From: Bacillus gaemokensis
GTDB taxonomy: Bacteria; Bacillota; Bacilli; Bacillales; Bacillaceae_G
NCBI RefSeq assembly: GCF_001590835.1
Contig: NZ_LTAQ01000005.1
Coordinates: 1,067-65,066, forward strand
DNA: 64,000 nt
Direction of reading: 5' to 3'
The notes under the pieces were generated by a model that had not been told where the DNA came from, ran no database searches, and saw only the letters and a program-made list of their open reading frames with translations. Positions 1-64,000 of this stretch are shown piece after piece (position 1 is the stretch's first letter; each line of letters begins with the position of its first letter). Position numbers and translations under genes: made by a program.

Positions 1-86
1 TGGAACTGAATCCGATAAAGAAAAACCTAAAAACCAACGGTAAGCAATATTGGTTTTAATTTCTTTCTCTAGTTGGCGTTCAGATT

Positions 87-102
87 GAATGCCAGAATGC
101 CA
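87..102. repeat. 8-bp tandem duplication
   Basis: The octamer GAATGCCA occurs twice back to back. Removing one copy restores the transposase reading FYGI-QSERQLEKE, so this is a second independent frameshift in the same gene. Confidence 0.85.
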
Positions 103-205
103 TAAAAATAGCCAACAAACATCATTTTAAATAAAACAATAGGATGAATAGAGGGACGACCGTTGTTTTCACAGTAATACGGACGCAATTTCTCTTCTAT
201 AAAAT

Positions 206-405
206 CAAAATTAATTGTGGCTTCAATTGTACGAAGAAAATGGTCTTGTGGAACTAATTCTTCTACAGAAACCGTTACGCGCTCGTCTCGGTGATTTTTT
301 AATGACAAAATTAATTGTGGCTTCAATTGTACGAAGAAAATGGTCTTGTGGAACTAATTCTTCTACAGAAACCGTTACGCGCTCGTCTCGGTGATTTTTT
401 AATGA
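206..405. repeat. 100-bp perfect tandem duplication
   Basis: Bases 206-305 and 306-405 appear identical, and the match stops at both outer edges (205 t against 305 a; 406 a against 306 c). It lies inside the transposase reading frame and shifts it by +1. Confidence 0.93.
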
Positions 406-431
406 ACCCATCATAATAAATCTCTCCTTTT

Positions 432-512
432 CCTCTTTTTTATCAGTGTTGACAGATAAAAAGAGGTTCAGACACAAAAATAGGCTGTGGAGAAGACTTT
501 CTCCACAGCCTG
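432..512. other. IS 5' hairpins and probable element end
   Basis: Two inverted repeats sit upstream of the transposase start. One is at 432-466 (CCTCTTTTTTATC and GATAAAAAGAGG arms). The second is a strong hairpin at 482-511 with arms GGCTGTGGAGAA and TTCTCCACAGCC. Their position between the transposase start and the lctP terminator suggests that the IS end lies near 512. The exact terminal repeat cannot be fixed because the other end of the element is outside the window. Confidence 0.45.
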
Positions 513-516
513 AAAA

Positions 517-545
517 AACGATCCCTTATACAGGGATCGTTTTCA
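517..545 (-). terminator. Terminator of lctP
   Basis: Inverted repeat AACGATCCC / GGGATCGTT with A and T runs on both sides, directly after the lctP stop codon. It could work in both directions. Confidence 0.8.
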
Positions 546-549
546 TCTT

Positions 550-2172
550 TTAAAAGATATTAAATATAGAATTTAATTGAAGTAGGCTAATTATTGCTAA
601 GAAAATTAAGCTATATTTCATTGCTGTTTTAAATAGAGCAGATTCTTTACCAACTAGCCCAACTGCTGCGCAAGCAACGGCTACTGATTGTGGTGAAACC
701 ATCTTTGCCATTGTACCGCCGACTACATTTAATGCAACAAGTGTAGATGGAACAATATCTAATTGAGCTGCAGTTACCGCTTGTAGTGGTGCAAATAAAG
801 AGCCACTTGATACAACAGAACCAGTTAAGAATACGCCAATCCAACCTAGGATTGGAGATAAGATTGGAAATGCATCGCCAGTAGATGACAAAGCTAGTCC
901 AAGAGTAGAAGACATACCAGAGTAGTTTGTTACATATGCTAATGCAATTACACTACAAATTGTATAAATTGGAGCTTTCAATTCTTTTAATGTTTCAATA
1001 GTTAGTTCTTTAACTAATTGTTCTTTTGCACGATATACAAGTAAAGATACGATAATTGCTAGTACAATTGCAGTAGTTGTAGATGAAAATACATCTAGCT
1101 TGAAGAGCGCTGCAAATGGTGTATCCGCATTAACAATTGGTGTTGTTTTAATGACTTGATTGTGTAAGCCAGGAATTTGAATGTTCCATACTAAGCTTCC
1201 TAATGCACCATCTAGGGCGAATAAACCTTTGATCGCTTTTAAATTGAAAATTGTTACAAATGCAGTTAGAAAAGCAAATGGTGACCAAGCATATAAAATG
1301 TGTTTCATTGTATAACCATGTTTTTCCACTTGTTGATCTGTAGCTTCAGCTGAAGATTTTGGCTGCCATACACGTAAGAATAAAGCTAATGTAACCATGC
1401 TGACAACAGCTGCGAAAATATCAGTTAATTCAGCTCCAAGGAAATATGTTACAACAAATTGTGTAATGGCAAAGGAACCACCACTTACAAGGATACCTTG
1501 CCAAGTTTCTTTAATTCCTTTAAAACCGTCTACCATTGCAACAAGTAAAAATGGTAATACAAAACTAATGAAAGGTAATAATGTTACAGTTTGACGGCCA
1601 ACAATTAGTGCATCCATCTGTGTTAATTGAGCAGGTACTGTAACTGGAATACCCATTGCGCCCATTGCTCCACCAGCAATATTTGCAACTAAGCAAATAC
1701 CTGCTGCTTTTAATGGATTAAAGCCCATACCTACAAGTAATGCTGCTGTAATTGCAACCGGTACACCAAAACCAGCCGCACCTTCTAAGAAAGCACCGAA
1801 AGAGTAAGCGATTAACAAGACTTGAAGACGACGGTCGCTTGTAATACTAGAAATGCTATCACGAATAACATTAAATTGTTCAGTTTTTACTGTTAATTTA
1901 TAAAGAAAAATTGCTGCAATAACGATTGTACAAATTGGATAAAACCCGGCTGCTACCCCAAATGCAGCGGATGATACTGCCATAGTTGCAGGCATTTTGT
2001 AAACAAATATGGAAAGAATGATTGCTAAAATTACGCTATAAAGCCCTGATAAATATCCTTTGATTTTAAATACTGTTAAACAAAGTACAAAGAATAAGAT
2101 TGGAAGAGCAGCAACAAGTGCTGATAGCCAAATGTTGTTTAACGGATTATAAATTTGTGTCCAAGTACTCAT
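550..2172 (-). CDS. lctP: L-lactate permease LctP
   Basis: A 540-residue polytopic membrane protein of the lactate permease (LctP) family, about the usual length, with many hydrophobic segments. The family moves L-lactate (and often glycolate) across the membrane by proton symport, in either direction depending on the gradient. Recognisable segments include AYSFGAFLEGAAGFGVPVAI and, near the C-terminus, GWIGVFLTGSVVSSGSLF. It is a single gene with its own promoter (TTGACA-17-TATACT) and terminator. Two Rex-type operators lie between promoter and start, which predicts repression at low NADH/NAD+ and expression under oxygen limitation or fermentation, as for lactate genes in other Bacillus. Confidence 0.95.
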   Translation of the reverse strand: MSTWTQIYNPLNNIWLSALVAALPILFFVLCLTVFKIKGYLSGLYSVILAIILSIFVYKMPATMAVSSAAFGVAAGFYPICTIVIAAIFLYKLTVKTEQFNVIRDSISSITSDRRLQVLLIAYSFGAFLEGAAGFGVPVAITAALLVGMGFNPLKAAGICLVANIAGGAMGAMGIPVTVPAQLTQMDALIVGRQTVTLLPFISFVLPFLLVAMVDGFKGIKETWQGILVSGGSFAITQFVVTYFLGAELTDIFAAVVSMVTLALFLRVWQPKSSAEATDQQVEKHGYTMKHILYAWSPFAFLTAFVTIFNLKAIKGLFALDGALGSLVWNIQIPGLHNQVIKTTPIVNADTPFAALFKLDVFSSTTTAIVLAIIVSLLVYRAKEQLVKELTIETLKELKAPIYTICSVIALAYVTNYSGMSSTLGLALSSTGDAFPILSPILGWIGVFLTGSVVSSGSLFAPLQAVTAAQLDIVPSTLVALNVVGGTMAKMVSPQSVAVACAAVGLVGKESALFKTAMKYSLIFLAIISLLQLNSIFNIF

Positions 2173-2197
2173 AATAATGACAACTCCTATCTATAAT

Positions 2198-2236
2198 ATG
2201 TGAAGATATTCACATTATTTGTGAAACAATTCACAA
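2198..2236. promoter_or_regulatory. Two Rex operators upstream of lctP
   Basis: TTGTGAAACAATTCACAA at 2219-2236 differs by one base from the Bacillus Rex consensus TTGTGAAATAATTCACAA. ATGTGAAGATATTCACAT at 2198-2215 is a second TGTGAA-N4-TTCACA palindrome. Their centres are 21 bp apart, about two helical turns. They lie just downstream of the promoter, a position suited to blocking transcription when Rex is free of NADH. Confidence 0.85.
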
Positions 2237-2252
2237 TCAACTTACATTGCTA

Positions 2253-2281
2253 AGTATATTCCTGTTCAGCACTGTTGTCAA
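2253..2281 (-). promoter_or_regulatory. lctP sigma-A promoter
   Basis: On the minus strand TTGACA (2281-2276), a 17-bp spacer, then TATACT (2258-2253): a near-consensus sigma-A promoter. The predicted start point is about 2246, just before the Rex boxes. Confidence 0.8.
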
Positions 2282-2351
2282 CGTGAAAAAGTATAATTAT
2301 TCCATAATAGTGTTATCTGTAAAAAAACCGCTACATTTTGTTCATAAACTG

Positions 2352-2391
2352 GACAAAAAGAAACCCCATATGCTCTAAAGTATACGGGGTT
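2352..2391 (-). terminator. Terminator of the ResA-like pseudogene
   Basis: Inverted repeat AAACCCC...GGGGTTT, with an ATA/TAT extension, right after the stop of the thioredoxin-like pseudogene; followed by CTTTTTG on the minus strand. Confidence 0.7.
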
Positions 2392-2810
2392 TTATAAACT
2401 ATCCATATATTCTTTCATATTTTCATATGTCATAGGCCCTATATGCTTAAAATGAATGACTCCTTTTTTATCAAGAATAAAAGATGTTGGGATACTGATG
2501 ATTTGATATGTTGCGTTTGTTAGTCCTTTTGTATCTAATAAAACGGGGAATTTATATTCATTTTCCAGGGGCCACACCAACTTGCCCAAAAGTTCAATAG
2601 CACCTTTTTACCTTTATAATCAGAAAGGCAAACTTCTTTTCCATCAACTGTTTGCAAAAGAAAATTTGGAGCAACATTACCAATTTCTGTTCCGATTTTA
2701 CGATTTGATGTCGTAGAGTTTTGTTCCACGCTATCTTTTAATAGGAAGTTTTGGATAATTGTCCAACCAAGTGCAATAATAATTATGCCTATTAGGAACC
2801 ACTTTTTTAT
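2392..2810 (-). pseudogene. Membrane-anchored thioredoxin-like protein (ResA type), broken
   Basis: Two pieces of a thiol-disulfide oxidoreductase. The first (from about 2810) has an N-terminal membrane anchor KKWFLIGIIIIALGWTIIQN and the redox region KKVLLNFWASWCGP; the CxxC motif then becomes CGPW. The second piece (ending 2392) resumes as ENEYKFPVLLDTKGLTNATY and IPTSFILDKKGVIHFKHIG in another frame. The middle of the fold, normally about 30-40 residues, is missing, so there is both a deletion and a frame change. The codon at the expected start, 9 bases after AAGGAGG, is ATA (2810-2808), not ATG; the only in-frame alternative is TTG at 2831, which lies upstream of that RBS. The family reduces cytochrome c or other exported proteins; this copy is probably dead. 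Confidence 0.82.
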
Positions 2811-3197
2811 TGTAGATCTCCTCCTTACCAAAAATTCACTCTTTTATGGTAGCAAAGCTATTATGATGGGTCAAACGACTAAAAAAGGTTACAATGATAT
2901 ATCATTTTAGAACATTATTTTACAATACGATTACAGAGTAAAAAAATATAACAAAAAGGTTGAGAAAACAGCTTTTGGAAGCAAAGTATTCCTATCTGTA
3001 TGTTTTGCCTTTTCACTAAAGCGTGTAGTATAATATTCAAAATCAGCGGGGAGATTTTCCTGAATTGTATGTTGATAAAAGGAGGAAAATAATTTTATTA
3101 TTTTAGGTTGATAAAGTTGTGTCGTAACAGGAAATATAAAAACAAATATATAAATAAATAATAAAGAAAATAAAAACGAAAAAATGAGGGGAACTTT

Positions 3198-3485
3198 ATG
3201 AATCAAAATCAATTTGATTGTCGTATTTCAGAAGAGGACGTACAAATGTTACGAGCATTAGCTCATCCGCTTCGTCTCCGTTTAGTAATGGAACTTATGC
3301 AGCGCGGAACATGTAACGTAACACAATTACAGGAAGTATTAGAAATTCCACAATCTACTGTTTCACAGCATTTAACGAAATTAAAGCAAAATAAGGTTGT
3401 GCGCTTTGAAAGACGTGGTCTAGAAGTATATTATCAAGTGCATAATGATAAAGTAAGTGAAGTTGTAAAAACATTATTTTCATAA
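3198..3485 (+). CDS. ArsR/SmtB-family regulator, PagR-like
   Basis: A 95-residue winged-helix repressor. DVQMLRALAHPLRLRLVMEL followed by LEIPQSTVSQHLTKLKQNKV is the typical ArsR helix-turn-helix. There is no metal-binding CxCxxC near the start; the single Cys residues (in FDC and GTC) do not form a classical metal site. The wording AHPLRL...IPQSTVSQHL resembles PagR-type B. cereus group regulators, so it may respond to something other than metal. RBS GAGGGG precedes the ATG. Monocistronic, with a terminator directly downstream; target unknown. Confidence 0.85.
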   Translation: MNQNQFDCRISEEDVQMLRALAHPLRLRLVMELMQRGTCNVTQLQEVLEIPQSTVSQHLTKLKQNKVVRFERRGLEVYYQVHNDKVSEVVKTLFS

Positions 3486-3498
3486 AATTTGAATATTA

Positions 3499-3532
3499 TG
3501 GAAAAAGACGTATAGAAATATACGTCTTTTTT
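3499..3532 (+). terminator. Terminator of the ArsR gene
   Basis: AAGACGTATA-GAAA-TATACGTCTT stem with a T run. The following 3533-3703 holds no gene; CATATATT near 3655 with TGAAGA about 17 bases upstream is a weak sigma-G-like candidate promoter for sspH. Confidence 0.85.
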
Positions 3533-3718
3533 TATTCTGCTATTTGTATGCAGTAATAGCAAGTGAAAGTAGTTAGTGGGTGACTTACTGTTCGGAGGAG
3601 TATAGTTGATAAAGTTTAATAATTATTTGTGAAGAGAAAACTTTCACTTTATAGCATATATTCTAAAGAGATATGACAAGATAGAAAGGAGTTTGGCAAG
3701 TAGAAGGAGGAATTGGTA

Positions 3719-3898
3719 ATGGATGTAAAGCGAGTGAAACAAATTTTGTCATCTTCGAGTAGAATCGATGTTATGTATCAAGGTGTAGCAGTGTGGATTG
3801 AAAGTTGTGATGAAGGACGTGGGATTGCGCATGTGCATGATGTAAATGTTCCACATGAAACGGTACAAGTGGATGTTACAGCGTTAGAAGAGCAATAA
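3719..3898 (+). CDS. sspH: Small acid-soluble spore protein H
   Basis: A 59-residue protein beginning [18 protein letters not shown] and containing [20 protein letters not shown], the SspH family signature and usual length. SspH proteins are made in the forespore under sigma-G and are minor components of the spore core. The start is ATG 3719, 8 bases after a perfect AAGGAGG; a TTG at 3713 is only 2 bases from it and is rejected. Monocistronic with its own terminator. Confidence 0.92.
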
Positions 3899-3942
3899 AA
3901 AACGGAAGTTAGCTTTCAAGAGCTAACTTCCGTTTTTTATTT
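3897..3942 (+). terminator. Terminator of sspH
   Basis: AACGGAAGTTAGCT / AGCTAACTTCCGTT stem followed by TTTT, starting at the sspH stop codon. Confidence 0.9.
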
Positions 3943-3972
3943 ATCCCGCTTATTTGCTTGAACCATATTGAG

Positions 3973-4122
3973 ATGAAACGTCAAAGGTTCCATACTACCT
4001 ATCCTCCAGAAATAATAAAGAAATGGACAGTGGATGCTGATCAAAAAGGTTTTCATGTAAGGTTTCATGCGATTGGGGATGGAGCTGTCCGTTTAGCGCT
4101 AGATGCTTGTGAAGAGGCTTAA
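3973..4122 (+). pseudogene. Amidohydrolase (YtcJ type) fragment
   Basis: A 49-codon open frame translating to segments PPEIIKKWTVDADQKGF and HVRFHAIGDGAVRLALDACE. HAIGDGAVRLALDA matches the metal-dependent amidohydrolase family 3 (YtcJ-like), whose full proteins are above 500 residues. Everything before and after is missing and there is no RBS, so this is the scar of a deletion. Confidence 0.75.
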
Positions 4123-4139
4123 AAGTAATAAGAAAAATA

Positions 4140-4172
4140 TAAAAAGGACCCTCTTATCTGAGGGTCCTTTCT
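4140..4172 (-). terminator. Terminator of dtpT
   Basis: AAAGGACCCTC / GAGGGTCCTTT stem with flanking A and T runs, 12 bases after the dtpT stop. Confidence 0.85.
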
Positions 4173-4183
4173 TAATGGTCTTG

Positions 4184-5575
4184 TTATTCCATCATACGTG
4201 CAATTTTCTTAGAGAACATCAGAAGTATCAGTCCTAGTATGATTACGATAATACCGATACTTGCAAATACTTCTAAGTAGCCTAGAGATTGTGTGAAGGC
4301 AGCTAATGCACCAGCTAGGTAGTTTGCCATACCAGAACCTGCTAACCATACTCCCATTAACAGAGATGCTAATTTTAAAGGAGCGATAGCACTTACCATT
4401 GATAGGCCGATTGGTGATAAGAAAAGCTCACCAATTGTATGGAACATATATGTGATAACAATGAATAGTAAGTTTGCTTTAGCAGTAATATGAGCTTCAT
4501 CACTGCCAGTTTTTAGAACAGCTAATGTTAAAACAAGGTAACCTATACCTAGTAGAATCATACCAAGTGCCATCTTTGTTGGAACTTTTAAATCACCATT
4601 TTTTGTTTTAGATAGTTTAATCCATAACATAGATACAAATGGTGCTAGTAGTACGATAAATGCAGGGTTAACAGATTGGAACCAAGATGTTGGAACTTCC
4701 CATCCGAAAATAGTACGATCCACAAATGTGTTTGTATATAGTGTTAAAGAACTACCAGCTTGTTCGAATCCTGCCCAGAAAAATACAACGAAACAAGTTA
4801 AAATAACAATTGCCCAAGTACGGTTTTTCTCTTGTTTTGTTAAAGGTTTCTTTTCAATTACTTTGGCATCTTTATCTTTTGACTTTTTACCAACAACTGT
4901 TGTTCCGGCGGTACCGAGATAACGAGGTGCTAATAAGTTGAAGAAGATTTGTCCAATAATCATACCAATACATGCTGCTAAGAATCCGTATTTATAACCC
5001 ATTACCATAACGCCATTAGTACTTGTTTTAAAGAAATCTTCTGCTAGGAAACCACAGATAAGTGGTGCAAAGAATGCTCCTAAGTTGATTCCCATATAGA
5101 AGATTGTAAATGCGCTATCACGACGTGAATCATTTTTACTGTAAAGTTCACCTAAAAGTGTAGAAATATTTGGTTTGAAGAATCCATTACCAATAACTAG
5201 TAATCCTAATCCTAAAAAGAGTCCAGTTTTTGTATTCATTGAGAATAGTACAAAGTTACCAATTGCCATGATAATACCGCCAAGGGTAATTGCATGACGT
5301 CTCGTAATAAAGTGGTCAGTCAACCAACCACCTGCAATTGGTGTGAAATATACTAATGCTGTAAAAATTCCGTATAATTGAACTGCAAAAGCCTTATCGA
5401 ATCCAAGACCTCCGCTTACAACTGTTGTTGTTAAATAAAGAACTAAAAGACCACGCATTCCATAGTAACTAAATCTTTCCCACATTTCTGTTAAGAACAA
5501 CAAATATAATCCAGGTGGATGTTTTTTTGGTGATTGTTGCTCTCCAGCTTTGTCTAATTTTAAAGCTGCATCCAT
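4184..5575 (-). CDS. dtpT: Di-/tripeptide:proton symporter (POT family)
   Basis: A 463-residue proton-dependent oligopeptide transporter with about 12-14 membrane segments. The diagnostic E-x-x-E-R-F-x-Y-Y-G motif is seen as EMWERFSYYGMRGLL at about residues 30-44, and GFFKPNISTLLGELY is the second family signature. It imports di- and tripeptides using the proton gradient. Monocistronic. A CodY-box-like sequence (5786-5800) lies upstream, which fits the usual control of peptide uptake by branched-chain amino acids and GTP. The start is supported by a GGGG-type RBS just upstream. Confidence 0.93.
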   Translation of the reverse strand: MDAALKLDKAGEQQSPKKHPPGLYLLFLTEMWERFSYYGMRGLLVLYLTTTVVSGGLGFDKAFAVQLYGIFTALVYFTPIAGGWLTDHFITRRHAITLGGIIMAIGNFVLFSMNTKTGLFLGLGLLVIGNGFFKPNISTLLGELYSKNDSRRDSAFTIFYMGINLGAFFAPLICGFLAEDFFKTSTNGVMVMGYKYGFLAACIGMIIGQIFFNLLAPRYLGTAGTTVVGKKSKDKDAKVIEKKPLTKQEKNRTWAIVILTCFVVFFWAGFEQAGSSLTLYTNTFVDRTIFGWEVPTSWFQSVNPAFIVLLAPFVSMLWIKLSKTKNGDLKVPTKMALGMILLGIGYLVLTLAVLKTGSDEAHITAKANLLFIVITYMFHTIGELFLSPIGLSMVSAIAPLKLASLLMGVWLAGSGMANYLAGALAAFTQSLGYLEVFASIGIIVIILGLILLMFSKKIARMME

Positions 5576-5910
5576 TTTGCTTCCCCCTAATCCTGTATAA
5601 CGGATATTTATGTAATCATTTTAATTTACAAAATATTTAGAAGTCAATAGAATTATATGGAAATAGAAAGGAAATTCCTTGAATAATTTATTAAATCTTC
5701 AACCGTTATTGTATTTTTCCCTGAAAACTAGATAATAAGCGTTTTCAAATGTAGTATTTGAATTCTAAAAGAAATCAAAATAGTGATTAATCAGAAAATT
5801 TAGATTAAAAAAACTCTTCTGATATAAAGAAAATATATTCTATTTACTTTTATAATATAACATATTGGGAATAAAAATACAAAATGAAATAATGTGACAC
5901 TTCCGTGAAA
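5576..5910. promoter_or_regulatory. dtpT upstream region with CodY-like box
   Basis: AT-rich and without an ORF. ATTAATCAGAAAATT at 5786-5800 matches the CodY consensus AATTTTCWGAAAATT at 12 of 15 positions. I see no clear -35/-10 pair. Confidence 0.4.
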
Positions 5911-5945
5911 TGAAAAACAGCTCCCGGGAAAGGGAGCTGTTTTAG
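5911..5945 (-). terminator. Terminator of the siderophore-binding gene
   Basis: ACAGCTCCC / GGGAGCTGT stem with A and T runs just after the stop codon at 5953. Confidence 0.85.
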
Positions 5946-5952
5946 AAAAATA

Positions 5953-6918
5953 TTATTTTATAAATCTTTTCTCAATGTCATCTAGCATTAAGTTCGCAGC
6001 TATTACACCACCAGCTGTATTCCAAATGACATCGTCAACTTTATATACTTTACCGTTTTTGGAAGCATTTAAGTTTTTGAATAGAGGATCATTTATATAT
6101 TCCTTCTCTAATTCAGATCCCTTTTGCTCATTTCCTTGATTGTACGTAAAGTAGAAGAGTGTATCGCCATCCATTGCAGGGATGCGTTCTTTGGATACAT
6201 TACGTTCCGCAAAATCTGCTTTGTTTTGATCACCAGGACGTTTGAAGCCAAGTTCTTTTAAGATAACACCAGAGAATGTATCGCCGTGATAAATTCGAAC
6301 ATCACCAGGCATAAAGCGTACCATTGAAATTTCTTGATTTACTTTATCACCAAGTTTTCCATTTAAATCCTTTATACGTTTTTCGTAATCAGCTAAGACC
6401 TTTTGACCTTCTTTTTCTTTATTCAACGCTTTTGCATAAAATTTAAAGTTGTCTTTCCACTCACCGCGCAGTGTTTCTGCGAAAACAGTAGGAGCAATGC
6501 CTTTTAGCTGCTCGTACACTTTCTCCTGACGCATTTTGTTACCGATAATTAAGTCGGGTTTTAAAGCAAGAATTGCTTCGATATTGACTTGACTTTCGTT
6601 ACCAACAGATTTTACATCTTTCATTTTATCTTTCGTGTGTGGATACCATTGCCCACCAGTGGGTGGTTGTACAGCACCAATTGGTGTTACGCCAAGAGTA
6701 AGTAATGCTTCTGCACCTTCATTTGTTAAAATAACAACACGTTTTGGGTTTGCAGGAACTTCTGTCTTACCCATCGCATGTTCAATTGTAATCATTTCTT
6801 TTTTATCTTCTTTTTTTGATTCTGCTTTGTTATCAGGTTTACTACAAGCACCTAACAGAAGTGAAAATGTTAGTACGAGTGCAAATAGTGCAAACGTTTT
6901 TTGTTTGATGAAATTCAT
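5953..6918 (-). CDS. yfiY: Iron-siderophore-binding lipoprotein, YfiY-like
   Basis: A 321-residue substrate-binding protein with a lipoprotein signal (LLLGAC, Cys about 25) and a class III (FecB/BtuF) fold: ITIEHAMGKTEVPANPKRVV near the start and ILALKPDLIIGN in the middle. It should capture a ferric siderophore at the outer face of the membrane and deliver it to the divergently encoded permeases. It resembles YfiY, the schizokinen-type binding protein of B. subtilis, but the ligand cannot be proven from sequence. Two Fur boxes in the shared promoter region predict repression by iron. Confidence 0.88.
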   Translation of the reverse strand: MNFIKQKTFALFALVLTFSLLLGACSKPDNKAESKKEDKKEMITIEHAMGKTEVPANPKRVVILTNEGAEALLTLGVTPIGAVQPPTGGQWYPHTKDKMKDVKSVGNESQVNIEAILALKPDLIIGNKMRQEKVYEQLKGIAPTVFAETLRGEWKDNFKFYAKALNKEKEGQKVLADYEKRIKDLNGKLGDKVNQEISMVRFMPGDVRIYHGDTFSGVILKELGFKRPGDQNKADFAERNVSKERIPAMDGDTLFYFTYNQGNEQKGSELEKEYINDPLFKNLNASKNGKVYKVDDVIWNTAGGVIAANLMLDDIEKRFIK

Positions 6919-6937
6919 TATGTATCCCCCTACATAT

Positions 6938-7018
6938 TGAGAATAATTTTCATTAGCAAAATCGATATTACGGTTTTATAATTAGATTGTCAATAGTAAT
7001 AATTGACAGTAATTATCA
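6938..7018. promoter_or_regulatory. Two Fur boxes in the divergent promoter
   Basis: TGAGAATAATTTTCA (6938-6952) and TGACAGTAATTATCA (7004-7018) each match the 7-1-7 consensus TGATAATNATTATCA at all but two bases. One lies close to each divergent gene. Confidence 0.85.
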
Positions 7019-7091
7019 CTATCATTGACAACGTAAATTAAGTTGAAATAAACTAACAACGTAGCATTATACATTGAAGGAGAAACACTGC

Positions 7092-8096
7092 ATGTTATTA
7101 AAAACAAATCAAGCAAAATGGATTGGATTATTTGTTGGAATCATTGCAGTCATTATTTGTATTTGGGGAAGTATTATTTTTGGATATACAAATACAAGTT
7201 GGAAATTAGCACTAGATGCTTTTTTTCATTTTAATGGCTCAAATGAACATATTATTATTCAAAATGTACGTCTTCCAAGAGCGTTGATTGCAGCTAGTGT
7301 TGGTGCTAGTTTAGCTATCGCGGGTTGTTTTATGCAAACTTTAACAAAGAACCCGCTTGCTGCCCCGGATTTTATCGGATTGAATTCAGGTGCTGCCTTT
7401 TTCATTGTTGTAGCAATTGTTATTTTTTCGGTGACATCGTTATCAGCCTTTACTTGGATTGCCTTTTTAGGTGCAGCGATTGCTGCGATACTTGTATTTG
7501 CGTCTAGTTCGCTAGGAAAAGAAGGGACAACTCCGCTCAAGTTAACATTGGCAGGTGTAGCAATTAGTGCTTTATTTTCATCTTTAACACAAGGGTTGCT
7601 CGTATTAAACGAGAAGGCATTAGAAGAAGTACTATTCTGGTTAGCTGGTTCTGTACAAGGGAGAAAGCTAGAAATATTGGAATCTGTATTTCCGTATTTA
7701 TTAGTAGGATGGATAGCATCTCTTCTGATGGCAGGAAAAGTAAATACGTTAATGATGGGAGAAGATGTAGCGAAAGGGTTAGGACAACGAACAATTTTAA
7801 TGAAATCATTGGTACTGCTCATTGTTGTATTACTATCTGGTGGTGCTGTTGCGGTTGCTGGTCCAATTGGATTCGTTGGAATCATTACTCCTCATTTTGC
7901 AAGAGCTCTTGTTGGTGTAGATCATCGCTGGAGAGTACCATATAGTGGCTTGTTAGGTGCAATGTTATTGTTACTTGCAGATATTGCAGCAAGATATGTG
8001 ATTATGCCACAAGAAGTACCGGTAGGGGTTATGACAGCATTTATTGGTGCTCCATTCTTTATTTATATTGCACGTAAGAGAGGGCTTAGCAAATGA
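7092..8096 (+). CDS. yfiZ: Ferric-siderophore ABC permease (FecCD family), YfiZ-like
   Basis: A 334-residue inner membrane permease with about 9-10 helices. RLPRALIAASVGASLAIAGC and GGAVAVAGPIGFVGIITPH are FecCD signatures; the second contains the loop that contacts the ATPase. The start is ATG 7092 behind AAGGAG, rather than the TTG further upstream. Its last 4 bases (ATGA) overlap the second permease, implying coupled translation and a heterodimeric channel for the siderophore bound by the divergent lipoprotein. Fur-type operators lie upstream. Confidence 0.9.
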   Translation: MLLKTNQAKWIGLFVGIIAVIICIWGSIIFGYTNTSWKLALDAFFHFNGSNEHIIIQNVRLPRALIAASVGASLAIAGCFMQTLTKNPLAAPDFIGLNSGAAFFIVVAIVIFSVTSLSAFTWIAFLGAAIAAILVFASSSLGKEGTTPLKLTLAGVAISALFSSLTQGLLVLNEKALEEVLFWLAGSVQGRKLEILESVFPYLLVGWIASLLMAGKVNTLMMGEDVAKGLGQRTILMKSLVLLIVVLLSGGAVAVAGPIGFVGIITPHFARALVGVDHRWRVPYSGLLGAMLLLLADIAARYVIMPQEVPVGVMTAFIGAPFFIYIARKRGLSK

Positions 8097-9151
8097 AGAA
8101 GTATATTCCGTTTCGTATAGGAAAAGACGGCCTCTCGTTTTTAATGTATAAACGAGCTTGTCTCGTCTTGTTAGGTTTACTAGTTATTTTAATTGGATTG
8201 TTTTTTGCAAGTGCGGGTATGGGGGATATGAAGATCGCTCCATATGATGTATGGCAAGCAATTACCGGAAATGGTGATGCGATGTCAAATATGGTTGTAA
8301 ACAAATTCCGAATGCCACGCATTTTAATTGCAATTCTTGTAGGGATAGCTCTTGCTGTCGCAGGATGTATTTTACAAGGGCTTGTTCGAAACCCGTTAGC
8401 TTCTCCTGATATTATTGGGATTACAGGTGGTGCAAGTGTAGCAGTTGTATTATTTTTAGCTATATTTAGTGATAAAAATAATGCGTTAACAGTAAGCATT
8501 CATTATATGCCGCTTGCGGCCTTTGTCGGGGCAACTATTGTGGCGTTTTTTGTATATTTATTTGCATGGAGAAATGATGGATTATCGGCAATTAGCCTTG
8601 TTTTAATTGGTGTTGGGTTTTGGGCGCTAACGAAGGCAGCGACAACTTTATTCATGCTGTTAGCACCTATTTATCAAGCAAGCCAAGCGAATGTATGGAT
8701 TACCGGTACTGTTTATGGTTCTTCTTGGGAAAATGTAGGGGTGTTAGCACCATGGATACTTATTTTAACAGTAATTGCATTTGTAGCTGTTAGACATTTA
8801 AATGCGCAGGAACTTGGCGATGATATTGCTGCTGGACTAGGCATGCGCTTAACAAAAGTACGGTTTCTCCTACTTTTACTTAGCACAGCTTTAATTGGTG
8901 GAGCAGTTGCTTTTGCAGGTGGAATAGGATTTGTTGGCTTAATGGCACCGCATATTTCAAGAAGATTAGTAGGATCTTTATATGGTGCATTGCTTCCGGT
9001 TGCTGCTATCGTCGGAGCGATTTTAGTACTTGCAGCCGATTTGATTGGACGCACAGTCTTTACACCACTTGAAGTCCCAGCGGGTGTATTTACATCAGCA
9101 ATCGGTGCTCCGTATTTTATTTATTTACTTTATAAAAGCCGAAATTCATAA
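8093..9151 (+). CDS. yfhA: Ferric-siderophore ABC permease, second subunit, YfhA-like
   Basis: A 352-residue FecCD permease, partner of the preceding gene. It has FRMPRILIAILVGIALAVAG, NPLASPDIIGITGG and GGAVAFAGGIGFVGLMAPH. It begins inside the stop codon of the upstream gene (ATGA overlap). The N-terminus is somewhat longer than usual. It should pair with the first permease to form the transmembrane channel. Confidence 0.9.
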   Translation: MKKYIPFRIGKDGLSFLMYKRACLVLLGLLVILIGLFFASAGMGDMKIAPYDVWQAITGNGDAMSNMVVNKFRMPRILIAILVGIALAVAGCILQGLVRNPLASPDIIGITGGASVAVVLFLAIFSDKNNALTVSIHYMPLAAFVGATIVAFFVYLFAWRNDGLSAISLVLIGVGFWALTKAATTLFMLLAPIYQASQANVWITGTVYGSSWENVGVLAPWILILTVIAFVAVRHLNAQELGDDIAAGLGMRLTKVRFLLLLLSTALIGGAVAFAGGIGFVGLMAPHISRRLVGSLYGALLPVAAIVGAILVLAADLIGRTVFTPLEVPAGVFTSAIGAPYFIYLLYKSRNS

Positions 9152-9204
9152 AAATACATAGATGATTTACTGTCTATTAAAAAACGGAGTAAGGGAAGAT
9201 GAAT

Positions 9205-10017
9205 ATGCAAAAAGCATTAGAGACGAAATCATTAACACTGTCTTACGGTGAAACAATTATTATTAATGAGTTAAATCTAGAAATCCCTAAAGGGAAAATT
9301 TCGATTTTTATCGGTTCTAACGGATGTGGAAAATCAACTTTACTGCGTTCGCTAGCTCGGTTATTAAAACCGACAGCGGGTGATATTTTATTAGAGGACA
9401 AAGTAATTCAAAACATGCAAACAAAGCAAATTGCTCGTCAAATGGCAATTTTACCCCAGGGTCCACAAGCTCCAGAAGGTCTTACAGTATTGCAACTTGT
9501 AAAACAAGGACGTTATCCATATCAAACTTGGCTGAAACAATGGTCGGAAAAAGATGAGGAAATGGTGCAAAAGGCTCTTGCGGCAACAGGTATGACTGAA
9601 TTTGCTGAGCGCGATGTTCATGCACTGTCAGGTGGACAACGTCAGCGTGCTTGGATTGCGATGACACTTGCACAAGATACAGATATTATCCTATTAGATG
9701 AGCCAACTACATATTTGGATATGACTCATCAAATTGAAGTACTAGATTTACTATTCGAATTAAATGAAACAGAACAAAGAACAATCGTTATGGTACTGCA
9801 TGATTTAAACTTAGCGTGCCGCTATGCAGACAATATTGTAGCCATTCAAGATAAGAAAATTTATGCACAAGGTAAACCAGAGGAAATTGTGGATTGTAAG
9901 TTAGTTCGTGACGTATTCCGCATGGATTGCCAAATTACAACAGATCCGTTATTTGGGACGCCGCTCTGCATTCCGCAGGGAAGAGGAAGATGTTTAATCC
10001 CACAGGCGATGAAATAG
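9205..10017 (+). CDS. Ferric-siderophore ABC ATPase (FecE/FhuC family)
   Basis: A 270-residue ATPase with Walker A GSNGCGKST, Q-loop region LPQGPQAP, signature LSGGQRQRAWIAM, Walker B DIILLDEPT and a switch His in MVLHDLNLACRYAD. It powers the two FecCD permeases directly upstream. ATG 9205 lies 8 bases after AAGGGA; ATG 9199 is possible but too close. In B. subtilis the YfiYZ-YfhA system borrows the ATPase YusV; here an ATPase is encoded in the operon. Confidence 0.92.
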   Translation: MQKALETKSLTLSYGETIIINELNLEIPKGKISIFIGSNGCGKSTLLRSLARLLKPTAGDILLEDKVIQNMQTKQIARQMAILPQGPQAPEGLTVLQLVKQGRYPYQTWLKQWSEKDEEMVQKALAATGMTEFAERDVHALSGGQRQRAWIAMTLAQDTDIILLDEPTTYLDMTHQIEVLDLLFELNETEQRTIVMVLHDLNLACRYADNIVAIQDKKIYAQGKPEEIVDCKLVRDVFRMDCQITTDPLFGTPLCIPQGRGRCLIPQAMK

Positions 10018-10047
10018 AAAAAAGCGATGAATATTTATCGCTTTTTT
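10018..10047 (+). terminator. Terminator of the siderophore uptake operon
   Basis: AAAAAGCGATGA / TTATCGCTTTTT imperfect stem with a T run. It also covers the 3' end of the convergent methyltransferase gene. Confidence 0.75.
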
Positions 10048-10774
10048 ATTTTTTACAAGAAAATAAAAGAAAAAGAGGAATACGCAATCGGCGTGTATAT
10101 TCTGCTTCACTTTGAAAATGTTCTCGCTTTGGTGTGGCTTCTCGTAAGTCTGTAATTGTAAATCCAGCTTGCTGTAAGAGGTTGAAGTATTGTTCTATGG
10201 TGCGGTGATACTTAATGACTTCTTGATTAATCCATGGTTCGAGACGTTTTCCAGTCTTGAAATAATCATCAATGAGCCAACTTGTGCGTTTTTCGCTAGC
10301 TTGTAAGCTTTTGAATGAAGAAGTAATAAGGGGGTGTTGAACGCTGAAGGTAAAAGTTCCACTAGTTTTTAAAGTTTGATAAACGCTTTGAAAAATAATA
10401 TCGATATGTTCAATATAGTGCAGGGCGAGTCTAGATGTAACGAGATCAAAATGAGAAGAAGGATACGTATAGTCTTTGAGGTTTATGAAATGGACGCTTC
10501 CATTTTTATTTTCTAGTTGTTTTAAAGCTTCTGTATACATAAGGTGAGAGCCTTCAATACCAGTGTAAGAGTGGCAATCTTTTTCTAGTAATTCCACACC
10601 AAATTTGGCATCGCCACATCCTAAGTCGAGAATATCTTTTTCTTTTACATCACCAATGAGCTGGAGTAAAGCAGGTTTTTCAATTGTGTCATTTGGATTA
10701 TCATTTCGATATCTCCGCTTCATTTGTTTGAAAAACGAGTCATTGTTATATACTTCAGATTCTATAAATGCCAT
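10046..10774 (-). CDS. SAM-dependent class I methyltransferase
   Basis: A 242-residue Rossmann methyltransferase. SAM motif I is KDILDLGCGDAKFG (about residues 45-58), with YTGIEGSHLM as motif II and HFDLVTSRLALHYIEHID as motifs III/IV. Small-molecule type; the substrate is unknown. It starts at ATG 10774 behind GGAG. Convergent with the siderophore operon and functionally unlinked as far as I can see. Confidence 0.8.
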   Translation of the reverse strand: MAFIESEVYNNDSFFKQMKRRYRNDNPNDTIEKPALLQLIGDVKEKDILDLGCGDAKFGVELLEKDCHSYTGIEGSHLMYTEALKQLENKNGSVHFINLKDYTYPSSHFDLVTSRLALHYIEHIDIIFQSVYQTLKTSGTFTFSVQHPLITSSFKSLQASEKRTSWLIDDYFKTGKRLEPWINQEVIKYHRTIEQYFNLLQQAGFTITDLREATPKREHFQSEAEYTRRLRIPLFLLFSCKK

Positions 10775-10864
10775 TTTTTCAGCTCCTAAAACATTTTTAT
10801 TATTCTAGCAAATATTAGCAGCAAATAATAGATTTCTTTTATTAAATCGTATATAATCAAAAAA

Positions 10865-10878
10865 TGTAAGCGTTTTCT
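10865..10878 (+). promoter_or_regulatory. cre site upstream of kbl
   Basis: TGTAAGCGTTTTCT fits the catabolite-responsive element consensus TGWAARCGNWWNCA with one mismatch at the end. It predicts CcpA control of threonine breakdown. Confidence 0.6.
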
Positions 10879-10987
10879 TTAAACTATTTTTCTATAACAA
10901 ATTTCGAAAACGTGTTAAGCTAGTAGAGGAATTATTGGCATTATTAAGATAATAATCCGTTTACATGAGAGATGGGGAGGCTTCACG

Positions 10988-12178
10988 ATGTCTAGTAAAA
11001 CACTTGCAAACTTTTTAGAAGAAAATTTAGAGGATTTGAAAACAAAGGGGCTTTATAACGTAATTGATCCGCTAGAAAGTCCGAATGGACCAATCATTAC
11101 AATTGGCGGGAAAGAATATATTAATTTATCTTCAAATAACTATCTTGGCTTAGCAACAGACAATCGTCTGCAAGAAGCGGCAATTGGTGCGATTCATAAG
11201 TATGGTGTTGGTGCAGGAGCTGTTCGTACAATCAACGGTACACTTGATTTGCATATCAAATTAGAGGAAACAATTGCAAAGTTTAAACATACAGAAGCAG
11301 CGATTGCGTATCAATCAGGATTTAATTGTAATATGGCAGCGATTTCAGCTGTTATGGATAAAAATGATGCAATTCTTTCTGATGAATTGAACCATGCGTC
11401 TATCATTGATGGTAGTCGATTATCTAAAGCGAAAATTATTGTTTATAAACATTCTGATATGGAAGATTTACGCAAAAAAGCAATTGAGGCAAAAGAATCC
11501 GGTCTTTACAATAAATTAATGGTCATTACAGATGGTGTTTTCTCAATGGACGGAGATATTGCAAAACTACCGGAAATTGTTGAGATTGCAGAAGAACTAG
11601 ATTTAATGACGTATGTAGATGATGCACATGGTTCAGGTGTACTTGGAAAAGGTGCAGGTACTGTAAAACATTTCGGTCTTTCTGATAAAGTAGATTTCCA
11701 AATTGGTACATTATCAAAAGCAATTGGTGTAATTGGGGGATATGTAGCAGGAAAGCAAAGCTTAATCGATTGGCTAAAAGTTCGTTCACGTCCATTCTTA
11801 TTCTCAACAGCTTTAACACCAGCAGACGCGGCGGCTTGTATGAGATCTATTGAAATCTTAATGGAGAGTACAGAATTACATGATCGTTTATGGGAAAATG
11901 GTCGCTATTTAAAACAAGGCTTAAAAGAACTTGGCTTTAATATCGGAGAAAGTGAAACACCGATCACACCTTGTATTATTGGTGATGAAGTGTTAACACA
12001 AGAATTTAGTAAACGGTTAAATGAAGAAGGCGTATACGCAAAATCAATTGTGTTCCCGACTGTAGCGAAAGGAAAAGGGCGTGTTCGTAATATGCCAACA
12101 GCGGCTCATACGAAAGAAATGCTAGATGAAGCGATTCGTACGTATGAAAAAGTGGGTAAAGAAATGGGGATTATTTAA
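10988..12178 (+). CDS. kbl: Glycine C-acetyltransferase (2-amino-3-ketobutyrate CoA ligase)
   Basis: A 396-residue PLP enzyme of the alpha-oxoamine synthase family. It cleaves 2-amino-3-oxobutyrate with CoA to glycine and acetyl-CoA, the second step of threonine catabolism. The PLP lysine is K244 in [12 protein letters not shown], the same number as in E. coli Kbl. Also present are [12 protein letters not shown] (PLP-contacting Asp/His) and [10 protein letters not shown] near the start. The strong RBS GGGGAGG precedes ATG. Followed after 44 bases by tdh, its pathway partner. Confidence 0.95.
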
Positions 12179-12222
12179 CACATTTACATCTTTTGAAAGC
12201 TTGCAAATGAGGAGTGGGGAAA

Positions 12223-13188
12223 ATGAAAAAAATTCTAGTAACCGGTTCTTTAGGGCAGATTGGTTCTGAACTTGTCATGAAACTTCGTGATGTATACGGC
12301 GCATCAAACGTTATTGCAACAGATATTCGTGAAACAGATAGCGATGTTGTAAAATCTGGCCCATTTGAAACGTTAGATGTAACAGATGGCCAGAAACTAC
12401 ATGATATTGCGAAACGTAATGAAGTGGATACAATTATTCATTTAGCAGCTTTACTTTCAGCAACTGCAGAAAAAAATCCGTTATTCGCTTGGAACTTAAA
12501 TATGGGGGGACTCGTAAATGCACTAGAAACAGCACGTGAACTTGACTGTAAGTTTTTCACGCCGAGTTCTATTGGGGCATTTGGTCCAACGACGCCAAAA
12601 GATAATACACCACAAGATACGATTCAGCGTCCTACCACAATGTATGGGGTAAACAAAGTAGCAGGAGAATTGTTATGTGATTACTATTATCAAAAATTTG
12701 GTGTAGATACGCGTGGTGTGCGTTTCCCAGGGTTGATTTCTTATGTAGCTCCTCCAGGAGGGGGTACAACTGATTATGCAGTTGAAATTTATTATGAAGC
12801 AATTAAAAAAGGCGTTTACACCTCTTATATTGCGGAAGGTACGTACATGGATATGATGTATATGCCAGATGCATTGCAAGCAATTGTTTCTTTAATGGAA
12901 GCAGATCCAAGTAAGCTAATACATCGTAACGCTTTTAATATTACCGCGATGAGTTTCGAACCAGAGCACATTGCAGCAGCAATTCGTAAGCATATTCCGA
13001 CGTTTACAATGGATTATGCTGTAGATTCAGCTCGTCAAACAATCGCTGATAGCTGGCCAAACTCAATCGATGCAACAGCAGCAAAAGAAGAGTGGGGCTT
13101 TAAAGCGGAGTATGATTTAGATAAGATGACAGCTGATATGCTGGCAAAGTTAAAAAAAAAGTTAACAGCTGAGTTAGTGATGAATTAA
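12223..13188 (+). CDS. tdh: L-threonine 3-dehydrogenase, short-chain (epimerase-like) type
   Basis: A 321-residue extended SDR protein. The NAD-binding motif GSLGQIG lies at residues 8-14, and the catalytic YGVNK follows TTM. With kbl directly upstream this is the SDR-type threonine dehydrogenase, which oxidises threonine to 2-amino-3-oxobutyrate, not the zinc-dependent E. coli type. The start is ATG 12223 behind GAGGAGTGGGG; the GTG at 12214 lies inside the RBS. The two genes form an operon ended by a hairpin at 13196. Confidence 0.92.
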
Positions 13189-13195
13189 GAAGAAA

Positions 13196-13226
13196 GAGCC
13201 GATTCGAGTGAGTCGGTTCTTTTTTA
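13196..13226 (+). terminator. Terminator of kbl-tdh
   Basis: AAGAGCCGA / TCGGTTCTT stem (one wobble pair) followed by TTTT. Confidence 0.85.
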
Positions 13227-13240
13227 GAGAGGAACTATAT

Positions 13241-13663
13241 ATGAAACGAGTCGATGTTGTCTATGCATTAATCTATAACCAGGCACAAAATCAAGTATTA
13301 ATGGTACATAACGTAGAACAAGGTGCTTGGTCATTACCAGGTGGTGCGGTGGAAAAAGGAGAAACATTAGAAGTTGCAGTGGTAAGAGAGGTAAAAGAAG
13401 AGACAGGATTAGCTGTAGAAATGCAGGGAATTGCTGCAATAAATGAAAAGTTTTTTACTGAGGTAGGAAATCATGCGTTATTGATTACTTTTCATGCCAA
13501 TGTGATAGATGGAGAAATTGGTGTGCAAGATGCAGCTGAGATTTCAGTAGTGGAATGGGTAGATATAAAAACAGCAAATGAGCGTTTCCCATACTATGAT
13601 GGAGGAATTGAATCATTATTAGAGGCATACATTCCGTACAGATTTCAAAGAGAAACGAAATAG
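13241..13663 (+). CDS. Nudix hydrolase
   Basis: A 140-residue Nudix protein. The Nudix box GX5EX7REUXEEXGU is complete: G-G-A-V-E-K-G-E followed by VAVVREVKEETGL at about residues 35-57. It hydrolyses a nucleoside diphosphate linked to another group; the substrate is unknown (MutT/NUDT type). The ATG at 13241 follows GAGAGGA. The GTG at 13208 falls in the loop of the upstream terminator and is not a credible start. Confidence 0.88.
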   Translation: MKRVDVVYALIYNQAQNQVLMVHNVEQGAWSLPGGAVEKGETLEVAVVREVKEETGLAVEMQGIAAINEKFFTEVGNHALLITFHANVIDGEIGVQDAAEISVVEWVDIKTANERFPYYDGGIESLLEAYIPYRFQRETK

Positions 13664-13671
13664 TAAATGAA

Positions 13672-13760
13672 ATTTTATCGGCGATTTTTCAAATATATCG
13701 ATGCAAATTAAAATATATCGGCGATTCGACATGAGATATCGACCGTTCGACAAATCACGA
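13672..13760. repeat. Intergenic ATATCG-rich repeat cluster
   Basis: Four spaced copies of a TATCG-type element: TATCGGCGATT (13676), ATATATCGATG (13693), ATATATCGGCGATTCGAC (13713) and GATATCGACCGTTCGAC (13735). The last two share NGATTCGAC/CGTTCGAC ends. No ORF. It looks like a dispersed intergenic repeat or a structured RNA, but I cannot name a family. Confidence 0.45.
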
Positions 13761-13763
13761 ATA

Positions 13764-13791
13764 AAAAACAGGAGCTAATGAGCTCCTGTTT
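13764..13791 (-). terminator. Terminator of the VWA gene (bidirectional)
   Basis: ACAGGAGCT-AATG-AGCTCCTGT stem flanked by A and T-rich runs, directly after the VWA gene stop and also downstream of the Nudix gene. Confidence 0.85.
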
Positions 13792-13792
13792 C

Positions 13793-15676
13793 CTATTCAA
13801 TCGTCTTCAGTAATAACTTCTTTAGTAACGGTTTAATCTTCAATCGTAAATCCTCAGCGTGGTTGGCGACTAAGAAATGATGGTTATAAATATTTTTCAT
13901 TAATTGATATGTCGCTTCTTTTGCTTCGCCTTCTTCGATGAAAATCCCGATGACTTCCATACCGCATTTACGAGCGAGCTTGACAGCTTCATGTGTGTCT
14001 AAAATACCGTCTTGTTGGTAGTCTAAAGCGGATGGTTCACCGTCTGTAAAGACAAGTAAGAATTTGTGTTTCTCGGGCCTTTTGGCAAGTTTTTCAGAAA
14101 CGATACGAATGATATAACCGTCACGATTATCTTCTTCTTCACGAAGTTGCATAATTTCCGGACCAATGTTTGGAAGCGTTGAATTTTTGTACGTTACAAC
14201 TTCATGAATTACGTTTGGTTTGTCTTCTGGCTTCGCGTTAGAAGCATCTTCCCAAAATCCGCTAATCGCATGTGGGATTTTTAATGATTTTAATGCTTCA
14301 TGGAACAGAACAACACTTTTTTTCGTTTCTTCCATTTTGTTATACATAGAGCCAGAGCAGTCAACTAATAGCTGAAATGCAACATCGAGTTCTTGAGATT
14401 CTTGCCCTTTTTTATAAAACATACGCGGTTGTTTTTCTGTATAAATACGTAGAAACTTTTTACGCAGTCTGCCATAATATTTATCACTATTTGCGTTTGT
14501 TTTATTTTCAATTGTTTTTTCAATAATTTTTTTTAATTCTTTTACGTCTTTATTAATGACTGACTTGATGGCTTGATAGTCTTTTTTATCTTCAGGGGTT
14601 GACTTACGAGCTTCTTTAAATGTATGTGAAGCACCAACGTTATATTTACCGTATATCCCCTCATTTTGACTAGAAGCATGGGAAGCTCTCGCATCTTCAG
14701 TATCAGCCCCATCAAAGTTTGATTGTGTACTTTTTTGAGAAGTACCTTGTACCGAACCGAGTGCTTGATCACCATCTTCAGACTCACGAGCCGTATCACC
14801 CATCATATTTGTTTTTGTACCACTTTCTAATTCAAAACGTAAGAAATTTTCATTTTCGTTATTTTTATTTTCACGATGCCATGTAGAGAAGCTCTCATTA
14901 ATTTTACTTTTATTCTCATCGTCATCTACGATTTGGATATCATCATTCGCCAAATCTTCCACGCGTCCATCTTTATCTTCAGCAATAACAGATAAGTAGA
15001 GTGGTGCATGGCCAAAGTAATTGTTAAGCATATCATTTTCAAGAAATCCTTCTAAGCGATAACGAATTTTTTCAACAATATACATTGTATCTTCGGTATT
15101 ACGAGCTTGGAATGTTTCATGTAAACTAGCTTCAATTTGCTCAAAATGCTCGTTGTTAAACATTTCATATTTATCGCTCGTTAAGGAAAGATAGCATAGG
15201 CAAAATAGACGATCTCCATGATAGTTACGAACACGGTTTATTTCATTTTGTGAGCTGAAGTAATTACGATACATCTCTTTACGTCTGCTAAAAATATGTT
15301 TCGTGCCAGGACGCAGGCTCTCCACAATTTCCTCAACCCGTAAATCTTCTAACAGAACAAATAATTGTGTTAAAAACTTTTTAAGAGGAGATTCTTGTAA
15401 TTCGATTGCATAGGAGCGAAGTAATGTCATATCCGAGTAATGTTTATTACCAAGTGCTTTTAAAAACACTTCGCTTTTTAATCCAATTATTGTATCCTCT
15501 TCTTTTCGATCATCCCAAAAGTGACTGATGACAACTTTCTTTTCCATCTCATCGTAATATGCTTTATAGCCATACTCTAAGTAAGCATCATCTTCTTTTA
15601 GAAGGGCATACATTAAATTTTCCATTTGAAGAAACAGCGACGCATCAATTTTTTTGTCACTAAAAATTTGTCTCAT
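13793..15676 (-). CDS. yojO: VWA-domain protein, YojO / NorD-CobT-like
   Basis: A 627-residue cytosolic protein with an acidic middle (about 250-370, rich in D, E, N, S) and a C-terminal von Willebrand A domain. The MIDAS motif DCSGS is in FQLLVDCSGSMYNK and VFTDGEPSALD is the later part of the fold. It lies 3 bases downstream of a MoxR-type AAA+ ATPase, the same pair as B. subtilis YojN-YojO and NorQ-NorD / CobS-CobT. These pairs act as chaperones that insert metals or cofactors into a target enzyme. No nitric oxide reductase or cobaltochelatase gene is nearby, so the client is unknown. Confidence 0.85.
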   Translation of the reverse strand: MRQIFSDKKIDASLFLQMENLMYALLKEDDAYLEYGYKAYYDEMEKKVVISHFWDDRKEEDTIIGLKSEVFLKALGNKHYSDMTLLRSYAIELQESPLKKFLTQLFVLLEDLRVEEIVESLRPGTKHIFSRRKEMYRNYFSSQNEINRVRNYHGDRLFCLCYLSLTSDKYEMFNNEHFEQIEASLHETFQARNTEDTMYIVEKIRYRLEGFLENDMLNNYFGHAPLYLSVIAEDKDGRVEDLANDDIQIVDDDENKSKINESFSTWHRENKNNENENFLRFELESGTKTNMMGDTARESEDGDQALGSVQGTSQKSTQSNFDGADTEDARASHASSQNEGIYGKYNVGASHTFKEARKSTPEDKKDYQAIKSVINKDVKELKKIIEKTIENKTNANSDKYYGRLRKKFLRIYTEKQPRMFYKKGQESQELDVAFQLLVDCSGSMYNKMEETKKSVVLFHEALKSLKIPHAISGFWEDASNAKPEDKPNVIHEVVTYKNSTLPNIGPEIMQLREEEDNRDGYIIRIVSEKLAKRPEKHKFLLVFTDGEPSALDYQQDGILDTHEAVKLARKCGMEVIGIFIEEGEAKEATYQLMKNIYNHHFLVANHAEDLRLKIKPLLKKLLLKTIE

Positions 15677-15679
15677 GAA

Positions 15680-16573
15680 TTATCCCTCAAAGAAATAGCT
15701 TTCTGCTAATTCACGGACAGTCATTTGCTCGGTTTCATCATTTAATTTTGCGATGATGCTTCGCTCAATCGCACGCATAACAGGGATGTATACGCCTAAG
15801 TCACATGCATCAATAATACCACGAATACTTGCTGCTTCTTCACTTACACGGCCATCACGTGCAAGTGGCATTAGGTCACTTGCAAATGCAACAAACTTTT
15901 CAATTGTTGCAACGTCTTTTAACTTGGATTCAGAGAGTAATAACTCTTTTAATGTATCACCTTGTATATAAGGAACTTCAATAATAACAAAGCGGTTTTT
16001 TAATGCTTCATTTAGTTCGCTAGTCCCAACGTAACCTTCATTAATCGCAGCGATTACACGGTATTCTTCATCACCATATACAACTTGTTGTGTAAATGGG
16101 TTTGTAATCATTTTACGATAATCTAGTGCACCGTGAAGGAGAGGGAGTGTTTCAGGCTTTGCCATATTGATTTCATCGATATATAGAAAATGGCCATTTT
16201 TCATTGCTTTCATAAGAGGACCATCAACGAAGGAAACTTCAGACGCACCGTCGTTTGTTTTTAAAGTATTGTATCCTAGAATACCTTCAACATCTAAATC
16301 AACTGAACAGTTAATGCTGTGCATAGGTTTTTGGAATAAGGAAGATAGCGTTTCTGCAAGAACGGTCTTTCCGCTTCCAGTTGGTCCTTTTAATAGAATG
16401 TTTTTGCCGAGCAGAAGTGCTGTAATTGCATCTTCAATAATGCTATTATCTGATGCCTTATACATCTTTGTTCCGATTAAATGTGAATCTTCACGAGCTG
16501 TTTGTTTATTTTTATCATGAATTGTTGCAAGTTGCTGTTTTAAATCAGCATGTATATGAAATTGTTCTAACAT
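15680..16573 (-). CDS. yojN: MoxR-family AAA+ ATPase, YojN / NorQ-like
   Basis: A 297-residue AAA+ protein. Walker A is GPTGSGKT in LLKGPTGSGKTVLAETLSS; Walker B is FLYIDEINMA, followed by the sensor and arginine-finger regions (VIAAINEGYVG, LNEALKNRFVIIEVPY). First gene of a two-gene operon with the VWA protein. Together they probably form a ring-plus-adaptor remodelling machine; the target is not encoded here. Confidence 0.88.
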   Translation of the reverse strand: MLEQFHIHADLKQQLATIHDKNKQTAREDSHLIGTKMYKASDNSIIEDAITALLLGKNILLKGPTGSGKTVLAETLSSLFQKPMHSINCSVDLDVEGILGYNTLKTNDGASEVSFVDGPLMKAMKNGHFLYIDEINMAKPETLPLLHGALDYRKMITNPFTQQVVYGDEEYRVIAAINEGYVGTSELNEALKNRFVIIEVPYIQGDTLKELLLSESKLKDVATIEKFVAFASDLMPLARDGRVSEEAASIRGIIDACDLGVYIPVMRAIERSIIAKLNDETEQMTVRELAESYFFEG

Positions 16574-16686
16574 CTATTTCCCACCTAACATTATTTTCAT
16601 AAAGTAAAACAATACATCTTATGATAACTTGTTTTAATATGGTATGCAAAGAAAAGGAGAGGGGGGAGAAGCATGGCATGATAAAA

Positions 16687-16724
16687 GAAAAGAGTAATCA
16701 AAGTTGTTTTGATTACTCTTTAGA
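16687..16724 (-). terminator. Terminator of cls
   Basis: AAAGAGTAATCAAA / TTTGATTACTCTTT stem close to the cls stop codon, followed by TTTTCTTTT on the minus strand. Confidence 0.85.
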
Positions 16725-16727
16725 AAG

Positions 16728-18257
16728 TTACAGCAAAGGTGAAATGAGTCGCATAAGAGATTCGAGTATCCGCTTTCGAATACTTCGCTTTTGAAAGGAG
16801 TCCCATCTGATTTCTATGGAATCTTTAAAATCTTTCTCGAAATCACGCTTTATATCTAAAACCGTTTTCGATTCATATAGCACTGCAATGAGTTCATAAT
16901 TAAGCTCAAAGCTACGAATATCCATATTTGCTGTTCCAATTGTTGCAATTTCATCATCAACAAGTACAATTTTGGCGTGCATAAATCCATCTTTATAATA
17001 GTAAATTGATGCGCCTGCTTTTAACAGTGGTGTAAAGTAGGATTGAGACGCTTGGTCACTAATAATACTGTCACTTTTTCCAGGATATAGAATGCGAACA
17101 TCAATTCCAGCGGTTGCACTTAAACGTAGTAATGTTAATGTTTCTTGATCTGGTATGAAGTATGGCGTTGCAATCCAAATTGATTTTTTTGCAGAGCCCA
17201 TAACCGCTAATAAGGTATTACGGATACTTGTATCATCTGAACTTGGCCCACTTGCGACGACTTGAACGGCACCTTCTGCTTGGTGGATCCCTTGTCCAGG
17301 AAAATATGCTCTGTTCATAAATGAATCCCAAGAATAGGTATTTAAACCACTAGAAGCATAGAGCCAATCTTCTAGAAAAACTGCTTGCAGTTTATATAAT
17401 GCTTTTCCTTCTATTTTTAAATGACTATCGCGCCAAATAGGAAACTTTTTCGAACGGCCAAGATATTCATCTCCAACGTTGAGTCCGCCTGTAAAACCAA
17501 TTATTCCATCTACAATAACAATCTTACGATGGTTACGATAATTCATTGTTTCAAGTAGCCATGGTGAAAGAATAGAGTCAAATTCTAAGATTTCAATCCC
17601 CGCTTCTTTCATAGGACGTAAGAAGCGATTTCGCAATGTGTTGCTTCCAAGACCATCATACAGAAAACGTACAGTTACACCATCTTTTGCTTTTTTGATT
17701 AATATATCTCTAATTTTAGTCCCGATTTCATCTGATCGATAAATATAGTATTGAATATGAATATGGTGTTTAGCATTTTCAAGAGACTTTATAATCTCAT
17801 TAAAAGTTTCATCTCCATTTGTTAAGAGAGTTGGTGTTGTTTCATTTGCGACAGGTCCGGCGCCAAATTTTTGTATCGCTTTCGTTAAATAGATAGATCG
17901 TTCACTTAATGAAGACGGAGGGCTCACGTCTAAACGCTTATTCTCTAAAATTTCACGGAATAACTTTCTTTGCTCTTCTGATCGATGCAAATGCTTCTTT
18001 CTTCTCCAGCGACTTCGTCCAAAAAGTGAATACAAGAATACACCAATAACAGGAAGAAGCGCTAATACTAAAAACCATGCAAGTGTACTTTGTGGAGAAC
18101 GGTTTTCGATAAAAATAACGAAGGAAATCCCTATGATTGTAATAGACCAGATTACACCAATAAAGGTATATAAAGATATGACTTCTTTATTTAAGAGCAT
18201 AAGAACAATTGCTACAATTGTAAATACAAATAGTAATTGAACAACACGGTTTTTCAT
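16728..18257 (-). CDS. cls: Cardiolipin synthase
   Basis: A 509-residue phospholipase D superfamily enzyme that condenses two phosphatidylglycerols into cardiolipin plus glycerol. Two N-terminal membrane segments (about residues 5-60) are followed by two HKD motifs: HRKIVIVD beginning at H243 with GGLN downstream, and HAKIVLVD beginning at H427 with GTANMD downstream. Full length for the family. Monocistronic; divergent from the His-rich gene. Several Cls paralogues exist in B. cereus group genomes, so the exact paralogue is not assigned. Confidence 0.93.
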   Translation of the reverse strand: MKNRVVQLLFVFTIVAIVLMLLNKEVISLYTFIGVIWSITIIGISFVIFIENRSPQSTLAWFLVLALLPVIGVFLYSLFGRSRWRRKKHLHRSEEQRKLFREILENKRLDVSPPSSLSERSIYLTKAIQKFGAGPVANETTPTLLTNGDETFNEIIKSLENAKHHIHIQYYIYRSDEIGTKIRDILIKKAKDGVTVRFLYDGLGSNTLRNRFLRPMKEAGIEILEFDSILSPWLLETMNYRNHRKIVIVDGIIGFTGGLNVGDEYLGRSKKFPIWRDSHLKIEGKALYKLQAVFLEDWLYASSGLNTYSWDSFMNRAYFPGQGIHQAEGAVQVVASGPSSDDTSIRNTLLAVMGSAKKSIWIATPYFIPDQETLTLLRLSATAGIDVRILYPGKSDSIISDQASQSYFTPLLKAGASIYYYKDGFMHAKIVLVDDEIATIGTANMDIRSFELNYELIAVLYESKTVLDIKRDFEKDFKDSIEIRWDSFQKRSIRKRILESLMRLISPLL

Positions 18258-18405
18258 ATGTATAAATTCACCTATTCTTTCTTATATATGTTTTATTATA
18301 AAACGTTTTACTTTTTTTACAAAAATATAGACATTTTGCCCATGCCTTCCGCCTTTGTCCTGCGTATGGTAATAAATAATCAGTAAAAAAGGAGATGGAA
18401 ATAAA

Positions 18406-18771
18406 ATGTATGATATAAGAAATCACGGCGGATATCACCACAATCATCACGGCGGACACCATCACAATCATCATGGCGGACACCATCACAATCATCATGG
18501 CGGACACCATCACAATCATCATGGCGGACACCATCACAATCATCATGGCGGACATCACCACCACCACGGACATCATCATGGTGGCGGATGGGGCTGGGGA
18601 GGAGGATCATTTTTCCCTGGTAGCTTTGCTGGTGGTTTGGTGGGAGGACTTACAGCAGGAGCATTAACGAGTGGTGGGGCCTATCCAGCACCATATCTGG
18701 TAGCCTATCCAGCGCCATACCCGGTGACTTATCCAGCGCAATATCCTTATTCTTTATATGAAGGGTATTAA
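18406..18771 (+). CDS. Histidine-rich tandem-repeat protein
   Basis: A 121-residue protein of unknown function. Residues about 7-65 are made of tandem HHNHHGGH units (24 bp each, five NHHGG copies) giving roughly 33 His; then a Gly/Trp stretch, a hydrophobic Gly-rich segment (FAGGLVGGLTAGALTSGG) and a C-terminal YPAPY / YPAQY repeat. RBS AAGGAG precedes ATG 18406. The composition suggests binding of divalent metal ions, and the YPAP tail resembles spore-coat or surface proteins, but no known domain is recognised. CGTATGGTA at 18363 resembles a sigma-K -10 element, but no matching -35 is seen. Confidence 0.75.
   Translation: MYDIRNHGGYHHNHHGGHHHNHHGGHHHNHHGGHHHNHHGGHHHNHHGGHHHHHGHHHGGGWGWGGGSFFPGSFAGGLVGGLTAGALTSGGAYPAPYLVAYPAPYPVTYPAQYPYSLYEGY
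18438..18552 (+). repeat. 24-bp coding tandem repeat
   Basis: Units with core CATGGCGGACACCATCACAA are nearly identical in DNA, not just in protein (the first unit carries CAC in place of CAT). That indicates recent expansion. The number of copies may vary between strains. Confidence 0.85.
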
Positions 18772-19028
18772 TGAGGGATAATACTGCACATCAAAATGTA
18801 ATGAAAAGAAAAATCATAGATGTGGAGGAGGATCCCCCACTGATTAAAGTTTTACTTTATGCTATTATGTGTGTATTGTAATATTTTTATATAAATAGAA
18901 AAACCAACTTTACTTTCAAAGTATGAAGAAAAATAAATAATAGGAAAATACTAATAGATGAGAGATTCCCATCATAAGGAAAAGATGCTGTCTTTTTAGT
19001 AAGAGAGATAGACAAGGAGATGAGGCGC

Positions 19029-20732
19029 ATGCAAGAAATGGGAAATCTTATATTATATGATTTCGCATTAAAAGATATAAAGTATGCTTTAGATGAATCA
19101 TCAATTGTTGCTATTACAGATCGATATGGTCGTATTACATATGTAAATGATAAATTTTGTAACATATCTAAATATAAAAAAGAAGAACTAATTGGGGAAG
19201 ATCACCGGATTTTAAATTCAGGTTATCATCCAAAAACTTTTTTTAAGCAGTTATGGAAACAGATTTTAAATGGAAAAGTTTGGCATGGTGAAATTCGAAA
19301 TAGAGCAAAAGATGGAACGTATTATTGGGTGAATACGACAATCGTTCCTTTTCTCGATAAGAATGGAGAACCATATCAATTTATCGCAATTCGTAATGAT
19401 ATTACCAGTCGTAAAGAGATGGAACAGAGACTAAGGATAAGTGAAAATCGTTACCGTGAACTAGCTTACCATGATGCATTGACGAAATTACCAAATCGTT
19501 TGCAATTTAATTTATTGGTAAATAATTCAATAGAAGCGAGAATGAATTTTGGTGTCATTTATTTTGATTTAGATCGTTTTAAATTAGTGAATGATACACT
19601 TGGACATGCAGTTGGTGATTTACTATTAGAGGAAGTAACATTGTGTCTTCAAAATGTAATAGGGGATACAGACGTACTTGCTAGGTTTGGTGGAGACGAA
19701 TTTGTTTTATTAACGCATAAATATAAACAAGATGATTTGAAGCAGCTAGCAAATTCTATTTTGACTAGTTTTCAATCTCCATTTATGTTGGGCGGAAATG
19801 AAGTGTATATTTCATCAAGTTTAGGAATTTGTTCTTATCCAAAAGATGGCCAAGATGTAGATACCGTATTAAAAAATGCGGATTTAGCTATGTACAATGC
19901 AAAGGAACAAGGAAGAAATACCGCTTGTTTTTTTTCAGAGGAGCTACATGCAAAAATAAATCGGCGAATGGAAGTTGAATTTGCGTTACAAAAAGCAATA
20001 CGTGATGAGGACTTAAAAGTTGTATTCCAGCCCATTATTGATTTGAAAACAAAGCAGTGTATAGCGGTAGAGGCCTTGTTACGTTGTTATACAAAAGATG
20101 GTCCAATTTCTCCGGATGAATTTATTCCAATTGCAGAAGAATGCGGACTCATTACACAATTAGGAGATTGGGTATTAGAAAAATCGTGTGAACTTTTCAA
20201 AGAGTTGCCTGCTTATCCAGCGGATTTACGGTTATCTGTAAATGTATCCATTCAACAGTTGATGCAGAAACGTTTTATATTATCGCTCTGTAGTATTTTA
20301 CAACGTACTTCATTTCCCACTCATCGATTGATTTTAGAGGTGACAGAAAGTGTCCCAGTGCGGCACTTTGAATATATTATTGCTGCGTTGCAAGAATTAA
20401 AAAGTATGGGGATTTCTATTGCATTAGATGATTTTGGAACGGGTTACTCTTCATTGTATTATTTAAAGCAGCTACCGCTTGATATTGTGAAAATAGATCG
20501 GAAATTTATTGGGGAGTTTCACTATGAGCACGTACAAGCAGAAAGAACAATTGTAAAATCTATTATTGAAATTGCTCATAGCTTAAATATGAAAGTTGTA
20601 GCAGAGGGAGTAGAAACGGTAGAACAAGAAGCATTACTAAATTCAATGAACTGTGATTATGTGCAAGGATTTTATTATGCGGAACCGTTAACAGTAAACG
20701 ATTTAAAAAAGAAATTAACAAGTGATTTTTAA
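19029..20732 (+). CDS. PAS-GGDEF-EAL cyclic-di-GMP enzyme
   Basis: A 567-residue cytosolic signalling protein with no membrane segment. Order: PAS domain with PAC (about residues 10-135: [33 protein letters not shown]), GGDEF domain (motif intact at 221-225 in ARFGGDEF), EAL domain (EALLR from E348). The EAL catalytic set is present: [33 protein letters not shown] and VQGFYYAEP. No RxxD inhibitory site is seen just before GGDEF. It could make or degrade c-di-GMP; the intact EAL set favours phosphodiesterase activity. ATG 19029 is chosen: it is 9 bases from AAGGAG, whereas ATG 19020 abuts it. Confidence 0.9.
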
Positions 20733-20734
20733 AA

Positions 20735-20859
20735 AAATAATGATAAAAAGCTACCTTTAGATTGGGGTCATTTCGTTAATTGTTATGTTGTTAATGGGAG
20801 GATTATCTCTTGTACTCTTAACTCGAAAAAGAGTATCACATAGAACAACAAAAAAGTAA
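20735..20859 (+). pseudogene. Possible remnant of a sortase-anchored protein tail
   Basis: A 32-codon open frame starting at 20761 has no start codon in place and reads as a hydrophobic stretch (VISLIVMLLMGGLSLVLL) followed by a basic tail (TRKRVSHRTTKK), the typical end of an LPXTG protein. Just upstream, CTACCT could be the LP of a broken LPXTG, but the frame is not continuous. Low certainty; it could also be chance. Confidence 0.3.
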
Positions 20860-20879
20860 TTAATCAGAGAAACAAAAAA

Positions 20880-20926
20880 GGCTGTTAGCGAGCCACCCAG
20901 TGTATTGGGAGGTCGCTGACAGCTTC
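20880..20926 (-). terminator. Terminator of the amino acid antiporter gene
   Basis: Long imperfect stem, AAGCTGTCAGCGACCTCCC pairing with its near complement, followed by a run of T on the minus strand. Confidence 0.8.
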
Positions 20927-20933
20927 TATTATA

Positions 20934-22358
20934 TTAGTTTGCTCTATTATTCGTTTGTTCTGAAACGGAAGGTGATGCGTTTTTCATCAGAATTGGATAG
21001 AGAACGAGTCCTAATACAAATAATCCGATTCCTAAGAAAAATGTTTTTAAATCAGCTGTTCCTGTTTTAATGACCCAAAGGGAATATAGAAGTGCTAGCA
21101 CGGTAATGATTCCATCTTTCATGCGAGATCCTGGCATTACATCATAAGTTTCTCCTGTAATAACAAGTTTTAGTTGGTATAGAGTAGAAACAAGATATGG
21201 AATTAAATAAGCTAATGTTGCAACAACAATGGCAAAATTATATGCTTCTGAAACGGTACCAGAGATTGTTGAAAATAAGAAAATTTGCGTCATAATATTT
21301 GTAACTAGTAATGATTTTGATGGGCTTCCTTTTTTATTTGTTTTCCCAAAAAATTTCGGGAAAAGCCCGTTCTTTGCTGCTTGATAAGGTACTTCTGAAC
21401 TAACGACAATCCACCCTACAGTAGATCCGAACAATGATACAAGTGCAAGGAGCGCCATAATGTAAGCTCCTTTATTACCGATTGCCAGGTTTAAAGCGTC
21501 TACTAATGGTTTTTGAGACTCTTTTAAAGCATCTTGTGGAAGAGCGCCCATTGTTAATAATGTAATTGCCATGTATATAAGAAGAGCAATGATTAACCCA
21601 AAAATTGTTGCTTTTTTCACATCGCGCTGTGACTTTGCACGGTTAGACAGCATAACAGCTGATTCAATTCCTATAAATGCCCAAAGTGTTGCAATGGCAG
21701 CAGCATTGACTTGTCCACCTAACGGAATTGATTTTCCAGCCTCATTCATAAATGTTTGGCCATCACCGAAATTAGAAGCGTTAAAAATAAATAATGTAAT
21801 GACGATGAACATTGTAAATCCGATAATCTTTGCAATTGTTGCAAGGAGATTCATGTTGCCCGCTCTATCGATGTTTTGAGAAAGGATATATTGAATGCCC
21901 CATAACATAATACTGCATACAGCAAATGTTAATCCCTTTCCAAGCTCTAATGAAAACCCGTTTATTGAAAAGAGAACTTGCTTACTTTGTAAAACGGGGA
22001 AAAACGTAGATAAATATCCTGCAAAAGAAATAATAACAGAAGCAGTTGCAGCCCAGTTCGCAGCCCAGTATCCCCATGCCATACTATATCCAGCAACCTT
22101 ACCCATCTTTTGAGAGTGAAACATTGCTTGTGCGTAACTTTGTGGTCCCGCTTTTAACTCTGGTTTACGTATTGCAAGATTTCCAAATACCAGTGCAATC
22201 ATAAATACGCCAAGGCCTGTAATACTCCATGCAAGTGTAGATCCCATCGGTCCTGATACGTGTGCTAAATTTGCTGGAAGCATAAATACACCGCCCCCAA
22301 CCATATTTCCAACAACGAATGCTGTTAAAATCCATAAACCCCATTTTTTCGTTTCCAT
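20934..22358 (-). CDS. APC-family amino acid antiporter/permease (basic amino acid type)
   Basis: A 474-residue membrane protein with about 12 helices. GNMVGGGVFMLPANLAHVSG near the start is the basic amino acid/polyamine antiporter (APA) signature, and WAFIGIESAVMLSNRAKSQR is the conserved TM6 region. ArcD, LysI and histidine/histamine antiporters belong here. Its 5' leader carries an attenuator with four His codons, so histidine (or a His-derived amine) is the best candidate substrate. No decarboxylase or arginine deiminase gene lies beside it. The RBS AAAGGAG precedes ATG 22358. Confidence 0.88.
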   Translation of the reverse strand: METKKWGLWILTAFVVGNMVGGGVFMLPANLAHVSGPMGSTLAWSITGLGVFMIALVFGNLAIRKPELKAGPQSYAQAMFHSQKMGKVAGYSMAWGYWAANWAATASVIISFAGYLSTFFPVLQSKQVLFSINGFSLELGKGLTFAVCSIMLWGIQYILSQNIDRAGNMNLLATIAKIIGFTMFIVITLFIFNASNFGDGQTFMNEAGKSIPLGGQVNAAAIATLWAFIGIESAVMLSNRAKSQRDVKKATIFGLIIALLIYMAITLLTMGALPQDALKESQKPLVDALNLAIGNKGAYIMALLALVSLFGSTVGWIVVSSEVPYQAAKNGLFPKFFGKTNKKGSPSKSLLVTNIMTQIFLFSTISGTVSEAYNFAIVVATLAYLIPYLVSTLYQLKLVITGETYDVMPGSRMKDGIITVLALLYSLWVIKTGTADLKTFFLGIGLFVLGLVLYPILMKNASPSVSEQTNNRAN

Positions 22359-22427
22359 GTTTGTCTATCTCCTTTGTAGTAGTTTTGCTTATTCATCATC
22401 TTTTTACTAGCGTTTTTATAAACAAAA

Positions 22428-22534
22428 AAGAGCCATGTAGATAAAAAATACCTACATGGCTCTTCGCCTAACGTAGGTACAACGGGAATAACCCTTGTAC
22501 CTACGCGTAATTTTTTCCGCTAGGTTTCAAGGGT
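22428..22534 (-). promoter_or_regulatory. Five-segment transcription attenuator
   Basis: Segments on the minus strand. Segment 1 is 22534-22518 (ACCCTTGAAACCTAGCG). Segment 2 is 22505-22491 (CGTAGGTACAAGGGT). Segment 3 is 22486-22472 (CCCGTTGTACCTACG). Segment 4 is 22464-22449 (AAGAGCCATGTAGGTA). Segment 5 is 22440-22428 (CTACATGGCTCTT), followed by TTTT. Possible pairings are 1:2 (8 plus 5 bp), 2:3 (11 bp plus GGG/CCC), 3:4 (7 bp plus inner GGC/GCC) and 4:5 (13 bp or more, a terminator). Each neighbouring pair excludes the next. Segment 1 begins one base after the leader peptide stop codon. Confidence 0.88.
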
Positions 22535-22591
22535 TTACGTATGATGATGATGTTTTTGTGCAAATGTAACTACAGTTGTATAAGTAAGCAT
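22535..22591 (-). CDS. Histidine leader peptide
   Basis: An 18-codon ORF, MLTYTTVVTFAQKHHHHT, with four consecutive CAT codons (14-17) and one codon before the stop. RBS GGGAG lies 9 bases upstream of ATG. It ends next to attenuator segment 1. A likely promoter is TTTCCA-17-TATACT (22656-22651 and 22633-22628, minus strand). The run of His codons makes the ribosome a sensor of charged tRNA-His. I see no T-box features (no specifier loop or T-box sequence). Confidence 0.85.
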   Translation of the reverse strand: MLTYTTVVTFAQKHHHHT

Positions 22592-22807
22592 AGTTCTTTG
22601 CTCCCTTTCTCCTCTGATTTTGAAGCTAGTATACTACATGTTTTTTAGAATGGAAAGAAAAATATAAAAGTTTTTATAAAAATACGGATTATTGACTGAA
22701 TATTTATACATATTTTTCTTGTATTGGAAAATAAGTGAGAGATTGGCAGAGGAATTTTGCATGTTATAATACAAGTAGAATTAGAAGGTGACAAGGGGTT
22801 ATTCAAA

Positions 22808-23518
22808 ATGATGAGTAAGTATGAACAAATCTATACGGAGATAAGTAACTTAATTGATAATCGTAAATTAAAAGAGGGAAGTAAAATTCCATCTGAAACA
22901 GAATTGATGAAGCAGTACGAAGCAAGCCGCGGGACGGTAAGAAAAGCTGTCGATTTATTGCAGGAACGCGGATATGTGCAGAAGATTCATGGTAAAGGTG
23001 TTTTTGTTTTAAAACGAAAAAATATTGAATTTAACTTTGGTGGTATTGTGAGTTTTCAAGAAGAAAATGAACGTTTAGGTCGCCATTGTATAACTGATGT
23101 TGTTGAGATGGAAAATCTTCAAGCGACGAAAGAGATAGCGAAACTATTAAATGTTAAAGTGAAGGCGAAGATTGACCACATTAAGCGTGTGCGAAATATG
23201 GATGGAGAAAATGTAATTTTAGATGTGAATTATTTTGTATCTGAACATATCCCAGGATTAACAAAAGAAATAGCAGAGAAATCGATTTATAAATACATTG
23301 AGAAAGAATTAGGGTTACATATTAGTTATTCACAGCGTGTCATTGAAGTACAGCCATGTACAGAAGATGATCGGAAGTATTTAGATTTAAATGGGACAGA
23401 CTATGTTGTCGTTGTGAAAAACTTTACTCATTTATATGATGGTAGTCAATTTGAATATACGGAATCACGACACCGTTTGGATATTTTTCATTTTTCGGAC
23501 GTGGCACGGAGAAAGTAA
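22808..23518 (+). CDS. treR: Trehalose operon repressor TreR (GntR/HutC family)
   Basis: A 236-residue regulator. Its winged helix is at residues 1-75 (KLKEGSKIPSETELMKQYEA, SRGTVRKAVDLLQERGYVQK), followed by a UTRA effector domain (NVKVKAKIDHIKRVRNMDGE, YIEKELGLHISYSQRVIEVQ). TreR binds trehalose-6-phosphate and releases the tre operators. The start is ATG 22808 behind AAGGGG; ORF extensions further upstream lack an RBS. It is placed directly before treP-treA, with two palindromic operators in the following intergenic region. Confidence 0.9.
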   Translation: MMSKYEQIYTEISNLIDNRKLKEGSKIPSETELMKQYEASRGTVRKAVDLLQERGYVQKIHGKGVFVLKRKNIEFNFGGIVSFQEENERLGRHCITDVVEMENLQATKEIAKLLNVKVKAKIDHIKRVRNMDGENVILDVNYFVSEHIPGLTKEIAEKSIYKYIEKELGLHISYSQRVIEVQPCTEDDRKYLDLNGTDYVVVVKNFTHLYDGSQFEYTESRHRLDIFHFSDVARRK

Positions 23519-23586
23519 AGAGATGAAACGATATATTGTTTCATCTCTTTTTGTATATTTCGAGAACAAATAAAAAAAGTTCACCA

Positions 23587-23652
23587 ACTCATATATACGA
23601 GTGTTGACTAACTTATATATACGAGTTAATATGTAATTGTAAACGGTATCAA
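23587..23652 (+). promoter_or_regulatory. tre promoter with two TreR operators and a cre
   Basis: Palindromes ACTCATATATACGAGT (23587-23602) and AACTTATATATACGAGTT (23610-23627) flank and fill a promoter TTGACT (23604-23609), 17 bp, TAATAT (23627-23632). The cre TGTAAACGGTATCA lies at 23638-23651. Repressor bound at either palindrome would block the polymerase; CcpA would act as a roadblock just downstream. Confidence 0.85.
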
Positions 23653-23674
23653 AAAAAGAAAAGAGGGACGGAAT

Positions 23675-25096
23675 ATGGGGAAGGATTATCATAAGACGGC
23701 GGAAGAAGTGCTGCAATATATCGGTGGTAAAGAGAATATTGAACAAGCAGCGCACTGTGTAACAAGACTTCGCATTGCGCTGAAGGACGAAAGCAAAATA
23801 GATAACGATAAATTACAAGCGATTTCATTAGTGAAGGGAGCCTTTCATAACTCTGGTGTATTTCAAATCGTTATTGGTCCAGGAGATGTGGATCGTGTAT
23901 ACGCTGAGTTGATAACGCTTGCAGGTATGAAAGAATCAACAGTTGCAGATGTAAAGGATTCAGGGAATCAAAAATTGAATCCGCTTCAAAAGTTCGTAAA
24001 AGTATTTTCTGATGTATTTATGCCAATTTTACCGGCGATTATAACAGCTGGTTTATTGATGGGGATTAATAACCTGCTAGGTGCAAAGGACTTATTTTTT
24101 GATGGGAAAAATTTATTAGAAGTATATCCGAATTTAGGTGGACTTTGGGATTTAATTAATATGATGGCGAATACAGCATTTGTATTCTTGCCAGCGCTTG
24201 TCGGATGGTCAGCGACGAAACGGTTTGGTGGTAGTCCAATACTTGGGATTGTTATGGGATTAATGCTTGTACACCCTGATTTATTAAATGCTTGGAATTA
24301 TGGGAAAGCAGCGGCAGGGCTTGATGGACAAAAAATCGAGTACTTTAATATTTTAGGATTGTTCCAAATCGAAAAAGTAGGATATCAAGGACAGATTTTA
24401 CCGATTTTAGTTGCGGCATTTGTACTAAGTAAAATTGAGATTTTCTTAAAAAAACGTGTACCAAATGCGATTCAATTATTAGTTGTTCCAATTACAACAA
24501 TTGTTGTCACTGGTGTGTTAGCGTTAGGCATCATTGGTCCAGTTACGCGTCATATTGGAGATTTATTAACAGCTGGATTAGTTGGTGTATATGAAACAGT
24601 TCCTGCATTAGGTGCATTGTTATTTGGAGCATTATATGCGCCGCTCGTAATTACGGGTATGCATCATATGTTTATTGCAATCGACTTACAATTAATCGCG
24701 CAAAATGGTGGTACATTTATTTGGCCAATGATTGCACTTTCTAACATTGCACAAGGTAGTGCAGCACTAGCGATGTTTTGGATTTCCAAAAATCAAAACG
24801 ATAAAAGCATGGCATCAACATCAGCGATTTCAGCGTACTTCGGTATTACGGAGCCCGCAATGTTTGGTGTGAATTTACGAAATAAATTTCCGTTTTATGC
24901 AGCGATTGCAGGTTCGGCGCTGGCAGCAGTGTTTATTACATTAAATGGTGTATTAGCACCAGCAATCGGGATCGGTGGATTACCAGCATTTATTTCTATC
25001 ATTCCGAAATCGATTCCAATGTTTGTTATTGGGATGATTATTGCAATCGTTGTTCCATTTGTTTTAACATGGTTATTTGCAAAACGAGCAAAATAG
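23675..25096 (+). CDS. treP: PTS trehalose-specific EIIBC component
   Basis: A 473-residue phosphotransferase permease. The EIIB domain is at residues 1-90, with the phosphorylated Cys28 in AAHCVTRLRIAL. The EIIC membrane domain follows (FMPILPAIITAGLLMGINNL, ITGMHHMFIAIDLQLI, TEPAMFGVNLR). It imports trehalose as trehalose-6-phosphate. There is no fused EIIA, so phosphate must come from another EIIA (usually EIIA-Glc). Followed after 19 bases by treA. Confidence 0.94.
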   Translation: MGKDYHKTAEEVLQYIGGKENIEQAAHCVTRLRIALKDESKIDNDKLQAISLVKGAFHNSGVFQIVIGPGDVDRVYAELITLAGMKESTVADVKDSGNQKLNPLQKFVKVFSDVFMPILPAIITAGLLMGINNLLGAKDLFFDGKNLLEVYPNLGGLWDLINMMANTAFVFLPALVGWSATKRFGGSPILGIVMGLMLVHPDLLNAWNYGKAAAGLDGQKIEYFNILGLFQIEKVGYQGQILPILVAAFVLSKIEIFLKKRVPNAIQLLVVPITTIVVTGVLALGIIGPVTRHIGDLLTAGLVGVYETVPALGALLFGALYAPLVITGMHHMFIAIDLQLIAQNGGTFIWPMIALSNIAQGSAALAMFWISKNQNDKSMASTSAISAYFGITEPAMFGVNLRNKFPFYAAIAGSALAAVFITLNGVLAPAIGIGGLPAFISIIPKSIPMFVIGMIIAIVVPFVLTWLFAKRAK

Positions 25097-25115
25097 AAGT
25101 AGGAGGAAGTTTGGC

Positions 25116-26777
25116 ATGAAAGATTGGCATAAAAGTGTTGTCTATCAAATTTATCCGAAAAGCTTTAATAGCTTTTATAACACAGAAACTGGTGACATAA
25201 AAGGGATCACAGAGAAACTAGATTATTTAAAAGAACTCGGAGTAGATTATATTTGGTTAACGCCGGTATATCAATCACCGCAAAATGATAATGGCTACGA
25301 TGTGAGTGATTACTATGCGATAGATCCTTCTTATGGAACGATGGAAGAATTTGAAGAACTGTTAACAGAGGCTAAAAAACGCGGGATTGATATTATGCTT
25401 GATATTGTTGTAAATCATAGTTCAACGGAGCATAAGTGGTTTAAAGAATCCCGGCAAGATAAAAATAGTCCGTATCGTGATTATTATATTTGGCGTGATG
25501 AAAAAAATAATTGGCAATCTAAATTTGGTGGTTCTGCTTGGGAGTATGATGAAGAAACAGGACAATACTACTTGCATTTATTTGATAAAACACAAGCTGA
25601 TTTAAATTGGGAAAATGAATTTCTTCGTCAAGAAGTATATGACATGATGCGCTTTTGGCTCGATAAAGGGGTAACAGGATTTCGACTCGATGTGATTAAC
25701 TTAATTTCAAAAGATCAGCGTTTTTTAGATGATGAAGGAAGCTTAGCTACAAGTGATGGACGTAAATATTATACAGATGGACCACGTGTTCATGAATATT
25801 TACAAGAGATGAATCAAAATGTCTTTGAAGGAAAAGATGTAATTACAGTTGGAGAAATGTCATCTACAACAATTGATAATTGTATTAAGTATTCGAATCC
25901 AAAGCGTAAGGAATTAAGTATGACATTTAGTTTCCATCATTTAAAAGTAGACTATCCAAATGGAGATAAGTGGACGAAAGCTGATTTTGATTTTATAAAA
26001 TTAAAAGAAATCATGTCAAATTGGCAAATTGAGATGCAAGAGGGCGGGGGCTGGAATGCTTTATTCTGGTGCAATCATGATCAGCCACGCATTGTTTCTC
26101 GTTTTGGTGATGATAAACAGTACCGAAATGAATCTGCTAAAATGCTAGCAACATCGTTGCATATGTTACAAGGTACACCTTACATTTATCAAGGTGAAGA
26201 AATCGGGATGACGAATCCAAAATTTGACGGTATTGAGCTATATCGGGATGTAGAATCTTTAAATATTTATAAAATGAAGCAAGGAGAAGGGATGTCAAAC
26301 GAAGAAATCATTGGTATCCTACAGCAGAAATCTCGTGATAATTCGCGTACTCCTATGCAGTGGAATGCAGAAGAGAATGCTGGTTTTACAACAAGCACAC
26401 CTTGGATATCAGCTGCAGATAATTATAAAAATATTAATGTGGAACAAGCATTACAAGATAAAGGATCTGTGTTTTATCACTATAAAATGCTAATTGATCT
26501 TAGAAAGAAATATGATGTAATTACAGAAGGGAAATATGAAGTTATAGATATGAATCATCCGAATATTTGGGTGTATACTCGTACATTGGATAATGAAGTG
26601 TTACTTGTTTTAAGCAATTTTTATGGGGAAACAATCACATATTCTGTACCAGATGAGGTTCAGGTAAATGGCATGAAGCAAGAAATATTGTTATCAAATT
26701 ATGAGGATTCAGATAGAGATATTAGAAATCTTGTATTGAAGCCGTATGAATCCATTGTGTATCGATTTACTAATTAA
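25116..26777 (+). CDS. treA: Phospho-alpha-(1,1)-glucosidase (trehalose-6-phosphate hydrolase)
   Basis: A 553-residue GH13 enzyme that splits trehalose-6-phosphate to glucose and glucose-6-phosphate in the cytosol. Conserved regions: LDIVVNHSS (region I), GFRLDVINLIS (region II, nucleophile Asp), TVGEMSS (region III, acid/base Glu) and WCNHDQPR (region IV). The start is ATG 25116 behind AGGAGGAA; an earlier TTG overlaps treP and is rejected. Last gene of the tre operon. Confidence 0.95.
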   Translation: MKDWHKSVVYQIYPKSFNSFYNTETGDIKGITEKLDYLKELGVDYIWLTPVYQSPQNDNGYDVSDYYAIDPSYGTMEEFEELLTEAKKRGIDIMLDIVVNHSSTEHKWFKESRQDKNSPYRDYYIWRDEKNNWQSKFGGSAWEYDEETGQYYLHLFDKTQADLNWENEFLRQEVYDMMRFWLDKGVTGFRLDVINLISKDQRFLDDEGSLATSDGRKYYTDGPRVHEYLQEMNQNVFEGKDVITVGEMSSTTIDNCIKYSNPKRKELSMTFSFHHLKVDYPNGDKWTKADFDFIKLKEIMSNWQIEMQEGGGWNALFWCNHDQPRIVSRFGDDKQYRNESAKMLATSLHMLQGTPYIYQGEEIGMTNPKFDGIELYRDVESLNIYKMKQGEGMSNEEIIGILQQKSRDNSRTPMQWNAEENAGFTTSTPWISAADNYKNINVEQALQDKGSVFYHYKMLIDLRKKYDVITEGKYEVIDMNHPNIWVYTRTLDNEVLLVLSNFYGETITYSVPDEVQVNGMKQEILLSNYEDSDRDIRNLVLKPYESIVYRFTN

Positions 26778-26781
26778 TTGG

Positions 26782-26820
26782 AATAAGAGGTTGTATGCTG
26801 TGGGTATATAACCTCTTATT
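26782..26820. terminator. Terminator between treA and the germination remnant
   Basis: AATAAGAGGTT / AACCTCTTATT stem, 11 bp, placed between convergent genes. Confidence 0.75.
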
Positions 26821-27936
26821 AATTTAAAACACCGCTATATAACATCTTTACTTCTACTTCAGGAGTAAACTTTACTTTTGGGTAATCTTTCTTCCAGTTC
26901 TTTTTCTTCCACAAATCCGGGTGATAAGCAATCAGATGTCTCCCAACACCAAAAGCATCGCAATTCGCTTTTTGAAGAGTTTTAATAATTTTCTTTGATT
27001 CTTTTGTAAGTTGCTGGGATAATTGCTTGTTTAATTTTTTCCGTTCTTTTGCTTTATGTAACTGATCTTTCGGATATTCGACGACAATGACCCGTAAATG
27101 AAGTTTGATGTTTACATGAACATCTCCGCTTTTGTCGGTTGTTATTTTTAAGTTTCTTCTTACTTTTCGATTACTTACTTCAACGGTCACATAATCAGAT
27201 GGTTTGGCTGAATCTTCTCCTGATAATTTCTGGGTTATACGACCGCTTGGGCCCATTTTCTCGGATAGCGATACGAAGAGCGCTGACTGTTCAGGAGGTA
27301 AAAGACCTGTTAATCGATCATTGTGAAATAACGCTATTCCATTTGTTATAATTTCTTTTCCTTTAATTTTTATGGAAGGAAGTGTAAAGTCTTCACCAGG
27401 GTCTACCATTTTTCGGAATACGGTTTCTAAGGTTTCTTTCGGGAAAACACTCATGTCTTCTAAACTTTGTACTTTTTTCTTTAAAAACTCACCTATTAAC
27501 AAATTCCCTATCTTTTTTTCTCAAGAATTTTAGAGGCACTTCCATCTACTGAAATGAGTTTTACAAGTGCAGTTGGATTACCTGGATCACGGAAACTGAC
27601 ATCTAGGTGTGGAAATATCCCCTTTTTTTCAAGCGGTTTTCCCATTAACTGTACTCCATATTTGAAATAACGAATATTTCCTGTTACGTCTTTTCTTAGC
27701 GAATCACTCGTATCTCGCGCTGTATGACCAGTCGCCGAGTGAATTTCATTTATAACAGAGGACTGTTCTCCGCCAGAACTTCTTACAAGCTCAACTGTTT
27801 GTTTGAGTCGATTTTTATTAGAAAGGTCATAGCCAATACTATAAGCTAAACGAGCATCTCTCAGTGGTTCTTGGTCCCAGCATCCTGAAAGGAGTAGGAG
27901 CGAGCATACAATGATACATAGTTTTCTTTTTAGCAC
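26819..27936 (-). pseudogene. GerAC-family germination lipoprotein, frameshifted
   Basis: Spore germination receptor C subunit in two pieces. The first (27936-27508) has a lipoprotein signal CSLLLLSGCWDQEPLRDARL and the family N-terminus, ending in KILEKKR. The second (27502-26819) continues as GNLLIGEFLKKK and carries the C-terminal domain (CDAFGVGRHLIAYHPDLWKK). The break is a run of seven A on the coding strand (27513-27519): adding one A gives KILEKK-IGNLLIGEF in one frame. A one-base homopolymer loss is the simplest cause; a sequencing error is an alternative. The A gene of the operon is absent and the B gene is truncated, which favours real decay. Confidence 0.85.
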
Positions 27937-28663
27937 GATTCTCCACCTTTCTTATTCCACAGTATGGCGTAAAGTAGAAATAATAGAGGAAGAATGACAA
28001 TGAAAATATACGTGATATGATCTGTGAAATTCGCAATAACTTCTAGCTCTTCAGGTATGTCAAAAAAACATGCGATGCTAAAAGAAATAAGACCTACAAT
28101 GGGAACAGCTTTCTGGTGTTTATCTAGTTTGAAAATATGGCCAATTCCGGTTGAAGATGCACAGAAGTAACTGGCAATAGAAACCACAACAGTTGTCATC
28201 CACATAGGAATAAAAATTAGGTCAGCGCGGTCTACGATGCCGATGTGAAGAGATCTTAGTAAATATACGACTGGTTCAGGTATCAGTTCAACTTGCTTTG
28301 GGCTAAAGACGATAAAACAGATCCATACTGTAAAAGTATAAAATAACGTCACAAATCCATTGGCAATTGAAATTGCTTTTAGCCTTGCTGCCGGACTTCC
28401 TTGTACAAATGGATAGGCAATGAGTATAATTTCGAACCCGTACATCACAGTTATCGTTTCTTTAGCTCCCCGAACGATATTCCACCAACCCGCTTCTATA
28501 ATCGGAAAAATATATGAAAACTCAGCACGGGTAAGACCGAGACCAATTAAAAAAGCTAAAGGAATAATAAGGATCGATGCCATAACGTAAAATCGTACAA
28601 TGACTTTGAATGTATTGTAGGCTAAAAATGAACAAGCGACCGTAAATAAAATGAGAATGGCAG
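27930..28663 (-). pseudogene. GerAB-family germination permease, N-terminally truncated
   Basis: The C-terminal two thirds of an APC-like germinant permease. The frame stays open from a TGA near 28663 through ILILFTVACSFLAYNTFKVI and on to a normal end overlapping gerAC. The ORF from ATG 28583 gives 217 residues against about 360 in the family, and the first few helices are missing. Family segments include FIPIIEAGWWNIVRG-like IFPIIEAGWWNIVRG and LIFIPMWMTTVVVS. The gerAA partner is not present upstream, so a deletion ending near 28663 removed gerAA and the start of gerAB. Confidence 0.85.
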
Positions 28664-28965
28664 ATCAAGGAGTTTCTTGCTTTGAATTTAGAGATAAAAT
28701 TACAAGCGAATTACATCTATACTAGATTAACGATATTAATATATATCTTTTGGACTATGGAGAGTAAGTCCAATGGTATTTATAATTACATCATTTGATG
28801 AATAGAAAATTTAAGAAGGTAGATTTATACTAATATTGTGTCTTGCCTGTTTAGGCGTAGTACACAGCCGGTGATTGGCTAGTGGAAGTTCTTCCATTTT
28901 GCCAGTGCCGGTTTTTTGTTGGATAATAGAGAAAATATATTTTTATAAAGAAAGAAGGGACTGTT
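28664..28965 (+). other. Gene-free stretch with an orphan terminator hairpin
   Basis: About 300 bases without a credible gene. At 28867-28917 a long stem (CCGG...GGC...TGGAA-GTTC-TTCCA...GCC...CCGG) is followed by six T on the plus strand. That is an intrinsic terminator lying 49 bases before the histidine kinase start. It may be a leader terminator of that gene, or the tail of something lost in the germination-operon deletion. Confidence 0.5.
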
Positions 28966-30798
28966 TTGAAAGATGTAGATTCTATTTCTATGAGAGAAAA
29001 AGTTGCTAGTTTTTATCTTTATTTCATTTCTTTTCTTGGTTTGATTACTATAACTATATCTTTACTTGAAATTAAAATCCCTTCTCATCCAACAATACTA
29101 ATATTGTTATTAATATTTATGGGGATTGCAGAGTATTTTCCTGTACGATTTTGGAGAGGAACTAGCTCGCTTACCTTTCCGGTTATTTACGCTATGAGTT
29201 GGCAGTTTGGAATACATATAACTATTATCGCTATTGTATTTGTTACGTTAATTATTCATCTGCTTCGTCGTTCGCCAATACAAAGAATGCTATTTAATAG
29301 TACCCAGCATGCTCTTAGTTTGATCTTGGCAGAATGGTTTTCCAACCAATGTATGTCTTTATTGATTAGCAGAATGGACATGTCAGTTCTGTATGAGAAA
29401 TTAATATTTTTGTTATTGTTTTGTCTGCTTTTTTGTTTTTTCAACAACCGTTTTTACGATTTGTTAATGGTACTTCTTCCTCAGCCGTATTCGATACATC
29501 AATGGTATAAAAAATCTATAACGGTATTTCTTTGTGAAACTTTTGGTTTATTTTACGCTGCTCTTATGCATATCTTAGTTAGTAAATATGGTGTGGAGAT
29601 AAACGAGATTACAGTGTTGTTTTTCTTTTTTCCACTTGTAGCAATTTCAGTTATCAGCTCTTTTTCTGTGCGAATAAGGATGGAGAAGGAACGATTATAC
29701 GAACTGTTTCTTATTACAACAGAAATAAGTCGTGGACTAACTGGAGGAAACTTGAAGCACATAAAACAAGCACTTAAAGGTTTTTTGGGAATACAAGCAT
29801 ATGTAATATGGACAAAAGATGATGGGGATTGGAATCTTCTATTAAAAGATGGGGAAGTGCATTCTGATGTTTCTGATCATTCTGATATATATGAGGCGTT
29901 TGAGGCAATCTCTAAAAATCTTGTTTTTAATGATTGGAAAACTGGTATGGCTCCTGGAGATGAAGTATTTGATAATGTCATACGCTCACTTGTATATTTT
30001 CCTCTTATTATAAATAATGAATTAGTTGGAATGTTTGTTGCAGGAAAAAGTAGAAATGCGGGTTTTTTTCCAGAAGATGTACAGTCCTTAGCTACATTTT
30101 CTAACCAATTAGCTAACGTAGTTAAAACAAGGATACTAATTTCTGAACAGGAAAAAAGAATGATTTTAGAAGAAAGAAATCGAATTGCACGCGAAATTCA
30201 CGATGGTATCGCACAAGCGTTGGCTGGGGTAATATTCCAACTAGAATCAGCTCAGAAAAAATACGGTGATAAACCTATAGATATGCAACAAGTAGTGGAA
30301 AGCAGTATAAGGAAATTAAGGGGAAGTTTAGGAGAAGTTCGCTATTCTATTTATGCTTTAAAGCCATATCCAACACAACAATTAGGACTTAAGCAAGCGA
30401 TAGCAAGTAAGATAAAATCTTTAAAACAAGAATACGAACTAGACATTAGATACCATGAAAGAGGTCATTCTCGTACAATCAGTTTTTCTAAAGAAAGAGT
30501 TATTTTTGATACATTTCAAGAGAGTTTGCAGAACATTGTTAAACATGCACATGCAGAAACAGTTGATGTTTTGTTAAGTTATCAGCGTGAACACGTACTT
30601 TTAAAGGTGAAGGATAATGGAATTGGTTTTTCGCTATTTGAGTCTATGGTTAAAACGAAGTCCGATCCACATTATGGTATATTACATATGAATGAACAAG
30701 CTGAACAGCTAGGGGCTACTTTACAGATTGATAGTTCTGTAGGGAAGGGGACAGAAATTACATTGTTAATTCCAGATTCACAAACAAGGGGTGCGTAA
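28966..30798 (+). CDS. NarL-type sensor histidine kinase with membrane and GAF-like domains
   Basis: A 610-residue kinase. An N-terminal half with about 6-8 membrane helices (residues 10-230) is followed by a GAF-like region (about 245-390), then HisKA_3 with the phospho-His in RIAREIHDGIAQALAGVIFQ and a HATPase domain (ESLQNIVKHAHAE, KVKDNGIGFS, GKGTEITLL). The signal is unknown. The start is TTG 28966 behind AAGAAGGGA; the internal ATG 28990 has no RBS. The response regulator gene begins immediately after the stop. The genes that follow encode a secreted protease and a TasA-like protein, which are possible targets. Confidence 0.88.
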   Translation: MKDVDSISMREKVASFYLYFISFLGLITITISLLEIKIPSHPTILILLLIFMGIAEYFPVRFWRGTSSLTFPVIYAMSWQFGIHITIIAIVFVTLIIHLLRRSPIQRMLFNSTQHALSLILAEWFSNQCMSLLISRMDMSVLYEKLIFLLLFCLLFCFFNNRFYDLLMVLLPQPYSIHQWYKKSITVFLCETFGLFYAALMHILVSKYGVEINEITVLFFFFPLVAISVISSFSVRIRMEKERLYELFLITTEISRGLTGGNLKHIKQALKGFLGIQAYVIWTKDDGDWNLLLKDGEVHSDVSDHSDIYEAFEAISKNLVFNDWKTGMAPGDEVFDNVIRSLVYFPLIINNELVGMFVAGKSRNAGFFPEDVQSLATFSNQLANVVKTRILISEQEKRMILEERNRIAREIHDGIAQALAGVIFQLESAQKKYGDKPIDMQQVVESSIRKLRGSLGEVRYSIYALKPYPTQQLGLKQAIASKIKSLKQEYELDIRYHERGHSRTISFSKERVIFDTFQESLQNIVKHAHAETVDVLLSYQREHVLLKVKDNGIGFSLFESMVKTKSDPHYGILHMNEQAEQLGATLQIDSSVGKGTEITLLIPDSQTRGA

Positions 30799-30799
30799 A

Positions 30800-31441
30800 A
30801 TGATTAAAATATTAGTAGTGGATGATCATGCTTTTTTAAGAGACGCAATTCGTAGCATACTAGAGGTTGAATCTGACATAAGAGTAGTTGGAGAAGCTGT
30901 CTCTGGGGATGAAGTATTGGAAAAAGTCGAGGAATGCGAGCCAGATTGTATTCTGATGGATATTAATCTTCCTGGGAAAAATGGAGTTGAAGCTACGGCA
31001 TTAGTGAAAAAACAGTATCCGACTTGCCGAGTGCTTGCTTTTACTATGTATGAGCATGATGAGTATTTAATGGATGCGCTCCAGGCGGGTGCTGATGGCT
31101 ATTTGTTGAAAGATTCATCATCGGAGCAAGTAGTGGCAGCAATTCGAATGTTATATCAAGGCGATTCAGTTATTCATCCGCGCATGACGAAGAAATTAAT
31201 TACGTATCATCAGCAACAAATGAAATCAGAATTAAACGAAAATGAATTGACAGAACGTGAGAAGGAAATTCTCTTTGAATTGGTCAAAGGGTTTAGTAAT
31301 AAAGAAATCGCTGAGGCTCTATATATTAGTGATAAGACAGTTAAAATTCACATTAATAAAATCTTTAAAAAGTTAAATGTAAAAAGTCGTTCGCAAGCAG
31401 TGATTTATGCTGTTCGAAATCAACTGGTTCCGCTGGACTAA
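30800..31441 (+). CDS. NarL/LuxR-family response regulator
   Basis: A 213-residue regulator. Receiver domain: VVDDHAFLRDAI acidic pocket, phospho-Asp in DCILMDINLPGKNG, conserved Thr and Lys in FTMYEHDEY and LLKDSSSEQ. LuxR-type DNA-binding domain at about 145-213 (ELTEREKEILFELVKGFSNK, ALYISDKTVKIHINKIFKKL). The start is ATG 30800, one base after the kinase stop, with AAGGGG inside the kinase 3' end. Cognate partner of the kinase. Confidence 0.92.
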   Translation: MIKILVVDDHAFLRDAIRSILEVESDIRVVGEAVSGDEVLEKVEECEPDCILMDINLPGKNGVEATALVKKQYPTCRVLAFTMYEHDEYLMDALQAGADGYLLKDSSSEQVVAAIRMLYQGDSVIHPRMTKKLITYHQQQMKSELNENELTEREKEILFELVKGFSNKEIAEALYISDKTVKIHINKIFKKLNVKSRSQAVIYAVRNQLVPLD

Positions 31442-31453
31442 ATAAGAGATGTT

Positions 31454-31518
31454 TAAAAGAACTATCGTGTTTCTTTATTCTATATTACAAGGAATAAAGA
31501 GCAAGATAGTTCTTTTGT
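31454..31518 (+). terminator. Terminator of the two-component operon
   Basis: AAGAACTATC / GATAGTTCTT outer stem and CTTTATTC / GGAATAAAG inner stem, then TTTT. Confidence 0.75.
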
Positions 31519-31854
31519 ACTATTTAGGCGTAGAATCATTAGAATAAAAATTACTCCTTTTGTTCAATTTTCAGAAAAATTAGAATGTGGAATAATAAAA
31601 ATAGAATTATAGTTTAATCCTATTAATAATTCATTTTATAAAAATCTGTTATTGAAAATAAATTATGGGGGGCTTTTATAGAAAAAATTAAAGTGAGTGG
31701 TCAGCTAGATGAAATGTGGGGATGGTAGCAGTGTTGGATATTCTCAATTATACGAAATAAAGGTTCAAGATTGATAGAATTGCCAATGCTGAACAAGTTT
31801 TTGAGAATCAATTCGTTTAGAAAAAATAATTTTGTAATTATAAGGGGATGCCAT
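31519..31854 (+). promoter_or_regulatory. Protease upstream region with a CodY box
   Basis: AATTTTCAGAAAAAT at 31566-31580 matches the CodY consensus AATTTTCWGAAAATT at 14 of 15 positions, about 290 bases before the protease start. I see no convincing gene in the rest of the stretch; short open frames near 31680-31770 have no RBS or similarity I recognise. Confidence 0.55.
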
Positions 31855-34800
31855 ATGAAGAGAAGAAAATTTGGAAAGATTCTTATTGGAACGTTGACGG
31901 TTGGTATGTTATTGTCTCAAGGAATTCCATATAACGTATTGGCAGAAGAGGTAAATACATCTACTTTAACTGGAATTGATGATGCAAATTCTATATTGAA
32001 AGGACTTACAAAGGAACAACGTAATGCTTTAAAAACATTAGATACAAAACCGGGTTTTGTTATTTCACCAGGTATCAATACAGCAAGTCCTGATAATGTG
32101 AATGTAATTGTAGAGTTCAAGCAAGCTCCTGCTAAAATTGAGGTGCTAAAACAAGCCGCTAAAGGGAAAAAGCTAGCTCTTTCCACTGCAGAACAAAAGG
32201 TGGAAGCATCTCATAAAGGATTTAAATCTGAGCTTGAACAGCTTCGAAAAAAGAAAGATAAAGGGGAAAATTTCAAATCTGCCAAAATAACAAGAGAATA
32301 TAAGAATGCTTTTAATGGTGTGGCAATGTCCTTACCTGGGAATATGATTGAAGACTTAGTTCGCACTGGTATTGTTAAGCGCGTATGGGAAGATCAGGAG
32401 GTCAAAATTGATTTGCCGAAAGAAACAGCTAAGGCTGCTGCCGAGCCAAAAATGGCAGATAGTGTACCACAAATCGGTGTGGACAAGCTTCATGATGAAA
32501 AAATAACAGGTAAAGGAATTAAGGTGGGGGTACTGGATACAGGTATCGATTATAACCACCCTGATTTAAAAGATGCATATAAAGGATATCGTGCAACACA
32601 AGGGGAAGATCCAAAAAAAGTAGATCCAAACGCTGTAAAAGGATGGGACTTCGTTAATAACGATGCTGATCCAATGGAAACAACATATAAAGACTGGCAA
32701 AATTCTGGAGGTTATCCTGAGATTTATGATGGAAATGCATATTATACATCTCATGGTACTCATGTAGCTGGAACCATTGCTGCAGACCAAAAAAATAACG
32801 TAGATTATGCAGTTAAGGGAGTTGCCCCTGATGTAGATTTATATTCATATCGTGTATTAGGACCATATGGAAGTGGACAAGTAAATGGTATTCTTGCTGC
32901 GATTGATAAAGCTGTGAAAGACGATATGGATGTTATCAATTTATCACTAGGGGCGTCTATTAATGATCCTTTATATCCGACTTCTGTGGCAGTGAACAAC
33001 GCCATGTTAGCTGGTGTTGTCACAGTTGTAGCGGCAGGAAATAGCGGTCCAGAAGAGGGGACTCTTGGATCACCTAGCGCGGCGGCACTTCCGATTACAG
33101 TTGGAGCAAGTGACGCTGCGATGAGCATTCTAACGTTTTCGGCTGATGCGAGTGATTTACATGTGGATAAGATGATGCTACTTGGAAAAAGCTTTACTGA
33201 TAAGCTTGAGGATTTAAAAGGGCAATCCTTATCTGTTGTATATACAGGTCTTGGAAAATCAGATGATTTTACGGGGAAAGATGTAAAAGGGAAGCTAGCG
33301 CTCATCCAGCGTGGTGAGATTACATTTGATGAAAAAATTAAAAATGCTAAGGAAGCAGGCGCGAAAGCTGTGATTGTGTACAACAATGTAGATGGTGAAA
33401 TTACAAGTTATCTTGGAGAAAGTACTTCATCTATTCCATCTTTCCGCTTAACAAAAGTAGATGGTGAGAAATTACAAGCAAAAGCTGTACAAGGAGATTT
33501 ATCTTTAGCGTTTGGAGAACTGAGTAACACAAAAACAGAGGGAGATCACTTAGCTGATTTCAGTTCTCGCGGTCCTGCAAGTAAAACAGATGACATTAAA
33601 CCAGATATTGTAGCGCCAGGTGTGTCTATTTTCTCTACTGTTCCTGAATATATTAATGATCCAAAGGATGGCGATAATTATCTGGTAGCGTATGGAAGAA
33701 TGTCGGGTACATCTATGGCAACTCCTCATACTGCGGGGGTAGCAGCATTAATTTTACAAGAACATCCAAACTATAGTCCGTTTGAAGTAAAAGAAGCACT
33801 TATGAATACAGCAGTTGATTTAAAAGAAGAGCGTTCTGTATTTGAAGTAGGATCAGGAAGAATTGATGCGTATCGTGCAGTTCATACAGATACAGCGATT
33901 GAAGTTATCGATAAAACAACAAACGTGGTAAATGATGAAGAAGTAGAAATTGAAGAAAAAACTGGTTCTATTGCATTCGGTTATAAAACGCAATTAGCAA
34001 ATGGACCAATTAAAGATAATCGAAAAGTTCTCATTAAAAACAATAGTAAAACAGAAGGAAAAGAGTTCAAATTAGAAGTAGAGTTTTCGCCAACAAATGT
34101 AGGAGTGAAAGATGCAGCAAAGAATGGTGTGAAATTAAATGTACAAGATTCTATTAAAGTAGCTCCTGGTGCATCTGGGGAAATTAACCCTGAAATTATT
34201 ATTCCAGAAAACGCAGAATTTGGTAGATATGAAGGGTACATTCATATTTCAAATAAAAACAATGACAAAGAAACATATCAAGTGCCATTCGCAGTTAAAT
34301 TCACGGAAAAAGGAATTGCATCTGTAGATTTGCTTAGAGATGCAATGGCGACAGATGCATCTAACTTCCACCCATTTATGGAAAGACCGAGTTCACCGTT
34401 GACATTTAAATTAAATAGTCCACTTGAAACCATTGATGCAGTTGTGAAGGATCGAAAAACAGGAAAGGCATTAGGAATTGTTGGTACACTTAACGCTAGC
34501 AGTCTAACACCGAATACTGAATATATCATGTTCGATGGTATGGGAGGATATGTGTTCCCATTTACAGGAGATCCGAATTATCCAATTGGAGACAAGCGGG
34601 TTATGTTGCCTGATGGAGATTACCAACTGGACTTCGTTGGATACGACAAAGAAGGAAAACCTTATACAAAAGGTGATAGCGTAATTATTGATAATGTTAA
34701 ACCTGAAGTGAAATTTGCTGATGTACAACCTGGGGTTCATGAGGTAAATGAATCTATGTTCAAAGAAGAAGATAGTCAGCGTGCATTATGGGTCCATGGT

Positions 34801-36096
34801 AATATTTATGATTCTACGGTGGATGCATTAAAGGCAAAAGGCCTTCAGTATGACCAAAAGGCTAATGAAATTGTATATTACCAAAACTCTGCTTTTCCGT
34901 CAGGTTGGTTGAATACAATTCAAGCCAATGGTGATTTTAAATTTGGAGTACTTCCAGAGGAAATCAATGAACCGCTTAATTTAAGGTTATTTGGATATGA
35001 CCTCGCAACTGCAGCGAATATGGCGAATGGATTTAAAGATTATGTCTTTGTCAAAGAAGGGACAGAATACGCCGTTCCAAGCTATGACAAAGATAAAATA
35101 AAATTAGGAGAAAAAATTACGTTAACTTTAAATCTCAATAATGTGAAACAACTTATGTCAGGTACATTTGAGATTCCTTATAGTAAACAGCTATTTAAAT
35201 TTACAGATGTTAAGCCCAACCCAACGCTTACGGAATATGCAAAACAACATGGATTAAATATCAAGTTAGAAGATTCGGCGATAAATGAAGAAGGCGCTTG
35301 GGAAAATAAAGTAAAAGTTGGCGCGTCTTTAGACGGAGCTGAATTTAAGGGATTAGATGGAGATACACCATTTTTAGATGTTACATTTGAGATGACGAGC
35401 GATGAATATTTTAATGATTTAACTGTATTTGGAGTAGATAAATTCTCTTATACAAAAGCTGGTACATCAGAAGGTGCTGAGATTCCTGTGTTTAAAGATA
35501 AATCCTTTTCTATTGTTTCGAAACATTCAACGGTTACAGGATATATTGGACCAGAAGCATTCTTGACTGAAGAGGGGTATTTAGGTAAGAACGACTACAC
35601 AAAACTGGGAGCAAAAGTGTACGTGGTTGGCAAGGATGGAAAGAAATACACAGGAAAGATTGATGATAACGGCCAATTTGAAATTCACAATGTTCCTGTG
35701 AGCGATAAAGAATACGATATTTTTGTAGAAATGCCGGGTCATTTAAATAGTAAATTAACAACAAAAATAGGTAAAATGCAGGACGGGGAATTAGTAGGTC
35801 AATATTTTAGAGCTAATATGGATGATAACCTTGCTGGTGATGTGAACGGCGATAAAATGGTAGATATTCAAGATGCTAGAATCGCAGCTCTATCATATGA
35901 AAAAGGAAAAGTGGCTGTCAAAGATGGTGACATCAATCAAGACGGTGTTGTGAATGAAACAGATATTCGCTTTATCGAGAAGAACTTCTTGAAAAAAGGT
36001 CCAGATGCTAAAGAGAATCAGAAACCAAAAGAAAATGTGGGACCAGTGACGTTAGAGAAAATTTTGCGTTCGATTGGATTAGAACCGAAAAAATAA
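31855..36096 (+). CDS. Large secreted S8 subtilisin-like protease (Vpr/lactocepin type) with cohesin- and dockerin-like domains
   Basis: A 1413-residue exoprotease precursor. Signal peptide (MKRRKFGKILIGTLTVGMLL, cleavage near VLAEEV), I9-type propeptide (about 80-180), then the S8 domain with the catalytic triad D228 (VLDTGIDYNHPDL), H300 (SHGTHVAGT) and S620 (GTSMATPHTAG), and oxyanion Asn in AAGNSGPEEG. A PA domain is inserted (about 470-560). After it come Fn3-like regions, a cohesin-like beta domain (about 1070-1210, EKITLTLNLNNVKQLMSGTF), a CarboxypepD-like region and a dockerin type I pair (AGDVNGDKMVDIQDARIAAL; GDINQDGVVNETDIRFIEKN). There is no LPXTG anchor. The start is ATG 31855 behind AAGGGG; an upstream in-frame ATG lacks an RBS and signal peptide. 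Confidence 0.9.
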   Translation: MKRRKFGKILIGTLTVGMLLSQGIPYNVLAEEVNTSTLTGIDDANSILKGLTKEQRNALKTLDTKPGFVISPGINTASPDNVNVIVEFKQAPAKIEVLKQAAKGKKLALSTAEQKVEASHKGFKSELEQLRKKKDKGENFKSAKITREYKNAFNGVAMSLPGNMIEDLVRTGIVKRVWEDQEVKIDLPKETAKAAAEPKMADSVPQIGVDKLHDEKITGKGIKVGVLDTGIDYNHPDLKDAYKGYRATQGEDPKKVDPNAVKGWDFVNNDADPMETTYKDWQNSGGYPEIYDGNAYYTSHGTHVAGTIAADQKNNVDYAVKGVAPDVDLYSYRVLGPYGSGQVNGILAAIDKAVKDDMDVINLSLGASINDPLYPTSVAVNNAMLAGVVTVVAAGNSGPEEGTLGSPSAAALPITVGASDAAMSILTFSADASDLHVDKMMLLGKSFTDKLEDLKGQSLSVVYTGLGKSDDFTGKDVKGKLALIQRGEITFDEKIKNAKEAGAKAVIVYNNVDGEITSYLGESTSSIPSFRLTKVDGEKLQAKAVQGDLSLAFGELSNTKTEGDHLADFSSRGPASKTDDIKPDIVAPGVSIFSTVPEYINDPKDGDNYLVAYGRMSGTSMATPHTAGVAALILQEHPNYSPFEVKEALMNTAVDLKEERSVFEVGSGRIDAYRAVHTDTAIEVIDKTTNVVNDEEVEIEEKTGSIAFGYKTQLANGPIKDNRKVLIKNNSKTEGKEFKLEVEFSPTNVGVKDAAKNGVKLNVQDSIKVAPGASGEINPEIIIPENAEFGRYEGYIHISNKNNDKETYQVPFAVKFTEKGIASVDLLRDAMATDASNFHPFMERPSSPLTFKLNSPLETIDAVVKDRKTGKALGIVGTLNASSLTPNTEYIMFDGMGGYVFPFTGDPNYPIGDKRVMLPDGDYQLDFVGYDKEGKPYTKGDSVIIDNVKPEVKFADVQPGVHEVNESMFKEEDSQRALWVHGNIYDSTVDALKAKGLQYDQKANEIVYYQNSAFPSGWLNTIQANGDFKFGVLPEEINEPLNLRLFGYDLATAANMANGFKDYVFVKEGTEYAVPSYDKDKIKLGEKITLTLNLNNVKQLMSGTFEIPYSKQLFKFTDVKPNPTLTEYAKQHGLNIKLEDSAINEEGAWENKVKVGASLDGAEFKGLDGDTPFLDVTFEMTSDEYFNDLTVFGVDKFSYTKAGTSEGAEIPVFKDKSFSIVSKHSTVTGYIGPEAFLTEEGYLGKNDYTKLGAKVYVVGKDGKKYTGKIDDNGQFEIHNVPVSDKEYDIFVEMPGHLNSKLTTKIGKMQDGELVGQYFRANMDDNLAGDVNGDKMVDIQDARIAALSYEKGKVAVKDGDINQDGVVNETDIRFIEKNFLKKGPDAKENQKPKENVGPVTLEKILRSIGLEPKK

Positions 36097-36179
36097 GTAG
36101 GTATAATTTTGGAGTACAGTATGCTATTAAACAACTACTATAAAATCAATTAGGGACGTGCATCCATAATTAATGAGGA

Positions 36180-36213
36180 CCGGTAATGCTTCATTGTAAC
36201 ATTACCGTTTTTT
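36180..36213 (+). terminator. Terminator of the S8 protease gene
   Basis: CGGTAATG / CATTACCG stem followed by TTTTTT. Confidence 0.9.
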
Positions 36214-36381
36214 CTTAAAGTAGTTCTATAGTGAAATGTATTTTGATACTTGAATTTCCACATTAAGTAATTAAAATTGGTTAGTTTTCAACGTGGGACA
36301 AGTTACTAGCTTGATTATTATTTTTCGTGGAATTAATACGTTATCTATAATTTGAATTTTTAAAATAGGGGGATTGTTGAA

Positions 36382-36981
36382 ATGGGTCTTAAGAAAAGGC
36401 TTGGTATGGGTGCTATGACTGCGGTTCTTGGTTTATCTTTAATTGGGGGAGGAACGTATGCGTATTTCAGTGATAAAGAAGTATCAAATAACACGTTTGC
36501 AGCTGGTACTTTAGATTTGAGCGTTGATCCTAAAGTTGTTATCAATGTCGATAACATTAAGCCGGGTGATGAAATGGAGCGAGGTTTTCAGCTAGTTAAC
36601 AAAGGTACATTAGCGATAGGAAATGTGAAGCTTCTTACTGATTACACTGTAACCGATGCTAAAGGAGATAATGGAAGCTTGGATTTCGGTGATCACATCC
36701 GCGTTGATTTCTTGTGGAACTTAGATAAAAATACATTACCTATATGGTCTACTACATTGTCTGAATTGAAGGAAGCTACACAAAATGGAAGTATTCTTGA
36801 TCTTGTACAAAAAGGTGTTGTAGATCGAGAAGGAAACGGACTTGCTCCTGGTGATGATGATACTTTCTATGTAATGTTCACATTTGTCGATAACGGTGAA
36901 GATCAAAATGTGTTTCAAGGAGATGCATTGAATTTGAACTGGACTTTCAACTCAATGCAGACAGAAGGTGAGGATAAGTAA
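36382..36981 (+). CDS. TasA/CalY (camelysin, M73) family protein
   Basis: A 199-residue secreted protein. The start MGLKKRLGMGAMTAVLGLSL and GGGTYAYFSDKEVSNNTFAA are the TasA/CalY signature; the signal peptide is of the type cut by SipW. Family members form amyloid-like biofilm fibres (TasA, CalY) and were also described as camelysin, a cell-surface protease activity. No sipW gene is adjacent, so processing would depend on a SipW encoded elsewhere. It has its own terminator and lies just downstream of the large protease and the two-component system. Confidence 0.88.
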   Translation: MGLKKRLGMGAMTAVLGLSLIGGGTYAYFSDKEVSNNTFAAGTLDLSVDPKVVINVDNIKPGDEMERGFQLVNKGTLAIGNVKLLTDYTVTDAKGDNGSLDFGDHIRVDFLWNLDKNTLPIWSTTLSELKEATQNGSILDLVQKGVVDREGNGLAPGDDDTFYVMFTFVDNGEDQNVFQGDALNLNWTFNSMQTEGEDK

Positions 36982-37078
36982 ATATAAAGATTACTGTTCT
37001 TATACAAGAATAGGTTGATAGAGCGATATCTTTAGTTGTGATGTAAACACTTTTGGGTAATTTCTTCTAAATATTGTG

Positions 37079-37112
37079 CAGATTGGTTTGATAAATCAAT
37101 CTGTTTTTTTTA
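37079..37112 (+). terminator. Terminator of the TasA-like gene
   Basis: CAGATTG / CAATCTG stem followed by eight T. Confidence 0.85.
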
Positions 37113-37221
37113 TTGTCAGATTTTTTTGTGGATAGGATTTATACCTTTTACTTACATTCGTAGCAGTACTTTTCACGTTTATGGCGAATTAAATAAGGGA
37201 TACATAAAGGAGGGATTATAT

Positions 37222-38193
37222 ATGGAAATAGCTGTAGAACGAGTTTTTACCAATGAAATTTTGGAAGAAGCAGCAAATTTATTTAATGTTAAAGCGGAAG
37301 AAACTCCGCTTGGAGATTTTGAAAACTATATTTTTCGTGCAGAAGATGAAAAGGGCGCATCTTACGTATTAAGATTAACGCACTCTTCTCATCGGTCTGA
37401 AAAACAAGTAGAAGCAGAATTAGACTTTTTACAGTATCTTGGAGAGCATGGAGCTAAGATTGCAGGGCCATATTATTCAAAATCTAAAAAACTTGTAGAA
37501 GGGATACAAGCAGTAGATGGAACTTTCTTTTACGCTTCTCTATTTGCATATGCAAAAGGAGAAAGAGTAAAAGGTGCAACTTCAGTGTATTGGGGAGACA
37601 ATCTTTTTGAGGCGTGGGGAAAAGCAATTGGTCAACTTCATCGCCTTACAATGGAGTATCCTAAAACAGAATATCGTGAGACATGGGAAATAGATGAGAA
37701 GACGATTATTGATGAATTAGAGGATAAACAAGTAAAAAAGATTGCACATGCACTAATTGATAAGATAAAGGTACTTCCAATAGCAAAGGAAACTTTCGGA
37801 CTTATGCATGGTGATATTCATCAAGGGAATTTTCATTATGATGGGAAAGAGTTGACGATTTTTGATTTTGACGATGCAACTTACAATTATTTTGTTCATG
37901 ATTTGGCGATGGTGATCTATTATTCTGTACTTACAACAAACTGGACAGAAGAAGAGAAAACAGTGTTTGCTCGTAATCAATTAAAAGTGCTAAGAAAAGG
38001 ATATGAATCTGAACACCAATTAGAAGAAATTTGGTATGAATCGCTACCGTTGTTTTTAAGACTCCGTGATGTCGGCTTGTATGGTACAATTCAGAAAAAG
38101 TTCAAAGGGAAAGAGATGCCAGAGAATTTTCTTGAACTATCCAATGTACTGTATGAGAGAATTATGGGGCAACAGTCGATTGTGAATATATAA
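37222..38193 (+). CDS. Aminoglycoside phosphotransferase (APH)-family kinase
   Basis: A 323-residue APH/choline-kinase fold protein. The N-lobe nucleotide region contains NYIFRAEDEKGASYVLRLTH. The catalytic loop is LMHGDIHQGNFHYDG (Asp and Asn present), and the metal-binding Asp lies in TIFDFDDATYN. The family covers antibiotic, homoserine, choline and methylthioribose kinases; nothing shows that this one confers resistance. The start is ATG 37222 behind a perfect AAGGAGG. Monocistronic. Confidence 0.85.
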   Translation: MEIAVERVFTNEILEEAANLFNVKAEETPLGDFENYIFRAEDEKGASYVLRLTHSSHRSEKQVEAELDFLQYLGEHGAKIAGPYYSKSKKLVEGIQAVDGTFFYASLFAYAKGERVKGATSVYWGDNLFEAWGKAIGQLHRLTMEYPKTEYRETWEIDEKTIIDELEDKQVKKIAHALIDKIKVLPIAKETFGLMHGDIHQGNFHYDGKELTIFDFDDATYNYFVHDLAMVIYYSVLTTNWTEEEKTVFARNQLKVLRKGYESEHQLEEIWYESLPLFLRLRDVGLYGTIQKKFKGKEMPENFLELSNVLYERIMGQQSIVNI

Positions 38194-38205
38194 TACAGTT
38201 GTAAG

Positions 38206-38247
38206 AGAACAAAGTATATAAAACAAATATATACTTTGTTTTTTTAT
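38206..38247 (+). terminator. Terminator of the APH-family gene
   Basis: ACAAAGTATAT / ATATACTTTGT stem followed by TTTTTTT. Confidence 0.85.
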
Positions 38248-38312
38248 ACAAAAATATGTTTGTTTTATTAAAATAATATTGTCATAGACTAAAGATACAT
38301 TTATAATTTTTA

Positions 38313-38327
38313 TATATTCTGAATATT
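38313..38327. promoter_or_regulatory. CodY-like box upstream of the alanine symporter
   Basis: TATATTCTGAATATT matches the CodY consensus at 12 of 15 positions; it is close to the start codon. Weak by itself. Confidence 0.35.
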
Positions 38328-38352
38328 CTTTATAAAAAAGGGGGGGAATAGA

Positions 38353-39813
38353 TTGGAGGCTTTCGTAAGCTGGCTAAACACTATTGTATGGAGTCCCGCA
38401 CTTGTTTATTTATGTTTAGGCGCAGGTTTATATTTTTCCATTCGAACGAGGTTTCTACAAGTTAGACATGTAGGGGAGATGGTGAAACTTACATTTAAAG
38501 GAGAAAAGTCAGAGGCTGGTGTTTCTTCATTCCAGGCGCTAGCACTTTCATTATCTGGACGCGTAGGAACAGGAAATATCGCCGGTGTAGCAACCGCTAT
38601 TGCATTTGGTGGACCAGGAGCTGTGTTTTGGATGTGGGCTGTGGCTTTTTTAGGAGCAGGATCTGCTTATGTAGAGTCGACACTTGCGCAAATATACAAA
38701 ACGAAGCACCAAGGTCAATTCCGCGGTGGACCAGCTTATTACATTGAAAAAGGATTAGGGATTAAGTGGTATGCGCTTGTGTTTGTTGCGGCGACAATTC
38801 TTGCAACTGGGATGCTATTGCCAGGCGTTCAAGCAAATAGTATTGCCGTAAGTTTGGAAACGGCTTTTGGTATTAATACATCTGTATCAGGAGCAGTAAT
38901 GGTAGTTGTATTAGCTCTTATTATTTTTGGCGGAGTTAAGCGAATTGTTAATGTAGCGCAAGTTGTTGTTCCATTTATGGCGGTTGGATATATTCTTGTC
39001 GCTTGCGTGATTGTGTTTATGAATATTGAAAAATTACCAGAAGCATTCATGTTGATTTTGAAAAGTGCATTTGCATTAGAAGCTGCTTTTGGTGGAATTA
39101 TTGGTTTGGCTATTTCTTGGGGAGTAAAACGTGGTATTTATTCAAATGAAGCTGGGCAAGGGACTGGGCCACATGCTGCCGCTGCTGCAGAGGTATCGCA
39201 TCCAGCTAAACAAGGTCTTGTGCAGGCATTTTCCGTTTACATTGATACATTATTTGTTTGTTCAGCAACAGCTTTTATGATGATTATTACAGGCATGTAT
39301 AACGTATTTGATGCAAGCGGAAAAAACTTCATTGTAAATAAACTAAATGGAGCACAGCCAGGACCTGGATATACACAGGCTGCAGTAGAATCTGTATTCC
39401 CTGGATTTGGAAGCGGTTTCGTTGCAATTTCTTTATTATTCTTCGCCTTTACAACAATTATGGCGTATTACTACATTGCAGAAACAAATATCGCTTATTT
39501 AAACCGTGATAAAGAGCGTCCATGGATGTCATTTGTATTAAAATTTGTTTTTTTAGGTGTTGTATTCTATGGTTGCGTGAAAACAGCGGAGACTGCGTGG
39601 GCTCTTGGTGACATCGGCGTAGGAATTATGGCATGGGTAAATATCATTGCAATTTTATTCTTACAAAAGCCAGCGCTACTTGCATTGAAAGATTATGAAA
39701 AGCAGAAGAAAGAAGGAAAAGATCCTGTATTTGATCCGCAGGAACTAGGAATTAAAAATGCTGATTTTTGGGAACACGAGTATGGAAAGGATAAAAAAGA
39801 AGAAGTGTCATGA
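38353..39813 (+). CDS. Sodium:alanine/glycine symporter (AGCS family)
   Basis: A 486-residue secondary transporter with about 11 membrane segments that imports alanine or glycine with sodium. Family signatures are SLSGRVGTGNIAGVATAIAF and WGVKRGIYSNEAGQGTGPHA. The C-terminus is charged and cytosolic. The start is TTG 38353 behind GGGGGGAAT; no better ATG exists nearby. B. subtilis AlsT is the closest named relative I can suggest, but several paralogues exist. Confidence 0.92.
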   Translation: MEAFVSWLNTIVWSPALVYLCLGAGLYFSIRTRFLQVRHVGEMVKLTFKGEKSEAGVSSFQALALSLSGRVGTGNIAGVATAIAFGGPGAVFWMWAVAFLGAGSAYVESTLAQIYKTKHQGQFRGGPAYYIEKGLGIKWYALVFVAATILATGMLLPGVQANSIAVSLETAFGINTSVSGAVMVVVLALIIFGGVKRIVNVAQVVVPFMAVGYILVACVIVFMNIEKLPEAFMLILKSAFALEAAFGGIIGLAISWGVKRGIYSNEAGQGTGPHAAAAAEVSHPAKQGLVQAFSVYIDTLFVCSATAFMMIITGMYNVFDASGKNFIVNKLNGAQPGPGYTQAAVESVFPGFGSGFVAISLLFFAFTTIMAYYYIAETNIAYLNRDKERPWMSFVLKFVFLGVVFYGCVKTAETAWALGDIGVGIMAWVNIIAILFLQKPALLALKDYEKQKKEGKDPVFDPQELGIKNADFWEHEYGKDKKEEVS

Positions 39814-39830
39814 TGTGAAATGTTTGTAAA

Positions 39831-39864
39831 GCAATAACGGGCAGTTTATCTGTCTGTTATTGCT
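39831..39864 (+). terminator. Hairpin after the alanine symporter
   Basis: AGCAATAAC...GTTATTGCT stem with inner CAG/CTG. There is no T run after it, so it may be a weak terminator or a processing stem. Confidence 0.45.
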
Positions 39865-39984
39865 CAAATAATGGGAATTTCTATTTGCATGGCCGAATAA
39901 AATTTGAAGCAGGGAAGGTTCACTTTATTAAGAATTGAATCAAGTAAAAATATGATAAAAATAGCGAAGAAAGGGGGCGGTGTA

Positions 39985-40713
39985 TTGATTGCCTTTCGTA
40001 ATGTGAATAAGTTTTATGGTAGTTTTCAAGTCTTGAAAAATATTAATTTAGAAGTGGGAAAAGGAGAAGTAGTTGTAATTGTTGGGCCGTCAGGGTCTGG
40101 AAAAAGTACATTGTTACGCTGTATCAATCAATTGGAAACAATAACAGACGGTGAATTATTGGTACAAGAAGTGGAAGTACATAATCCGAAAACAGATATG
40201 AATGAGTTACGCCGAAATATTGGAATGGTATTTCAACATTTTTATTTATATCCGCACAAAACTGTACTCCAAAATATTACGCTTGCACCTACAAAGGTAA
40301 GTAATGTTTCGAAAGAAGAAGCTGAAAAAACAGCGATGTTTTATTTAGAGAAGGTAGGTATCCCAGAGAAAGCGGGTGTGTACCCACAGCAATTATCTGG
40401 AGGGCAACAACAACGGGTAGCAATTGCTAGAGGATTAGCAATGAAACCAGAAATTATGTTATTTGATGAACCAACTTCTGCACTTGATCCAGAAATGATT
40501 GGAGAAGTACTTGATGTTATGAAAACCTTAGCGAAGGAAGGAATGACGATGGTTGTCGTAACACATGAGATGGGGTTTGCACGTGAAGTAGCAGATCGTA
40601 TCATCTTCATGGATGAAGGGAAAATCCTTGAAGATACAAAGCCAGTAGATTTCTTTGCAAACCCACAGCAAGAAAGAGCAAGATTGTTTTTAAGTCGAGT
40701 GTTAAATCATTAG
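39985..40713 (+). CDS. glnQ: Polar amino acid ABC importer, ATPase
   Basis: A 242-residue ATPase of the GlnQ family: Walker [10 protein letters not shown], signature [16 protein letters not shown], Walker [15 protein letters not shown], switch His in VVVTHEMGF. The start is TTG 39985 behind AAAGGGGG, giving the usual family length; an extension from 39904 would add a non-homologous tail. First gene of a Q-H-M-P operon, the same order as B. subtilis glnQHMP. Confidence 0.92.
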
Positions 40714-40728
40714 GGGAGGGATTTCATT

Positions 40729-41562
40729 TTGAAAATGAAAAAACTGTTTGGTTTAATTGTGTTTTCGTGTTTATTTACTCTGATCATTGCAGGTTGTGGA
40801 AGCAAGAAAGAAGCGTCAAAAGAAGTTTCTAAAGAAACTTCGGGCGGGAAAGTAGTAGAGCAAATTAAAAAGCGTGGGAAATTAGTGGTCGGGGTTAAGA
40901 ATGATACAAACTTATTTGGATTGAAAGATCCTGCAACAGGAAAGGTAGAAGGATTTGATGTGGATGTAGCAAAAGAGCTTGCGAAAAAAATTCTAGGAGA
41001 CGAGAGTAAAGTAGAATTAAAAGAAGTAACTTCTAAAACGCGTATTCCAATGTTAAAAAATGGTGATATCGATGCGATTATCGCAACGATGACAATTACA
41101 GAAGAGCGTAAAAAAGAAGTCGATTTTTCAGATGTATATTTTAAAGCGGGGCAGTCGTTACTTGTGAAAAAAGGAAGCAAGATTAAGAGTATTGATGATG
41201 TGAAAAGCGGTGTGACAGTATTGGCAGTAAAAGGATCAACTTCTACGCAAAATATTCGTAAAAAATCACCAGAGGCAAAGGTGCTAGAATTTGAAAATTA
41301 CAGTGAAGCATTTACAGCATTAAAAGCAGGAAAAGGGGACGTTCTTACAACAGATAACGCTATTTTATATGGCATGGCAAAACAAGATGCAAATTATCAA
41401 GTTGTTGGAAAAATCTTCACAGATGAACCATATGGAATTGCTGCTCAAAAAGGAGCAACAGATTTAACAAAGGCAATTAATGATTTGTTAAAAGAGATGA
41501 AAGCTAATGGAGAATACGATAAGTTATATGAAAAATGGATTGGTGAAAAGCCAGAGAAGTAG
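40729..41562 (+). CDS. glnH: Amino acid ABC importer, solute-binding lipoprotein
   Basis: A 277-residue lipoprotein with lipobox IIAGC, followed by a family 3 periplasmic-binding fold: RGKLVVGVKNDTNLFGLKDP, DVDVAKELAKKILG, DAIIATMTITEERKKEVDFS. The last two are typical of glutamine/glutamate-binding proteins. It starts at TTG 40729, 8 bases from GGGAGGG (ATG 40735 is also possible). It delivers substrate, probably glutamine or another polar amino acid, to the two permeases downstream. Confidence 0.92.
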   Translation: MKMKKLFGLIVFSCLFTLIIAGCGSKKEASKEVSKETSGGKVVEQIKKRGKLVVGVKNDTNLFGLKDPATGKVEGFDVDVAKELAKKILGDESKVELKEVTSKTRIPMLKNGDIDAIIATMTITEERKKEVDFSDVYFKAGQSLLVKKGSKIKSIDDVKSGVTVLAVKGSTSTQNIRKKSPEAKVLEFENYSEAFTALKAGKGDVLTTDNAILYGMAKQDANYQVVGKIFTDEPYGIAAQKGATDLTKAINDLLKEMKANGEYDKLYEKWIGEKPEK

Positions 41563-41623
41563 AGTATAGGAAGAGGGTGAGAGATGCTCATCCTCTTCTT
41601 GTAAAGAAAGAGGGGGGGAGCAT

Positions 41624-42280
41624 TTGCCTGATTTTTCTATTCTTACAAACAATCTTGATTTGTATTTAGAAGGGTTCAAATATACAGTGATGTCTAGTAT
41701 TGTTGCACTGATTGGGAGTTTTATTCTTGGTATTATAATGGCAGTAATGCGAATTGCACCCATTCGAATTTTGAATTGGTTTGGCGCGGCTTATGTAGAA
41801 TTTATTCGAAATGTTCCACTCGTGTTAATTGCATTTGTATTTTATTTTGCTTTTCCAGTAATGGGTGTTACATTAAATGGTTTTGTTGCTGGTACTGCTG
41901 CACTTACGATTTATACCGCTGCTTTTATTGCAGAAGTAATTCGAGCTGGAATCTTGTCAGTTCCGAAAGGGCAGCTTGAAGCAGCCCGCTCTTCAGGTCT
42001 AACATATGTGCAAGCGATGTATTATGTTGTTTTACCCCAAGCTATTAAAATAGTAATTCCGCCATTAGGTAATCAATTTCTTAATTTAGTAAAAAACTCT
42101 TCTATACTTGGTATTATTGCCGGAGCGGATTTAATGTATCAAGGGGATTTAATTTCAACAAGAACATTTGTTACATTCGATGTATATATATTTGTTGGCA
42201 TGTTTTATTTACTGTTGACTGTACCGCTCAGTATGCTTGTGCGCTATTTTGAGAAGCGCTTGGCGAAAGGGGCGGTGTAA
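41624..42280 (+). CDS. glnM: Amino acid ABC importer, permease 1
   Basis: A 218-residue HisM-type permease with about five helices. The ATPase-contacting EAA loop is seen in GQLEAARSSGLTYVQAMYYV and IKIVIPPLGNQFLNLVKNSS. The start is TTG 41624 behind GAGGGGGGG. It pairs with the next gene, which begins on the base after its stop codon. Confidence 0.9.
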   Translation: MPDFSILTNNLDLYLEGFKYTVMSSIVALIGSFILGIIMAVMRIAPIRILNWFGAAYVEFIRNVPLVLIAFVFYFAFPVMGVTLNGFVAGTAALTIYTAAFIAEVIRAGILSVPKGQLEAARSSGLTYVQAMYYVVLPQAIKIVIPPLGNQFLNLVKNSSILGIIAGADLMYQGDLISTRTFVTFDVYIFVGMFYLLLTVPLSMLVRYFEKRLAKGAV

Positions 42281-42925
42281 ATGGATTTTCGAGGTGCTTA
42301 CACAGGTGATCATTTTCTATTTTTATTAAAAGGGCTGCTTGTTACGTTAGAGATAGCTGTTGTAGCCATTTTGCTTAGCTTTATTATTGGTAGTGTAGTT
42401 GGAATTTTGCGATATACGAAAATACCAGTTATATCACAGTTACTGGCCTTTATCGTTGAAATCATTCGTAATTTACCGCTGCTTTTAATTATTTTCTTTA
42501 CGTATTTTGCACTCCCAGAAGCTGGACTGAAATTAGAAATTACAACGGCGGCTATTGTTGCCTTAACGATATTTGAGGCAGCAATGATATCAGAAATTGT
42601 GCGAAGTGGGTTATTATCGATTGAAAAAGGACAAATTGAAGCCGCGCGCGCTTCTGGGTTATCATATGTACAAACACTTTGGTATATTATTTTACCGCAA
42701 GCATTGAGGCGTATGGTACCACCGCTCGTGAGTCAGTTTATCTCTTTATTAAAAGATACATCACTAGCGGTTGTTATTTCATTACCAGAACTTATGCATA
42801 ACGCTCAAATTATTAATGGACAAAACGTAAACTATATGATTCCTACCCTTATACTTGTTGCTTGTATGTATTTCGTTGTCAACTACAGTTTATCGCTTGT
42901 ATCTAGGAAATTGGAAAACCGTTAA
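42281..42925 (+). CDS. glnP: Amino acid ABC importer, permease 2
   Basis: A 214-residue HisM-type permease with EAA loop GQIEAARASGLSYVQTLWYI and PQALRRMVPPLVSQFISLLK. The ATG directly follows the TAA of the upstream permease, so translation is coupled. Last gene of the operon. Confidence 0.9.
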   Translation: MDFRGAYTGDHFLFLLKGLLVTLEIAVVAILLSFIIGSVVGILRYTKIPVISQLLAFIVEIIRNLPLLLIIFFTYFALPEAGLKLEITTAAIVALTIFEAAMISEIVRSGLLSIEKGQIEAARASGLSYVQTLWYIILPQALRRMVPPLVSQFISLLKDTSLAVVISLPELMHNAQIINGQNVNYMIPTLILVACMYFVVNYSLSLVSRKLENR

Positions 42926-42958
42926 CTCTTACATGAAATGAGATGTAAGAGTTTTTTG
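42924..42958 (+). terminator. Terminator of the gln-type operon
   Basis: AACTCTTACAT / ATGTAAGAGTT stem followed by TTTT, overlapping the glnP stop. Confidence 0.9.
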
Positions 42959-43033
42959 TTTTTTTACATAGTATGGAAATTGTGATTTGCTAGATATTTA
43001 TTTTTTAGTAGTGGAATTGAAAAAATATGATAT

Positions 43034-43105
43034 TTTATCAGAAAAGTTTTAATTTTATATAGAAATTGTAAACGCTTTCGTGTATATTTTTATTATCAGA
43101 AAATT
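43034..43105 (+). promoter_or_regulatory. cre and CodY-like boxes upstream of the amino acid permease
   Basis: TGTAAACGCTTTCG at 43067-43080 is a cre with one terminal mismatch. TATTATCAGAAAATT at 43091-43105 matches CodY at 13 of 15 positions, and TTTTATCAGAAAAGT at 43034-43048 at 11 of 15. The pattern predicts repression in rich medium by both carbon and nitrogen signals. Confidence 0.6.
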
Positions 43106-43144
43106 TTAAAAGATATAGAGGGGTATTTGTAGGGGAGGATTAAG

Positions 43145-44551
43145 ATGCAGCAAACAACGAATGAGAAGTTACATCGTACGATGAAGAGTAGACATTTATT
43201 TATGATTGCACTTGGAGGGGTAATTGGAACAGGATTTTTCCTTGGATCGGGTTATACCATTAATCAAGCAGGACCAGGAGGAGCAATTCTTTCTTATTTA
43301 GTCGGTGGATTTATAATGTATTTAACAATGCTCTGTCTTGGTGAATTAACGGTAGCAATGCCAGTTTCGGGTTCTTTCCAAAAATATGCGACTAAGTTTA
43401 TTGGACCTGGCACAGGTTTTATGATTGGTTGGTTGTATTGGTTAGGCTGGGCAGTTACAGTTGGCTTAGAGTTAACATCGATTGGTTTAATGATGAAAAG
43501 GTGGTTTCCATCCGTTGATGTTTGGGTATGGTGCCTTGTATTTGGTTTAATTTTATACATGTCCAATGCTATCTCAGCAAAAAGTTATGCAGAATTAGAA
43601 TTTTGGTTCTCTAGTATTAAAGTGCTTACGATTATTGCATTTGTTGTTCTTGGAGGCAGTGCATTATTTGGATTTGTATCTTATGACGGAAAAGAAGCAG
43701 CGCCTCTTTTTTCTAACTTTGTGAGCGATGGTGGATTATTCCCGAACGGGCTCGCTGCAGTGCTTCTTACAATGATTACGGTTAACTTTTCATTCCAAGG
43801 TACAGAGTTAATCGGGATTGCAGCGGGGGAGAGTGAAGAACCAGAAAAAACAATCCCACGTGCGATTCGTAATACAGTATGGCGCATTATGTTGTTCTTT
43901 ATTTTAACAATGACAATTTTAGTAGGGTTAATTTCATGGAAAGATGCAGGTGTTATTGAAAGTCCATTCGTTGTTGTATTTGATAAAATCGGTATCCCAT
44001 ATGCAGCGGATATTATGAACTTTGTCATTATTACCGCTTTATTATCTGTAGCAAATTCCGGTTTATATGCAGCAACTCGTATATTATGGTCACTAGCGAA
44101 TGAAGGAATGGCACCAGCTTCCTTCAAAAAGGTAAATAAACGTGGTATTCCTCTTACAGCATTAGTGGTTACAATTGCGGTAGCAGCATTATCGTTATTA
44201 ACAAGTATTTTAGCGGAAGATACAGTATATATTTACTTATTATCTATTGCTGGATTATCGGCGGTTGCAAGCTGGATTATCATTGCATTATCGCAGCTTC
44301 GTTTTAGAAGTCAATATGTAAAACAAGGCGGGAAAGTGGAAGATTTAAAATATAAAACACCGCTATATCCAATTGTACCAATTCTAGCATTGATTACGAA
44401 TAGCATTGTTGTCATTAGTTTAGCGTTTATTCCAGAGCAGCGTATGGCGTTATATTGCGGTATTCCATTTATCATTTTCTGCTATGTATATTATTATATA
44501 AATAAGAAAAGGCAGCAAATTACGAAAGTGGAGATGGAAAAAAACGCATGA
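43145..44551 (+). CDS. Amino acid permease (APC family, RocC/RocE/LysP type)
   Basis: A 468-residue, 12-helix permease. The N-terminus KSRHLFMIALGGVIGTGFFL is the amino acid transporter (AAT) subfamily signature; FQGTELIGIAAGESEEPEKT is the conserved TM6-loop motif. Substrates of relatives are arginine, lysine or other cationic and aromatic amino acids; the exact one is not clear. It starts behind GGGGAGG. The last 4 bases overlap the OsmC gene, so the two are translated together. Confidence 0.9.
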   Translation: MQQTTNEKLHRTMKSRHLFMIALGGVIGTGFFLGSGYTINQAGPGGAILSYLVGGFIMYLTMLCLGELTVAMPVSGSFQKYATKFIGPGTGFMIGWLYWLGWAVTVGLELTSIGLMMKRWFPSVDVWVWCLVFGLILYMSNAISAKSYAELEFWFSSIKVLTIIAFVVLGGSALFGFVSYDGKEAAPLFSNFVSDGGLFPNGLAAVLLTMITVNFSFQGTELIGIAAGESEEPEKTIPRAIRNTVWRIMLFFILTMTILVGLISWKDAGVIESPFVVVFDKIGIPYAADIMNFVIITALLSVANSGLYAATRILWSLANEGMAPASFKKVNKRGIPLTALVVTIAVAALSLLTSILAEDTVYIYLLSIAGLSAVASWIIIALSQLRFRSQYVKQGGKVEDLKYKTPLYPIVPILALITNSIVVISLAFIPEQRMALYCGIPFIIFCYVYYYINKKRQQITKVEMEKNA

Positions 44552-44928
44552 AACTAACAATCAAGCATGATGATATTGAGGTAGAACTTTCTCATGGACA
44601 ATTACAAATTGGAAAAGAAAGTGGATTTACACCGCTAGAATTACTCGTTTCTTCTATTGCAGGATGTAGCGCTATTGTCTTTCGAACAATTTTAGAAAAG
44701 AAGCGTATTTCATACGATGCGTTTACAATTGAAACTGAAATTGGAAGAAGTGAAGCTTTATCAAGACCGGTGGAAAGTATTCATCTGCACTATATAATAA
44801 AAGCAGAGAGAATTACGCAGGAGCAGTTAGAAAAGGTTCTAGAACTTGCGGTGAAAAATTGTACGATTGCTCAATCTGTGAAGGATAGTATAAAAATTAC
44901 GGAAACACTTGAGCTAATTGGTGAATAA
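44548..44928 (+). CDS. OsmC/Ohr-family protein
   Basis: A 126-residue OsmC-fold protein with the two conserved Cys in SSIAGCSAIVFRTILEKKRI and AVKNCTIAQSV, the residues that reduce organic peroxides in this family. It is close to the YhfA-like branch rather than classical Ohr. The ATGA overlap with the permease gene is unusual for a peroxidase and hints at a role linked to amino acid use, but this is inference. Confidence 0.82.
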   Translation: MKLTIKHDDIEVELSHGQLQIGKESGFTPLELLVSSIAGCSAIVFRTILEKKRISYDAFTIETEIGRSEALSRPVESIHLHYIIKAERITQEQLEKVLELAVKNCTIAQSVKDSIKITETLELIGE

Positions 44929-44953
44929 TTTTTATGAGAGATATGTAAAATCG

Positions 44954-45000
44954 GAAGAAATCGAGAGTAAGAGCGTATAGATCCTGCCCTCGATTTTTCT
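44954..45000 (+). terminator. Terminator of permease-osmC
   Basis: AAATCGAG / CTCGATTT stem with a long loop, followed by TTCTTTT. Confidence 0.65.
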
Positions 45001-45042
45001 TTTGAATTAAATTATATATATACTGAAAAAGGGGGTGGTAAT

Positions 45043-45495
45043 ATGAAGTTAGATAATGAATGTTTAGGGTGTAAATTAGCAAATAATGATGAACTTGTAT
45101 ATCAGATATATGAAAATGATTATGTGACTTGTTTTTTAGATCATGCTCCTTTTAATTCAGGGCATACTTTAATCGTTCCAAAGCAGCACTTCCTAGAAGT
45201 AGATGAACTTGATACAGATACAGCAAAAGCGATTATGGATGCTTCTAAGCTTATTTCAAAAGCCATCAAGTTATTGTACAAACCGGACGGAATTACAATT
45301 TGTCAAAATGGTGGGATCTTTAATGAATTAACTCATTATCATATGCATGTTGTACCAAGGTATAAAAACCAACCATTTGCTGATTTTTATATTGAGCAGT
45401 CAATAGATAGGGAAAATAAGATTCATAATTTTTCTGATACGAAACGATTGTTAAAAGAAACGATTAATCAAATGACGGGTATAGAAAAAGCTTAA
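45043..45495 (+). CDS. HIT-family nucleotide hydrolase
   Basis: A 150-residue histidine triad protein. The catalytic H-x-H-x-H appears in THYHMHVVPRY; the N-terminal CLGCKLANNDE has a C-x-x-C as in zinc-containing HIT proteins, and FNSGHTLIVPKQHF is the first conserved block. It hydrolyses AMP-lysine, AMP-NH2 or dinucleotide substrates. RBS GGGGGTGG. Monocistronic and convergent with the two-component genes. Confidence 0.88.
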   Translation: MKLDNECLGCKLANNDELVYQIYENDYVTCFLDHAPFNSGHTLIVPKQHFLEVDELDTDTAKAIMDASKLISKAIKLLYKPDGITICQNGGIFNELTHYHMHVVPRYKNQPFADFYIEQSIDRENKIHNFSDTKRLLKETINQMTGIEKA

Positions 45496-45522
45496 GAGGA
45501 ATTTTCTTAAGCTTTTTCTACT
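45482..45522. terminator. Shared bidirectional terminator
   Basis: AGAAAAAGCTTAAGA / TCTTAAGCTTTTTCT stem that overlaps the 3' ends of both the HIT gene and the convergent kinase gene. Confidence 0.85.
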
Positions 45523-46886
45523 ATTGGCAAAGAAATAGTAAAGCAAGAACCATGATCTAAGGTACTTTTAACGGTAACCTTTCCGCCATGTAGTTCTACA
45601 ATTTCTTTGACAATGGCAAGTCCTAATCCAGTTCCGCCAGTAGCGCGTGACCTTGCTTTATCGACGCGATAAAAGCGTTCGAAGATATGTGGGAGATCTT
45701 CTTCGGGAATTCCGTCACCTTCATCTTGGATTGCAATTTCAATATGTGATTTATGTGCTGTAGCATAAATCATAATTTGAGAATATTCTGCTGAATGTGC
45801 ATACGCATTATTTAAAATATTAACGATAACTTGTTCAAATCGTTGTTCATCCAGAACGGTAAAAAGTGAAGAAGAACATGTTAAAGAAACATTGATATGT
45901 TTTGCTTCATACATAGTATTCACTTTTGTAACAATGCGAGAAAGAAAGTTGTGTAAGTGTATTTCTGTTGTTTGGATGGAAAAGTTAAGCTGTTCCATTT
46001 GCGCAAGTAAGAATAAGTCTTGTACTAAATTTGTAATGTAATCCGCTTCATCTTTTATAATTGATAAATATTTTTGACGTTGCTCATGAGACGTACTGTC
46101 TTTCAGCGAGATGTCTGCATAACCTCTTACATAGGTTAACGGTGTTCTTAGTTCGTGGGCCACACTTGCTAAAAACGCACTTCTTTCTTTTTTCATATAA
46201 TGTAGGTCATTTGCGAGTGTTTGAATAGACTCTGCAAGTTCACCAATTTCATCATTTTGAGTAGTAATTAATGAAACGGACAAATCACCACGACTCATTT
46301 TTTCAGTAGCATGCTTCATACGAAGAAGTGGTTGTGTTAACAAGCGTGATAGAAGAAAAATTGTAATAACTGTTAATACAAAGGTAATTGCACCAGCGAT
46401 AATAAACTGCTTTGTTAGTCCGTCAATCATTTGTTCAATAGAATTTGTTCCAAGAAACATATAAACATACCCTTCGGTCTTTCCATTAATTACAATAGGG
46501 CTGACTGTACATATATAATTAGATGTTTTCCAGTGGTTCTCAATGATGGTTCCGTTATGGTTAGCACCTGTTATCATTTTCGTAATATGTTTCTTTATAG
46601 TAGAATCTATATCATTAGACTTTGCTAATATCTTTTTGTCGGCATTTGTAATGACAACCTTCGTTGCAGCTTCTGACTCCATTAAGGCAACATGAGAGAT
46701 GGTTTGCGAATCAAAATATTTTTCAAGCACATCTCGGTGACTATTTCCACGCTTTAATAACGCGGTCATTTCTTCATTTACCCTCGTATTGACAAGGCTG
46801 TAATAGAGCGATATAAACAGTAAGCTTTCAATTAATAACGTAACAATTAAAAAATAAAAACCAAGTTGAACAGAAATTCGTTTCAT
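45507..46886 (-). CDS. OmpR-system sensor histidine kinase
   Basis: A 459-residue kinase. TM1 (about residues 8-30), an extracellular sensor domain of about 130 residues, TM2 (about 160-180), HAMP (RMKHATEKMSRGDLSV), HisKA with SVAHELRTPLTYVRG, and HATPase with QVIVNILNNAYAHS, DEGDGIPEEDLPHIFERFYR and GGTGLGLAIVKEI. ATG 46886 is 7 bases from AAGGAG and overlaps the regulator stop codon; GTG 46889 is the alternative. Its divergent neighbour is a His/Met-rich lipoprotein that may be linked to the signal. Confidence 0.9.
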   Translation of the reverse strand: MKRISVQLGFYFLIVTLLIESLLFISLYYSLVNTRVNEEMTALLKRGNSHRDVLEKYFDSQTISHVALMESEAATKVVITNADKKILAKSNDIDSTIKKHITKMITGANHNGTIIENHWKTSNYICTVSPIVINGKTEGYVYMFLGTNSIEQMIDGLTKQFIIAGAITFVLTVITIFLLSRLLTQPLLRMKHATEKMSRGDLSVSLITTQNDEIGELAESIQTLANDLHYMKKERSAFLASVAHELRTPLTYVRGYADISLKDSTSHEQRQKYLSIIKDEADYITNLVQDLFLLAQMEQLNFSIQTTEIHLHNFLSRIVTKVNTMYEAKHINVSLTCSSSLFTVLDEQRFEQVIVNILNNAYAHSAEYSQIMIYATAHKSHIEIAIQDEGDGIPEEDLPHIFERFYRVDKARSRATGGTGLGLAIVKEIVELHGGKVTVKSTLDHGSCFTISLPIVEKA

Positions 46887-47575
46887 CACATAGCTCCTTG
46901 ATTTTCAGTATCAATCCATCGATAGCCAATTCCATATACCGTTTTTAAATGTTCATCAATTGGAAAATTTGCTTTTCGTAATTTATCACGTAAATTACGA
47001 ATATGGGAATCTACTGTGCGATCTTCTGTATTTGTTTCCAGTCCCCAAATCCGTTCAATAAGCTGATCGCGGCTAAGCACGTAGTTTACGTGACGTAAAA
47101 ATAATCCGAGTAAAGAGAATTCAATGGGGGTAAGAAAAATCTCTTGTCCATGAACAGAAATAAAATGTTTTGCTTCATCCCACAAAATTGTCCTATATTG
47201 TATTTGTTCATTTTGATTACTGCGCCGCAGGACAGCTTCAATACGAGCTAACAGTTCCTCTTCATGAAAAGGCTTAGTTATATAGTCGTCAGCTCCAATT
47301 TTCAATCCTTGAACAACATCTATCGTTTGATCCCGAGCAGTTACCATAATAATAGGAACACTACTAAATGAACGGATTCTTTTACATGTTTCCCATCCAT
47401 CTATTTTTGGCATCATAATATCAAGAAGAACGAACTTGAAACTTTTGCTTTCTATATAGGAAATGGCTTCATGTCCTGAAGTTGCACATACACAGTTATA
47501 TCCTCTGGGAGTCAGATAAAGGGTTAATAATTCTAGCATTCTTGGCTCATCATCTACGAGTAGTATATCAATCAT
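46886..47575 (-). CDS. OmpR/PhoB-family response regulator
   Basis: A 229-residue regulator. Receiver: LVDDEPRMLELL, phospho-Asp in FVLLDIMMPKIDG, MVTARD and DDYITKPFHEEEL. A winged-helix C-terminal domain follows (LTPIEFSLLGLFLRHVNYVL, TVDSHIRNLRDKL). First gene of the two-gene operon with the kinase; the promoter region is shared with the divergent lipoprotein. Confidence 0.93.
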   Translation of the reverse strand: MIDILLVDDEPRMLELLTLYLTPRGYNCVCATSGHEAISYIESKSFKFVLLDIMMPKIDGWETCKRIRSFSSVPIIMVTARDQTIDVVQGLKIGADDYITKPFHEEELLARIEAVLRRSNQNEQIQYRTILWDEAKHFISVHGQEIFLTPIEFSLLGLFLRHVNYVLSRDQLIERIWGLETNTEDRTVDSHIRNLRDKLRKANFPIDEHLKTVYGIGYRWIDTENQGAM

Positions 47576-47831
47576 AGAGTATCCTCCGTATTTGTATTCA
47601 TTATCCCGTAAAATTCGGATTGATAAATGTTAATAATCAGTGTGGTTGAAGAAAAACTACACTGACTAAAGTTTCACTTTATACAAAGTGTAATGCAAAA
47701 TTATGAAGAAATGTTGCAGATTATGAGGTGTCTGCATAATTTCTCCAGAATTGCTTGTTATCGTATAGTTGAAATACACATTTTAGGTAAAGGATATAGG
47801 CTCAGAACATAATGGACAGGGAGGCGATATA

Positions 47832-49082
47832 ATGAAAAAAACAACTCAAGTCTTGAGTATGACAATAGTTGCTACACTCGGGCTCGCGGCGTGTGGACAA
47901 ATGAGTACAGAGCAAAAAAAGAATGAACATACAAAGCATCAGAAGGATGAGAATCAAAAGGATATGAAAATGGATCATGGGGCGATGGGACCGAAAGAAA
48001 TGAACGCAGGAGCATCTAGTGATTTGTTAACAACAAGTTTAAAAAATATCACAAGACTAAATACAAATGATCCTATGCAAATGGCAGTATTAACATCGCA
48101 AACAATTTGGCCAGCGACTCATAAAGAGAATCAGCCAGGAGCAGTTATTCTAGTACCATCTAACCAATGGCAAATTGGACTTGCTAGTGCTGATCTCATT
48201 CATCATCCAAATAATGGTCCTATTTTATTTATAAATAAAGAAAGTGTTCCTGAGGTGACGTTAAAAGAAATTAAACGGTTAAATCCACTCGGAACAAAAG
48301 ATGGGACACAAATTATGGTAATGGGGGATGTAGAACCTTCTGCATTAGACCAATTGAAGGGATATAAAGTAAAACAAATAAAAGAAACTGATCCAGCAAT
48401 TTTTGCAAAAGACGTTGATAAGGAATATGCCGATATAACAGGGAAGTACCCAAATAGCATTATTATCGGTTCATCTGAAGAAGAAGGACGTTTGTATACG
48501 ACACCAGCTGTGAACTGGATTGCTCATATGCCTGAATCTCTTTTATATGTAGAAAAAGATAAAGTATCAGAAGCTACAATTGAAGCGTTAAAAGAAAGAA
48601 AAGGGAAAGCAAATATATATGTTTTAGGTCCAGAGAAAATTATTTCAAAAGAGGTAGAGAAAGAGCTAAGTAAGCATGGGAAAGTGACACGTATTAGTGG
48701 GGAAACGCCAACTGAGAACTCAATCGCGTTTGCTAAGTTTAAAGATGAGAAAACAAAATTTGGTTGGGGATTTACTAAACCAGGTCATGGTGTCTCATTT
48801 GTTTCAACGGAAACACCGGAATTAGTAATTGCTGGCGCACCGTTCTCGCATATGGGAAAACATGCCCCGGTTCTTTTATTAGATAAAGGGAATGTTTCAC
48901 AGCCAATATATGATTTACTAGCAACAATTCAACCTAAGTTTAAAGATGATCCAACGCTAGGTCCATATAATCACGGTTTCTTATTGGGGAATATAGAGAA
49001 TATTTCGTTTGAAACGCAAGGGATATTGGATGAAAAATTAGAGATTGTTCAGGAAAATGGCGGAGGGCACGGTGGACATTAA
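47832..49082 (+). CDS. Lipoprotein with CWB2-like repeats and His/Met-rich ends
   Basis: A 416-residue lipoprotein (lipobox GLAAC, Cys about 21). After the Cys comes a linker rich in Lys, His, Met and Asp (HTKHQKDENQKDMKMDHGAM), and the last residues are GGGHGGH. The body carries repeats like the putative cell-wall-binding 2 family: GAVILVPSNQWQIGLASADL, GTQIMVMGDVEPSALDQLKG, ANIYVLGPEKIISKEVEKEL. RBS GGGAGG. The His/Met ends suggest binding of copper or another metal, and the divergent two-component system may control it. Both points are inference. Confidence 0.78.
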   Translation: MKKTTQVLSMTIVATLGLAACGQMSTEQKKNEHTKHQKDENQKDMKMDHGAMGPKEMNAGASSDLLTTSLKNITRLNTNDPMQMAVLTSQTIWPATHKENQPGAVILVPSNQWQIGLASADLIHHPNNGPILFINKESVPEVTLKEIKRLNPLGTKDGTQIMVMGDVEPSALDQLKGYKVKQIKETDPAIFAKDVDKEYADITGKYPNSIIIGSSEEEGRLYTTPAVNWIAHMPESLLYVEKDKVSEATIEALKERKGKANIYVLGPEKIISKEVEKELSKHGKVTRISGETPTENSIAFAKFKDEKTKFGWGFTKPGHGVSFVSTETPELVIAGAPFSHMGKHAPVLLLDKGNVSQPIYDLLATIQPKFKDDPTLGPYNHGFLLGNIENISFETQGILDEKLEIVQENGGGHGGH

Positions 49083-49086
49083 ATGC

Positions 49087-49116
49087 GAAAGACGTTACGT
49101 GATGTAGCGTCTCTTT
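49087..49116 (+). terminator. Terminator of the lipoprotein gene
   Basis: AAAGACG-TTAC...GTAG-CGTCTC imperfect stem followed by TTTTGTTT. Confidence 0.6.
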
Positions 49117-49186
49117 TGTTTGGGAAACTTTTTCATAGCAAAAAATCTAACATTCGTTATATAATGTCTCTCGTGCAGTCGGACCG

Positions 49187-49207
49187 ATTTTCTTATGAAG
49201 AAAATCA
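49187..49207 (+). promoter_or_regulatory. Perfect 9-bp palindrome upstream of the SulP gene
   Basis: GATTTTCTT-ATG-AAGAAAATC: a short hairpin or dimeric operator located 27 bases before the preferred TTG start. An in-frame ATG lies in its loop but has no RBS. Confidence 0.45.
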
Positions 49208-49233
49208 AGAGAGAGAAGGAGAGGCGTGTTATT

Positions 49234-50700
49234 TTGTTACAAACATTAAAAAATGAATGGTTTTCTAACGTGAAAGGCGATGTATTATCAGGTATTGTTG
49301 TTGCGTTAGCATTGATTCCTGAAGCAATTGCTTTTTCTGTTATTGCAGGGGTAGATCCAATGGTTGGATTATATGCTGCGTTTTGTATTGCTGTGACGAT
49401 TTCATTTGTTGGCGGAAGACCGGGGATGATTTCTGCTGCAACAGGTGCAATGGCACTGTTAATGGTTACACTTGTAAAGGATCATGGACTGCAGTATTTA
49501 TTTGCTGCAACAATTTTAACTGGTGTTGTACAAATTATTTTTGGAGTGCTGAAGTTAAGCTCACTCATGAAATTTGTACCTCGTTCTGTAATGAGTGGTT
49601 TTGTAAATGCACTTGGAATTTTAATTTTTACAGCACAATTGCCACATTTTCAAGGGGTAGATTGGAAAATGTATGCGTTAGTTGCATTAGGATTAGCAAT
49701 TATTTATTTGTTTCCACGTATTACAACTGCAGTACCTTCTACACTTGTCTCTATTATCGTTGTTACAAGTCTTGCGATTTTTAGTGGATTTCAATTACGT
49801 ACAGTTGGTGATATGGGAAGTTTGCCGACAGAATTACCGTTCTTTAATATCCCAGATGTACCATTTACGTTAGAAACATTAGCAATTATTTTACCGTACT
49901 CTGTAATGCTAGCTGTTATTGGTTTACTGGAATCACTACTAACAGCATCTCTTTTGGATGACATGACAGATACGCCAAGTAGCAAGCATAAAGAGGCACG
50001 TGGACAAGGAATTGCAAATATTGTTGCAGGATTCTTTGGTGGAATGGCAGGGTGTGCAATGATTGGACAATCTGTGATTAACATTAAATCAGGTGGTCGT
50101 GGTCGATTATCAACATTTGTAGCCGGTGGATTTTTAATTGTATTGCTATTCGTTCTAGGTGATTATGTTGTTCATATTCCAATGGCAGCATTAGTTGCTG
50201 TCATGATTATGGTGGCCATCGGAACGTTTGATTGGAATTCTGTATTTACGCTTCATAAAGTTCCAAAAGGCGATGCGTTTGTCATGCTTATAACAGTTGC
50301 GATTGTTCTCATAACACACAATTTGGGTCTCGGTGTTATTATTGGTACAGTAATAAGTGCAGTTTTATTTGCAGTAAATATGGCAAAGATTCACGTGAAA
50401 CATTCTCATATTGGTGAGAAAAAAGTATACGCTATTCATGGTCAACTGTTCTTTGCATCTGCGACAGAGTTTATAAATGCATTTCATTTTAAAGAGGATG
50501 TAAAAGAAATAGAAATTGATTTCACACATGCACATGTATGGGATGATTCAGCTGTAGCTGCAATTGATAAAGTTGCTATGAAGTATGAACAAAGTGGTGT
50601 GGGAGTTAATATAACAGGGTTAAATGAGCGTAGTTCGCAGCTTGTTGCGAATTTAATCACTTATAACAAGAATAACAATGTAGAGCAAACGGCTAAGTGA
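49234..50700 (+). CDS. SulP-family anion transporter with STAS domain
   Basis: A 488-residue protein. The membrane domain (about 10-385) has the SulP signature region [20 protein letters not shown] and [20 protein letters not shown]. It ends in a short STAS domain (about 395-480, [39 protein letters not shown]). Relatives move sulfate, bicarbonate or dicarboxylates; the substrate is not clear. The TTG at 49234 is preferred, 9 bases from AAGGAGAGG. The ATG at 49195 would place that RBS inside the gene. Confidence 0.86.
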
Positions 50701-50703
50701 AGA

Positions 50704-50741
50704 TGAATCCCCTTTTTGGAAGACCAGAAAGGGGATTTTTG
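50704..50741 (+). terminator. Terminator of the SulP gene
   Basis: AATCCCCTTT / AAAGGGGATT stem followed by TTTG. Confidence 0.85.
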
Positions 50742-50781
50742 TATTATAATACGAGTATGATGATGAAAGGGGCTTCAGCAT

Positions 50782-51204
50782 ATGTATAAGCAGATTATAT
50801 TAGCGTGTGATGGTTCAGAACACTCATTACGTGCTGCAAAACATACCGCGTACATCGCTAAATTTAATAAAGAAACAAACGTTGAAGTTGTATATGTAGT
50901 AGATAATAAGACGGCAAAATCAGATATTATACAGGGACAGACGAATATAGAAACAATCTCAACTAGCCGAAAAGATAGATTAAAAGAAATAGAAGCGTTA
51001 TTACAGCAAGAAGAAGTTTCTTATCAAATTACAATCTTACATGGTGATCCAGGAAATACCCTTGTTCAATACGTAAATACAGGAGACATTGATCTTGTAA
51101 TAGCGGGAAGCAGGGGCTTAAATACATTGCAAGAAATGGTGCTTGGTAGTGTAAGTCATAAAATTGCAAAAAGAGTGAAATGTCCGGTGATGATAGTGAA
51201 GTAA
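50782..51204 (+). CDS. Universal stress protein UspA family
   Basis: A 140-residue Usp with the ATP-binding motif G-x2-G-x9-G-S/T visible as GSRGLNTLQEMVLGSVSHKI; ILACDGSEHSLRAAKHTAYI is the N-terminal signature. ATP-binding Usp proteins form dimers in the cytosol. It follows the SulP gene with its own RBS (AAAGGGG); SulP-Usp neighbours are common in Firmicutes and suggest linked expression. Confidence 0.9.
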   Translation: MYKQIILACDGSEHSLRAAKHTAYIAKFNKETNVEVVYVVDNKTAKSDIIQGQTNIETISTSRKDRLKEIEALLQQEEVSYQITILHGDPGNTLVQYVNTGDIDLVIAGSRGLNTLQEMVLGSVSHKIAKRVKCPVMIVK

Positions 51205-51232
51205 CAGACAGCAGAAATGTTGTCTGTTTTTA
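51202..51232 (+). terminator. Terminator of the usp gene
   Basis: AACAGACA...TGTCTGTT stem followed by TTTAG. Confidence 0.65.
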
Positions 51233-51345
51233 GTAGGAAGAAAACTTACAATTTTGTAAGATAGTTGTTAGCGAAATCGATGTTATAGAATTCCTTTCAT
51301 TGATAAAATAAAAATATCAAATGAGCGAATGGGAGGATGAAAGAA

Positions 51346-51465
51346 ATGAAAGGATTTCAAAGTTTATCATATAGTCAAGGAGTAAGTCTTGTTTGTTTAG
51401 CTGGTTTTGCTAGTTCGGTGATGTTGGCTGTTGCTGTAAAGGTGTTTCAGCACATGTTTTTATAG
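51346..51465 (+). CDS. 39-residue hydrophobic membrane peptide
   Basis: A short ORF, MKGFQSLSYSQGVSLVCLAG then FASSVMLAVAVKVFQHMFL, preceded by GGGAGG 9 bases before ATG 51346. One membrane helix is likely (about residues 11-33). The strong RBS and typical codon use support a real gene. Function unknown. Followed by a terminator at 51533. Confidence 0.6.
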   Translation: MKGFQSLSYSQGVSLVCLAGFASSVMLAVAVKVFQHMFL

Positions 51466-51532
51466 GATGGATTTTGTGAATGGAAGGGAATGATTTTTAT
51501 ATACTGCAAGAAAGAAACAGCATGTTTAAATA

Positions 51533-51577
51533 AAAAATAGCTCTTAGCATATATATCAATGCTAGGAGCTATTTTTA
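51533..51577. terminator. Terminator downstream of the small peptide gene
   Basis: AAATAGCTC-TAGCAT / ATGCTA-GAGCTATTT stem with T run; it may also serve glpT on the opposite strand. Confidence 0.85.
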
Positions 51578-51676
51578 TTTCTCTACTTCGCTTTTTTTCA
51601 TTTGTTACGCTAATCTCCCCTCACTAAAAGTAAAACAATTTAAAGAGGGGAGAAAGAAATGTAGAAAAATTTCTTC

Positions 51677-53026
51677 TTAAGCTTGTTGTGATTTTTTCGA
51701 TCCTGTATTTAAAGTAAGAGCAAGAAAGACGATTGCAAGCACACAAGATGCAAGTAGTAAAATGAACCCACCATCCCATCCGAAAGCATCTACAATAAAG
51801 CCCATAGCAGCACTAGCAAATGCTGCTCCGCCCAGATAACCAAAGAAACCTGTTAAACCAGCGGCTGTTCCAGCAGCCTTTTTCGGTGCTAAGTCAAGCG
51901 CATGTAAACCGATTAACATAACTGGTCCATAAATTAAAAATCCAATTGCTACAAGTGCGATACTATCAATGATTGGATGACCAGCTGGATTTAACCAGTA
52001 AACAAGAACGGCAATGAATACACCAACCATGAATAAAATGCCAGCAGGTGCACGGCGGCCCTTAAATAATTTATCACTCATCCACCCGCAAAGGAGCGTA
52101 CCTGGAATACCGGCAAATTCGTACAGTGCGTATGCAGTACGTGAGCTATTATGTGTAAAGCTTTTTTCTTCTACTAAATAAGTTGGAGCCCAGTCTACAA
52201 CGCCGTAGCGTACGAAATATACAAATACGTTAGCAATGGCGATGTACCATAAAAATTTGTTATTCAGTACATATGTGAATAAAATTTCTTTTACCGAAAG
52301 TTCACGCTCACGGTCTTTTACTTTTTCACCTGAAGGATATTCACCTTTATATTCTTCAATAGGTGGTAATCCACAAGATTGTGGTGTATCACGCATTACA
52401 ATTAAAACGTAAATTCCAACTAAAATTGATAGAATACCCGGGAAGTAGAAAATACTTTGCCAGCTACCTGCAAATAAGAACAGTCCTAATGTTACGAGTG
52501 GACCCATAAGTCCACCGCCAACATTGTGGGCAACATTCCAAATGGACATCTTTGTACCACGTTCGCTAATAGAGAACCAGTGAACCATTGTACGACCACA
52601 AGGTGGCCAGCCCATACCTTGTACCCAACCATTTAAAAACTGAAAGACAAACATAAGTAAAATGCTCGTTGTAATAAAAGAGAACGAACCGAAAATAATA
52701 TTGATGATACCAGATAAAAATAGTCCTGCTGCTAAGAAGTAGCGAGGGTTACAACGGTCGGATACAATCCCCATAATAAATTTACTTAGGCCATATGCAA
52801 TAGATACGGCAGAAAGGATAACCCCAAGTTCTCCTTTACTAAAACCTTGTTCAACAAGATAAGGCATAGCCAGTGAAAAGTTTTTGCGAACAAGATAATA
52901 ACCTGCATAGCCAATGAAAATGCCTAAAAACACTTGCAAACGCAGTTTGCGGTACTCACTGTCAACACGATCAGCAGGCAAGCGTTCTGTATGCGGCGCA
53001 GGTTTAAATAACTGAGTTAAAAACAT
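51677..53026 (-). CDS. glpT: Glycerol-3-phosphate:phosphate antiporter
   Basis: A 449-residue MFS organophosphate antiporter, about the usual length. [20 protein letters not shown] (TM1, family signature), [20 protein letters not shown] and [19 protein letters not shown] are typical of GlpT/UhpT. It takes up glycerol-3-phosphate in exchange for phosphate. Monocistronic here. The upstream leader contains an intrinsic terminator and a cre, matching the GlpP antitermination and CcpA control known for Bacillus glp genes. Confidence 0.92.
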
Positions 53027-53049
53027 TGCCTAAAATCCTCCTTTATTAT

Positions 53050-53150
53050 TGAAAGCGTTTTATACCATGGAAAATAAAAAAGACCATGAAATATAGAAAG
53101 GTACTCTTTCCATGCTCCATAGTCGTATACTCTAATTCTCCATGACTTTC
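53050..53150 (-). promoter_or_regulatory. glpT leader: cre, intrinsic terminator, possible GlpP target
   Basis: On the minus strand GACTATG (53124-53118) pairs with CATGGTC (53088-53082), with an inner GAAAG/CTTTC stem, followed by TTTTTT (about 53080-53071). The repeats ATGGAG and GAAAG further upstream (53150-53138) could form a competing fold. A cre-like TGAAAGCGTTTTAT lies at 53050-53063 (plus strand), between terminator and start codon. Confidence 0.6.
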
Positions 53151-53293
53151 AATATTAACTTCGTCAAAAATTATACAACTTTGTGACAACTTTGTAAACG
53201 TTTTTATAAATAAAAGGTATTGACGAAATTAATTAGAGGAATTAATATTTAAATACATTAACTATTTTATTGTTTAAATAAGAGGTGGAAAAC

Positions 53294-53752
53294 ATGCCAA
53301 ATGATATGACTCATATTGATAAAATTCAAGCTCTAACATTCTCTATAGGAAAGAAAATGCAAACAGAGCTACTAGAACAGTTACAAGCATCAGGACTTAC
53401 ACCACCGCAGTTTTATATTTTGAAGATTTTAGATCATTATGGTGCTTCAAGAGCGACAAAGCTGGCGAAAAAAATGTATGTGAAGCCAAGTGCAATTACA
53501 GTGATGATTGATCGTTTAATTGATCAAGAATGGGTGCTGCGCTATCATGACAAAGATGATCGCCGTGTTGTTATTATTGAGCTAACAAAGAAGGGGAAAG
53601 CTACATTAGAAGAAGCGATGGCTGCTCGTAATCAGCATATTGCAAAGTACTTCTCACAATTGGAATTACAGGAAAGAGAAGATTTATTACGCTTATTTGA
53701 AAAGTTAGAAGCCATTATTTGTGGGGCATCTGAGAAAAAAGAGAAAAACTAA
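53294..53752 (+). CDS. MarR-family regulator
   Basis: A 152-residue MarR protein with winged helix: LQASGLTPPQFYILKILDHY, ATKLAKKMYVKPSAITVMID and wing KDDRRVVIIELTKKG. The start is ATG 53294 behind AAGAGGTGG. It lies 19 bases before an EmrB/QacA exporter and probably represses the pair until a drug-like ligand binds. An inverted repeat ATTTAAA...TTTAAAT (about 53247-53280) directly upstream is a candidate operator. Confidence 0.9.
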   Translation: MPNDMTHIDKIQALTFSIGKKMQTELLEQLQASGLTPPQFYILKILDHYGASRATKLAKKMYVKPSAITVMIDRLIDQEWVLRYHDKDDRRVVIIELTKKGKATLEEAMAARNQHIAKYFSQLELQEREDLLRLFEKLEAIICGASEKKEKN

Positions 53753-53762
53753 ATGGAATTGA

Positions 53763-55388
<1,626 letters not shown>

Positions 55389-55391
55389 TAA

Positions 55392-55424
55392 GAAAAAAGC
55401 ATCACCTTACGGTGGTGCTTTTTT
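55392..55424 (+). terminator. Terminator of the marR-exporter operon
   Basis: AAAAGCATCACC / GGTGGTGCTTTT stem followed by TT. Confidence 0.88.
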
Positions 55425-55463
55425 AGTAATGTATAACATACAATCTTTTTTAGTTAGAAATGA

Positions 55464-55512
55464 TTGACGTATTTTTCTAAATACGTTATATTGTTTTGTG
55501 TAAACGGTTACA
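55464..55512 (+). promoter_or_regulatory. rbs promoter and cre/RbsR operator
   Basis: TTGACG (55464-55469), 17 bp, TATATT (55487-55492). The palindrome TGTAAACGGTTACA (55499-55512) sits at the start of transcription; it is a good cre and also has the form of a LacI-family operator, so CcpA and RbsR may share it. Confidence 0.85.
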
Positions 55513-55532
55513 GAGAATGGAGAGGGAAGAGA

Positions 55533-56504
55533 ATGAGTACGATTAAAGATGTAGCAAAATTAGCGGGAGTATCTGTTGCGACCGTTTCCAGAGTGTTAAA
55601 TAAGAATGGATACGTTCATGAGGATACGTTAAAAAAAGTAGAACGAGCAATTGAACTGCTAGATTATAAGCCTAGTACAGTAGCACGTTCTTTGTATAAT
55701 AAAAAATCTCGTTTAATTGGTTTGGTCGTTCCAAATATCGTAAATCCATTCTTTCCAGAAGTTGCTCGTGCCGTAGAAGATGTAGCACATAAACAAGGAT
55801 ATACAGTTGTACTTTGTAATTCTGATGAAAGTTTAGAAAAAGAGAAACAATATATCGATGTGCTCAGACAGAATAATGTAGACGGTTTTATTGTGGCGAC
55901 AAATCCACAAAACAGTATGAATTACATGAACTTGTCTGTACCAATTGTTGCGATTGACCGCATGTTTAATGAGCGTATACCTACGGTGTATGCGGATAAC
56001 TATGTAGGAAGTCAAGAAGCGACAAAGTTATTGTTAGAAAAAGGCTGCAAACACATTGCGCATATTCGTGGACCACGTGATGTTAGCACAGCAAATGAGC
56101 GTTTTGAAGGTTTTGTAGATGTTATTACACAATATGGGCTTCCTTATATGATTGCGGAGAGTACATTTAATCCCACTGATAGCGAGCGTGTGGCAAGGGA
56201 ACTACTAGAAGAACATCCACATATTGATGGTATTGTTGCCGGAAATGATCTGATTGCAATTGGTGTAGTGAAAGCAGCATTACAGAAAGGGATTTCTATT
56301 CCAGGTGATTTGCAAATTATTGGATTTGATGGTATTTCTTTAACAGAAATGATGTACCCATCTCTTACAACAGTTGCGCAGCCTATTTATGAAATGGGGC
56401 GAATTGCAACAGAATTATTGCTAGAGCAAATGGAAGGGAATCAATTAGACACAGAACATTATCGTTTACCGATTGAAATTATAGAACGAAATACAACGAA
56501 GTAA
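55533..56504 (+). CDS. rbsR: Ribose operon repressor RbsR (LacI family)
   Basis: A 323-residue LacI-type repressor. The DNA-binding head is STIKDVAKLAGVSVATVSRV plus the hinge DYKPSTVARSLYNKKS. The effector domain (VVPNIVNPFFPEVARAVED, GIVAGNDLIAIGVVKAALQK) binds a sugar. The start is ATG 55533 behind GAGAGGG; the longer ORF upstream would run through the promoter. First gene of the ribose operon. Confidence 0.93.
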   Translation: MSTIKDVAKLAGVSVATVSRVLNKNGYVHEDTLKKVERAIELLDYKPSTVARSLYNKKSRLIGLVVPNIVNPFFPEVARAVEDVAHKQGYTVVLCNSDESLEKEKQYIDVLRQNNVDGFIVATNPQNSMNYMNLSVPIVAIDRMFNERIPTVYADNYVGSQEATKLLLEKGCKHIAHIRGPRDVSTANERFEGFVDVITQYGLPYMIAESTFNPTDSERVARELLEEHPHIDGIVAGNDLIAIGVVKAALQKGISIPGDLQIIGFDGISLTEMMYPSLTTVAQPIYEMGRIATELLLEQMEGNQLDTEHYRLPIEIIERNTTK

Positions 56505-56517
56505 GGAGATGAGATAT

Positions 56518-57414
56518 ATGCCAAATATTGCAGTAGTAGGCAGTATTTCAATGGATTTAGTCGCTGTTTCAAAAAAGCGACCAAAAGCAGGAGAAACAGT
56601 GATTGGGGAAGCGTTTCACACAGTTCCTGGAGGAAAAGGAGCTAATCAGGCTGTTGCCGCGGCTAGACTAGGTGCAAATGTAGCAATGGTTGGAGCTGTA
56701 GGAAATGATGATTATGGTAAAGTGGTTAGAAATAATTTAGAGAATGAGCGTATTTTTATTGATTATGTGGTACCGGTTACAGATGAGACGACAGGGATTG
56801 CTCATATTGTTTTAGCAGAAGAAGATAACAGTATCGTCGTTGTACAAGGTGCAAATCGTCTTGTGAATCAGCAAATTGTGGGTCGTGCAAAAAATCTTCT
56901 TGTAAAAGCTGATATGGTCATTCTTCAGTTGGAAATTCCGTTAGAAACAGTGGAATACGTTCTTGATATTTGTGTGGAACACAAAATTCCCGTTATGCTA
57001 AATCCAGCTCCGGCACAATTGTTGTCAGCTGGTATTTTGGAAAAGGCGACATACATTACACCGAATGAACACGAGTGCCGCATTGTATTAGATGATTTTA
57101 CATCACCAATTGAAGAGTTGCTTGCGAAATATCCAAATAAGTTGCTGATGACAGAAGGTGACAAAGGGGTTCGCTTCCATAATGGTACAGAGATTGTTCA
57201 TGTTCCAAGTATTTCTGTAGAAGTAGTGGATACGACAGGAGCTGGTGACACATTTAACGGTGCGTTAGCAGTAGCGCTTTCTGAAGGAGAAACATTGCAA
57301 AAGGCAATTCGTTTTGCAAACATCGCTGGTGGCCTTTCCGTAACGAAGCTTGGGGCACAAGGTGGTATGCCAACAAGGAAAAGATTACGAGAAGTACAGG
57401 TGATTGTCGGATGA
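56518..57414 (+). CDS. rbsK: Ribokinase
   Basis: A 298-residue PfkB-family kinase that phosphorylates D-ribose to ribose-5-phosphate. [20 protein letters not shown] and [16 protein letters not shown] are the first signature; [16 protein letters not shown] is the second, with catalytic D244. ATG 56518 is 10 bases from AAGGAG; ATG 56509 is too close. Confidence 0.94.
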
Positions 57415-57806
57415 AGAAACATGGTGTATTAAATAGTGAAATCGCAGCAGTACTTGCTTCACTTGGGCATACGGATACAATTGTCATTGCCGATTGTGGT
57501 TTGCCAATTCCAGATGGAGTGAAACGAATTGATTTAGCACTAGAACTTGGGAAACCGTCTTTTTTAGATGTATTACAAGTTGTGATAGCAGATATGGCAA
57601 TTGAAAAATTAACATTAGCAGAAGAAATCAATACGTATAACATAGAGGTAATTAAAGAAATAGAGTTGTGCTTGAAAGAAGTTGCTTTTGAATATGTATC
57701 TCATGAAGAGTTTAAAGAGCGTACAAAAATGGCGAAAGTAATCATTCGCACGGGAGAAGCAACGCCATATGCGAATATCATTTTACACGCAGGCGTGATT
57801 TTTTAA
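57411..57806 (+). CDS. rbsD: D-ribose pyranase
   Basis: A 131-residue RbsD protein that converts pyranose and furanose forms of ribose. The conserved His20 is in [19 protein letters not shown], a hallmark of the family. It overlaps rbsK by 4 bases (ATGA). Confidence 0.95.
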
Positions 57807-57824
57807 TAAAGGGATGTGGTGAGA

Positions 57825-59309
57825 ATGCGTATTGAAATGAAAAATATTTCAAAGGCGTTCAATGGCAATCCTGTTTTGAAAAACGCACAGTTTTGTATTG
57901 AAACAGGAGAAGTCCATGCATTAATGGGGGAAAATGGAGCGGGCAAATCGACGCTCATGAAAATTTTAACAGGTGTGTATACGAAAGATGGTGGTCAAGT
58001 CACCATTGATGGACAAGAACAAACTTTTAAAAATGCGAAAGAAGCAGAAGAGTACGGGATTGCTTTTATCCATCAAGAATTGAACATACTGCCAAATTTA
58101 ACAGTTGCTGAAAATATGTTTCTTGGAAAAGAACTGATGTATGGGAAAACAGGTATCCTGCGTACTCGCCAAATGAATGCTACCGCGCAGCAACAATTAG
58201 CAAATCTAGGGCTCCATGTAAAAGGAGCTATGCTCGCGGGAGAGCTATCGGTTGGGCAACAGCAAATTATTGAGATAGGTAAAGCTTTAATGACAAATGC
58301 GAGCGTTATCATTATGGATGAGCCTACAGCAGCGTTAACTGATCGGGAAATTGAAACGCTCTTTACGGTTATTAACAAATTACGTAAAGAAGGAGTATCA
58401 TTTGTTTATATTTCACACCGTATGGAAGAAATCTTTTCAATCTGTGATGCTATTACCATTTTACGTGATGGTGAATATGTCGGAACGAGGTTAATTCCTG
58501 AAACGTCATTTGATGAAGTAGTAAGTATGATGGTTGGTCGTAGTATTGGTGAACGTTATCCAGAGCGAAATGCGAAAATTGGTGAAGTTATTTTTGAAAT
58601 GCGAAACGGAACGAAGAAGGGGAAGTTTGAAAATATTTCGTTTCAAGTTAGAAAAGGTGAAATTCTTGGTGTCGCTGGATTAATGGGAGCCGGTCGCACA
58701 GATATTATGAAAGCGATTTTTGGATATGAACCGCTAGATTCAGGGCAAATATTTATAAATGGACGCGAGGTAAAGATTGATAGTCCAATTGATGCAATAC
58801 GGCAACGAATTGCTTTTATCACTGAGGATAGAAAATCAGAAGGGCTTGTATTAGATTTTTCTATTCGTGAAAATTTAGCATTGCCAAACTTAGAAAGTCT
58901 TTCAAAAGGTAGTGTAATGGATAAAGGAACGGAAGAGCAGTTTACAGCTGATATGATGAAGCTTCTTAATGTAAAAGCGGCAAATGGAGAACAAGCAGTC
59001 AAATCACTTTCTGGTGGGAACCAGCAAAAGATTGTGATTGCAAAATGGCTTGGGATCCATCCGCAGCTATTAATTTTAGATGAGCCAACAAGGGGCGTAG
59101 ATGTTGGTGCGAAAAAAGAAATCTATTCTATTATGAACAAGCTCACAAATCAAGGGGATGCCGTTATAATGGTTTCATCTGAACTACCTGAAGTATTAGG
59201 GATGAGCGATCGTATTCTTGTTATTCATGAAGGAAAAGTGGGCGGTATCTTAGAAAAAGATGAAGCAACGCAAGAGTCCATTATGGCATTAGCTACAGGG
59301 GGAGAATAA
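57825..59309 (+). CDS. rbsA: Ribose ABC importer ATPase
   Basis: A 494-residue double ATPase. First domain Walker [10 protein letters not shown], signature [15 protein letters not shown], Walker [12 protein letters not shown]. The second domain is at about 240-494 with signature [15 protein letters not shown] and Walker [20 protein letters not shown]; its P-loop is degenerate ([10 protein letters not shown]), as usual in this family. The start is ATG 57825. Confidence 0.95.
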
Positions 59310-59312
59310 GTT

Positions 59313-60248
59313 ATGGCTAAAAAGGGGAATGTATTGCAACAACTGGGTTCTTTAATTGGATTGGTGCTAATTATTGTAGTCATTACAGCATTAAATCCAT
59401 CGTTTATTGAAATTCCAAATTTATTTAATATCTTGCGCCAAGTATCGATTAATGCACTTATTGCATTTGGAATGACCTTCGTTATTTTAACAGGGGGTAT
59501 TGACTTATCGGTAGGTTCTATTTTAGCATTATCAAGTGCACTTGTTGCTGGAATGATGGCAAGTGGCATGGATCCGTTCCTTGCAATGGCTGTTGGATTA
59601 CTTGCAGGTCTTGTAATGGGAATTGTAAACGGTATCATCATTGCGAAAGGAAAAGTAGCACCATTTATTGCGACATTAGCAACAATGACTATTTTTCGCG
59701 GGCTTACGCTTGTTTACATGGACGGACGTCCGATCACTGGCCTTGGTGATCACTTAATGTTTCAAATGTTCGGCCGTGGTTACTTCCTTGGTATTCCTGT
59801 ACCAGCTGTAACGATGATGATTGCTTTTGCTGCATTGTACTTTATTTTAAAGAAAACAACGTTTGGTCGCCGTACTTTTGCAATTGGTGGAAATGAAGAA
59901 GCAGCGGCACTATCAGGTATTAATGTAACGAGAATAAAAGTAATGATTTATGGTCTTTCCGGAATTTTGGCAGCGCTTGCAGGTATTGTATTAACATCAC
60001 GTTTAGATTCTGCACAGCCAACTGCCGGTTCTTCTTACGAATTAGATGCAATTGCTGCGGTTGTGTTAGGAGGAACAAGTCTTTCTGGCGGAAGAGGTTG
60101 GATTGTTGGTACATTCATTGGCGTACTCATTATCGGTGTGTTAAATAATGGCCTAAATTTATTAGGAGTATCTTCTTTCTTCCAACAAGTTGTAAAAGGG
60201 CTTGTTATCTTACTTGCTGTATTAATTGATCGTCGAAAAGAAGCATAA
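59313..60248 (+). CDS. rbsC: Ribose ABC importer permease
   Basis: A 311-residue permease with about 10 helices. VILTGGIDLSVGSILALSSA and ALSGINVTRIKVMIYGLSGI are the family signatures. The gene starts 3 bases after rbsA. Confidence 0.95.
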   Translation: MAKKGNVLQQLGSLIGLVLIIVVITALNPSFIEIPNLFNILRQVSINALIAFGMTFVILTGGIDLSVGSILALSSALVAGMMASGMDPFLAMAVGLLAGLVMGIVNGIIIAKGKVAPFIATLATMTIFRGLTLVYMDGRPITGLGDHLMFQMFGRGYFLGIPVPAVTMMIAFAALYFILKKTTFGRRTFAIGGNEEAAALSGINVTRIKVMIYGLSGILAALAGIVLTSRLDSAQPTAGSSYELDAIAAVVLGGTSLSGGRGWIVGTFIGVLIIGVLNNGLNLLGVSSFFQQVVKGLVILLAVLIDRRKEA

Positions 60249-60263
60249 TGGAGGGGACATTAT

Positions 60264-61187
60264 ATGAAAAAATGGTTGCTTATACTCGTTGCGTTTATCA
60301 TGGTAATCACTGTTGGTTGTTCAATGGAACCACCGGAATGGGCAAAGGATTCTAGCGATAAAGGTCGAAATAAAACTATTAAAGTTGGGTTTTCTGTGTC
60401 CACTTTAAATAATCCATTTTTCGTCACGTTGAAAAAAGGTGCAGAAAAGAAAGCAAAAGATAGTGGCATTGAATTAATTGCCGTCGATGCACAAAATGAT
60501 GCAGCAAAGCAAACAAACGATGTCGAAGATTTAATTCAAAAAGGCGTTGATGTAGTTGTTATTAACCCAACAGATTCAGATGCTGTTGCCTCAGCAGTAA
60601 GTGCAGCAAATGCGGCAAATATTCCTGTTATTACAGTAGACCGTGTTGCGAATTCAGGGAAAGTCGTTTCTCATATTGCTTCAGATAATGTAGAGGGTGG
60701 AAAAATGGCAGGTGAATACATTCGTGAACTTGTTGGAGAAGGAATGAATGTTGCTGAGCTAGAAGGAATTCCAGGATCTTCTGCTGCTCGCGAGCGTGGG
60801 AAAGGATTCCATAAAATCGCTGACAAAGGGTTAAAAATCGCTGCCAAGCAAGCAGCCGATTTTGATCGTGCTAAAGGCTTATCGGTTATGGAAAATATTT
60901 TGCAAGCAAATGGTGAAATAAAAGCAGTATTTGCTCATAACGATGAAATGGCATTAGGTGCACTTGAAGCGTTAAAATCTGCTGGGAAAACAGATGTGAT
61001 TGTTGTTGGATTTGATGCAACAGACGACGCTGTGAAAGCGGTTAATGATGGGCGTATGACAGCAACTGTTGCACAAAAACCAGAATTAATCGGAGAGAAG
61101 GCGATGGAAACAGCAAAACAAGTGAACCAAGGTAAAAAAGTGGAAAAATTCATTCCGATTGAATTAGAGCTTATTAAGAAAAAATAA
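60264..61187 (+). CDS. rbsB: Ribose-binding lipoprotein
   Basis: A 307-residue substrate-binding lipoprotein with lipobox ITVGC (Cys about 20). It has a periplasmic-binding type I fold: [60 protein letters not shown]. It hands ribose to RbsC. RBS GGAGGGG. Confidence 0.94.
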
Positions 61188-61222
61188 AATATAAATTTAC
61201 ATTTAGAAAGGGAGAAAAACAA

Positions 61223-61899
<677 letters not shown>

Positions 61900-61900
<1 letters not shown>

Positions 61901-61938
61901 CCTAGGGTTAACATTATGTTAATTCTAGGGTTTTTTTA
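61900..61938 (+). terminator. Terminator of the rbs operon
   Basis: CCTAGG-TTAACA / TGTTAA-CTAGG stem followed by TTTTTTT. Confidence 0.85.
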
Positions 61939-61966
61939 TTTGGAAAACAATGAATAAAAGAATTTT

Positions 61967-61982
61967 CATGCAATTATGCATA
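61967..61982. promoter_or_regulatory. PlcR box (one mismatch) upstream of inhA
   Basis: CATGCAATTATGCATA matches the PlcR consensus TATGNANNNNTNCATA except for the first base. It lies 310 bases before the inhA start. The intervening 61983-62291 has no ORF I trust; a stem around 62063-62095 (CCAGT...ACTGG) may be part of a structured leader. Confidence 0.6.
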
Positions 61983-62291
61983 TTGCCTTTTAAATTTTCT
62001 ATCTAAGTTATTTAATATGTAATACATAATTCTTTTTTGAGTTTTTTTGACATGAGATGAATAACCAGTACGGAGTCTGACCAGAAGACTGGAGGGCATG
62101 ATTCTATAAAGGGATAATCATTATTTCATCGCTTATAGAACTATGTCTTTTTTCTAGTTTATATAGAGGGGGAGGACAAGAGAACTGCTGTTTCACGGCC
62201 ATGTTATGGAACTTATATATTTTTATGTATCCCGTATAATTAATTATCTGAATTTTAAGTTTTAGTAAAAGTGATAAGGGAGGAACTAGCA

Positions 62292-64000
62292 ATGAAAAGA
62301 AAAACACCATTTAAAGTGCTTTCATCTTTGGTAATCACAACAATGCTTGGTTGCACATTTGCAATTGGTACATCATCAGCTTATGCGGAAACACCATCTG
62401 AATCAAAAGGGGATTTTTCAAAAACGCTAATTGATAATAATTTAATTCAAGAAGAGCGCTTGGCCGAAGCTTTAAAAGAACGTGGAACAATTGATTCATC
62501 CGCATCCAAAGAAGAGACACAAAAGGCTGTAGAGAAATATATTGAAAAAAAGAAAGGGGATCAGCCAAATAAAGAAATTCTTCCAGGTGATCCTGCTAAA
62601 GAAGCGTCTGATTTTGTGAAAAAAGTAAAAGAAAAAAAGATGGAAGAAAAGGAAACTGTGAAGAAATCTGTACAAGATGCTAACGCAGAACAAGCAACTT
62701 TACCAAAGCAAAAACAGTTAAATGGAAAAGTACCAACTTCTCCAGCAAAGCAAGCGCCATATAACGGAGCTGTTCGAACAGATAAAGTACTTGTACTGCT
62801 TGTTGAGTTTAGTGATTATAAACATAATAATATCGAACAAACACCTGGTTATATGTATTCGAAAGATTTTAGTAGAGAACATTATCAAAAAATGTTATTT
62901 GGTAATGAACCATTTACATTGTTTGATGGTTCACAAGTAAAAACATTTAAAAAGTATTATGAGGAACAGTCTGGTGGGAGTTATACGACGGATGGATATG
63001 TAACAGAATGGCTAACTGTTCCTGGGAAAGCAGCAGATTACGGAGCTGATGGTAAGACTGGTCATGATAATAAAGGGCCAAAAGGGGCGCGTGATCTTGT
63101 GAAAGAAGCATTAAAAGCAGCAGCTGAGAAAGGATTAGATTTATCTCAGTTTGACCAGTTTGATCGCTATGATACAAATGGAGATGGTAATCAAAATGAG
63201 TCAGACGGTGTAATTGATCATTTAATGGTCATTCATGCTGGGGTTGGTCAAGAAGCTGGTGGAGGTAAATTAGGAGACGATGCTATTTGGTCACATCGTT
63301 CTAAATTAGCAAAAGACCCAGTTGCAATTGAAGGGACAAAATCAAAAGTTTCATATTGGGATGGAAAAGTGGCGGCACATGATTACACAATTGAGCCTGA
63401 AGATGGTGCAGTTGGTGTGTTTGCTCATGAATTTGGTCATGACCTTGGATTGCCAGATGAATATGATACGAACTACACAGGGAAGGGATCACCTGTTGAA
63501 GCTTGGTCATTAATGAGTGGTGGTAGCTGGACAGGAAGAATCGCAGGTACAGAGCCAACAAGTTTTTCACCGCAAAATAAAGATTTCTTACAAAAAAATA
63601 TGGATGGGAACTGGGCAAATATTGTAGAAATAGATTACGATAAAATAAAACGTGGTGTAGGTTTCCCTACATATATTGATCAGAGTGTTACAAAATCGAG
63701 TCGTCCAGGTCTCGTACGTGTAAATTTACCTGAAAAAAGTATCGAAACCATTAAACCAGCGTCTGGAAAACAAGCATACTATAGTACAAGAGGCGATGAT
63801 CTCCATACAACATTAGAAACACCATTATTTGATTTAACAAAGGCAACAAACGCGAAATATGCTTATAAAGCAAATTATGAACTTGAAGCAGAATGTGATT
63901 TTGTAGAAGTGCACGCTGTGACAGAAGATGGAACAAAAACATTAATTGATACATTAGGTGATAAAGTAATAAAAGGTGATCAAGATACAACAGAAGGAAA
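62292..64000 (+). CDS. inhA2: Immune inhibitor A-type M6 metalloprotease, 3' truncated by window
   Basis: Open for 569 residues to the window end; family length is about 800. A signal peptide of about 33 residues ends near SSAYAETP; a propeptide follows (about 35-150, Lys/Glu-rich), then the M6 catalytic domain. The zinc motif HEFGH is at 379-383 in [17 protein letters not shown], with a calcium-binding-like [16 protein letters not shown] upstream. InhA enzymes cleave host antimicrobial peptides and matrix proteins and are secreted by B. cereus group strains. The PlcR box upstream favours the PlcR-dependent paralogue InhA2. ATG 62292 follows GGGAGG. Confidence 0.92.

Follow-up and report, generated by a model that had tools for sequence, protein, structure and literature searches.

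A predicted histidine leader-peptide attenuator with five competing RNA segments upstream of an APC-family transporter gene in Bacillus gaemokensis

Histidine leaders in bacilli and the locus in the window

In the his and trp leaders of enteric bacteria, pairing segments occur in even number and the genes stay off when the leader is not translated, while T-boxes and riboswitches are common in Firmicutes. Histidine leader peptides in bacilli have been predicted before: Naville and Gautheret (2010) described one upstream of hisS* and hisZ (PMC2965389), and Ashniev et al. (2022) listed candidate his-operon attenuators, with three to five successive His codons directly upstream of hairpins, in six species of the B. 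cereus group where HisR is absent (PMC9413887). The initial annotation of the DNA studied here had assumed that Firmicutes mostly use T-boxes for this task, which needs amending for Bacillales, where PMC9413887 gives HisR, not the T-box, as the main alternative regulator. Its Table 2 names only the his operon, yuiF, and hisR as HisR targets in Bacillales, and its Table 3 has the his operon alone as an attenuator target in that order.

Here we describe a leader of this kind upstream of a transporter gene in a 64-kb stretch of Bacillus gaemokensis DNA (64,000 nucleotides, “the window”). As in enteric his and trp leaders, the position of the ribosome on regulatory codons is predicted to pick terminator or antiterminator, but the window leader has five segments and, like 23 of 30 members of its family, is predicted to be on without translation. 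Like the hisS*/hisZ leaders, also from bacilli, it joins a mini-ORF containing a His run to a terminator-type attenuator, and a hisS* leader from a related genome (G021) is similar to it in DNA; it differs in its target, a transporter, and the relevant section of PMC2965389 gives no five-segment scheme. With the attenuators of PMC9413887 it has in common a His run followed by attenuator, terminator, and antiterminator hairpins, and it departs from Table 3 there in its target. An APC transporter is not named as a target in the text of either paper as far as it was available, the word “antiporter” is absent from the main text of PMC9413887, and a literature search that lay mostly outside subscription journals found no report of an APC transporter as a His-leader target. 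The leucine-rich attenuator peptide of Staphylococcus aureus ilv-leu (PMC5794164), compared by its description, is likewise a case of leader-peptide attenuation in a Firmicute, but it is experimentally supported and concerns another amino acid and other genes. The locus also resembles the HisR (YerC) regulon in the control of histidine supply genes, HisR-like sites lying before most APC orthologues, with the difference that HisR is a DNA-binding repressor and the leader is RNA. What is new here is the transporter target, the wider RNA family, and a five-segment design that is predicted to be on without translation.

Table 1. Features of the leader and its target gene (window coordinates), with candidate HisR sites from other genomes.
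Feature	Position	Strand	Basis
APC-family transporter (PF13520), regulated gene, 474 residues	20934..22358	-	profile matches, similarity
T-rich run behind terminator stem	22421..22428	-	sequence, terminator scan
Segment 5, intrinsic terminator 3′ arm	22429..22443	-	folding, terminator scan, alignment
Segment 4, partner 3 (antiterminator) or 5 (terminator)	22449..22463	-	alignment, folding
Segment 3, partner 2, or 4 as antiterminator	22465..22482	-	alignment, folding
Segment 2, partner 1 or 3	22490..22507	-	stem tests, alignment, folding
Segment 1, partner 2	22518..22534	-	stem and segment-swap tests, folding
Leader peptide ORF, MLTYTTVVTFAQKHHHHT*	22535..22591	-	sequence; ATG 22591, TAA 22535, 18 codons
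CAT x4, four successive His codons	22541..22552	-	sequence
RBS AAGGGAG of leader ORF	22601..22607	-	sequence; 9 nt 5′ of ATG
Predicted promoter TTTCCA-17-TATACT	22628..22656	-	consensus scan only, 9/12 matches
Candidate HisR sites, CACTTTACCAAACTAAA, ATTAGCNNACTAAAG			

The ORF of 18 codons, its good RBS, and the four His codons in a row that the initial annotation had pointed out are all present (Table 1), and the pairings 1:2, 2:3, 3:4, and 4:5 were borne out by folding and shuffles; the single base that it had placed between the stop codon and segment 1 is not there, as segment 1 abuts the stop codon directly. The region 22421-22540 has a folding energy of -51 kcal/mol. Its dinucleotide shuffles (n = 200) averaged -25.8 kcal/mol (SD 3.25; z = -7.8), and none of them folded equally well. 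The claimed strong terminator, 4:5, is the sole terminator-like site in 22350-22800; it lies on the minus strand, aimed at the transporter, about 65 to 70 nt upstream of the gene. The locus thus combines, at the level of sequence, a run of the sensed codon in a short ORF with an intrinsic terminator ahead of the gene. The upstream neighbor is a divergent gene that scores as a trehalose-operon repressor, and because it faces away, the terminator is unlike the end of a preceding gene. The promoter call is weak, with three promoter-like sites in the scanned stretch versus a shuffle mean of 1.9. Runs of at least four His codons occur in two places in the 64-kb window, in the leader ORF and in an ORF at 18553. 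The latter is a 121-residue His/Gly-repeat ORF (HHGGHHHNHHGG..., window 18406-18771, plus strand).

Ribosome position and RNA folding

We folded the leader with the 3′ edge of the ribosome at +13 nt from the first base of the A-site codon, the usual figure for that edge, and with RNA polymerase just past segment 4. In this equilibrium calculation, the window RNA adopted 1:2 and 3:4 with the ribosome at His1, His2, or His3, and 2:3 with the ribosome at His4, Thr, or the stop codon. Varying the edge from +9 to +16 moved only the switch point: His1 and His2 always gave 3:4, and Thr and stop always gave 2:3. The predicted flip between the first His codon and the stop, scored where the expected pairs exceeded two in both stems, was obtained in 24 of the 30 members with a leader peptide, the window included, and was missing in six (L100, L101, L149, L151, L152, and L154). 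The dependence of the fold on ribosome position is thus seen in silico.

Without a ribosome, the window RNA folded mainly into 1:2 and 3:4, as did 23 of the 30 members, and the window leader is accordingly predicted by the model to be on when it is not translated. With an odd number of segments, a leader that is not translated should default to read-through. The 3:4 stem was absent without a ribosome in the other 7 of 30 (L098, L099, L100, L147, L152, L153, and L154), and these exceptions speak against a universal on default. Once segment 5 was present, 4:5 formed at every ribosome position computed for the window; because 4:5 wins as soon as segment 5 exists, read-through depends on the polymerase passing first.

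We infer the following course of events. A ribosome would translate the mini-ORF while RNA polymerase transcribes the leader. When charged tRNA-His is short, the ribosome would wait at the first His codons and leave segment 1 free, so that 1:2 and then 3:4 could form, no terminator would arise, and the transporter would be transcribed. When histidine is plentiful, the ribosome would run on to the last codons of the ORF, where it masks the 5′ half of segment 1; 2:3 would form, segment 4 would pair with segment 5, and transcription would end ahead of the gene. We consider it very probable that the element is a ribosome-sensed transcription attenuator that turns on a probable histidine importer in histidine shortage; histidine starvation is most likely what turns the gene on.

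Relatives of the leader and conservation of its stems

A scan with the transporter gave 52 loci, none of them under a B. cereus-group name. Of the 50 close ones (L001-L050), 2 carry the same leader, with HHHT, before the APC orthologue: L021 (Bacillus sp. 165) and L048 (Ectobacillus panaciterrae), both first spotted through their His run and hence not independent of its conservation. Of the 19 genomes of the family of L021 and L048, 5 gave a match when the window leader was used in a DNA search: these two loci, the leader of a hisS paralogue (L061, the hisS* leader of G021), and, in two genomes, a leader followed by an ORF of ~150 residues (L059 and L060). L061 was reached by this search alone (E = 9e-6, 78 bases), and its segments stand in the order of the window leader.

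From six leaders we derived a covariance model for stems 2:3 and 4:5, which matched 81 of 397 genomes of the order at E 0.01, mostly weakly; rebuilt from ten leaders, the model matched 18 of the 19 family genomes at E 0.01, 1 of the 15 genomes of the family of G221 at 1e-5, and 34 of 398 genomes of the class at 1e-5, where weak matches need not be leaders. Some weak matches of the first model (L081, L085, L095, and L097) turned out to carry His leaders, and the weak matches were therefore not used as a negative control. We examined 37 hits, one per source from 37 of 47 sources, the other 10 being near-duplicates. A His-His mini-ORF lay at the expected place in 32 of the 37, stopping 17 to 29 nt ahead of the modeled hairpins, and none was found in the remaining five (L127, L128, L133, L140, and L150). 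At L150 (~1440-1594), hairpins 2:3 and 4:5 are retained before a hisS-like start identified by eye, but there is no leader ORF and segment 1 has lost its match, which looks like loss of the sensor. No leader match was found in plasmids or phages by distant blastn, nor in viral contigs with one exact pattern. Searched against Rfam, the window and 16 related leader loci gave no match at the gathering score; the covariance models of the T-box (RF00230) and the enteric His_leader (RF00514) did not match the leader, and that of the lysine riboswitch (RF00168) had no match in the window. The best Rfam match at a relaxed threshold was the trpB motif, which at 32.5 bits lies far under its cut-off of 59 and was taken as chance or remote likeness.

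At 8 of the 8 loci tested, hisS stands behind the leader above a curated cut-off, by NCBIfam in L061, L145, L147, L148, L151, L153, and L156 and by Pfam in L100, where it begins only ~590 nt beyond the leader. In L101 the leader precedes hisD, and in L098 and, at 433 nt, L099 it precedes a YuiF-like permease; the interval in L099 (1126-1560, genome G005) is ~330 nt longer than that in L098 (the similar genome G007). Behind the leaders of L136 and L154 lies a hisZ-like gene (163 and 218 bits, under the cut-off of 272) together with hisG above its cut-off and, in L136, hisD above its cut-off. Some leaders stand ahead of genes with no evident link to histidine (L059, L060, and L131): in L059 (1509-1670) and L060 (1480-2112) the ORF of ~150 residues follows, which for L060 had no Pfam or NCBIfam match. 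A HEARO RNA (RF02033) lies in L131 (3517-3763, minus strand) near a second His leader of Ectobacillus panaciterrae.

We tested each stem in 38 members against 300 shuffles of one strand, counting identical rows once and leaving out the four members L127, L128, L133, and L140, which have no His ORF; L150, which has no leader peptide, was kept in the stem tests and alignments and skipped in the folding of members. At most 3 of 300 shuffles paired equally well for 1:2 in 33 of 38 members and for both 2:3 and 4:5 in all 38. Stem 3:4 is individually weak: its pairing was equaled by no more than 3 of 300 shuffles in only 5 of 38 members and by no more than 15 of 300 in 24 of 38.

The alignment comprised 31 of the 47 sources, the same four members, near-duplicates, and L139 being excluded, the last to stay above an opposite-strand match. 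Across these 31 members, 92.5% of the cells of 2:3 and 4:5 pair (slid controls, 31 to 52%), in an alignment that was fitted to these two stems and is biased toward both. Changes on both sides occur in 19 of their 29 pairs, a number reached by 7 of 500 shuffles, and in 121 cells, reached by 0 of 500; many of the 31 rows are closely related, so cells are not independent events. For the seven pairs of 3:4, to which the alignment was not fitted, 214 of 217 cells pair and 29 of 31 members hold the whole helix (the exceptions are L060 and L146), in a table where, post hoc, six hisZ rows were shifted by two columns and gaps after segment 4 were closed. Both-side changes fall in 27 cells and touch four of these seven pairs; of 1000 row shuffles, not one did as well on either count (paired cells, mean 90.5%, best 94.0%; both-side-change cells, mean 8.7, best 17). 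Stem 1:2 keeps its complementarity across diverged leader sequences. When segments were swapped among 13 kinds of leader, segment 1 found its best or tied-best partner in its own segment 2 in only 7 of 13, and in the remaining kinds close kinds compete. The leader thus has an antiterminator, 3:4, that excludes 2:3 and 4:5, with compensatory changes in all three. Distant relatives keep both the His run and the alternative stems. This conservation, together with the folding at different ribosome positions, argues for the element as a leader-peptide attenuator and for the polarity that was preferred at the outset, i.e., starvation for histidine as the on state.

The transporter, HisR-like sites of its orthologues, and competing readings

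The transporter resembles arginine/agmatine and arginine/ornithine antiporters and falls below the cut-off of every NCBIfam model that it matched. We examined six related APC loci, with transporters 52 to 59% identical to that of the window, and five of them (L062, L064, L065, L066, and L067) carry lysine riboswitches; the sister transporters seem to be sorted by the amino acid that their leader senses. In a midpoint-rooted tree, 49 rows including the window were set against 7 rows, made up of the five lysine-type loci and both Alicyclobacillus rows; the tree gives no answer as to whether the leader-bearing APC genes are one clade.

The promoters of most APC orthologues in other lineages carry a palindrome, usually CACTTTACCAAACTAAA. 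Its core, TTTA-N6-TAAA, was present in 43 of 50 APC upstream regions versus 159 of 2500 shuffles. The copy in L021 lies just after the terminator stem of the leader, has 8 of 14 consensus letters, and was taken as chance. With a HisR-like matrix built on seven sites upstream of hisZ, which had been chosen by eye and whose genomes are also among the 50 APC loci although at another gene, 44 of the 50 upstream regions scored above the 95th and 29 above the 99th shuffle percentile, the 50 orthologues being related and thus not 50 independent cases. Near-full matches were found in Priestia (24.1 bits) and Alicyclobacillus pomorum (28.6 bits). Among the lysine-type control regions, one of four (L065) exceeded the 99th percentile, and the two Alicyclobacillus transporters with HisR-like sites sit on the lysine-riboswitch side of the tree.

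The matrix revealed no full HisR-like site in the 500 nt scanned at each of the three leader-bearing genes (window, L021, and L048), a distance chosen since a 300-nt scan missed the leader promoter in L048. L021 has at 2739-2749 the sequence ACTTTACCAAA, 11 bases of the usual operator of the orthologues, which overlaps the likely leader promoter; a likeness of this length arose in 4 of 1000 shuffles, and it is possibly the relic of a HisR site. We sought HisR as TIGR02531 (yecD_yerC), equated with HisR on the authority of PMC9413887, and found its gene in 11 of 29 genomes, including all eight tested genomes that have an APC orthologue with a site (G003, G004, G122, G191, G255, G403, G404, and G405). 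It was not found in G001, G002, G005, G007, and G021, the genomes of the highest-scoring leaders; the genomes of the leader-bearing APC orthologues L021 and L048 lack it. HisR and the leader coexist in G011, G221, and G057, and the two are not mutually exclusive at the genome level. At hisZ of G002, G005, G007, and G021, no leader and no HisR-like site turned up within 350 nt.

Allowing at most one mismatch, the published HisR consensus gave no APC or hisZ sites in six genomes; it matched instead at lysC-like genes, identified by eye. The palindromes CACTTTA-N6-TAAAGTG upstream of aspartokinase-like genes (by eye) in L173, L174, and L179 (0, 0, and 1 mismatch) are closer to this consensus than are the hisZ sites in those genomes. 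Between the HisR-like site and the APC start, L005 (2855-2926, HHHRYHHHSC) and L009 (2842-2916, HHHQNHHHSC) have another His-rich leader ORF, unlike that of the window, with no terminator seen. It is a possible second, independent histidine leader; translational control there was unsupported by folding against shuffles.

The HisR-like sites bear on the substrate, which the initial annotation had left as histidine or histamine. If the gene encoded a histidine/histamine exchanger for decarboxylation or acid resistance, the weak likeness to the histidine-histamine antiporter models TIGR04298 and NF040512 (206 and 182 bits) would fit, but these scores are far below the respective cut-offs of 725 and 750 bits, the orthologues' sites resemble those of his operons, as befits a supply gene, and no decarboxylase was found by eye among the frames of at least 80 amino acids in 16000-29000. 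Because the orthologues have HisR-like sites and the protein lies so far below the antiporter cut-offs, we prefer histidine to histamine as the substrate, and the exchanger appears very unlikely. The lysine riboswitches at related APC loci might suggest that a tRNA-His T-box or a riboswitch governs the gene, which is scarcely credible given that neither the window nor the leaders of the 16 related loci matched any Rfam family at gathering score.

Two further readings accept the hairpins and give them another role. The same attenuator might work with opposite polarity, a stalled ribosome masking segment 1 and thereby favoring the terminator, so that starvation would turn the gene off; indeed, at the last His codon the footprint covers the 5′ half of segment 1, and 2:3 forms for edges of at least +12. 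A starved ribosome would, however, wait first at His1, where segment 1 was free for every footprint tried, the same 24 of 30 members fold to starvation as the on state, and the family precedes hisS, hisD, and a hisZ-like-hisG-hisD set, which should rise in starvation; we regard the opposite polarity as very unlikely. A constitutive attenuator or processing element with an accidental His run is highly improbable, too: folding does put the terminator conformer at the energy minimum, as such an element would have it, but His mini-ORFs recur in diverged leaders (the 32 of 37 hits) and ahead of several histidine genes. We therefore retain the ribosome-sensed attenuator that is on in histidine starvation. 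Judged from sequence comparisons, histidine uptake is the likeliest function of the transporter, which would most likely supply histidine, controlled by HisR in most lineages and by the attenuator in the present case.

With modest confidence, we lean toward a broader picture in which one homologous five-segment His leader, reading through by default without translation, has come to stand in front of no fewer than five kinds of histidine gene (APC, hisS, hisD, yuiF-like, and the his operon) across three or more families of Bacilli; at the APC gene it would replace the HisR operator of other lineages, a repressor swapped for an RNA switch, and an 11-base half-operator may persist at the leader promoter of L021. 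PMC9413887 names YuiF and the HisXYZ ABC system as histidine transporters, and the APC transporter is likely a third kind in the histidine regulon of Bacillaceae. The RNA family of the leader gave no Rfam match at the gathering score in these searches, and the on state predicted for the leader without its start codon reverses the textbook enteric behavior. The locus may offer a natural case in which orthologous genes seem to have swapped a repressor protein for ribosome-sensed attenuation.
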